Both the position numbers and the translations under genes were made by a program. Below are positions 1-29,536 of a DNA stretch of 29,536 nt, piece after piece. This stretch comes from a virus. The DNA lies in the IMG/VR virus record IMGVR_UViG_3300010354_000409, positions 1 through 29,536 of that record, one strand, 5' to 3'. The notes below the pieces were generated by a model. It saw only the letters and a program-made list of their open reading frames with translations, made no database searches and was not told the origin of the DNA. Each line of letters starts with the position of its first letter. Position 1 is the first letter of the stretch.

Positions 1-1050
1 CCGCTTGTATTTGCGACAAATGACACACAGCGGGCTCAAATTGACTCAAGTGGGCGCCTCTTAGTTGGTACGTCTAGTGCGCGTGACAAGTTTAATAATT
101 CAGCATCAGGGCAAGATCCGCTGGTGCAGTTTGAGGCTGCGGGAACTGCGGCTAAAGAATTATACATGCTGTCACTGACAGCAAACAACAACAGCACTTC
201 AAGCAATGCAGGGGTGAGCTTAATGCTTGCTCGTTCCAACGGAACTACCCTTAATTCTTATGACCTGGTTCCAAGCGGTAATTGCATTGGGCAAATTAGA
301 TTTCAAGCTGCAGACGGCAGCGAGCTAGTAGAAGCTGCAAACATTTCGGCATTTGTTGACGGCACGTCAGGCGCTAACGACATGCCAGGCCGTCTCGTAT
401 TTTCTACAACGGCGGATGGGGCGGGGGTTTCAACGGAGCGAGCAAGAATTACAGCCGCAGGAGCATTAAAAGCTGCGTCTGGAGGTGCCGCCTATATTGG
501 TACAGGCTCCGGGTATGATGCTGTACATGAATTAGTAACAAATAATAATGGATACGAAGCACTAATTGTTACTAATAGAAACAGCAGTAGTCCGCTTGGC
601 GTTCAAATTTTTTACGCTACAGATATAAATAACACGGCAAGTCTATTTCTTGGTTGTTATGGTTCAAGTACCTTAAGGGCAGGATTTAGATCGAATGGTG
701 GCTTAGCCAACTACCAAGCCAACGACGTCAACCTCTCCGACCGCAACGCCAAGAAAGACATTAGCCCCGCTGCTGGCACCTGGGACTGCATCAAGGAGTG
801 GGAGATCGTCAACTACCGATACAAAGATCAACCCGACGATGCTGACCTGAACCTTGGTGTGATCGCGCAGCAGGTGGCGGAAAGCTGCCCTGAAGTGATC
901 ACCGTCTTTGAAGAAGCCAAGGACGATCAACCCGAGAAGCTCGGCGTCAAAGAGCAGCAAATGTACTGGATGGCGATCAAAGCCCTTCAGGAAGCCCAGG
1001 TTCGCATCGAAGCCCTGGAAGCTGAAGTAGCAGCTCTCAAAGCCCAGTAG
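1..1050 (+). CDS. Tail fibre/spike protein, C-terminal part, with S74 chaperone domain (5' partial)
   Basis: The reading frame is open from base 1, so the true start lies outside the window; the GTG at 124 is only an internal codon. The visible 349 residues hold Gly/Ser/Asn-rich, beta-type sequence typical of phage fibres, then the motif LSDRNAKKDI near base 735, then an alpha-helical end with the coiled coil ALQEAQVRIEALEAEVAALK. The SDRxxKxDI signature marks the peptidase S74 intramolecular chaperone known from endosialidase tailspikes and T5-like fibres. It helps the trimer fold and then cuts itself off at the Ser-Asp bond. The mature protein would be a host-recognition fibre. A hairpin terminator follows at 1081. 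The host receptor cannot be told from the sequence. Confidence 0.85.
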   Translation, partial: PLVFATNDTQRAQIDSSGRLLVGTSSARDKFNNSASGQDPLVQFEAAGTAAKELYMLSLTANNNSTSSNAGVSLMLARSNGTTLNSYDLVPSGNCIGQIRFQAADGSELVEAANISAFVDGTSGANDMPGRLVFSTTADGAGVSTERARITAAGALKAASGGAAYIGTGSGYDAVHELVTNNNGYEALIVTNRNSSSPLGVQIFYATDINNTASLFLGCYGSSTLRAGFRSNGGLANYQANDVNLSDRNAKKDISPAAGTWDCIKEWEIVNYRYKDQPDDADLNLGVIAQQVAESCPEVITVFEEAKDDQPEKLGVKEQQMYWMAIKALQEAQVRIEALEAEVAALKAQ

Positions 1051-1059
1051 TCCCCTTCA

Positions 1060-1986
1060 CTACAATTTCTCGTAAAGTTTAACCGCTTGGTTTTGCCAGG
1101 CGGTTTTCCATTTATCCCAAAAAAATTTACAATCATTCTGAATCTCTTTATATAGACCTGCTTTTTCTACCTGTTTTATAGTACTTATACAATCTTCCCA
1201 GGTGTTTTCACACACAAAAGGCAACGTGGACTCTCCGATAAACACCCCATGCCAGTAAGAGGGATATACGTGCCAGTAACCTGTGTTTTTTAAGCACACA
1301 GGCACACAACCGGCTTCTAATGCTTCGTATATTCTAAATGAATCCATGCTGTCCTGTCCTGGAGGACATAGCGCGTACTTACTATCTTTAAGTAACTTTG
1401 CGTATTCTTTTGTATTTAGTCCATCCGCTGCGTTGAAACCGCTGCAGGTGTGCACTTTGTAAGGTTGCAGCTCTTTAAATTTCTCTATAACAGCTGCTCG
1501 ATCTTTGTGAGGGGTTCCTGCGAACGACCACACCGACTTGCGCTTTTCTTTTATTTGTAACTCTTTAACTAATCCAATTTTATAACCGAGTCCAAACACA
1601 GACACTTTAGGGTGTCCTAATAACATAGGGTTTATATAATTCCTCATCAACCCAACGCAGTGCGGGTCGTGGAGCCATTCACAAGGCTCTATAAGATTTT
1701 CGTCGCTCAGAAGAACGATTGCATATTTTTTGCCCTCTTGCCTTAGTCTATTTAAAACATTTCTATACGGTACTGAATGATTACATATTAATATAGTGTT
1801 TTCATCTGTTTTTATTTTATCTTCTTCAAATTCAACTTCTATGTAATCCTGAACTGGCTTAAACAAAAAGCGCAACCAATCGACTTCCCACAACGAGTGA
1901 TCTTTTGTCAACCATTGCACTCTGGGTTTAACCATGACTTTTTGTGAGCCGCTATGGACTTTAGCTGCTATGCCAGTAAACCGCAC
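1060..1986 (-). CDS. Exostosin-like (GT47-type) glycosyltransferase
   Basis: The 308-residue frame starts with GTG at 1986; an ATG at 1936 (MVKPRVQW) is an alternative and would give about 291 residues. The C-terminal half carries KYALCPPGQDSMDSFRIYEA followed by LEAGCVPV, the nucleotide-sugar binding signature of exostosin/GT47 and related GT-B glycosyltransferases. I see no signal peptide, so it should act in the cytoplasm on a sugar or virion-protein acceptor. It is transcribed against the tail-fibre gene, with stops 10 bp apart, and diverges from speD across only 28 bp. Possible jobs are glycosylating virion proteins or altering host surface polysaccharide; the sequence does not choose between them. 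Family-level confidence is fair, substrate unknown. Confidence 0.7.
   Translation of the reverse strand: MRFTGIAAKVHSGSQKVMVKPRVQWLTKDHSLWEVDWLRFLFKPVQDYIEVEFEEDKIKTDENTILICNHSVPYRNVLNRLRQEGKKYAIVLLSDENLIEPCEWLHDPHCVGLMRNYINPMLLGHPKVSVFGLGYKIGLVKELQIKEKRKSVWSFAGTPHKDRAAVIEKFKELQPYKVHTCSGFNAADGLNTKEYAKLLKDSKYALCPPGQDSMDSFRIYEALEAGCVPVCLKNTGYWHVYPSYWHGVFIGESTLPFVCENTWEDCISTIKQVEKAGLYKEIQNDCKFFWDKWKTAWQNQAVKLYEKL
1081..1107 (+). terminator. Hairpin terminator of the tail-fibre gene, inside the convergent gene
   Basis: Arms 1081-1090 and 1096-1105 pair over 10 bp (one G-T wobble) around the loop TTTTG, and the run TTTT covers the end of the right arm. It lies 30 bases after the tail-fibre stop but within the last codons of the minus-strand glycosyltransferase. 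The T-run is short, so termination may be partial. Confidence 0.5.
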
Positions 1987-2014
1987 TACAATTGAAACAG
2001 TTTGGGTGCGTTAG

Positions 2015-2374
2015 ATGGGCTGCGGCAAGCATTGTGTTCTGGAGCTTTACCGCGCCTCTGCGCAAAAACTTAACGACGAAGCTTTCATTCGCGATGCTTT
2101 GGCTGAGGCTGCCCGCGTGTCTCATGCGACTTTAATTGATATCCGAACCCATCCGTTCACCCCTCAGGGTGTCACCGGTTTTGCGCTGCTCGCCGAGTCC
2201 CACATTTCGATCCACACGTGGCCCGAGCACGGATACGCCGCCGTCGATGTGTTTACCTGCGGGGATAGAACGGATCCTGAGTTGGCTTGCTTGTTTTTGG
2301 CTGAAACTTTTGAAGCAGCCTCTAAGCACATCCTCACTCTTGATCGATATTTGCCCGATTTAATTCAAGTTTGA
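2015..2374 (+). CDS. speD: S-adenosylmethionine decarboxylase proenzyme (short prokaryotic type)
   Basis: This 119-residue protein matches the length and layout of the small bacterial SpeD/SpeH enzymes. The sequence shows E61-S62 in LLAESHISIHTWPEHG, with S62 the self-processing serine that becomes the pyruvoyl group, H67 for processing and C82 in VDVFTCG; these correspond to the S63/H68/C83 set of the Thermotoga enzyme. It decarboxylates AdoMet to supply aminopropyl groups for spermidine. All key residues are present, so it should be active. speD is a recurrent auxiliary metabolic gene of marine cyanophages, where polyamines may aid DNA packaging or host physiology. ATG at 2015 leaves only GKHCVLELY at the N-terminus, as expected for the family. 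Confidence 0.92.
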   Translation: MGCGKHCVLELYRASAQKLNDEAFIRDALAEAARVSHATLIDIRTHPFTPQGVTGFALLAESHISIHTWPEHGYAAVDVFTCGDRTDPELACLFLAETFEAASKHILTLDRYLPDLIQV

Positions 2375-2417
2375 CTTTGTTCATTTAGCTAAACTTGTTC
2401 TGAGCCGCACACATTGA

Positions 2418-2813
2418 GTGGGCGAACAAGATTATGTGTTTGAACTCAAGTGTTTACAGCGGAGTAAAGCCAGAAAGAGGTTCCGACGAGATATTTTTGA
2501 CGCTTGGCAGGCTTGTGCTTATTGCGGACGTTCCAATCCTGATACTCTAGATCACGTCGTGCCGAAAGCCCGTGGCGGTACAACAGCCCGCAGTAATCTT
2601 ATTGCGTCCTGCGCCTGCTGTAACTTAGCTAAGTCTGACTTACCTTGGTTTTCTTGGTATCGCGCCCAGGAGTTCTGGACCCCTGAGCGCGAGAGCAGAA
2701 TCCTTAAGTGGGTAAACGACAGTCACGAGACCGTCGAATCTGCCCAAGAGTATACGGAGCTCTGCCGAATACCTTTGCTTGAACCGGCGATCAGTCCTTT
2801 GCCAGCCGCGTGA
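2418..2813 (+). CDS. HNH endonuclease
   Basis: The 131-residue protein contains a full HNH/zinc core: C33 and C36 in CAYCG, the catalytic D45-H46 in LDHVVPKARGG, N60, then C65 and C68 in SCACCN. This is the layout of McrA-like HNH nucleases that cut or nick DNA using a divalent metal held in a zinc-stabilised fold. The start is GTG at 2418, 43 bp after speD; no strong ribosome site is seen. Its last 23 bp overlap the tail of the minus-strand gene 2791-2967. In phages such single-domain enzymes are either homing nucleases or part of packaging/host DNA attack. It is not next to a terminase here, so a homing or accessory role is more likely. Confidence 0.85.
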   Translation: MGEQDYVFELKCLQRSKARKRFRRDIFDAWQACAYCGRSNPDTLDHVVPKARGGTTARSNLIASCACCNLAKSDLPWFSWYRAQEFWTPERESRILKWVNDSHETVESAQEYTELCRIPLLEPAISPLPAA

Positions 2814-2967
2814 CGATGCCGGCCAAGATTTCTACCACTCGGTAGTACTTAGCCACTGCTTCGTTATCTTTTTGAGTCGGCGTCAAGTTGACGATCAACA
2901 AAGCCACCCCGTGGATGGCGATGAGGATTTCAACCAGACTTTTAACGTTACTCAGTAAGTCGTCCAT
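2791..2967 (-). CDS. Small membrane protein, 58 aa
   Basis: Found by reading the minus strand: ATG at 2967, TGA at 2791-2793. The protein begins MDDLLSNVKSLVEILIAIHG, has a hydrophobic segment (VEILIAIHGVALLIVNL, about residues 12-28), then the turn TPTQKDNE and a second moderately hydrophobic helix (VVEILAGIVTRLAK). The pattern of a short membrane helix followed by NLTPTPxDD and an amphipathic helix recalls small proteins that recur in marine cyanophages; I recognise the style but not a function. It forms a minus-strand cluster with the two genes at 2996 and 3297 and overlaps the HNH gene tail to tail by 23 bp. A holin-like role is possible but unproven. Confidence 0.7.
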   Translation of the reverse strand: MDDLLSNVKSLVEILIAIHGVALLIVNLTPTQKDNEAVAKYYRVVEILAGIVTRLAKD

Positions 2968-2995
2968 GGTTATTGAGACTCTTTTTTAAGTTTAC

Positions 2996-3310
2996 TCACT
3001 CTTTTATATGGTTACTGCGGATGCCCATTTCACCCCCTAGTAACTGCTGAGCTTTAGAACCATCTGGAGGTAATTCGTAATATTTGCTCTTTGGTTTTTC
3101 TGCTTTATCCCAGTCTCTATGCAGTTGTTCTATTTGTTTATCGACATCTGCCAGTGCCGATTCAATCCGCCACAATACCCAATCGTGTTTGCAGTATATC
3201 GATATCATTCTTATTATTTTATTGTTTCTTAAACCTTTAAAGTGTTCTGTTAATGCTTTAGTTATTTCGTAGCAAATTGCTAGCCAAAAGTTGTAGTTAG
3301 TTTTTTTCAT
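2996..3310 (-). CDS. Hypothetical protein, 104 aa
   Basis: I do not recognise this family. ATG at 3310 overlaps the end of the upstream gene by 14 bp, suggesting translational coupling. The protein is charged and probably helical in its middle (ESALADVDKQIEQLHRDWDKAEK), with a cysteine/tryptophan-containing N-terminal half and a polar end rich in Gly/Pro. There is no signal peptide or clear membrane segment. Its co-transcription with two small membrane or coiled-coil genes may place it in a lysis or membrane-associated cluster, but that is context only. Confidence 0.6.
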   Translation of the reverse strand: MKKTNYNFWLAICYEITKALTEHFKGLRNNKIIRMISIYCKHDWVLWRIESALADVDKQIEQLHRDWDKAEKPKSKYYELPPDGSKAQQLLGGEMGIRSNHIKE

Positions 3311-3566
3311 TGATCCTGCTCAGTATTAATTGATCTAACTTATCGTTAATATGATTTAGACGATCTCGAATATCTAATAATCCCGCATTTAATTCGGATT
3401 TCATGGCGTATATAGCCGGGATTTCTCCGACCTTATTTTCGACATCCTCTAGTCGTTTTTTGATCGAGTTGAAACGATCGTTAATGACACTCTGCCGTTG
3501 TTGGTGCGACCATGTAAGGAAACCAAGCACCGTTGCCGCAGCAGCGACTAAAGCTTCCGGACCCAT
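3297..3566 (-). CDS. Small membrane-anchored coiled-coil protein, 89 aa
   Basis: ATG at 3566. The N-terminus (ALVAAAATVLGFLTW, residues about 5-19) is a single membrane helix, directly followed by a heptad-patterned helix (RFNSIKKRLEDVENKVGEI) and a second amphipathic stretch (LDIRDRLNHINDKLDQLIL). The layout of one N-terminal membrane span plus a cytoplasmic or periplasmic coiled coil resembles short phage proteins annotated as holin-like or i-spanin-like. The endolysin lies only 0.5 kb away on the other strand, which makes a lysis role plausible. No defining motif is present. It heads the three-gene minus cluster 2791-3566. Confidence 0.7.
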   Translation of the reverse strand: MGPEALVAAAATVLGFLTWSHQQRQSVINDRFNSIKKRLEDVENKVGEIPAIYAMKSELNAGLLDIRDRLNHINDKLDQLILSRINEKN

Positions 3567-3657
3567 CTACTTGGTTTAGCTATTTAAATTTTAAAGGTCG
3601 GCACTCTCGTTACATGCTTAAATTTCTACTAAACTGTGTGTAAACGGCGGACAGATC
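3567..3657. promoter_or_regulatory. Divergent AT-rich promoter region
   Basis: This 91-bp gap separates the minus cluster (start 3566) from the + strand lysis run (start 3658). It is much richer in A/T than its flanks (for example TTTAAATTTTAAA near 3580 and CTTAAATTTCTACTAAACT near 3618). Divergent promoters are expected here on layout, but I cannot point to a convincing -35/-10 pair. Confidence 0.35.
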
Positions 3658-4095
3658 GTGTCTCAGTTCACTAAGAACCTTGAGCTAAATACTGTAGTCA
3701 ATAGCGGTCTGACCGACGCCTCGCGCCGTACAGGATCGACGCATTTCGATCAGCGCCGTATTCTCGACGCCAGCGGCGTGGTTGTCGTGGATTCTTCCAG
3801 CCGTACATACGCTGCTGATGGTTCTTACGGGATATCTGATTATTACCCTCTGACCGTAAACGCTACCGGCATCCTGCAGGTTGATATTCGAGATCAGAAC
3901 AGCTGCGGTGATGTCATTATTTTGGATTCGAGCGGGGAGGAGGTGATGACTGCTTCTCCCTCCAAGTTCAGCAGCCGGAACAGTACTGTTACTCAGCAGC
4001 GAATTGCCAGCAGCGGTGCTTATTACGCCTATATTCAGTTGAAAGGCCGTTCCGGTTCTGAGTATCGGATCGGCATTGATGTTCAAGTTCAGTGA
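3658..4095 (+). CDS. Beta-rich protein, 145 aa, possibly a jelly-roll/PPC-like domain
   Basis: GTG start at 3658; the stop overlaps the endolysin start (GTGA at 4092). There is no signal peptide. The protein is made of short alternating strands (VVVVDSSSRTY, GILQVDIRDQNSCGDVIILD, GAYYAYIQLKG, EYRIGIDVQV) typical of a beta-sandwich. The order resembles pre-peptidase C-terminal (PPC) or jelly-roll domains of secreted and virion proteins, in which ILDSSGEEV is a common turn. It is co-transcribed with the endolysin, so it may be a virion decoration or cell-wall-binding accessory. I do not recognise a named family. Confidence 0.65.
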   Translation: MSQFTKNLELNTVVNSGLTDASRRTGSTHFDQRRILDASGVVVVDSSSRTYAADGSYGISDYYPLTVNATGILQVDIRDQNSCGDVIILDSSGEEVMTASPSKFSSRNSTVTQQRIASSGAYYAYIQLKGRSGSEYRIGIDVQVQ

Positions 4096-5330
4096 ACGTT
4101 TCCGCCAAAGGTCTTGATTTAATCAAGCGTTTTGAGGGTTGTGAGCTAACTTCTTATCAAGATATTGGCGGCGTCTGGACAATTGGCTGGGGTACGACTG
4201 GTCCTCACGTCGGCCCTAAACTAACAATCACTCAAGCCCAAGCCGACACGTGGCTTCAGGAGAGTGTCAACAATTTTGCTGACGGCGTCCATAACCTTCT
4301 TAAGGTTTCGGTCAACCAGAATCAATTTGATGCTCTGGTCAGCTTTTCGTACAACGTAGGTATAGGAGCTTTCAAAAGTTCTACCCTTTTACGTTTACTG
4401 AATGACGGTGCTGAGGCATCTGTTGTCGCATCTGAGTTTCTCCGTTGGACGAAAGTCGACGGAAAGATTATCGAAGGCTTAAAAAATCGCCGAGAAGCTG
4501 AGCGCGAGCTATTTTTAACCAAGGTTTTGCATCCGCTCTTGTCTGCTTCTATCCTTGCCCAGCGGGACACCTGGCTAAAGCGGGAGCCCAAGCAAGCCTC
4601 TGACCTGGCGGCCGAACAAAAGCTTTTCGTCCCTAAGGGCTCAGCACACCGCTGGCAGGCCATCACGATGATTCCCGGCGAGAAGCACTACAAGCTGACT
4701 CTGGAGGCTCAGCCTGACCGCTCGTGGTGGATGTGGCCCAATGATTTCAAAATCATCAATGACCCCGCTCCAGTCGAAGACGAGACGGTAACTCACCCTC
4801 AGCCCTTAGTTCTTTCGGTTCCCTATTACAGCCAGCGGGATAATCAAACAGACCCTCTGCGCACTTGCTTCTCCAGCAGTTGCGCCATGCTTTTAAAATT
4901 TCTCAAACCCAACAGTATTTCTGGAGACGATCAGTACATTAAAACTGTATATAAGTACGGAGATACAACGTCTGCTGCCGCTCAGCTTTCTGCGCTCTCT
5001 TCTTACGGGTTAAAAGCTGAGTTTTGTCAGGACTTCGGTTGGAGTGATATCGACTCCCAGTTGGTGCGCGGTATCCCTGTTCCTATTGGGATTCTTCATC
5101 ACGGACCTGTCGGCGCTCCTACAGGCGGTGGCCACTGGATCGTGATTATCGGCCGCAACGAGGATAATACAAGGTACGTTGTGAACGACCCCTTCGGCGA
5201 GTTAGACCTCGTTAACGGCGGTTACGTTTCCACCAACGGCAAAGGACTGCTTTACTCTAAGAAGAACCTAGGCCCCCGCTTCCTCGTGGAAGGCCCTGGG
5301 AGCGGCTGGGCTATTCGAGCTTTCAAATGA
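4092..5330 (+). CDS. Modular endolysin: GH24 muramidase plus C39-like cysteine peptidase domain
   Basis: Residues about 1-145 form a T4-type lysozyme (GH24): E15 in IKRFEGCE, D24 and T30 in GGVWTIGWGT form the catalytic E/D/T set that cleaves the MurNAc-GlcNAc bond. A linker of about 95 residues with Trp/Lys/Pro-rich sequence follows (possibly an SH3-like or wall-binding part). Residues about 240-400 resemble peptidase C39_2: Q in VPYYSQRDN, Cys near 259 in RTCFSSSCAM, His near 348 in GGGHWIVIIG and Asp in VVNDPFGE. This suggests a second, peptide-cutting activity. At 412 residues it is over twice a plain phage lysozyme. No signal sequence is seen, so export would need a holin. GTG start overlaps the previous stop. 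Confidence 0.88.
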   Translation: MNVSAKGLDLIKRFEGCELTSYQDIGGVWTIGWGTTGPHVGPKLTITQAQADTWLQESVNNFADGVHNLLKVSVNQNQFDALVSFSYNVGIGAFKSSTLLRLLNDGAEASVVASEFLRWTKVDGKIIEGLKNRREAERELFLTKVLHPLLSASILAQRDTWLKREPKQASDLAAEQKLFVPKGSAHRWQAITMIPGEKHYKLTLEAQPDRSWWMWPNDFKIINDPAPVEDETVTHPQPLVLSVPYYSQRDNQTDPLRTCFSSSCAMLLKFLKPNSISGDDQYIKTVYKYGDTTSAAAQLSALSSYGLKAEFCQDFGWSDIDSQLVRGIPVPIGILHHGPVGAPTGGGHWIVIIGRNEDNTRYVVNDPFGELDLVNGGYVSTNGKGLLYSKKNLGPRFLVEGPGSGWAIRAFK

Positions 5331-5512
5331 ACTCAATTGATTGGGATAACATCGCACGCTGCGCAGATCTGCGTGCTTCCGCCAAAACCTTTAGCTGGGA
5401 TGAAGAAGAGTCTCCCCTCGGAGATTTGATAACCAGAGAAATGGCTCGAATGTTAAGCTACAGAGCCGCCCTTATCGCCAACATGTTGGAGTGTTGGTTT
5501 CAGCCGCTATGA
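5327..5512 (+). CDS. Hypothetical protein, 61 aa
   Basis: The ATG overlaps the endolysin stop (ATGA at 5327), and its own stop is again an ATGA overlap with the next gene at 5509, which supports translation as part of the lysis-region operon. The protein is acidic in the middle (FSWDEEESPLGD) with a helical C-terminal half (ITREMARMLSYRAALIANML). The C-terminal helix is amphipathic rather than a clear membrane span. No family recognised. Confidence 0.6.
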   Translation: MNSIDWDNIARCADLRASAKTFSWDEEESPLGDLITREMARMLSYRAALIANMLECWFQPL

Positions 5513-5727
5513 CTTTCGAGGGATTCGATTGGCAAGGAGTTTTAGATAATTGGGACGTTAAGGAGGAGCAAAAGAAAGCAGACTTTATAGAGTTTTTGTA
5601 TGATCTATATAAGCCAGGTGATGGTTTATATACCGGCTTATGGCAGCAATTTAAGGAGGATATCGCGTTGAGTATGCGCGATAAATTTTTTGATAATGAG
5701 TTGGTATTCAAAAAGATAGAACCCTGA
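5509..5727 (+). CDS. Hypothetical protein, 72 aa
   Basis: The start chosen is ATG at 5509 (MTFEGFDW), which forms an ATGA overlap with the preceding stop; a longer frame from GTG at 5491 is less likely. The protein is small and charged, with aromatic residues (FDWQGVLDNWDVKEEQKKAD, then FIEFLYDLYKPGDGLYTG) and no membrane helix or known motif. It is the third gene of the chain starting at 3658. Function unknown. Confidence 0.6.
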   Translation: MTFEGFDWQGVLDNWDVKEEQKKADFIEFLYDLYKPGDGLYTGLWQQFKEDIALSMRDKFFDNELVFKKIEP

Positions 5728-5759
5728 ACATCTTATAATTTGTATGTGCTGAGGTTGGT

Positions 5760-5981
5760 ATGTCCCGCGATTACGACAGGGAGTATGACACCTACCACGC
5801 GACCGAAGCGCAAAAAAAACGTCGTGCGGCTCGTAATAAAGCTCGCCGGATGATGGAGAAAAATGGCCGTGTCTCAAAAGGAGACGGCAAAGAAGTTGAC
5901 CATAAGAACAAAAACCCGTTAGATAATTCACCTGATAATCTTAGAATTAGGAGTAAGACTGCGAATCGGCGAGATCAGTAA
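5760..5981 (+). CDS. Small HNH-like DNA-binding protein, 73 aa
   Basis: The protein has a basic N-terminal helix (AQKKRRAARNKARRMMEKNG) followed by KGDGKEVDHKNKNPLDNSPD and NLRI. The VDHKN...N..NL pattern is the beta-beta-alpha core of HNH nucleases; it is a minimal version without zinc cysteines, of the kind common in marine cyanophages. It may nick DNA at packaging or act as a homing remnant. The stop TAA overlaps the next ATG (TAATG at 5979-5983). A 32-bp gap upstream separates it from gene 5509. Confidence 0.75.
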   Translation: MSRDYDREYDTYHATEAQKKRRAARNKARRMMEKNGRVSKGDGKEVDHKNKNPLDNSPDNLRIRSKTANRRDQ

Positions 5982-6478
5982 TGGCGATTGTTCCAGGAAC
6001 CGGCACAGGTAAGCAGCCCGAGGCTATGCCTCAGATGCAGTTTCCCCCTGGCTTGCTTGGTTACAATCGAGAACCTGATTTAAGTCTCCGCCGCGTCACG
6101 ACGTTGGACGTTCCGACCCGCGTGGCATCTCAGCTTGAGCACGACCGAGGTGTTTACGTACGACCCCCCGTGCAGGCTGTTGAGTATTCGCCCGGTAATA
6201 TCAAAACCAGTCACTACCCAACTGGTGCCGCTGGGTATAACCCGCGTGCCATCGCTGCTCCTGATAGTGCTGACGATATGAGCCAGGCACAGTACATGAT
6301 GTCTCTGGCTCAGAATAAACCCGAGGAGAGGCTACGCATGCAGCAAGAGCTCCTGCTTTTAGCCAAGCAAAACTTCCTTAACACTCGGGCTGTGCCTACT
6401 GATTACGCTTTAAATACACACAACACGGTTAACAATTTGATGTCTTTAGCTAAGGTTAAAAAGCAAGGTAACGTCTGA
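5981..6478 (+). CDS. Hypothetical protein, 165 aa
   Basis: I do not recognise this protein. It is Pro/Gly-rich and probably extended in its first 90 residues (GTGTGKQPEAMPQMQFPPGL, RPPVQAVEYSPGNI), then a helical stretch rich in Met/Gln/Leu (AQYMMSLAQ ... MQQELLLLAKQNFL). This profile suits a minor virion or scaffold-like protein. It is translationally linked on both sides (TAATG at 5979, TGATG at 6476), between an HNH-like gene and a 44-codon ORF. No signal peptide or membrane span. Confidence 0.65.
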   Translation: MAIVPGTGTGKQPEAMPQMQFPPGLLGYNREPDLSLRRVTTLDVPTRVASQLEHDRGVYVRPPVQAVEYSPGNIKTSHYPTGAAGYNPRAIAAPDSADDMSQAQYMMSLAQNKPEERLRMQQELLLLAKQNFLNTRAVPTDYALNTHNTVNNLMSLAKVKKQGNV

Positions 6479-6612
6479 TGTATCACTCAAACGATTTTCC
6501 GATTAGGATGGCCGGGCAGCGCCTGAACCTCGATGCGGTGCGCTTAGCGGGCACGACGCCCTCTGAGATCACTCGCCGTCTTCGGTATCAGGAAGCTTTC
6601 CCTAAATCCTGA
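6478..6612 (+). CDS. Very short hypothetical protein, 44 aa
   Basis: Read directly: the ATG at 6478 overlaps the previous stop (TGATG), and TGA ends at 6612, 9 bp before thyX. The product starts MYHSNDFPIRMAGQRLNLDA and ends TTPSEITRRLRYQEAFPKS. It is basic and may hold one short helix. The overlap and the lack of other coding in this gap are the only evidence that it is real. Confidence 0.5.
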   Translation: MYHSNDFPIRMAGQRLNLDAVRLAGTTPSEITRRLRYQEAFPKS

Positions 6613-6621
6613 TCTTTCCGC

Positions 6622-7344
6622 GTGGATCCTAAATTCAGGGTGGATGTGCTGAATCAAACAGTGCATCCGCAAACTCTCGTTTGGTTTGCCCTTCATCAAG
6701 ATTATTCAGAGACTTACGTTTTTACAGAGGATCCTCCGAACGAGTCTAGAGCTGGCGAAATCATCACAAAGCGGTTGCTCGCAGGTGAACGCGGGCATTA
6801 CGGTCCGCTAGAGCATCCATCCATCACATTCAGCTGCGGGTTTTTTCCTCACTCCGTGATGCAGCAGGCGCGCACGCACCGCGTGGCCGTGTCGTTTGAC
6901 GTTCAGTCCATGCGCTATACGGGCAATCGTATCTGCCAGGCTGCGGATGGTTTGGTTGATCTGGAAGACGTTTTTTATTTGCGCCCTGTAGGTACTTATT
7001 CCGACCGCCAAGGAAAAAAATATACCTACACCGAGGAGCACCGCAGCGAAGATCTAGTTATCTGTAAAGCCGCTGCTCAGCGTTATTGCCATATGGTTCG
7101 CTATCTGGGGCACGCGGAAGAGCATGCGCGAGGCATTCTGCCCTTTGATTTCCGGCAGCACTTTGTCGTCACGTTCAGCATGCGCTCCTTCCTTCACTTC
7201 ATGGATCTGCGCAGCAAGCTCGATGCTCAGGAAGAGATTCGCAATCTATGCGATCTGATGTGGCCGCACTTCACTGCGTGGGCGCCTGAAATCGCAACCT
7301 GGTACGAGAAGTCTCGCTTGCATAAAGCGCGTTTAGCTCCCTAA
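6622..7344 (+). CDS. thyX: Flavin-dependent thymidylate synthase ThyX
   Basis: ThyX makes dTMP from dUMP using methylene-tetrahydrofolate, NADPH and FAD, without the DHFR that ThyA requires. The 240-residue length fits. The signature region is RTHRVAVSFDVQSMRY (residues 84-99), a variant of the RHR(x7)S motif with one extra residue, as in the cyanobacterial/cyanophage type; upstream GPLEHPSITF and downstream ARGILPFDFRQHF and FLHFMDLRSKLDAQEEIR are also typical ThyX blocks for dUMP/FAD binding. GTG start at 6622 follows a 44-codon ORF by 9 bp. It is a common cyanophage auxiliary gene that boosts nucleotide supply for replication. It is the last + strand gene of the run and is followed by a hairpin. 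Confidence 0.93.
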   Translation: MDPKFRVDVLNQTVHPQTLVWFALHQDYSETYVFTEDPPNESRAGEIITKRLLAGERGHYGPLEHPSITFSCGFFPHSVMQQARTHRVAVSFDVQSMRYTGNRICQAADGLVDLEDVFYLRPVGTYSDRQGKKYTYTEEHRSEDLVICKAAAQRYCHMVRYLGHAEEHARGILPFDFRQHFVVTFSMRSFLHFMDLRSKLDAQEEIRNLCDLMWPHFTAWAPEIATWYEKSRLHKARLAP

Positions 7345-7349
7345 AGCGA

Positions 7350-7374
7350 AAGCCGGGGTTCATGGCCCCAGCTT
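7350..7374. terminator. Hairpin between the convergent thyX and 7398-7991 genes
   Basis: Arms AAGCCGGGG (7350-7358) and CCCCAGCTT (7366-7374) pair with one mismatch around a 7-base loop. It sits 6 bp after the thyX stop and 24 bp from the end of the minus-strand gene, the expected place for a bidirectional terminator. No long T-run follows on either strand. Confidence 0.55.
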
Positions 7375-7397
7375 CTTCGCCTTCGCGCGTTCTTTAA

Positions 7398-7991
7398 CTA
7401 TAGCAGTTTTGTCCAGGGATCTACGGATTCTTGGGCATTTTCTTTTTTGGGGACCATCGGCGCTTGCGGCTTAGGCATTGCTGGCATCTGCATGAGGATG
7501 CTTTGCATTGTCGCCACCTGTTGCTTGAGAGTCGTGTTTTCGGCGACTAGAGCTTCGGCTTGGTTGCGTGCCCACGCTGTGGCGTTAGCTGTGAGTTGAT
7601 CTAGGACGTTCTCTGGGTGCGGGAACTTGTAAAACGTCCCCGCCTCTGTCGAGACCTTTTGTCCCCCTTGGTTTTCGGCCAGGGATTCCAGAAAGGTTTC
7701 GATCCGCTCTAGGTCTACGCCTGTTTCAAAAGCAAGCTCTTGGGGAACCAGCATCCCCATATTTTTTGTGTAGAGAGCTGTGAATTTCTGAGCGACTCTC
7801 AAGCTTTCCGCTCGATCTTCTTTTTGTTTCCTTGTTAATTCGCTTGCTGATGCGGCTCCAGCCAGCAACCCACCCGCAGCGGCAATCGCCGTGGACAGGT
7901 GGGCAGGCTGAACGAGAGCAACGGTGAAGGTCAGTACACCGCCGAACAGCAAGGTTGCGCCGTTAAGCAGACTCGACGGGGATTTGATCAT
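7398..7991 (-). CDS. Membrane-anchored protein with a winged-helix-like domain, 197 aa
   Basis: ATG at 7991 (MIKSPSSLLNGATLLFGG) is chosen over GTG at 8021 because it shortens the overlap with the primase gene to 29 bp. Two adjacent hydrophobic helices (about residues 9-25 and 32-48: LLFGGVLTFTVALVQ, STAIAAAGGLLAGAA) form a hairpin anchor. Then a block resembles a winged helix: LVPQELAFETGVDLERIETF as helix-turn-helix and GGQKVSTEAGTFYKFPHP as the beta wing. A predicted coiled coil (AEALVAENTTLKQQVATMQS) and a Pro/Lys end follow. This build resembles cyanobacterial membrane proteins with a cytoplasmic wHTH. It might tether DNA or sense stress at the membrane. Function is not established. Confidence 0.7.
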   Translation of the reverse strand: MIKSPSSLLNGATLLFGGVLTFTVALVQPAHLSTAIAAAGGLLAGAASASELTRKQKEDRAESLRVAQKFTALYTKNMGMLVPQELAFETGVDLERIETFLESLAENQGGQKVSTEAGTFYKFPHPENVLDQLTANATAWARNQAEALVAENTTLKQQVATMQSILMQMPAMPKPQAPMVPKKENAQESVDPWTKLL

Positions 7992-10731
7992 GAGCTTCGA
8001 AGGCCGGTTTCCAGAGAGCACTGTCAGGGTTAGAGGCCCACTCGACCGGAGACGGTAAGCGGTTTGAACCGGCCGCCGCTCGATCGGTCGAGGGGTCGTA
8101 CGGCTTCAATCGTAGTCCGGTGAATACGGCTTTGCCATTTACAAACTTAGGCCCAACACCCTCGACCTTGAGCACGTTCCTAATGGTTTCTTTCAATCGG
8201 TCAACGAAGCGAGGTTTTGCTGAGTGCTTGTATCCGTTTGATTTGCAGAAATTGACATAGCTCGCATACAATTCTGTGTATGCATTTTTAACGAACATAC
8301 CTTTCTCAGCCTCGTCCGTGTTGGGTCTAAAAGCACCAGCTCCAATCAACCCGTGGCTATTAGGTGCGTACATCGTGCACTCCGCTAGCCAAGCCACATA
8401 CGGATTGTTGAAGATCAGCGCTTCGAGGTTGGTCGCGTTGAGCGAAGGCACGTGCTTGACGGGGTTAGCCAGCACGTCGCGCATTTCATCGAAGGGCATA
8501 TCGAGAGCCCAGGAGACCACACCGCTAAGCTCGGGGACGAGGTCGCCCTCCAGTCGATCTGCGTATACGTTCAGAAGGTCGCGCCGCTGGGACGCCGGTA
8601 CGACCTTGTCCATGATGATCGTTAGGCGGCGACGCTCTAGACCGCTGCTGATGTCCGAGGAGCTGATATGCTCGTTAGATGCGATACAGACCAGTACTTC
8701 TGGCTTGAAGTTAATTACTTCTTTACCATACTTACGTTCAGCTCTCAGCGTATCTGATGCGGACGTAATCTTTTTTAGAACATCCAAGCGTTTGTTAAAG
8801 TTAGCCTCGTCTGTAAGTAGCAGAAGTTTCTTGCCGATTAGGTTGTAGCATTCAAATTTATTTGTTTCGATCGTTTCCAGGTTACTGGTGTGAGTCCCGG
8901 AGAACCCAGCTAGTGCAATCAACAGCTGCTGCATTGTTGATTTACCTGTCCCACCAGGACCGACGAGGTGGAGGAAACGCTCCCCCGTGGTGTACCCCGT
9001 CAGAAGCGCACGGCAAAACGCCCGAATGATGATCTTCTTGTCCTGTCCGATGCACGAGTCCAACCACGCGTGGAAGTTTGGACACTGAGCGGCTTTGTCG
9101 TACGGAAACGCGAGCTTGCTGCGTAGATAGAGCTCTTTCTGGCTGCCCTCCTGGAACCCCATCGAGTTCCCGTCTAGGACACCGTTTTTGAAGGGGATCT
9201 GCCCTTTGCTGCTGCTCCAGATGGACACCCGTCCACCGTTCACAGACTTGAGCAGCTTACCTTTGAGGATCTGGAAAACCGAGCTAACGGTCGATGCGCT
9301 GTAGCGAGGCATCACACCCGCAGCTACAAATGTATCTAGTGTTTTTATAATCCTTCGTTTGATGTGCTGTTCGTCTTGTACGTACCAGATACCTTCGTCT
9401 ACGTCGTATGTAAAGAACTCATCCAAAGAAGAGTCAAACAGAAATTCATTACCGTAATTATTGACGATGATATCTGCGACATCGTTCTCAGAAAACTGAC
9501 GGTTTCCCTGCTGCAGCTGGACCAGCTGAGCCGGAGTCGACGGCGTGGAGGCCATGGGATCGGGGGGTGTAGATGTTGATGTTGGTGTTGCTGCCGGTTT
9601 CGTATCCATCTCTCGAACTAAATCGTCGAAAGTGAGTACGGAGTTGGCTGGCTTTGGTTTTTTCGACGCGATTTCTGTACGTACATTGTCCGTACACTTT
9701 GCTTCGAAAATTTCTCTGTGAGTGCTCTTAAGTCTCTTCCAGGCAGCTAAAGACCCATCGTCTGACGCCATGACCACAGCGGGCTGCAGCGTTTCAGGAT
9801 CTGTGATGCTGTTCAGGATCCGGTTGAATTTGCCATCCAGCACAGGGTCGTATTCGTAGACATTCTCGAACACCCGGTGTGCGGTTGTCAAGGGCTGTTC
9901 GCGTGTCGCGATGCCCTGAGCGTTCAGCCAGTTGCTCCAGCCGATGATTTCCTTGAGGGCAATCGCCAGCGCGAAGGAGCGGTCTTCAACTTCTTCGCCA
10001 TCCAGCATTGACCGGACTGTGCTGCTGACCAGGCGTTCGAGGTCAACCCCCTCCGGCGATTGCTGCGTGTTTAAGTGCTGCTCCGCATCCCGTACCGCCT
10101 CTTCCGGAGGAGGCAGCGTGGCGTACACAGCGTATGCCTCATCAATCTTAGATGCCGGTATGAATTTATCTGTGACTACCAGTAAGCTAGAAGTTCCTTT
10201 TCCGCCGTAAAATAAATTGACGGCTTGGGTAGCACGCCTGTCTGATCCTGGTATTTGTTGCGCAATGTGCCTGGTAAACCATTGGTAGAACCCGGCGTCG
10301 ATGATTGGTTTTTCTAGACCAAACACCAAACGAAACCTAGGCCAAGTCTCTGTGTGAGACGGCGATAGGTAGGCGAGACTCAGATATTTATTACAGATAT
10401 TTAGCTCTAGTGCCTGAGCTACGTCCAGTTCTTGCTTTTGTATCTTGTTGCCGTCTTTATCTTTCCCATCTGCTTGGTTGTCGATGTCAATGATGATCAA
10501 ACCGGCTTTGATTGCACCGGTATTGCCCTCGCGTCTTCGCCCATCGACAAGGTGCCAGGCACACAAGCCAGCTTGCTGCGTGGTGACAGCGTCAGCTAGT
10601 GCTGCGATGTCCTTTTCTTGAGGAAGCCAGTTGTTGTTGAAAGCGGCGAAGTTGCCCCCCGCCGCGATCTTGCCCGTCGCAGGGTTGACGTACTCAGAGA
10701 CTGCGTAGTTGATTGAGAAGAAAAAGTCCAT
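7963..10731 (-). CDS. Bifunctional primase (AEP-like) and SF3 (D5-type) helicase
   Basis: This 922-residue protein has an N-terminal primase-polymerase-like half: LIIIDIDN (near residues 77-84) supplies the metal-binding DxD, and SPSHTETWPRFRLVFGL is the conserved block of archaeo-eukaryotic primases in plasmid and phage replicases. A Pro/Thr-rich linker (about residues 380-405) leads to a D5/SF3 helicase: Walker A GPGGTGKST near residue 590, Walker B KLLLLTDEANF, and motif C VLVCIASNEH, followed by GLERRRLTIIMD. It would prime and unwind DNA at the fork for the DNA polymerase at 17510. ATG at 10731 is preceded by AGGAG and by a 12-bp palindrome. Its 3' end overlaps the downstream gene by 29 bp. 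Confidence 0.88.
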   Translation of the reverse strand: MDFFFSINYAVSEYVNPATGKIAAGGNFAAFNNNWLPQEKDIAALADAVTTQQAGLCAWHLVDGRRREGNTGAIKAGLIIIDIDNQADGKDKDGNKIQKQELDVAQALELNICNKYLSLAYLSPSHTETWPRFRLVFGLEKPIIDAGFYQWFTRHIAQQIPGSDRRATQAVNLFYGGKGTSSLLVVTDKFIPASKIDEAYAVYATLPPPEEAVRDAEQHLNTQQSPEGVDLERLVSSTVRSMLDGEEVEDRSFALAIALKEIIGWSNWLNAQGIATREQPLTTAHRVFENVYEYDPVLDGKFNRILNSITDPETLQPAVVMASDDGSLAAWKRLKSTHREIFEAKCTDNVRTEIASKKPKPANSVLTFDDLVREMDTKPAATPTSTSTPPDPMASTPSTPAQLVQLQQGNRQFSENDVADIIVNNYGNEFLFDSSLDEFFTYDVDEGIWYVQDEQHIKRRIIKTLDTFVAAGVMPRYSASTVSSVFQILKGKLLKSVNGGRVSIWSSSKGQIPFKNGVLDGNSMGFQEGSQKELYLRSKLAFPYDKAAQCPNFHAWLDSCIGQDKKIIIRAFCRALLTGYTTGERFLHLVGPGGTGKSTMQQLLIALAGFSGTHTSNLETIETNKFECYNLIGKKLLLLTDEANFNKRLDVLKKITSASDTLRAERKYGKEVINFKPEVLVCIASNEHISSSDISSGLERRRLTIIMDKVVPASQRRDLLNVYADRLEGDLVPELSGVVSWALDMPFDEMRDVLANPVKHVPSLNATNLEALIFNNPYVAWLAECTMYAPNSHGLIGAGAFRPNTDEAEKGMFVKNAYTELYASYVNFCKSNGYKHSAKPRFVDRLKETIRNVLKVEGVGPKFVNGKAVFTGLRLKPYDPSTDRAAAGSNRLPSPVEWASNPDSALWKPAFEAHDQIPVESA

Positions 10732-10736
10732 GGTCT

Positions 10737-10748
10737 CCTGACGTCAGG
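10737..10748. promoter_or_regulatory. Perfect palindrome CCTGACGTCAGG at the primase ribosome-binding site
   Basis: This 12-bp palindrome ends 6 bp upstream of the primase ATG on the minus strand, and its downstream half supplies part of the AGGAG ribosome site. The core TGACGTCA occurs once more in the window, at 12593-12600 upstream of nblA. It could be an operator or a site that masks translation; this is inference. Confidence 0.45.
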
Positions 10749-10804
10749 TCATTCTGCCACGAAACCCCTTGCAGCGCAGTGGAAGGCGCCCTTAAGAAGG
10801 TGTT

Positions 10805-11581
10805 TCACTTATTGGCAGATTCATAAAATTGCCGCAAAACCTGCAGCCATTGTTCAACGTGTTTTTCGACTTGTGCTCTACTAAAAGTGAAAACTTGAAC
10901 GGGGTACTCTGGCAGTGGAGTCGATACGATTATCTGGGTCTTGTCTATTTTTATGTCTAGACAAGTTTCCGCTGCCAGTGTGTAAGCAGCTAATTGTAGT
11001 TGCGTTTTCTTTAGTTTAAAGACTCCACTTATTAAGGATTTTTTGACGTTATCTGGAAGGTTATCTTTTGCTTTTGGGAAGTTAGCTGAGTAGGGACCTA
11101 CTGAAGTTTTAAAGTCGCCGAGAATAATTTCTCCATTTACATCTCTATAAATGATGTCACAGCAACCGGCGTATCCGTGACCTGTATTTTCGTCATAGTA
11201 ATGGATCCTGCCGATACCGTCTTCTCCTACATACCTAGACCACTGAGGTTGGTTGTACGGCTTCTCACTCCATAGAACGGTTCCTTCGTCCAGAAGTTCA
11301 TCCAATTTTTCCGGCATACCTTTCCAGTATGCGAGAACATCATCCGCAGGGTGTACAGCTAGCCCTCTGATGTAGTTCTCTACAGCGTTGTGGATGAAGG
11401 AACCCCGCGCAGCAGCGTTTTCTAGCGCACCAGGATTCATTAGATTCCAGTGCGCTAGTTTTTTACGCGTTTCCTCCGTCTGCGTGGCCGATAGGACACT
11501 TGTAACGGATGGAAGAGGTTTGGGTACTCCTGCGCAGTTGTAGTGCCTCAGGCCGTTTAGCGTAACTCTGGTTTGGGACAC
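10805..11581 (-). CDS. PD-(D/E)XK exonuclease, MGME1/RecB-like
   Basis: The 258-residue protein follows the order seen in phage and mitochondrial MGME1-type nucleases: PSVTSVLSAT near the N-terminus, RGSFIHNAVENYI (motif I His/Glu), GYAGCCDIIY (motif II Asp), EIILGDFKTS (motif III, D-x-K) and KTQLQLAAYTLA (motif IV Gln/Tyr). These enzymes trim single-stranded DNA ends during replication and recombination. All catalytic residues appear present, and no helicase domain is attached. It lies 73 bp upstream of the primase-helicase in the same direction, consistent with a replication operon. The class is well supported; the exact substrate is not known. Confidence 0.85.
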   Translation of the reverse strand: MSQTRVTLNGLRHYNCAGVPKPLPSVTSVLSATQTEETRKKLAHWNLMNPGALENAAARGSFIHNAVENYIRGLAVHPADDVLAYWKGMPEKLDELLDEGTVLWSEKPYNQPQWSRYVGEDGIGRIHYYDENTGHGYAGCCDIIYRDVNGEIILGDFKTSVGPYSANFPKAKDNLPDNVKKSLISGVFKLKKTQLQLAAYTLAAETCLDIKIDKTQIIVSTPLPEYPVQVFTFSRAQVEKHVEQWLQVLRQFYESANK

Positions 11582-11619
11582 ATTTTTGTGTCGATTAACC
11601 TTTAGTTTACTATTTGATT

Positions 11620-11985
11620 TTAGAACGACATCTGAAACGGTCGAGAGTCTGTATCTTCATCATCGTCATCGTCTTCATTCTGGTCCTGCTCAGTGCTTTC
11701 GTCTTCATCGGAATCCAAAAAGAATTCAGATTTTTGGTAATTAAAATCCCTGTTATGGCTGCTCAGCTCTTCGGCGAGGCAAAGACCTGCGCAATAAGAG
11801 TCGGTAATAATCCCCGCGCACTCAGAGGCAGATCTAGCGGTTCCCTCAGGTGAGACGCACTCCTGGAGGAGTTGTTCTGATACCAATAGGGCTGTAATTT
11901 TTTCGAGAAGTGTATTTGTTTTTGTGAGTTGATCCAGAACATCTCGTTGAAATTTGTCGAACTTTTGGCGGCGAGTCATTGTCAT
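11620..11985 (-). CDS. Small protein with a highly acidic C-terminal tail, 121 aa
   Basis: ATG at 11985 is chosen because it makes an ATGA overlap with the upstream stop; the longer frame to 12054 would run through the neighbouring gene. The N-terminal half is basic and helical (TRRQKFDKFQRDVLDQLTKT). The end is a run of about 25 acidic residues (DSDEDESTEQDQNEDDDDDE) followed by the tip RPFQMSF. An acidic tail ending in a hydrophobic/aromatic tip resembles SSB and T7 gp2.5 tails, which dock partner proteins and compete with DNA. No OB-fold is visible in the body, so this is a tail analogy, not a proof of SSB function. Confidence 0.65.
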   Translation of the reverse strand: MTMTRRQKFDKFQRDVLDQLTKTNTLLEKITALLVSEQLLQECVSPEGTARSASECAGIITDSYCAGLCLAEELSSHNRDFNYQKSEFFLDSDEDESTEQDQNEDDDDDEDTDSRPFQMSF

Positions 11986-12524
11986 GTTAAAGAGGGCAGA
12001 GGGTCGACACGGTCCCAGTCCAGACCAAAGGTTATCTGAGTTCCGTCGTGCCACTGCTCAGGGCGTTGGAAAACAAACCAGCAGCTGGTGACGGAATCCC
12101 GCGTGGAACCGATGGCTCGGAATTTAGGACGTGGATTGAGAACAATCATATTGCTGATCTTGTTTGCTAACAGAAAGCTTTTACGTTTGGCTACTGGTTC
12201 TATGAACGACAGCCTATCTAGAACGGCTATACCTTGTGTTGCAATCTGAATACCGTATTCAAGTATATACTCTGTGTAGTCTCCTAAACCTGTTGTTGCT
12301 GCTATGACCCAATCAAACTTTTTTTCTTTCTGGCCGACCCACCAGACAGGATCCATCAGGTTTGTTTCGTCCTTGTTCTCGACGACGTTAAAGTTGTGAC
12401 GTCTGAGCTGGTCGCTCAATATCGACAGCGGATCGAATGGGACTAGAACTGAGCCTGTGATGAAACTGTGCTTTATCAGCGCGTGGGCGACGCCGTTTGG
12501 AAGCTGATAGAAGGAGTCTGCCAT
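11982..12524 (-). CDS. Degenerate DNA adenine methyltransferase-like protein (probable pseudoenzyme)
   Basis: The 180-residue protein keeps the overall shape of phage N6-adenine methyltransferases: the opening FYQLPNGVAHALIKH resembles FYxTPxWxxxALLxH, then a motif I-like strand, a DWVIAATTG strand where DWIVTNPPF is expected, LDRLSFIEPVAKR, LNPRPKFRAIG and SVTSCWFVFQ. But motif I reads VLVPFDPLSI instead of the Gly-rich AdoMet loop, and the catalytic NPP[FY] is replaced by AATTG. If the homology is right, the enzyme has lost cofactor binding and catalysis while keeping its fold. It is coupled to the acidic-tail gene (ATGA). Similarity is by eye only; another Rossmann-like family is possible. 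Confidence 0.55.
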   Translation of the reverse strand: MADSFYQLPNGVAHALIKHSFITGSVLVPFDPLSILSDQLRRHNFNVVENKDETNLMDPVWWVGQKEKKFDWVIAATTGLGDYTEYILEYGIQIATQGIAVLDRLSFIEPVAKRKSFLLANKISNMIVLNPRPKFRAIGSTRDSVTSCWFVFQRPEQWHDGTQITFGLDWDRVDPLPSLT

Positions 12525-12587
12525 TGGTCTGGGTTTCGAGCTGTCAGAGTTTAACCAAAATTTCCGGTCTATCCGGTAAATGCTGCC

Positions 12588-12600
12588 TATTATGACGTCA
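12588..12600 (+). promoter_or_regulatory. Putative nblA promoter with TGACGTCA element
   Basis: In the 92-bp divergent gap, TATTAT (12588-12593) is a fair -10 box about 23 bp before the nblA ATG. The palindrome TGACGTCA (12593-12600) overlaps its end, about where transcription would start. No good -35 is visible. The repeated TCCGGT/TCCGGT (near 12563 and 12572) upstream may be an activator site. Confidence 0.35.
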
Positions 12601-12616
12601 GTGCATTCTGTAGATT

Positions 12617-12865
12617 ATGTTAAATCTGGAATGGCTTAATACAGAGCAGGAGTTTTTACACAAACGAGTTTGCGAAGATTTCGCCAAGCTTGATCGAGAG
12701 CAAATGAAAGTGGTTTTTGAATCTGTGCATAAACAGTATTTAGTTAGGAACAGTTTATTCTCTCGTCTAGTTTCTTGGTGCGCAAGGAATGGGGTTATTC
12801 TTCCTGCTTTTGATGAGTTGCTCTCTCCAAAAGAGGTTGCGCACCCGACCCTCTTAGAAGAATAA
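12617..12865 (+). CDS. nblA: NblA-like phycobilisome degradation adaptor
   Basis: NblA proteins are about 60-residue helical dimers that bind phycobiliproteins and hand them to the Clp protease. The 82-residue product reads LNTEQEFLHKRVCEDFAKLD, then REQMKVVFESVHKQYLVRNS and LFSRLVSW, matching the NblA pattern L(S/N)xEQxF...(S/D)xEQxxxxxxxxxxQ(x)xVxxxxxxxLL. A C-terminal extension of about 25 residues (NGVILPAFDELLSPKEV...) is unusual. NblA is known from several cyanophages, where it dismantles host antennae during infection. This is the only + strand gene between 7398 and 29536 and has its own putative promoter and terminator, like a self-contained cassette. Match is by eye; an unrelated short helical protein cannot be fully excluded. 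Confidence 0.7.
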   Translation: MLNLEWLNTEQEFLHKRVCEDFAKLDREQMKVVFESVHKQYLVRNSLFSRLVSWCARNGVILPAFDELLSPKEVAHPTLLEE

Positions 12866-12870
12866 AAAAA

Positions 12871-12888
12871 AGCGGCCGTTAGACCGCT
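12871..12888. terminator. Bidirectional intrinsic terminator
   Basis: Arms AGCGGCC (12871-12877) and GACCGCT (12882-12888) enclose GTTA with one mismatch. On the minus strand the hairpin is followed by eight T, making a strong terminator for the 12916-14921 genes. On the + strand it is followed by CTCTTTACC and would end nblA less efficiently. Confidence 0.75.
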
Positions 12889-12915
12889 CTTTACCTTGGC
12901 TCAGATAACTCTAGC

Positions 12916-13731
12916 TTAAAAATCGATCCCCAGAGCTTTGGCTTGCTCTGCGGTTAGCTCGATTGGTTTTTTTGCTTTGGCGCTAGGCGGCTCATTTTCG
13001 ACTTTTTCTTCTGCTTCCGCAGATTTCAAAGCCTTCGCTGGCGCCGCGCTAGCGAATGAGCGCTCTGGAGGGGTTCCTCTCTCAGCGGCGAATCGAGCTT
13101 TGATCTCGGTGTGATCCGCCCCCAGGGGTAGTTCCACTAAATCGGAGCCAGGGATATGGGACTTCAATGCGGATGCGCATAGATTCCCTCCCTTATCGAC
13201 AAGCCAGCTGTTGATATCCTCAATCAACTTTGTTTCTTCATCATTTGATGGCGGTCGATCCGAGAATTCGAGAGCGTTGAAGTTGATTTTCGCGCCGTCA
13301 GCACCGGTCATGGGATCGCGCTCATTGAAGCTGCGAGTCACGAATTTCGTCGTGGTAATGACTGATGCGCAGTTAATTCGATTGTTGTAGAGAGTTTGGA
13401 AATAACTAATGAAGTTCTTTTGCGAAGATTTACCCGAAATCATTGAGGTCGTGACGCAACGGGGCGGAAGCAACCTGTGATTTGGGCTCACTCCGATGTA
13501 TGCGATGCGCAAGAATTCTTCTTGATTGCGCATACCGAGGTTGCCAAAGTACGGAGTGAATCCGACTAAAACAAACTCGATTGGAATACCGTTGTCGTTT
13601 CGATCGACAATGGCAGAATCCGGGTCGACGTCGGACTTCCAGCGTCGGGCCTGGAGATCAATACGAAGTGTGTGCGGCGGTACGTTACACAGAATTTCGT
13701 CTTGGGAAAATTGACCAGCGATGAAGACCAT
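12916..13731 (-). CDS. Hypothetical protein beside the SSB-like gene, 271 aa
   Basis: I do not recognise a named family. Residues about 1-190 look like a compact mixed alpha/beta domain with several strands (ILCNVPPHTLRIDL, IEFVLVGFTPYFG, EFLRIAYIGVSP, NCASVITTTKFVTRSF). A disordered Ala/Lys/Glu-rich stretch (about 215-258) links to the conserved-looking tip ELTAEQAKALGIDF. A globular core plus flexible linker plus short hydrophobic tip is the architecture of single-strand DNA binding proteins and their partners. It lies 13 bp from the SSB-like gene, in the same transcript, and is followed by the terminator at 12871. A role in replication or recombination is inferred from context. Confidence 0.65.
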   Translation of the reverse strand: MVFIAGQFSQDEILCNVPPHTLRIDLQARRWKSDVDPDSAIVDRNDNGIPIEFVLVGFTPYFGNLGMRNQEEFLRIAYIGVSPNHRLLPPRCVTTSMISGKSSQKNFISYFQTLYNNRINCASVITTTKFVTRSFNERDPMTGADGAKINFNALEFSDRPPSNDEETKLIEDINSWLVDKGGNLCASALKSHIPGSDLVELPLGADHTEIKARFAAERGTPPERSFASAAPAKALKSAEAEEKVENEPPSAKAKKPIELTAEQAKALGIDF

Positions 13732-13744
13732 GGTTAGTAGTTAA

Positions 13745-14389
13745 TCAGAGGGAGAAATCGATAGAACCGATAGCAGCGGCAGCCACTTTACCCTTTTCGG
13801 GATCAACAGCTTTTTTTGGCGTTTGCTTAGAGGATTTGGGGAGATAGAGGATCTTATCTACTGTGTAGTTAAGATAATTCCTATCATCCTTTTCACTCGT
13901 TGAAACCTTGCCTACCGCGATAGTGGGTGTGCCTGGTGCAAGCTCGGCGAGTTGTTTAGACAGCTCACCCCAAGCTGTCATTTTAAACCAAGCGGTTTCG
14001 TTTTCTTCTGTCTGCCACGCAAGTGAACGATTGGTTACGGTTGTGTCTGAAAGCTCGACTTCGTCGGCTTTCGGGCCGAGACCCCCCGTGGCCATGAAGA
14101 CGTTAATAGCGAGAAGATCCTCGAAATTATCTTCTGTGACAATCAGCATGGGTTGCATCTTAAGCACACCATCGATTGTCGGTTTAGTAGGACCCATCGC
14201 TAACACGGTTTGTCCTACTTCCAATTTTTTAAGTAATTTCCCGACGTAGTGATTCGATTGTTGCAGGAGTTGGAATTTGGTTTCAACTCTTTTGTCGTTC
14301 GAGGGAAGCGCTTCAGCTAAGACGTTCACAATGCCGTCGTTGTCATCCGCCGTTGCGGTGACTTTCAGGCCCATTAGAAACAAGTTCAT
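13745..14389 (-). CDS. SSB-like OB-fold single-stranded DNA-binding protein
   Basis: The 214-residue product contains an OB-fold-like half (about residues 90-185): AINVFMATGGLGPKAD, TTVTNRSLAWQTEENETAWF and KMTAWGELSKQLAELAPGT, then TIAVGKVSTSEKDDRNYLNY. This matches the strand order and the W/F-x-V/M-x-AWG turn of bacterial SSBs. An N-terminal part of about 85 residues may be a second OB-like fold. A Lys/Ala-rich tail ends in GSIDFSL instead of the acidic DDDIPF tip. It should coat ssDNA during replication by the nearby polymerase and helicase. ATG at 14389 lies inside the end of the upstream gene (47-bp overlap); MGLKV at 14374 is an alternative start. Confidence 0.65.
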   Translation of the reverse strand: MNLFLMGLKVTATADDNDGIVNVLAEALPSNDKRVETKFQLLQQSNHYVGKLLKKLEVGQTVLAMGPTKPTIDGVLKMQPMLIVTEDNFEDLLAINVFMATGGLGPKADEVELSDTTVTNRSLAWQTEENETAWFKMTAWGELSKQLAELAPGTPTIAVGKVSTSEKDDRNYLNYTVDKILYLPKSSKQTPKKAVDPEKGKVAAAAIGSIDFSL

Positions 14390-14921
14390 TGCTTAGTTGT
14401 CTGTAAATAGTCGATCGGTGGACGTTGAGAGCCGCGGCTATCTGGGGGATCCCGACACCTTGGCTCCGGTAGGCTACTACCAATTTCCTGTCGCCGCATG
14501 AGATTTTCTCGTTTTTGCCTTGGACGTAGGTGAAATGATATGGATTTATACATTTCTTACACAGACATTTAGGTTTTGCTGTGACGCCGTCTTTGGGGAT
14601 ATCTAAGTATTTCAAGATTATTGTTCTTATGTAGTGCCTGGACCCCAAGACGTATGTACACGGAACGTTGTTCGTAAACGTTCCTTCCCACTCGCGGCAT
14701 TCACCGTGGGTGAAATTGTTCTCAGCGAGATCTTTAAATAGTTTTGACAGTAAATCTTCTTCGCAGTTGCTGTAATTAAGGTTGTATTTTTCCGCCCCTA
14801 ACGAACGAGAGATATCTCCTGCTTGCGCCTGTGCGTGCCCACTGTCTTGTGCCGTTATTTGTAGATTTAGTTTTTTGGTCTCTTTTATCAGAGACAGCAC
14901 GTATTTATCCTTAATAAGCAT
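14343..14921 (-). CDS. HNH-like zinc protein with C-terminal helix-turn-helix, 192 aa
   Basis: The middle (about residues 73-128) follows the phage small-HNH layout CxEWxG...(Y)xxxR...: CREWEGTFTNNV, then a loop CLCKKCINPYHFTYVQGKN, where CxxC-x-NPxH are zinc/active-site positions; the usual first His of the H-N-H set is replaced around KPKCLC, so activity is doubtful. The C-terminus SQGVGIPQIAAALNVHRSTI followed by YRQL is a textbook Hin/resolvase-type HTH for binding DNA. The combination suggests a homing or sequence-specific DNA-binding protein. Its stop overlaps the SSB-like gene by 47 bp. An alternative is a transcription regulator built on a dead HNH scaffold. Confidence 0.65.
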   Translation of the reverse strand: MLIKDKYVLSLIKETKKLNLQITAQDSGHAQAQAGDISRSLGAEKYNLNYSNCEEDLLSKLFKDLAENNFTHGECREWEGTFTNNVPCTYVLGSRHYIRTIILKYLDIPKDGVTAKPKCLCKKCINPYHFTYVQGKNEKISCGDRKLVVAYRSQGVGIPQIAAALNVHRSTIYRQLSNELVSNGPESHRNGG

Positions 14922-14944
14922 GCTGGGCTTTTTTAGGCAGCTTA

Positions 14945-16117
<1,173 letters not shown>

Positions 16118-16129
16118 CGAATTTTCCCG

Positions 16130-16954
16130 TTATTTTTTACCGCGACCGCCGCTCTTTGCCGCTGACTTTGTCGAAGCCCGTGATACAACTTGGCGAGCTG
16201 CTCCAGTTATTGCTTTAGCGGTGGTTTTTGCCCGTGTGGGGGATTGTTGTTTAGCAGGTTGCGTTCGATTCAATAAATTCTTCGCACCGCTTGAAATTTT
16301 TGCACCCGCTGCTTTCGCTTGCGAGGCCGCTTTAGAAATTTGTGTATTTGTGAATCCTCTATTTTGCATATTTCTGATGTCTTGAGCCCCTAAACCTGCA
16401 CCACCTGCCCTACTCAGATCGTAGATTTTTCCTCCAACCTTAACTTTAGTTCCAGTTGGTTTCTTAGTTGTTCCTACAGCTTCTGCTGTTGCCGTTTGTT
16501 GGCCCGTTGGTGTGCTTCCCTCTGTGTTTTGAGCAGTCGGTTGAGGCATGTATTGCTTGATCAGGCTCTCGAAATCAGGCATCATCGACTGCCAATCCGG
16601 AGCCTCGAATTGAGGCATCTCGAATTCGGGCATTTTGAATTCTGGAGTTTCCGTTTGGGTTCCTGCGGTCTTTAGCGAAGACATCAGTTCGTCGATGCCC
16701 AGAGCCGAGCGTAATTTAGCGATATCCATTGCAGGAGCTGCCGCTGCGGCAGGGGATGCCACTGCGGGTTGCCCCGTGGCAATTGCCGGAACGGCGCTCG
16801 CTCCCTCCACTCGTTCTTCTTCTGTCCCGGCACCTAATCGACCGCCTCTGGAGCTTTTAAGAGCTATTTTTAGTGCTTCGGTGACCGTCGCCAGGGTATC
16901 CGAAGGATTAGCACCCGAGCCTTCGATAGCTTGGCCCGCAAATCGACGGCGCAT
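16130..16954 (-). CDS. Low-complexity protein (paralogue B of 14945), 274 aa
   Basis: This gene precedes its paralogue by 12 bp in the same transcript. Shared parts are KLRSALGIDELMSSLKTA and VGGKIYDLSRAGGAGLGAQD-IRNMQNRGFTNTQISKAASQ. It differs by a segment of Met/Pro/Glu/Phe repeats (FKMPEFEMPQFEAPDW, then MMPDFESLI, about residues 106-135) and by a basic tail rich in Ala/Lys/Ser/Thr ending SGGRGKK without poly-glycine. Both tails are strongly basic, which would suit contact with DNA, RNA or the acidic tail of another phage protein. ATG at 16954 is preceded by an AT-rich stretch with ATATTTAAATAT that could be a promoter. Function unknown. Confidence 0.7.
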   Translation of the reverse strand: MRRRFAGQAIEGSGANPSDTLATVTEALKIALKSSRGGRLGAGTEEERVEGASAVPAIATGQPAVASPAAAAAPAMDIAKLRSALGIDELMSSLKTAGTQTETPEFKMPEFEMPQFEAPDWQSMMPDFESLIKQYMPQPTAQNTEGSTPTGQQTATAEAVGTTKKPTGTKVKVGGKIYDLSRAGGAGLGAQDIRNMQNRGFTNTQISKAASQAKAAGAKISSGAKNLLNRTQPAKQQSPTRAKTTAKAITGAARQVVSRASTKSAAKSGGRGKK

Positions 16955-16984
16955 TTTAGGCTTACTTCGTATATTTAAATATTA
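16955..16984 (-). promoter_or_regulatory. AT-rich leader upstream of the paralogue pair
   Basis: The gap between genes 16997 and 16130 holds the palindrome ATATTTAAATAT (near 16971-16982) and, just upstream, ACTCG-GAT-CGAGT (16985-16997), a short hairpin overlapping the previous stop. A promoter for the paralogue pair is plausible, but no clear -35 is seen. Confidence 0.3.
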
Positions 16985-16996
16985 ACTCGGATCGAG

Positions 16997-17485
16997 TCAA
17001 TCTGTTCTAGTAAAACACCTTCTTAGATTGTGCCCTTTTTTTACAACCATATCTAATGTCTTAACGTAATCGGAAGCACTTTCGTATGTCGTAAAGGCTT
17101 TCGCGTTTTCCATAGTGTCTGTGTATTCTACTACTTTTTTATTTTGCATGACATTAGCCACATAACCACCTTTCGGTGCACAGATCAACCAAGTCTCACG
17201 AAACCGTAGGTGCGTCAGCTTGGCCACTTCAGCCTCAGTGTATAAGACACATTTTGGCTGAAGTTTACTTTTGATATTAGGTTTCTTTGTCTTTTTTAGA
17301 TTTACTTGAATTTTGTGCTGGCGCTTGAGAGCCCTGGCTTTGTTACTCGCGACTAAAGGCGATTCAAAAGCTTCGTCGATTAGAAAAATGTCCTCCTCCC
17401 CTGTAATGAAAGCGAAGTACTGGTCTCCGGATCTGATGGTGAAAATCTCTTTCTCCGGACCACGTGGGATTTTTACTAAGTCCAT
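16997..17485 (-). CDS. Hypothetical basic protein, 162 aa
   Basis: No family recognised. The N-terminal part looks like a small beta-rich domain (IFTIRSGDQYFAFITGEEDI), the middle is very lysine-rich (KRQHKIQVNLKKTKKPNIKS), and the C-terminal part holds TWLICAPKGGYVANVMQNKK with helices after it. Overall charge is strongly positive, so nucleic-acid binding is possible. It sits 24 bp downstream of DNA polymerase A in the same direction, which favours a replication role by context only. ATG at 17485. Confidence 0.6.
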   Translation of the reverse strand: MDLVKIPRGPEKEIFTIRSGDQYFAFITGEEDIFLIDEAFESPLVASNKARALKRQHKIQVNLKKTKKPNIKSKLQPKCVLYTEAEVAKLTHLRFRETWLICAPKGGYVANVMQNKKVVEYTDTMENAKAFTTYESASDYVKTLDMVVKKGHNLRRCFTRTD

Positions 17486-17509
17486 TTGAGGTAGTGTTCT
17501 GCGGAAACT

Positions 17510-19408
17510 TTACTTCGCTGACCAGTCATCGCCTATGCCGGGTTCTGCCACCAATCTGGTTTTATGGAATACAGAGGCGCCAGCGTTAACCATGATTTCT
17601 GCAAGCTTATCTTTCCAGTAATCTTCTAGCCCTTCTTTTACTTCTAACACGCATTCGTCGTGCACGACTGCGATTAGACGAACGTCATCATTCAGGTATT
17701 CGTTTAGTTCGCCTAGAGCTACTTTTAGGATATCTGCACCTGTGCCTTGGATTAGCGTATTGGCCGCGATGGTCATGCGAGCATCGTCATACGACAGCAG
17801 CCTGCGCCGACCTAAAGCGGTCCTGGTGTAACACCAACCATCTTGACCAAGAGCACCGCGCTGGCGATGCCATTCCCTTAGACGCGGGTACGCACTGTGG
17901 AACTTACTGTGCAGTATCTTGCTCTCAGAAAGGCTTAGTTGCACACCAAAGGATGCGGCTGCGTACGTCTTGAACTTTCTGAACCCAATTCCGTAGATAA
18001 ATCCAAAGTTAGCTCCCTTTGCCATCTGCCTCTGTTGTTTTGTTACTTCAGATATATCACAGTCATTTACTAAACTCGCCGTCAGTGTGTGCAGATCTAT
18101 ATCGGTGTTGTACGCCTCCTGCATTTGTGGGATGTCAGCCAACTCCGCAAGCAAACGGAGTTCCATTTGCGAGTAATCCGCAATGATCAACTTGTATCCA
18201 GGAGAGGCTACAAACGATTCTCGGAACGATTTTGATCGCGGGACTTGCTGCAGGTTCACCGCGAATGTCGTTTTTACTTTAGTTTTTGCGGTTTTGGCCG
18301 CCCCGGCGCACGTAAACCTCCCGCTGTTGGCACCTACTTGATTGTAGAAACTGTGGATTCTGTGGGTTACTGGATTGATATTCTGAATCAGTTTTTGAAC
18401 GTGCTCCAGACTTGTTTCGATTTTCACTCGCTCTCGATACAGCTGAAGCACAGGGTCTTTGCTGTCGAACTCCGCAAGTGAAATCTGGTTGAGTGTGCTT
18501 TTACCTGTGTCTTCGTTTTGAGGGAGCGCAATACCGCACAAGTCGAAGGCAGCCGCGACCTGGGCTGTTGAACCTGGATTGAACTCCTTGTTTGCTTTCT
18601 TACCCACTGCTACTGAGTCGTCAGCCAATCGTGGGAGCTTGTGTTCAGCAGGCAGCTTCGCATCTAATGCTTCCACGAATTCGGTTGTTTTTTCGTTCAA
18701 CTGTGTTTCAAGATCTAACTTTAGTTTTTGCAGACGCTCTATGTTTACATTAAATCCCGTGTAACTCATTTTGGCCACGGGGCGGATACACCTCGATTCG
18801 ATGCTGTAAATACCGATTAAAGATTCTTCGTTTAGTTCTTTAAGTTGTTCTGCTGCAATTTTCGGCAGCACATCGACGTCTGTGGCTGCGTACTCGACTT
18901 GATCTAGGGTCAGATCTTCCGCTCCCCAGTCTGTCTTACGTTGTTCTTTATCTAGTTCAATCTCCAGTCGACGCTCCGCTACTGCTTTGAGCGAACAAGA
19001 CACATCGGCGAAATATGGTTTGTTGGATTTGGGTGAGTACTTTTTCTCCTGGAAGCCAGCCCTCAGAACCCTCTCAGCCACGTAGGTGTCGAAAATTTTA
19101 TTTTTGTAATCGATACCGAGCGAATAGAAAAACTGAAGATCAAATCCCAGGTTGTGTCCTAGGAGTAGTTCACGACTCTCTATTAAAGTCTTTAACTCAG
19201 CCAAAACAGATGTTTTAAAAATATCAAATACATGGATTGTCCGATCCTCGACAATCGGCGACGCGTCACAGAGCTGAACCAGCCGGCATTTTGCCACCGT
19301 GGCCTGGAGACCCGTTGTTTCCGTGTCAGCGCAGAGCTTGCTGAAGTTGTTCAACTCTTGTATCGCCTTTAGTGCTTCTGCGTTTTCGGTGATGTAATTG
19401 ATTTTCAT
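17510..19408 (-). CDS. DNA polymerase I family A with 3'-5' exonuclease domain
   Basis: The 632-residue protein has a proofreading domain with D28/E30 (ADTETTGL), D90 (HNLGFDLQF) and the YxxxD site near residue 172 (YAATDVDVLP). The polymerase domain shows motif A IIADYSQMELRLLAELA, motif B RQMAKGANFGFIYGIG and motif C AVVHDECVLEV, all intact. There is no 5'-3' nuclease domain, as in phage T7-type enzymes. Motif B carries Phe at the position of E. coli F762, an allele often linked to lytic phages. It is the main replicative polymerase candidate, working with the AEP-primase/SF3 helicase, SSB-like protein and MGME1-like nuclease of the same strand. ATG at 19408 lies just 15 bp downstream of a strong hairpin. 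Confidence 0.95.
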   Translation of the reverse strand: MKINYITENAEALKAIQELNNFSKLCADTETTGLQATVAKCRLVQLCDASPIVEDRTIHVFDIFKTSVLAELKTLIESRELLLGHNLGFDLQFFYSLGIDYKNKIFDTYVAERVLRAGFQEKKYSPKSNKPYFADVSCSLKAVAERRLEIELDKEQRKTDWGAEDLTLDQVEYAATDVDVLPKIAAEQLKELNEESLIGIYSIESRCIRPVAKMSYTGFNVNIERLQKLKLDLETQLNEKTTEFVEALDAKLPAEHKLPRLADDSVAVGKKANKEFNPGSTAQVAAAFDLCGIALPQNEDTGKSTLNQISLAEFDSKDPVLQLYRERVKIETSLEHVQKLIQNINPVTHRIHSFYNQVGANSGRFTCAGAAKTAKTKVKTTFAVNLQQVPRSKSFRESFVASPGYKLIIADYSQMELRLLAELADIPQMQEAYNTDIDLHTLTASLVNDCDISEVTKQQRQMAKGANFGFIYGIGFRKFKTYAAASFGVQLSLSESKILHSKFHSAYPRLREWHRQRGALGQDGWCYTRTALGRRRLLSYDDARMTIAANTLIQGTGADILKVALGELNEYLNDDVRLIAVVHDECVLEVKEGLEDYWKDKLAEIMVNAGASVFHKTRLVAEPGIGDDWSAK

Positions 19409-19423
19409 GAGAAGAAAAGAAAA

Positions 19424-19443
19424 AACCCCAGCAGGCTGGGGTT
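19424..19443 (-). terminator. Intrinsic terminator between gene 19475 and DNA polymerase
   Basis: AACCCCAGC and GCTGGGGTT form a 9-bp stem with a very tight loop; on the minus strand it is followed by TTTTTTCTTTTC. It ends the 19475-20287 transcript but leaves only 15 bp to the polymerase ATG, so polymerase expression must rely on read-through, antitermination, processing or an internal promoter in the preceding gene. Confidence 0.8.
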
Positions 19444-19474
19444 TGATGATAGGTCTTTTTTTGTCCTTTGACCG

Positions 19475-20287
19475 TCAGACGTGACGACTCGCAAAAACCC
19501 GGTCAATGTAGTCGTCGATGTCGCCCCAGGAGTTGAGTAACTCACATCCCTTTGAGGTGGCTCGGACCTTGTAGTACACGCGCTGCATGTGCTCTGCCTT
19601 TGCGTGCGCGTCATCCTTGAAGCTGCCGACCGAGATTCCTTTTTCCTGGTCGACCAACCCGTGGTTCCGGCACCAGATCAGCCCCTCGCGAAGCCCGATA
19701 TACACCGGAGATACGTGGAAGGTGTTTTTCCGGTTGACGTCGCTCGCGTTGTCTACGGGTTCCCAAGCCCCGATGTTCGGGTTCCGCTCGAATCCTCGGA
19801 AAGCAACGCAGGTTTCCCGCACGCTCGTGTTGCGCCACAGAGTATTTACATAATCTGTAGCTGCTTCTCTCAGTGTTACCCAGTCGCTCGCGCAACTACG
19901 CAGCAACAAGGCAGCTCCTGCAGACCAATAGCAGCTGTGGGAGTTGAGCTTTTCAATCAGCTCGTCAGCGGTGGCACTCTCTTTAAAGATCTTTTTATGC
20001 GCGCCATTCCTTGTCACGGGCGTCGAGCGTTTATTGCTGAAGTTAGTTTTGCCCTCAGCGAAATTTTGAATGGAGATTTTCCAAGCCAGCGAGGCAAGTT
20101 CTGGATTCTGTTCCTTGACTGACAGTTCGAAGAGTCGATTGCTGTCGAGCTTCTTCAGATCAAAGACCTTAGTCAGTTCAATTTCAATGGGACCCTGACC
20201 GTATTCCCCCGTGGCAGCTAGGAGAGCAGCCGCCTCGGCTTGTTTGATCGGGGTGTTCCCCAGCAAGAATTGGAAAGGCATGTTCAT
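19475..20287 (-). CDS. Hypothetical protein, 270 aa
   Basis: ATG at 20287 (MNMPFQFLLGNTPIKQ) is chosen; ATG at 20281 is also possible, while the GTG at 20317 would overlap the putative promoter start. No domain is recognised. The N-terminal third is helical and Ala/Leu-rich, the middle basic (FSNKRSTPVTRNGAHKKIFK), and the C-terminal half mixed alpha/beta (NTFHVSPVYIGLREGLIWCR, MQRVYYKVRATSKGCELL). It is a single-gene transcription unit by sequence: a TATACT box lies upstream and a strong terminator downstream. Its length and separate control suggest a well-expressed gene. Confidence 0.65.
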   Translation of the reverse strand: MNMPFQFLLGNTPIKQAEAAALLAATGEYGQGPIEIELTKVFDLKKLDSNRLFELSVKEQNPELASLAWKISIQNFAEGKTNFSNKRSTPVTRNGAHKKIFKESATADELIEKLNSHSCYWSAGAALLLRSCASDWVTLREAATDYVNTLWRNTSVRETCVAFRGFERNPNIGAWEPVDNASDVNRKNTFHVSPVYIGLREGLIWCRNHGLVDQEKGISVGSFKDDAHAKAEHMQRVYYKVRATSKGCELLNSWGDIDDYIDRVFASRHV

Positions 20288-20324
20288 GTGAGTGGAACAG
20301 TGCAAGAGTAGAGACACGCTCGCC

Positions 20325-20330
20325 AGTATA
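20325..20330 (-). promoter_or_regulatory. Putative promoter of gene 19475-20287
   Basis: TATACT on the minus strand fits a sigma-70 -10 box, placing the start near 20318 and giving a leader of about 30 bases. The gap to the upstream gene is 63 bp and A-rich (AAAAAAAT), but no strong -35 hexamer is found. Confidence 0.4.
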
Positions 20331-20350
20331 CAAGCCCTTTAGGATTTTTT

Positions 20351-20758
20351 TCAGATTTCTGCGCCGGAGCCTTCTAGCCTCGTTATCCAGACACATATAT
20401 CGTCGGTAATTCGTTCTGCCATTTGTATAACGTCTATATAGCTTATGTCGATGGACAGTAAAAAATCGTCTGTTATCGGCACACCGAACTCCTCCATGAC
20501 ATAGGTAGCTAAAGGCATGCAAACGTCAACACACTCGCCGTCTGCACCATTCTTATAAATACAGAACATTTTCTTAGAGTCTATGAAATCTATATGAGCC
20601 TCCTGATACCTTACGGATTGATGCAGTGAACTCGTTTTGTTAGCTGACATACATTCGAACAATCTATCCCGCACCCAAGAACATAGCTCTATGTCTGTCA
20701 TACCATTGGACTTGTATTCGTTGTATACCGATCGGATTATGCAGGCTATTTCTTTCAT
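20351..20758 (-). CDS. Hypothetical protein, 135 aa
   Basis: ATG at 20758 overlaps the upstream stop (ATGA). The protein is acidic with regular helices (MKEIACIIRSVYNEYKSNG, DVIQMAERITDDICVWITRL) and several Cys, but no zinc motif spacing. No family recognised. It is the last gene of the operon-like run that carries the ViaA-like and RavA-like genes, which may link it to that system or may be incidental. Confidence 0.6.
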   Translation of the reverse strand: MKEIACIIRSVYNEYKSNGMTDIELCSWVRDRLFECMSANKTSSLHQSVRYQEAHIDFIDSKKMFCIYKNGADGECVDVCMPLATYVMEEFGVPITDDFLLSIDISYIDVIQMAERITDDICVWITRLEGSGAEI

Positions 20759-20979
20759 ACAGACTTAATCTTGCTCCACCGTGCTTGTCCGTGAACATGT
20801 CCGACACACACCCACATTTCATTATTTGTAGTGTCGTACCATAGGTGACCCACCCTAGGTCTAGGGGGTTGAGGCGCCGTGGAAATTAGTTCACCCTGCT
20901 CTAATTCGTACTCAGTTTTCTTAGCACCACAATACTCATCTTTTACTCTAGAGATTTCGTCAGCTGGGTTGTTTTCCAT
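20755..20979 (-). CDS. Hypothetical protein, 74 aa
   Basis: ATG at 20979 lies 10 bp after the ViaA-like stop. The N-terminus is acidic and polar; the C-terminal half GHLWYDTTNNEMWVCVGHVH is an aromatic beta-type motif resembling the GxLWYDTTxxxLxVxx repeats of phage tail and adhesin proteins that bind ligands or other structural parts. It is too short to assign. It is coupled to the next gene by an ATGA overlap. Confidence 0.6.
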   Translation of the reverse strand: MENNPADEISRVKDEYCGAKKTEYELEQGELISTAPQPPRPRVGHLWYDTTNNEMWVCVGHVHGQARWSKIKSV

Positions 20980-20988
20980 GGCGTAAAC

Positions 20989-22539
20989 CTAGCGGAGACA
21001 CTTCTGAATTGCATCCACAGCTTTCTCCGTGTTGTAAACGTTCACGGAGTACACATCATCGCTGAACTCTCGACATACGTTGGGTATGTCCGTGTTTATA
21101 CAGACGGTTGACCATTGAGTGCCTGTTGCTGTTTTAAATGCGTTTATCCTTCTCTTTAGGTTTTCATTTACCTCTGAGTGACCGTCTGTGATCATCAGAA
21201 TGTCCGCACGGGGATCCCGACAACCTTTATCGACCGCGTGGCTTAAGACGGCGTTGAAGCTTGTTCCTCCTCCCAGAATCCAGGTCCCTACAAAATCCAG
21301 CATTGTCGGCAGGTTGTTGCTCTTGGGACAAAGCTCCACTGTGTGCTCGACACGCGTATCGAACAAGTTAATTAAAACCTTTCTGTTTTCTTTCAACGCT
21401 TCTTCGGCTACCACAAACGCAATTGCTTTACTCCAGAGTTCCGGCTCCCCGCTCATAGAGCCCGACACGTCTATATACATCACTACCGGACCTTTACCTA
21501 AGTTCTTTTGTTGAGCTGTATAGTCTTTCGTAAGTATAGTTTTCTGGGAGAACTTGAGGGCAAATAATGCGCGGCCCTGGGCGGTTCCTGCTAGTGCAAG
21601 CTCCGCCGGGAAGGCCCGCGTGACATCGTTGCTAAACGTAGCTCCCGTGATCGCTTCATAAGTCGCTGAAGAGCTTTTAGCTCTCTTCCTTTGAATCCAT
21701 ACGCGGCGGAGCGCCCCGAGTTTTTTCGTCAACGCACGAAGTTGTTTGCTGTTCTTTAATCTGTTAGCTAGCTCTTTCTTCTCTTTTAAATCATTTGTTT
21801 TCTTGCCTGAGCCGGGCTGGACCCCGTGGAGAACAGATAAAGCTTCTTCCGTGTCATCGCTTTCCTTAATAACTTGGTCGATGATCTGGCTTGTTTGCGG
21901 TTGGATTCGTTCGGCAGCCTGCTGTATGGCTTCGTTTATTGCTTGGTTTAAAGCTTTACCTGCTCGCCTTGCTTCGTTTGCTTTCTGTGTATCCCCTTCC
22001 TTCTGCGCTTTTTGAAATTGTTCCCGAAGTTCTTGCAGCTTTTGTCCAGCTGAGGTCAGAAGCTCCACGTTGAACTGCTGCTCTTCTATTGCTTTTTGGA
22101 TAACCTCAGCCAGCTTGTTAAGGATATTGACCGAGTTGTTTCCAGCGTTGAACTGGTTGCCTACGCAGCGCGTCAGTAGTTCTGCCCAGCCAGCAGCTTG
22201 CGATAAGTCAGCCATGACCGCATACCAGATCCCATTCTCTGGTTTGTACCCTTCCGGAATTGCTGCGCTGTCGCCGTCGCAAACCTTGCGAAAGTACTGT
22301 TCGTAAGCATCCTCACTGACAAGCCACTTAACGTTGTCGCCGTTGTACAGCCTGTCAAAGATTTCTTTGCCGAGGCGAGACAGCTGCTTGATGTTGTGGT
22401 GATCGATGAGGTAAGTGACAACAGGTCGACTTTCTCGGATGAAGTCGTCCCAGAGAAAATCTGCTAGCGCAGAACAGGCGAGTGTCAGCGGTTCATTGTT
22501 AACAAGACGAATGAATTCTGATTGAGTGTCGAGGTTCAT
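20989..22539 (-). CDS. ViaA-like protein with C-terminal VWA (von Willebrand A) domain
   Basis: Start chosen at ATG 22539 (MNLDTQSEFIRL, 516 aa); the longer frame to 22722 would overlap gene 22559. Residues about 1-240 are helical and Gln/Glu/Ala-rich; about 260-345 carry the ViaA-type block LGALRRVWIQRK ... TRAFPAELALAG ... LFALKFSQKTIL. The VWA domain follows from about 350 with an intact MIDAS: DVSGSMSG (DxSxS), the Thr/Ser in GGGTSFNAVL, and the Asp in DILMITDGHSE. In bacteria ViaA works with the MoxR-type AAA+ ATPase RavA, here encoded two genes upstream in the same operon. It should recruit or regulate the ATPase toward a target protein. Named here by family; target unknown. Confidence 0.82.
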   Translation of the reverse strand: MNLDTQSEFIRLVNNEPLTLACSALADFLWDDFIRESRPVVTYLIDHHNIKQLSRLGKEIFDRLYNGDNVKWLVSEDAYEQYFRKVCDGDSAAIPEGYKPENGIWYAVMADLSQAAGWAELLTRCVGNQFNAGNNSVNILNKLAEVIQKAIEEQQFNVELLTSAGQKLQELREQFQKAQKEGDTQKANEARRAGKALNQAINEAIQQAAERIQPQTSQIIDQVIKESDDTEEALSVLHGVQPGSGKKTNDLKEKKELANRLKNSKQLRALTKKLGALRRVWIQRKRAKSSSATYEAITGATFSNDVTRAFPAELALAGTAQGRALFALKFSQKTILTKDYTAQQKNLGKGPVVMYIDVSGSMSGEPELWSKAIAFVVAEEALKENRKVLINLFDTRVEHTVELCPKSNNLPTMLDFVGTWILGGGTSFNAVLSHAVDKGCRDPRADILMITDGHSEVNENLKRRINAFKTATGTQWSTVCINTDIPNVCREFSDDVYSVNVYNTEKAVDAIQKCLR

Positions 22540-22558
22540 TTGATGTTTTGCTGAAGGT

Positions 22559-22777
22559 TTACTTCTGTTCGACGACTGTGCTGCCTTCGGAGATTTCCTC
22601 TTTGAGAGCTTCTCCGTAACCCCACGCCGCTGCTGTGACCGCCAATCTGTGGATCGGATCTTCGCAGTCCGGATGCCTGGAGTCCTGCAGGATCGAAACC
22701 CACCAGGACTCCACAAGCTCAACCGAAAGTTTGCTCTGTAGTTCCTTACTTGCTGATGTCACTGATGGCTCGCGCAA
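22559..22777 (-). CDS. Small protein between the RavA- and ViaA-like genes, about 72 aa
   Basis: The start is uncertain: TTG at 22777 (72 aa) or GTG at 22762 (67 aa); both overlap the RavA-like 3' end, by 32 or 17 bp. The product is mostly helical and amphipathic (SKLSVELVESWWVSILQDSR, RLAVTAAAWGYGEALKEEIS). No motif is recognised. Sitting exactly between an AAA+ ATPase and its VWA partner, it could be a small adaptor of the complex. Lack of an ATG lowers confidence. Confidence 0.5.
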   Translation of the reverse strand: MREPSVTSASKELQSKLSVELVESWWVSILQDSRHPDCEDPIHRLAVTAAAWGYGEALKEEISEGSTVVEQK

Positions 22778-23933
22778 GGGTATCGCAGTGATTCTGCAGG
22801 GTTTGCTGCAGTTTAACTCCAGAGCTACGCGTGCCCGCAGACATCCTTAGTTTGGATCCATCCAGTAGTTCTGAAACTTTATCCCTCACCGTCGTCATGT
22901 CTTTAGCGTACTTGCGTACCTGTATCACATACTCATTGAGCTCACTCAAACCTTTGACTCTGTACCGATGGCTGTGCGTGCTGTACTCGGCCATGATGCC
23001 CGCCGCTGCTCTTTTTGCGTCGGCGAACACCTTGTCCGCCGTGGGAATCTCTTGCTCCAGGACTTCTTTGATAATGTCCTGATCCTCTGCTGACTGGTAC
23101 ACGATGTGAACCAGACTACCGTGCATATGCTCAGGGAATAGTTCGTCGTCCCCCTGTACAACCGCCCAAGCTTTGAGGAACTTAAGGATCTGAACGCGGC
23201 GACGGTCGCTGATTGTGATCGCTCGTGTCCCCAGCATCTCCCACACAGAACTGAACTTATCCAGGAACTCATCCGACACGGAGATCTGATCAGCTTCAGA
23301 TTGCAACTCAGCCAACTCAGCGAGGGTCAGATGCTCCCCGACAACAGGCCGTTTTTCGAGACCCAGACTCCATGCGTCTAGCCTGCGCTTAGACACTGGT
23401 TTCTGCAGGAGGTTAACTGTCGGGCGGAACAGAAAACGATCAGCGAAAGCTTGCAGCGATTCTTCGTCTGGCCAGCTGTTAGTCGCGGCGATGATCGATT
23501 GAATGGGAGTCTTGATGTTCTCTTTGCCGTTGTTGAATGTCCTCTCGTTTAGAAGAGTGAGCAAGGAGTTCAGGATGGCAGAGGATCCCCGGAATAATTC
23601 ATCCAGGAATCCTATGTGCGCTGTCGGTAGGTAACCTTCGGTGTCACGGGTGTATTCATCGGCGAGAAGTTTAGTCACCGCAACTGGACCGAACACCTCC
23701 GACGGATCCGTTGTGGGGGTGAGTAAGTAGCCAAAATAGTTAGCGCTGGTGATGCCTCCGCATACGCTCCGCACGAGATCTGATTTGCCCGTACCAGGCA
23801 CACCCAGAAGGAAAGCATTCTGCTTACTCAGGAGTGATGCAAGCAATCCGTCAATAACTGGACCGCGTTCCAGATGTGCTGCGCCCAGTGCGCCGCGGAA
23901 GTTTTGCAGTTTGGTGAAAAGTTGATCGTTCAT
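22746..23933 (-). CDS. RavA-like MoxR-family AAA+ ATPase
   Basis: ATG at 23933 forms an ATGA overlap with the preceding gene, giving 395 residues. Walker A is GVPGTGKS (44-51); FGYLLTPTTDPSEVFGP follows as in MoxR proteins; Walker B is IGFLDELF (107-114), continuing into SSAILNSLLTLLNERTF, the helix-2 region diagnostic for the RavA subfamily; sensor 1 is IIAATNSWPD (147-156) and the Arg-finger region DRFLFR (165-170). The C-terminal 200 residues are helical and lack a LARA domain insertion that I can recognise. MoxR ATPases act as chaperones remodelling metal enzymes or membrane complexes, usually with a VWA partner, present here at 20989. Distinct from the CobS ATPase found in T4-like cyanophages. 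Confidence 0.88.
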   Translation of the reverse strand: MNDQLFTKLQNFRGALGAAHLERGPVIDGLLASLLSKQNAFLLGVPGTGKSDLVRSVCGGITSANYFGYLLTPTTDPSEVFGPVAVTKLLADEYTRDTEGYLPTAHIGFLDELFRGSSAILNSLLTLLNERTFNNGKENIKTPIQSIIAATNSWPDEESLQAFADRFLFRPTVNLLQKPVSKRRLDAWSLGLEKRPVVGEHLTLAELAELQSEADQISVSDEFLDKFSSVWEMLGTRAITISDRRRVQILKFLKAWAVVQGDDELFPEHMHGSLVHIVYQSAEDQDIIKEVLEQEIPTADKVFADAKRAAAGIMAEYSTHSHRYRVKGLSELNEYVIQVRKYAKDMTTVRDKVSELLDGSKLRMSAGTRSSGVKLQQTLQNHCDTLARAISDISK

Positions 23934-24154
23934 GACTTTGTTGATTGGGGTTTGTAACCGACTGGATGGGGAAAAGGAATGCAGTGCATGTTTACCCTGC
24001 ACTCTGTCATCAGGAATTTAGCCAGAGCCGCCAGTTTTTTGACGGCGGTATCGTGTTCGACGAAAGTTACGGCCTCGAGAATGTCAGGCGTGTACCTCTC
24101 GATGTCACATAAATATCCTTTGGGTGACTCGATTACGTAAACAAGTCGATCCAT
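23930..24154 (-). CDS. Hypothetical protein, 74 aa
   Basis: ATG at 24154 overlaps the upstream stop and its own stop overlaps the RavA-like start, so it is translationally coupled on both sides. The protein opens with a beta-type segment (MDRLVYVIESPKGYLCDIER) and then a helix (HDTAVKKLAALAKFLMTECR), ending in a Pro/His-rich coil. No family recognised. Tight coupling suggests equal dosage with the ATPase. Confidence 0.65.
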   Translation of the reverse strand: MDRLVYVIESPKGYLCDIERYTPDILEAVTFVEHDTAVKKLAALAKFLMTECRVNMHCIPFPHPVGYKPQSTKS

Positions 24155-25380
24155 TAGAAGTCCACCTCGGCAGCTTTGAATTCTGTTTGCTCGGTTTCTG
24201 TTTCTTGGGGGCGAGTTGTAAGTTCCGACAGAAGTTCATCTAGATTTTCGCCAGCCTCGCCGATGAGTTCTTTGCGCTGGTTGATGAGTTTTTTGAGCTG
24301 CTTGGAACGCTGTGCATAAATGTCTAGTTCCAGGTTTGCATCTTTGACCAAGAGATTAAGGGCGCCGATATTCTCGGCAGCGTTGATGCGCTCACATAGA
24401 GTTTTGTATTGAGAGGAGAGTGCTAGGGACTTCTTGAGCTTTTCTAATCCTTTAGACGCATCTCTGTCTCCGCAGATTCCTTCCAGTTCGTCGCGTATTG
24501 TTTGCTGAACGTTGATGAAATCTTCTGCCGCCTTCTGCCGCGTGGCTCGATCATCAGCTTGGATTCTCGTGCCTGCGTCCAGAAGCTCGGCCGCAAGGTC
24601 AGCCAGTTTTTCGAAGCCAGGGACGGAGTCGCTTATGAGCTGAAGCTTCTCTGCCGTCAGCTGCCAGGATCCCCGCTTTTTAGGCGAACCGGTTTGCTGT
24701 CTACCAATCTTGTGCGAACCACGAACATCCAGATCGTCCAACAATTCTGCGCTGATTTGCAGAGCTTTATCGGCGGCGTTGTTTCTCGCCGCTTCTAAAA
24801 CTTGCTGTGTGTTGATCTGGTTTTCGTAGGCGAGAAGGGAAGCGAGGTCTCCTTCAATTGGTTTGTCGACTTTCTCAAGAGAGATTGGCAAAGGTCCCAG
24901 GACCGACACGCGGATAGGCGCTCGGTATTCTTCCTGTGTGGGAAATAACCGCAGGTAAGCTTCGTGAGCTAGACGAAACTCATCATCTTCCTTGAATAAA
25001 GGACGCAGAATGTTATACGCAGTCTGATGCCAGGCGTCGTACTCTTCTTGCCAGAGATCCTTCAGCCTCTCGTTAGCCTCTTTCGCAGCTTTACGGATGT
25101 CCTTTATCAGAGCGTTAGCGCACTGAAAATAGTTAGAAGTGACAAAGTGAGAATCGCCGTAATGAATGCAATAGCTGTCATACAGTTCACGCTGCATGAC
25201 ACGAAGTGCATCCAGTTCTGCTTTGAGGGAATTCGAAAGATTCGGGCGAAGACTGACGGTGTTGTTTTGTTCAAGGGTTTCAATTACCGACTGCGGCAAC
25301 TTGAGATCGTCAAACTTAATTTGCACTGACTGCCTTACATCGGCAGAGATCGAACAAGCAAGCAAATAATGCGAGGTCAT
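24154..25380 (-). CDS. Long helical/coiled-coil protein of the RavA-ViaA operon, 408 aa
   Basis: ATG at 25380. Nearly the whole protein is predicted helical: an N-terminal part with LRVMQRELYDSYCIHYGD and DIRKAAKEANERLKDLWQEE, a central polar break (GSHKIGRQQTGSPKKRGSWQ) and a long C-terminal coiled-coil half (LDIYAQRSKQLKKLINQRKE). It ends with an acidic Glu/Thr stretch and the tip AAEVDF. Its position directly before a MoxR ATPase and a VWA gene, and its size, recall the DUF3150 proteins found beside MoxR/CobS-VWA pairs on phages and plasmids; I suggest that relation but cannot confirm it. It may be the scaffold or substrate of the ATPase pair. Confidence 0.7.
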   Translation of the reverse strand: MTSHYLLACSISADVRQSVQIKFDDLKLPQSVIETLEQNNTVSLRPNLSNSLKAELDALRVMQRELYDSYCIHYGDSHFVTSNYFQCANALIKDIRKAAKEANERLKDLWQEEYDAWHQTAYNILRPLFKEDDEFRLAHEAYLRLFPTQEEYRAPIRVSVLGPLPISLEKVDKPIEGDLASLLAYENQINTQQVLEAARNNAADKALQISAELLDDLDVRGSHKIGRQQTGSPKKRGSWQLTAEKLQLISDSVPGFEKLADLAAELLDAGTRIQADDRATRQKAAEDFINVQQTIRDELEGICGDRDASKGLEKLKKSLALSSQYKTLCERINAAENIGALNLLVKDANLELDIYAQRSKQLKKLINQRKELIGEAGENLDELLSELTTRPQETETEQTEFKAAEVDF

Positions 25381-25422
25381 TTGTGTTAGTTACAGGGTGT
25401 TGATGTTGCGACTAAGAAGCAA

Positions 25423-25441
25423 CCCCCTCGCCTGGAGGGGG
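25423..25441. terminator. GC-rich hairpin upstream of the RavA-ViaA operon
   Basis: CCCCCTC (25423-25429) and GAGGGGG (25435-25441) pair perfectly around GCCTG, flanked by AAGC and GCTTTT. It follows the 25522 gene on the minus strand by 80 bp and precedes the operon start by 42 bp. The T-run is weak on the minus strand (TTGCTTCTT), so it may act as a partial terminator or attenuator. Confidence 0.55.
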
Positions 25442-25521
25442 CTCAGCTTTTTAGCTCTGGGAAACCCTAGCTCGATCGCCAGGAAAATGCAAGCAGTTCA
25501 CACAGTTGCCTGAGCTGCTCC

Positions 25522-25947
25522 CTACTTCTTAAGCCGCGTGAAGGCAAGAACGATTTTGTCGGTCGTCTGATCGCACTCGCCTGTAAGCACAAGAGCTTCG
25601 GCGGCGTGCTTGAGCTGCATTTTTGCAACCTTCAGCTCTTGCTCCAGCTTGTTCACCTTTGCGGATAGCTTTTCCAGTTTGTCGTGCGACGTGGGAACCC
25701 GGCTGATACGGACAACAATGTTGGTGTTGTGCTCGGGGAACCGGAAGCGGCTCTTATCCCCGGAAAACACAGACAGATCGAGACCTGCGTTTTCCGCAGC
25801 GGTCACATCGCGGAGCAGATTGTCTTTCGCGTCTTCGTACGGTGCTCCGAAAGATTCGTTCAGAGCTTTCAGTGCGGTATCGCACTCGTCGTAAGCTTCG
25901 GCAGCGATGGCGCCGAGCTCTACGAGGTCGGTCGTTTTGATGGTCAT
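25522..25947 (-). CDS. Hypothetical coiled-coil protein, 141 aa
   Basis: ATG at 25947. The N-terminal two-thirds is a mixed domain with Asp/Glu/Ala helices (VELGAIAAEAYDECDTALKA) and a strand region NTNIVVRISRVPTSH. The end is a clear coiled coil (KLEKLSAKVNKLEQELKVAK). No known family. It is separated from the RavA-ViaA operon by a hairpin and has its own putative promoter, so it is likely a separate, possibly early, unit. Confidence 0.65.
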   Translation of the reverse strand: MTIKTTDLVELGAIAAEAYDECDTALKALNESFGAPYEDAKDNLLRDVTAAENAGLDLSVFSGDKSRFRFPEHNTNIVVRISRVPTSHDKLEKLSAKVNKLEQELKVAKMQLKHAAEALVLTGECDQTTDKIVLAFTRLKK

Positions 25948-25984
25948 GTTGATGTTGGTAAGGGTGTGTGCACCACGTTTTGTT

Positions 25985-26024
25985 CGGTCGGTGCCACCGA
26001 GAGCATACTAGCACACTCAGTGCT
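25985..26024 (-). promoter_or_regulatory. Putative promoter and inverted repeats before gene 25522
   Basis: On the minus strand TGC-TAGTAT (TAGTAT at 26005-26010) resembles an extended -10 box. It is flanked by two inverted repeats, AGCAC-ACTCA-GTGCT (26010-26024) and CGGTG-C-CACCG (25989-25999), which could be operator sites or leader hairpins. No -35 box is evident. Confidence 0.35.
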
Positions 26025-26040
26025 TTTACGATCCTGAAGA

Positions 26041-26097
26041 CCTCGCCGAGAGAATCGAACTCCGCACATGCCCACAGGGCAGCCACCAGGCGCGAGG
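26041..26097 (-). ncRNA. tRNA-like 57-nt cloverleaf (degenerate tRNA or attachment-site remnant)
   Basis: On the minus strand the ends CCTCGC and GCGAGG pair as a 6-bp acceptor stem. Inside are GCC-TGGT-GGC (D-arm-like), TGCCC-TGT-GGGCA (5-bp stem with a 3-base loop where an anticodon loop should have 7) and GGAG-TTCGATT-CTCT, a T-arm with the conserved TTCGATT loop. It is too short for a working tRNA and has no anticodon. It lies in a 161-bp gene-free gap. It may be a decayed tRNA, a tRNA mimic, or the phage half of an attachment site; chance is possible. Confidence 0.4.
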
Positions 26098-26108
26098 GAA
26101 GCGGTGAG

Positions 26109-26288
26109 TCAGCGTTTTAGATAGACGGCGACGCTATTGGGGTTTGCGATCTGATTCATCTGCATGAATACGTACTTAGCGTCACGTGGGTTACGAGCTT
26201 CTACAGACCCGCTGAATTTCCACTCTTTCCGATGAGCCTTCGAGAAGACATCGAATGTTTGCAGCTTGGTTTCACCGGGTTTTGGCAT
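26109..26288 (-). CDS. Small hypothetical protein, 59 aa
   Basis: Read from the minus strand: ATG at 26288, TGA at 26109-26111. The product begins MPKPGETKLQTFDVFSKAHR and ends NPNSVAVYLKR, with the block WKFSGSVEARNPRDAKYVF. It is basic and probably a small alpha/beta domain. A TATAGT box at 26313-26318 (minus strand), about 25 bp upstream of the ATG, is a possible promoter. No family recognised, but its codon use and isolation in an otherwise empty gap support it. Confidence 0.6.
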   Translation of the reverse strand: MPKPGETKLQTFDVFSKAHRKEWKFSGSVEARNPRDAKYVFMQMNQIANPNSVAVYLKR

Positions 26289-26477
26289 CAGCGCTCGTTT
26301 TGGTCTTTCCGAACTATAGCTACTCTTTTGTAGCCTCCGCTACTTTACGTAGTTGCTTGGGTTTGCTTGTGACTTCTGTACGTCTTCGTACATCAGTTCG
26401 GTTAACTTGCACTTAATAAAAAGTTTTTATTTAATTGAGCTACTTAACGTAATTTGCGCCTCCTATCATAAAAAAAA
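26289..26477. other. Noncoding region with several small hairpins
   Basis: This gap of about 190 bp contains alternating CTAC/GTAG units (26320, 26330, 26340, 26349) able to form competing hairpins, the perfect hairpin GTACG-TCTT-CGTAC (26378-26391) and the AT palindrome AATAAAAA-G-TTTTTATT (26415-26431). It may hold promoters, a small RNA or a replication origin. A 61-codon + strand frame across it is not convincing. Confidence 0.4.
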
Positions 26478-26493
26478 CCCGAGCGAACTCGGG
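26478..26493 (-). terminator. Strong intrinsic terminator of the envelope gene cluster
   Basis: CCCGAG (26478-26483) and CTCGGG (26488-26493) pair around a four-base loop that reads TTCG on the minus strand, followed there by eight T. It lies 19 bp downstream of the L,D-transpeptidase-like stop. On the + strand a shorter CTTTTCC follows. Confidence 0.85.
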
Positions 26494-26512
26494 CTTTTCC
26501 TTTACCTGATGC

Positions 26513-27262
26513 TTAACTCTCCACTACAAGTTTCGTGATGTTGTAGTGTTTAATCCAAGTGACCAGTTTAATTGTTGCCTCGGCGGACGGTAGTCCTATG
26601 CAGCCACTAGTCCCGGACTCTCCGTTTAGTTTTCCCCAGCTCGGATCCTGATGGAAGCCCAAGGCTGATCGCCCCGTGGTAAACATCGGCGTAACAGGAA
26701 CCCAGTAACCTCTACCTAATTCCGGGTCATCAAAAGGAGCTGAGGCTACCCCTGTTCGATCAATTCTGTAAGTTCCTTTGGGTAGCGGAGATTTGTTTCC
26801 TGCTGTATTTCGATTAGCTGTCTGTCTATTAGCTCGGCCCGTCAATGCCGGCATAGTCTCTAGAACTACGTTTTGATTGTTGACGAGTTCAAGCGACCAA
26901 ATAGGATCTTTGGTTTCTTTAACTAATTTATCTGTCTTCTTCAGTATCAAAAACGCTTTTGTGCTTGTATTTGTCCGCGGCGGACTCACTCCAGGCCGTA
27001 TCTGGATGGACGGTGTTGCCGATCCCGGTTCTTGAGGAACACCAGGCAACGGACTTGCATCTAAAGGCATCAAACCTTCAGGCAGTTGTGATGCTCCTGG
27101 ACCTGACGTCTGCTCAAGCGGGGATACTTGAGCGTACATCATTTGCCTTAGATGTTCTTCTTGTGCGTCGTGATGCGCAATAAGCTGCGCACCTTGATGC
27201 AGCCCAACAGCAGTGACTACACCAGCCACTGTTCCAATGATCGCAAACATTCTGATTTTCAT
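26513..27262 (-). CDS. L,D-transpeptidase (YkuD-like) protein with N-terminal membrane anchor
   Basis: ATG at 27262 overlaps the previous stop (TAATG). Residues about 4-22 (RMFAIIGTVAGVVTAVGLHQ) are a signal/anchor helix; a Pro/Ser/Gly-rich linker runs to about residue 100; then an LDT-like domain with LPKGTYRIDRTG, SALGFHQDPSWG and the nucleophile region GTSGCIGLPS. YkuD enzymes use HxxxxxxxxxxxSHGC[IV]R[LM]; here the first His, Ser and Cys are kept but SHGC reads TSGC and R reads G, so activity is plausible but altered. Such enzymes form 3-3 crosslinks or attach proteins to peptidoglycan in the periplasm. With its two upstream neighbours it forms an envelope cluster; it could modify the host wall or block superinfection. 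Confidence 0.72.
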   Translation of the reverse strand: MKIRMFAIIGTVAGVVTAVGLHQGAQLIAHHDAQEEHLRQMMYAQVSPLEQTSGPGASQLPEGLMPLDASPLPGVPQEPGSATPSIQIRPGVSPPRTNTSTKAFLILKKTDKLVKETKDPIWSLELVNNQNVVLETMPALTGRANRQTANRNTAGNKSPLPKGTYRIDRTGVASAPFDDPELGRGYWVPVTPMFTTGRSALGFHQDPSWGKLNGESGTSGCIGLPSAEATIKLVTWIKHYNITKLVVES

Positions 27263-27684
27263 TAGAGATTACCTGGACCGACTTGAGGAGCCGGCGGGGG
27301 CGGAGGATCGAACGGAGCGTCCAAGTTACCTGGCCCAGTCGGCGCCCTCGGGAGCGTGGGAGAAACCACAGGGGGAGGAGCTGACCGCTCGGGTTCCTTA
27401 GGTTGGGGAGCTGGTTGCTGCTCTTCGGGTTGGGGTTCCGGTTCGCTGGGTTTATCTGCTGTTTCTGTTGACTGCGTCGAAGGTTGAGTCTCTTGAGACG
27501 CGCCCTTCTTCCTCAGCCACTCAGCTCTTGCTGTTTCCTCTGGAGAAGGCTCAAGTCTGCCCTCTCGGTCGGGAGCTGCACCCGGTACCAAGGCGGATAC
27601 AACCATACCCAACAAGCTAACCCCGACGGATGCCGCCATGAAAGCAGCAACGCCGACGCCAACCCAGACTACTTTACGTAACAT
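27262..27684 (-). CDS. Proline-rich single-pass membrane protein, 140 aa
   Basis: ATG at 27684 (MLRKVVWVGVGVAAFMAASV) is chosen because it directly follows the SH3b gene stop by 2 bp; a longer frame to 27777 would overlap that gene. A membrane span of about 28 residues (6-33) is followed by an extended periplasmic region very rich in Pro, Glu, Gln and Ser (PSEPEPQPEEQQPAPQPKEP), with the motif GPGNL repeated near the end (PTGPGNLDAPFDPPPPPAPQ and the terminal VGPGNL). The layout recalls TonB-like or spanin-like proteins that cross the periplasm. It is coupled to the L,D-transpeptidase gene. Confidence 0.7.
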   Translation of the reverse strand: MLRKVVWVGVGVAAFMAASVGVSLLGMVVSALVPGAAPDREGRLEPSPEETARAEWLRKKGASQETQPSTQSTETADKPSEPEPQPEEQQPAPQPKEPERSAPPPVVSPTLPRAPTGPGNLDAPFDPPPPPAPQVGPGNL

Positions 27685-27686
27685 TG

Positions 27687-27962
27687 TTAACGACAAAGGT
27701 AGTCTGAGCGTTGCCAACCTACTAGGCCGTTGTACTCGACTTTGTACCAACGCATGCCGTCTCCTCCCCACACCCAAGTGAGCACGCGAACGTAAGAATC
27801 TGCGGGAATGGATGCGATTACATAGTTGTTGCGGCTAGGACCGTTGCGCAGGTTGACTGAACTATTCGGATCGCGGGTACATGTTGTTGCGTACGATTGT
27901 GCGTTTGCCGCAGAGCCGCACGTGGTTAATAAGAGCGCCGCTAGGGCTACCAGTGTCTTCAT
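27687..27962 (-). CDS. Secreted single SH3b-domain protein, 91 aa
   Basis: A signal peptide covers residues 1-22 (MKTLVALAALLLTTCGSAAN) with a likely cut after ANA. The mature part is one bacterial SH3 domain: SSVNLRNGPSRNNYVIASIP, then ADSYVRVL, MRWYKVEYNGLVGWQRSDYL; VNLRxGPS and GW are its hallmarks. Two Cys (in TTCTRD and near the end) could form a disulfide. SH3b domains bind peptidoglycan peptides or proteins, so this should act in the periplasm, perhaps bridging the proline-rich and transpeptidase-like neighbours to the wall. It is the first gene of the envelope cluster. Phage-coded free SH3b domains are uncommon. Confidence 0.82.
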   Translation of the reverse strand: MKTLVALAALLLTTCGSAANAQSYATTCTRDPNSSVNLRNGPSRNNYVIASIPADSYVRVLTWVWGGDGMRWYKVEYNGLVGWQRSDYLCR

Positions 27963-27986
27963 TTGTTTAGAGATTTGGTTTTGAGT

Positions 27987-28166
27987 TTAGTCGTTATCAG
28001 GAAAGATAAAGTTTTCATGTAGCTCACCCATGACGCAGTTAACGATGGAGTCGACCACTGCTTCGTCCGTTGGATTCTCTGTGTGCTTACGTGCCCGGTG
28101 GTATCCGCGATGCACACCAGCTTCGATTGTTTCTTCGAAGAGCTTATAAAAACGAGGTGTAAGCAT
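27987..28166 (-). CDS. Hypothetical protein, 59 aa
   Basis: ATG at 28166 (MLTPRFYKLFEETIEAGVHR) is chosen because it starts 2 bp after the upstream stop; the longer frame to 28205 overlaps that gene. The product is helical with a His/Arg-rich part (VHRGYHRARKHTEN) and an acidic second helix (DEAVVDSIVNCVMGELHENF). It belongs to the chain of very short genes typical of cyanophage early regions. No function recognised. Confidence 0.6.
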   Translation of the reverse strand: MLTPRFYKLFEETIEAGVHRGYHRARKHTENPTDEAVVDSIVNCVMGELHENFIFPDND

Positions 28167-28168
28167 TG

Positions 28169-28378
28169 TCAGCGTCCCTCCCAGAGTTTGTCGGTGAACT
28201 GCCAAATGTAAGCTACGAGAAGTTCGTCGACTTCAAGGCCAGCAAACTGGGCTTCCTTTTTGAACTTCTCGTCGAATAGAAGGTGGATGAGTTTGGGTGA
28301 GATTTGGACAGCTACTTCATCTCTGAAAGCTTGTCTGTACCCATCTGCAGTCATTTCGTTTGCCGAGAACATGATCAT
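28169..28378 (-). CDS. Hypothetical protein, 69 aa
   Basis: ATG at 28378 overlaps the stop of the gene upstream (ATGA). The product is mostly helical (GYRQAFRDEVAVQISPKLIH, VDELLVAYIWQFTDKLWEG) with no membrane helix and no known motif. It may be a small regulator or inhibitor of a host protein, as is common for such short early genes; nothing in the sequence tests this. Confidence 0.6.
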   Translation of the reverse strand: MIMFSANEMTADGYRQAFRDEVAVQISPKLIHLLFDEKFKKEAQFAGLEVDELLVAYIWQFTDKLWEGR

Positions 28379-28527
28379 CTGTGTTTGAAAACAACGTCAG
28401 CGTACAGGCAGACAATCCCTGAAATCGTAAAGATAAGATTCAGGGGGAATACCGGCGTGCATGCCGTAAGCACAAAGCATACAGCAGCCAGGATTAGGCA
28501 GAGATTAAATCGGGAGCGGTGGGACAT
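28375..28527 (-). CDS. Small two-helix membrane protein with a lipobox-like site, 50 aa
   Basis: Read on the minus strand: ATG at 28527; its stop overlaps the next start (ATGA). Two hydrophobic segments are seen: NLCLILAAVCFVLTACTPVF and PLNLIFTISGIVCLYADVVF, separated by a short turn, so the N- and C-termini would be on the same side. LTAC fits a lipobox, which would make it a lipoprotein, but the second span argues for an inner-membrane hairpin as in class II holins. Its place away from the endolysin leaves the role open. Confidence 0.6.
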   Translation of the reverse strand: MSHRSRFNLCLILAAVCFVLTACTPVFPLNLIFTISGIVCLYADVVFKHR

Positions 28528-28533
28528 GCGGTG

Positions 28534-28770
28534 TTACAAAGTTCTGTTTTCAATTTGGTCTGCGATCAGCGCGAGCTGAGTGTGAATCCGCGCGACCCCG
28601 TGGCGATAACCTTTGTCGTATTCGGTGTTTGTTTTAGATTCAGGTTTAGGTAGTGTTCTAAGGGCGGCGCGCAGAGCATCGGCTAGCGCTGCTTCGGGTG
28701 TAGTCGCATCTTCGAAGGCTATGTAAATCGAATGTGCGGCTTGTTTAACGAATCGATCGTAGGGAGACAT
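28534..28770 (-). CDS. Hypothetical protein, 78 aa
   Basis: ATG at 28770 (MSPYDRFVKQAAHSIYIAFE) is preferred over TTG at 28824, which would overlap the upstream gene. It is helical with the block TTPEAALADALRAALRTLPK and a basic tail section (TEYDKGYRHGVARIH). The ALRAAL pattern resembles the neighbouring genes 29030 and 29415. Function unknown. Confidence 0.6.
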   Translation of the reverse strand: MSPYDRFVKQAAHSIYIAFEDATTPEAALADALRAALRTLPKPESKTNTEYDKGYRHGVARIHTQLALIADQIENRTL

Positions 28771-28801
28771 GCTGTGCGCGCAGTAGGGAGTGGTTGTTTC
28801 T

Positions 28802-29017
28802 TTACTTATCGAGCTCTTTAACAAGTTTCTTGAGTGCTTTGTATTCTCCCCAGGTTAATTTGAAGGATTGATCACCATGGGCACTTAGGTGCACGTCAAA
28901 GCCTTCGCCGTTATTCCACAGCGATACTTCGATGAAGTCGTGATCTTTAGCTAAGTGGTCGAACTTTTTCAAAGACGCAAATGCTGCGTCGAGTTTGTAG
29001 AAGGTGATGTCGGTCAT
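28802..29017 (-). CDS. Hypothetical protein, 71 aa
   Basis: ATG at 29017. A beta-hairpin-like centre (DFIEVSLWNNGEGFDVHLSA) is followed by a helix (TWGEYKALKKLVKELDK), preceded by an acidic/helical N-terminus. This alpha/beta/alpha pattern appears in small conserved cyanophage proteins that I recall but cannot name. No active-site motif. Confidence 0.65.
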   Translation of the reverse strand: MTDITFYKLDAAFASLKKFDHLAKDHDFIEVSLWNNGEGFDVHLSAHGDQSFKLTWGEYKALKKLVKELDK

Positions 29018-29029
29018 GAGTGGGTCTGA

Positions 29030-29227
29030 CTACTGGGCTTCAAGCTCGTTGGCGATAGTCTGTAGTTTTAGTACATCAGCGATGCTGTAAAGAAAAGATT
29101 TTGAGTGATGAGAAGACATTTGATCCGCAGCAGCGCGAAGAACAGCAGCAGCGGTTACTGCATCATCAATGTCAGCATCACGGTAAGCATTAAGGACTGC
29201 TTGTGCAGCAGGTGAAAGTTTACTCAT
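29030..29227 (-). CDS. Small cyanophage-type protein, 65 aa
   Basis: ATG at 29227 (MSKLSPAAQAVLNAYRDADI) is chosen over GTG at 29296, which would run through gene 29220. The start SPAAQAVLxAY and the later VTAAAVLRAAADQM are patterns I recall from many short genes in Synechococcus and Prochlorococcus phages, often in several copies per genome. The protein is almost all helix. Function unknown. Confidence 0.7.
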   Translation of the reverse strand: MSKLSPAAQAVLNAYRDADIDDAVTAAAVLRAAADQMSSHHSKSFLYSIADVLKLQTIANELEAQ

Positions 29228-29393
29228 CGTAGGGTTTGACAATAGGGAGAGAAGGTCCAAGGCTTTCCAGCCAACACAACATGCACCAATACCCATCGTG
29301 TCCTGAAATGCTGCTGTGGATGTACTTATTGTGTTGTCCGTGCTTGGGACAAATGATTTCCAGTGTTGCAGGCTCGATGTTTAAAAATTCCAT
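29220..29393 (-). CDS. Small CxxH/CxxC zinc-ribbon-like protein, 57 aa
   Basis: Read on the minus strand: ATG at 29393, TAA at 29220-29222; overlaps the next start by 8 bp. The two pairs CPKH (residues 15-18) and CMLC (37-40) are spaced like a zinc ribbon, with an aromatic/His stretch between (GHDGYW) and WLESLGPSLPIV after. It could bind DNA or a host transcription or proteolysis factor. No named family. Confidence 0.6.
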   Translation of the reverse strand: MEFLNIEPATLEIICPKHGQHNKYIHSSISGHDGYWCMLCWLESLGPSLPIVKPYDE

Positions 29394-29414
29394 AGTGATT
29401 CGAAGTGATGTTGA

Positions 29415-29536
29415 CTAATCGGGTAGGGATTCAAGAGCGCGGCGGATGGCGGGCGCGTCAAAGCCAAGGCCATGAGCATTGGCATCTCCTCTCAACAGCT
29501 CCAGCTCAGCAAGTGCCTGCTCCTTCAAGCTCGGCG
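29415..29536 (-). CDS. Small cyanophage-type protein, 5' end outside the window
   Basis: The frame ends with TAG at 29415-29417 and is open to the window edge. The visible part contains SLKEQALAELELLRG and PAIRRALESLPD. The pair LxEQALAxLxxL ... IRxALExLPD is a small helical family frequent in marine cyanophages. Only about 40 codons are visible. Confidence 0.6.
   Translation of the reverse strand, partial: PSLKEQALAELELLRGDANAHGLGFDAPAIRRALESLPD

Follow-up and report, generated by a model that had tools for sequence, protein, structure and literature searches.

Genes and limits of the operon

The window, i.e. the whole 29,536-nucleotide stretch of viral DNA analysed, contains five open reading frames on the minus strand between positions 20989 and 25380, exactly where a preliminary description made from the sequence had placed them. 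The operon itself reaches further, its last gene being that at 19475-20317, and two terminators (25443-25421 and 19444-19423) delimit it. From upstream to downstream, its features and borders are:

25421..25443 (-): predicted intrinsic terminator 5' of X, closing the preceding unit
25384..25395 (-): leader box TAACTAAC, immediately before the X start codon
24154..25380 (-): X, ORF of 408 aa, mostly helical, upstream in the block; third core subunit
23930..24154 (-): optional 74-aa gene in the X/MoxR gap, with matches in 69/100 loci
22746..23933 (-): RavA-class MoxR AAA+ ATPase; 395 aa, counted from ATG 23933
22559..22777 (-): small "linker" gene, about 67-72 aa (start approximate), lineage-specific
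20989..22539 (-): VWA partner, ViaA-like, 516 aa from ATG 22539
20755..20979 (-): optional 74-aa gene 3' of VWA, with matches in 37/100 loci
20351..20758 (-): optional 135-aa gene, with matches in 16/100 loci
19475..20317 (-): conserved 280-aa gene (putative start), last of the operon, present in nearly all family loci reaching far enough
19423..19444 (-): predicted intrinsic terminator separating the 280-aa gene from polA, closing the operon

The starts retained for MoxR (ATG 23933) and VWA (ATG 22539) are those of the relatives, GTG 24002 and TTG 22722 being ruled out: between the window and an 86-kb relative, the upstream "extensions" of these two frames have a dN/dS of 1.4-1.7, whereas the bodies stand at 0.02.

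The core consists of X, MoxR and VWA only, and the small genes are optional and vary by lineage. Among the extra partners that had been proposed for the ATPase and the VWA protein, X is thus retained as a core component, whereas the 74-aa and "linker" genes are not. The 74-aa gene of the X/MoxR gap, which has no family match in the Pfam scan, is missing where X and MoxR abut (loci L015, L016 and L020, in which the three core genes directly abut or overlap). The "linker" gene is coding in the window lineage (78% amino acid identity and dN/dS 0.14 relative to the 86-kb relative) and matches 4/100 loci, all of this lineage including the 86-kb relative; in other lineages its slot is empty or filled by unrelated small ORFs. 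The 280-aa gene has no Pfam match and was not found in the Synechococcus phage S-EIV1 or in the plasmid loci described below.

A terminator-like hairpin lies 5' of X in 38/70 loci, compared with 10/300 random windows, and a terminator precedes polA in 54/58 loci; the motif AACTAA is found at most 25 nt from X in 29 of the 70 loci. No Rfam RNA was found in the window. The trio is carried by the replication-gene strand, opposite the terminase, portal and capsid genes, in all six large genomes (6/6).

Conservation in the phage clade

In one phage clade, represented by 88 distinct viral contigs, 85 keep the order X-MoxR-VWA; on the three remaining contigs the trio is cut by the contig ends. Walker A, Walker B, sensor 1, arginine finger and sensor 2 are invariant in 74/74 distinct MoxR sequences, as is the MIDAS in 73/73 distinct VWA sequences. 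Since both the order and these active-site residues are kept, a chance neighbourhood of the three genes is confirmed to be excluded. Their dN/dS values (0.019-0.032, with 0.019 for MoxR and 0.032 for X) are among the lowest in the genome and similar to those of the phage DNA polymerase and helicase.

In GenBank, the portal protein has a single relative, that of S-EIV1 (46%), and the best match for TerL (52%) comes from this phage as well. The assignment to cyanophages made in the preliminary description is therefore supported indirectly, through portal and TerL kinship to this freshwater cyanobacterial virus, but S-EIV1 itself has none of the three trio genes. As S-EIV1 is the only cultured relative, the trio is dispensable for some members of the wider lineage. 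Scans of genome contigs with phage-specific X and VWA peptide patterns revealed no cellular relatives; because of this specificity, chromosomal copies as diverged as those on the plasmids could escape these scans.

Classification of the ATPase and of its VWA partner

MoxR matches Pfam bpMoxR (PF20030, E=2.2e-53) and AAA_lid_8, and contains the motifs GVPGTGKS, FLDELFRGSS and LLNERTF noticed beforehand. E. coli RavA matches the same PF20030 model (1.5e-56); the name bpMoxR is therefore unspecific, and a beta-propeller conflict system, which this match could have indicated, was ruled out. The VWA protein combines a helical N-terminal half with a C-terminal VWA domain (Pfam VWA_3 and VWA_2) whose MIDAS is complete, with the motifs DVSGSM, GGGTS and ITDG as described, and its FPAELALAG block aligns by hhalign with PPELATLG of ViaA, in agreement with the earlier proposal. 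Foldseek assigns its model, of low confidence in the N-terminal half, to the VWA fold, with matches including NorD (9qhe) at rank 36.

Comparisons with reference families favour a RavA/ViaA-like over a CobS/CobT identity. MoxR matches the NCBIfam RavA model with E=5.5e-40 and the PDB RavA structure (3nbx) with E=4e-33, and VWA matches the NCBIfam ViaA model with E=3.9e-17 and, by hhalign, ViaA itself at 98.4%. The phage CobS-like family phrog_249 gives only E=0.037, which rules out CobS/CobT; the match to phrog_19600 reaches 1.9e-66. The two outcomes initially set against a RavA/ViaA reading, namely best matches to CobS/CobT and absence of the block from relatives, were both not observed. The likeness is, however, one of class: scores stay far under the equivalog cut-offs (137.9 bits against 681 for RavA and 62.6 against 500 for ViaA), the LARA (PF20265) and RavA_C (PF12592) domains detected in E. 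coli RavA by Pfam scans are absent from the phage MoxR, and in the MoxR tree the phage sequences group with those of cyanobacterial plasmids encoding X (support 96/93), RavA being placed elsewhere. Judged from sequence, the system is RavA/ViaA-like but distinct from RavA-ViaA proper, so that the initial naming as a RavA-ViaA pair proves too narrow.

The third core protein

X is a new protein, associated with a MoxR and a VWA partner of known type. It has an N-terminal region with strands E4-13, E71-81 and E156-165 followed by long C-terminal helices, and its alignment shows an invariant QTG...RGSW motif and a terminal DF. No solved structure was found to resemble X. An AF2 model of X alone (pLDDT 77) matches phage DUF3150 proteins by Foldseek with E=2.6e-5 and probability 1.00, at a TM-score of only 0.39-0.50. 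Kinship to DUF3150 is suggested by this fold comparison alone: by sequence it is unsupported (hhalign probability 0.3%), and PF11348 (DUF3150) has no match in the phage genomes. An identification as DUF6744 is likewise unsupported (hhalign probability 0.2%), and no relation was detected between X and the genes upstream of the pairs of Aphanizomenon phage CL131 (LPD29) and of the Moorella phage (DUF6744).

A homologous module on cyanobacterial plasmids

Homologous X-MoxR-VWA genes occur in the same order on cyanobacterial, mostly conjugative, plasmids (Acaryochloris pREC1/pREC4 and Chroococcidiopsis pA/pCHRO.01), where they are annotated as hypothetical protein, AAA ATPase and VWA protein and the module is unnamed. 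On the sequence comparisons made here, these plasmids would carry the closest relatives of the phage trio. The MoxR proteins, on sister branches, are 44% identical, and the VWA proteins align nearly end to end (E about 1e-32) at about 25% identity. For X, at about 20% identity, reciprocal HMM searches give E values of 5e-26 to 4e-11 when the plasmid HMM is run against phages and of 6e-22 to 8e-9 when the phage HMM is run against plasmids, with no other ORF below E=0.6. A viral scan using the plasmid X gave no matches; a mixed alignment was too diverse for use in a scan.

The plasmid module differs from that of the phages by the absence of the 141-aa and 280-aa flanking genes. The Chroococcidiopsis copies have a toxin-antitoxin pair between MoxR and VWA, of which only the antitoxin is annotated in pCHRO.01. 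Possible conflict genes (NACHT, CHAT) lie near plasmid trios; they would suit defence or counter-defence and count against the main proposal made below.

Comparison with other MoxR-VWA systems

E. coli RavA-ViaA shares with the phage system a MoxR of the same Pfam class, a VWA protein with MIDAS and PPELA block, and an ATPase gene that precedes and adjoins the VWA gene; the phage system differs by the addition of X as well as by the domain losses, tree position and scores given above. The DUF6744-MoxR-VWA modules of Moorella phage MTATph1 and of Brevibacillus, Alicyclobacillus, Pseudanabaena and Streptomyces plasmids also combine a RavA-class MoxR, a VWA protein and an extra gene, but this third gene is DUF6744, without detectable kinship to X. 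The DUF3150-MoxR-NorD block, reported to be conserved in SXT/R391-type elements, is represented by pCAR1; it too is a MoxR-VWA module of three genes, carried by a conjugative element, but its gene order is different, X has no detectable sequence similarity to DUF3150, and its ATPase is of the CbbQ type, with a CbbQ_C domain (PF08406) that Pfam scans did not find in the phage MoxR.

Other virus-encoded MoxR and VWA partners (Bacillus phage 0305phi8-36 orf66/orf63, CL131 gp147/146, N4 gp24/gp25 and ATV p618/p892) belong to other MoxR branches and have other partners, N4 gp25 being of the DUF2201 metallopeptidase-VWA type; X was not found adjoining the CL131 and N4 pairs. More generally, the third gene of other plasmid and phage MoxR-VWA pairs comes from another family, and such pairs are sometimes located beside replication genes (dnaN in CL131 and the Alicyclobacillus plasmid, SSB in the Pseudanabaena plasmid). 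Campylobacter phage A11a was dropped as an example of a phage RavA-ViaA: the 7 kb around the match show 100% identity with E. coli K-12, and this record, marked UNVERIFIED in GenBank, is therefore probably contaminated.

Proposed function

We propose, with a probability of about one in two, that the trio is a three-part remodelling machine serving incoming mobile DNA in the cyanobacterial cell rather than a builder of virions. MoxR would be a ring-forming, presumably hexameric, ATPase acting through the VWA protein as adaptor, a mode of action for which NorQD is a precedent (PMC13036017). X would be a dedicated third subunit of the same complex, most likely recognising or scaffolding the substrate complex. 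The trio would be expressed from its own operon, which belongs to the replication half of the phage genome (early to middle), and would most likely act on a protein complex that is either required by incoming mobile DNA or has to be displaced by it, e.g. the machinery of DNA replication or maintenance. Since replication genes abound in phage and plasmid neighbourhoods in any case, co-location of the trio with such genes is weak evidence.

A role in virion assembly is improbable here, although the preliminary description suggested it and such a role has been proposed for the MoxR-vWA proteins of group 2.2 jumbo phages (PMC7824862) and inferred for ATV p618/p892. The plasmids that carry the full homologous trio make no particles, which renders a virion-specific role unlikely; in the six large genomes the operon lies among replication genes, on the strand opposite the structural module, and S-EIV1, whose terminase and portal genes are related, lacks the trio. 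An auxiliary metabolic role, in which the trio would activate or repair a host metalloenzyme or a respiratory or photosynthetic complex, seems just as improbable. It would agree with the action of other RavA, NorQ and CbbQ systems on such complexes (PMC3893208, PMC13036017, PMC4660213) and with the cyanobacterial link of both phage and plasmid trios, but the CbbQ_C, LARA and RavA_C domains are missing, no metabolic target gene is located nearby, and related RavA-class pairs occur in the Moorella phage and Gram-positive plasmids, without photosynthesis or Rubisco.

Somewhat less doubtful, while still unlikely, is a function in conflict, in which the trio would disarm a host immunity complex or guard the cell against competing elements, the variable small genes being the matching effectors. 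MoxR-vWA ternary conflict systems are known (PMC7159879), and this explanation would account for the presence of the trio on both phages and cyanobacterial plasmids, for gene gaps filled by different small genes in each lineage and for the NACHT and CHAT genes near the plasmid copies. However, Pfam scans of X and VWA detected none of the ternary-system markers of Kaur et al. (2020), i.e. VMAP, iSTAND, FtsH or beta-propeller, nor any effector domain, PADLOC gave no meaningful match, and a dN/dS as low as that of the trio is unusual in an arms-race gene.

Beyond the proposed service to incoming DNA in cyanobacteria, we tentatively suggest, as a possibility held with clearly less confidence, that the MoxR-VWA machines of bacterial mobile elements form one class in which the third subunit is exchangeable (X, DUF6744, DUF3150 and others); these machines would act on DNA-processing machinery so that the incoming DNA is established or replicated, X-MoxR-VWA being the form common to cyanophages and cyanobacterial plasmids. 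MoxR-VWA pairs recur on phages and plasmids, and the sole experimentally studied viral case among those cited is that of an archaeal virus. A third subunit not described before belongs to the present system, while earlier pairwise descriptions omit such a subunit. The phage clade offers a compact case, with three genes strictly conserved together, intact active sites, constraint at the level of the polymerase and, in culturable cyanobacteria, a plasmid form; the trio would allow a direct test of what MoxR-VWA machines do for mobile DNA.

Identity and constraint of the trio

X (a mostly helical protein of 408 aa), the AAA+ ATPase MoxR and the ViaA-like protein VWA form a trio that is real and constrained. 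All five minus-strand frames named in the preliminary description are present in the 29.5-kb virus record, with two starts shifted by comparison with relatives, to ATG 23933 for MoxR and to ATG 22539 for VWA. The region is organised as follows:

25443-25421, minus strand, intrinsic terminator standing before X
24154-25380, minus strand, X
23930-24154, minus strand, 74-aa gene
22746-23933, minus strand, MoxR
22559-22777, minus strand, linker gene
20989-22539, minus strand, VWA
20755-20979, minus strand, second 74-aa gene
19475-20317, minus strand, 280-aa gene
19444-19423, minus strand, intrinsic terminator standing before polA

Between the window and an 86-kb relative, dN/dS was 0.019 for MoxR, 0.023 for VWA and 0.032 for X, and 0.021 each for DNA polymerase and D5 helicase; the frame extensions 5' of the MoxR and VWA starts gave 1.4-1.7, i.e. 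non-coding behaviour. All of 74 distinct MoxR sequences share the Walker A K and S, the Walker B D and E, the sensor-1 N, the arginine finger and the sensor-2 R, and all of 73 distinct VWA sequences share the five MIDAS residues.

MoxR matches Pfam bpMoxR (2.2e-53) plus AAA_lid_8, NCBIfam RavA (5.5e-40) and RavA in the PDB (4e-33), and aligns with E. coli RavA over 279 columns (hhalign, 99.9%). VWA matches Pfam VWA_3 and VWA_2 as well as ViaA (3.9e-17; hhalign 98.4% over 246 columns, PPELA block included), and numerous VWA structures resemble its modelled VWA domain, NorD of the NorQD complex (9qhe) included. No Pfam family was matched by X, whose AlphaFold model (pLDDT 77) matches phage proteins, one annotated DUF3150 (E=2.6e-5), and no PDB structure at E<=0.001. 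In the MoxR tree, in which long outgroup branches restrict deeper inference, the phage clade (100/99) joins the MoxRs of X-carrying cyanobacterial plasmids (96/93), away from RavA. The system initially described as RavA-ViaA-like is RavA-like and distinct from RavA-ViaA.

Gene order and transcription unit

The comparison set comprised 20 MoxR relatives and 80 X relatives, drawn from 88 distinct contigs. The order X-MoxR-VWA is kept on 85 of them, and on the other three the contig end falls inside the block. The three genes directly abut or overlap at loci L015, L016 and L020; X and MoxR are often separated by the optional 74-aa gene, and the linker is confined to the window lineage, the X-MoxR and MoxR-VWA slots being occupied elsewhere by unrelated small genes or by none. 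As these small genes differ by lineage (L006, L007, L058, L095, L097, L109 and others), both gaps resemble an insertion hotspot within a conserved operon. Among phage loci, the flanking genes of 141 aa and 280 aa are almost as constant as the trio; they were found neither in Synechococcus phage S-EIV1 nor at the plasmid loci. The small protein encoded at 20755-20979 carries a LWYDTTNNEMWV motif and has weak matches to head and tail-fibre families, the rest of the operon being non-structural.

Since intrinsic terminators stand before X and before polA, the trio seems to be its own operon, with the 280-aa gene last. Terminator-like hairpins were detected upstream of X at 38/70 loci and upstream of polA at 54/58, versus 10/300 random windows. 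In six large genomes, the trio shares a strand with the replication genes, and the terminase, portal and capsid genes are on the other, a placement that would suggest early or middle expression. At 25384-25395 and in homologous leaders, a TAACTAAC box lies a few bases 5' of the X start codon (AACTAA in 29/70 loci); no Shine-Dalgarno-like sequence was seen between box and start in the examples read.

Plasmid homologues

Plasmids of Acaryochloris and Chroococcidiopsis carry a "hypothetical protein" gene followed by an ATPase gene and a VWA gene. The Acaryochloris marina plasmid MoxR is 44% identical to the phage MoxR (77% of the query covered), and the "hypothetical proteins" 5' of the ATPase are, by profile comparison, X homologues: hhalign probabilities were 97.7% and 98.3% across some 345 columns, compared with 0.6% and 0.1% for the negative controls (upstream genes of Aphanizomenon phage CL131 and a Moorella phage). 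Reciprocal HMMs of phage and plasmid X each find the other (E 5e-26 to 8e-9), and neither retrieved any other ORF of the searched sequences below E=0.6. A tBLASTn search of 72,556 plasmids with plasmid X returned matches confined to these two genera, five of the seven matched plasmids being typed conjugative. On the Chroococcidiopsis plasmids, MoxR and VWA are separated by a HigA/RelE-type toxin-antitoxin pair encoded on the other strand (L138:6553-7198, L140:10040-10669).

Other MoxR-VWA systems on mobile elements

Phage MoxR-VWA pairs as such are not new: they are known in Bacillus phage 0305phi8-36 (PMC2147016) and group 2.2 jumbo phages (PMC7824862), and MoxR-VWA is also known in ATV (PMC4124505); CL131 has a pair too. 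In RavA-class pairs of other mobile elements, the extra gene comes from a family other than X. It is DUF6744 in a Moorella phage and in plasmids of Brevibacillus, Pseudanabaena, Streptomyces and Alicyclobacillus. pCAR1 combines a CbbQ-type MoxR with DUF3150 and a NorD-like VWA, in a block whose conservation in R478, Rts1, SXT and R391 has been reported (PMC2642839). Because X has no detectable sequence relationship to either DUF6744 or DUF3150, an "exchangeable third subunit" is a reading from gene order, not from homology. In a literature library without papers that name DUF3150 or DUF6744, no earlier description was found of X, its co-conservation with MoxR-VWA or a trio common to phages and cyanobacterial plasmids.

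Two database records deserve mention. N4 gp25 (L135:3165-4307), labelled "HNH endonuclease", matches the Pfam DUF2201_N metallopeptidase (3e-87) and DUF2201 VWA-like (1e-46) domains; its naming as a nuclease is apparently a mistake of annotation, and gp24 and gp25 probably constitute a MoxR-VWA-type pair. The RavA-ViaA match in Campylobacter phage A11a (L149, MG065691.1:6492-15244) was rejected as a phage example: the record, marked UNVERIFIED by GenBank, looks contaminated, with 7,025 bp around the match 100% identical to E. coli K-12.

Possible function

In NorQD, the VWA protein inserts a finger into the MoxR pore and is itself twisted by the ATPase (PMC13036017). By analogy, a predicted phage MoxR hexamer would work on a client through VWA, and X is the obvious candidate for a subunit that recognises or scaffolds this client. 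Rival roles are counter-defence, the activation of a metalloenzyme or photosystem of the host, and virion assembly; against the last stand both the complete trio on plasmids that do not form particles and its position among phage replication genes. For the same two reasons we infer that the client more likely takes part in establishing or replicating DNA inside the cell, or is a host obstacle to these steps, than belongs to the virion.

Phage kinship and other genes

An 82,205-bp IMG/VR contig (G001) is 98% identical to most of the window (2839-28533), and the top GenBank matches of its terminase (52%) and portal (46%) are in S-EIV1; viruses of the S-EIV1 type make up a group of marine cyanophages known from environmental data (PMC5332604). 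The term cyanophage is therefore well supported for the phage clade as kinship, by these two proteins, and not as a statement of host. An HMM search of S-EIV1 found none of X, MoxR and VWA. The match to the S-EIV1 terminase (L051:9080-11620) is split into two segments, and the gene exceeds that of the relatives by about 1 kb, which suggests an intein or other insert.

The window also encodes S-adenosylmethionine decarboxylase and thymidylate synthase (2015-2374 and 6622-7344), both kinds being annotated in S-EIV1 as well, and an endolysin with a phage lysozyme domain fused to a C39-like peptidase domain (4092-5330). A YkuD L,D-transpeptidase-like gene (26513-27262; Pfam 7e-8), unusual in a phage, lies in the replication-strand region. 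An exostosin-like glycosyltransferase is encoded at 1060-1986, and more glycosyltransferases are found close to the terminase in G001 (8321-9103 and 14324-15733).
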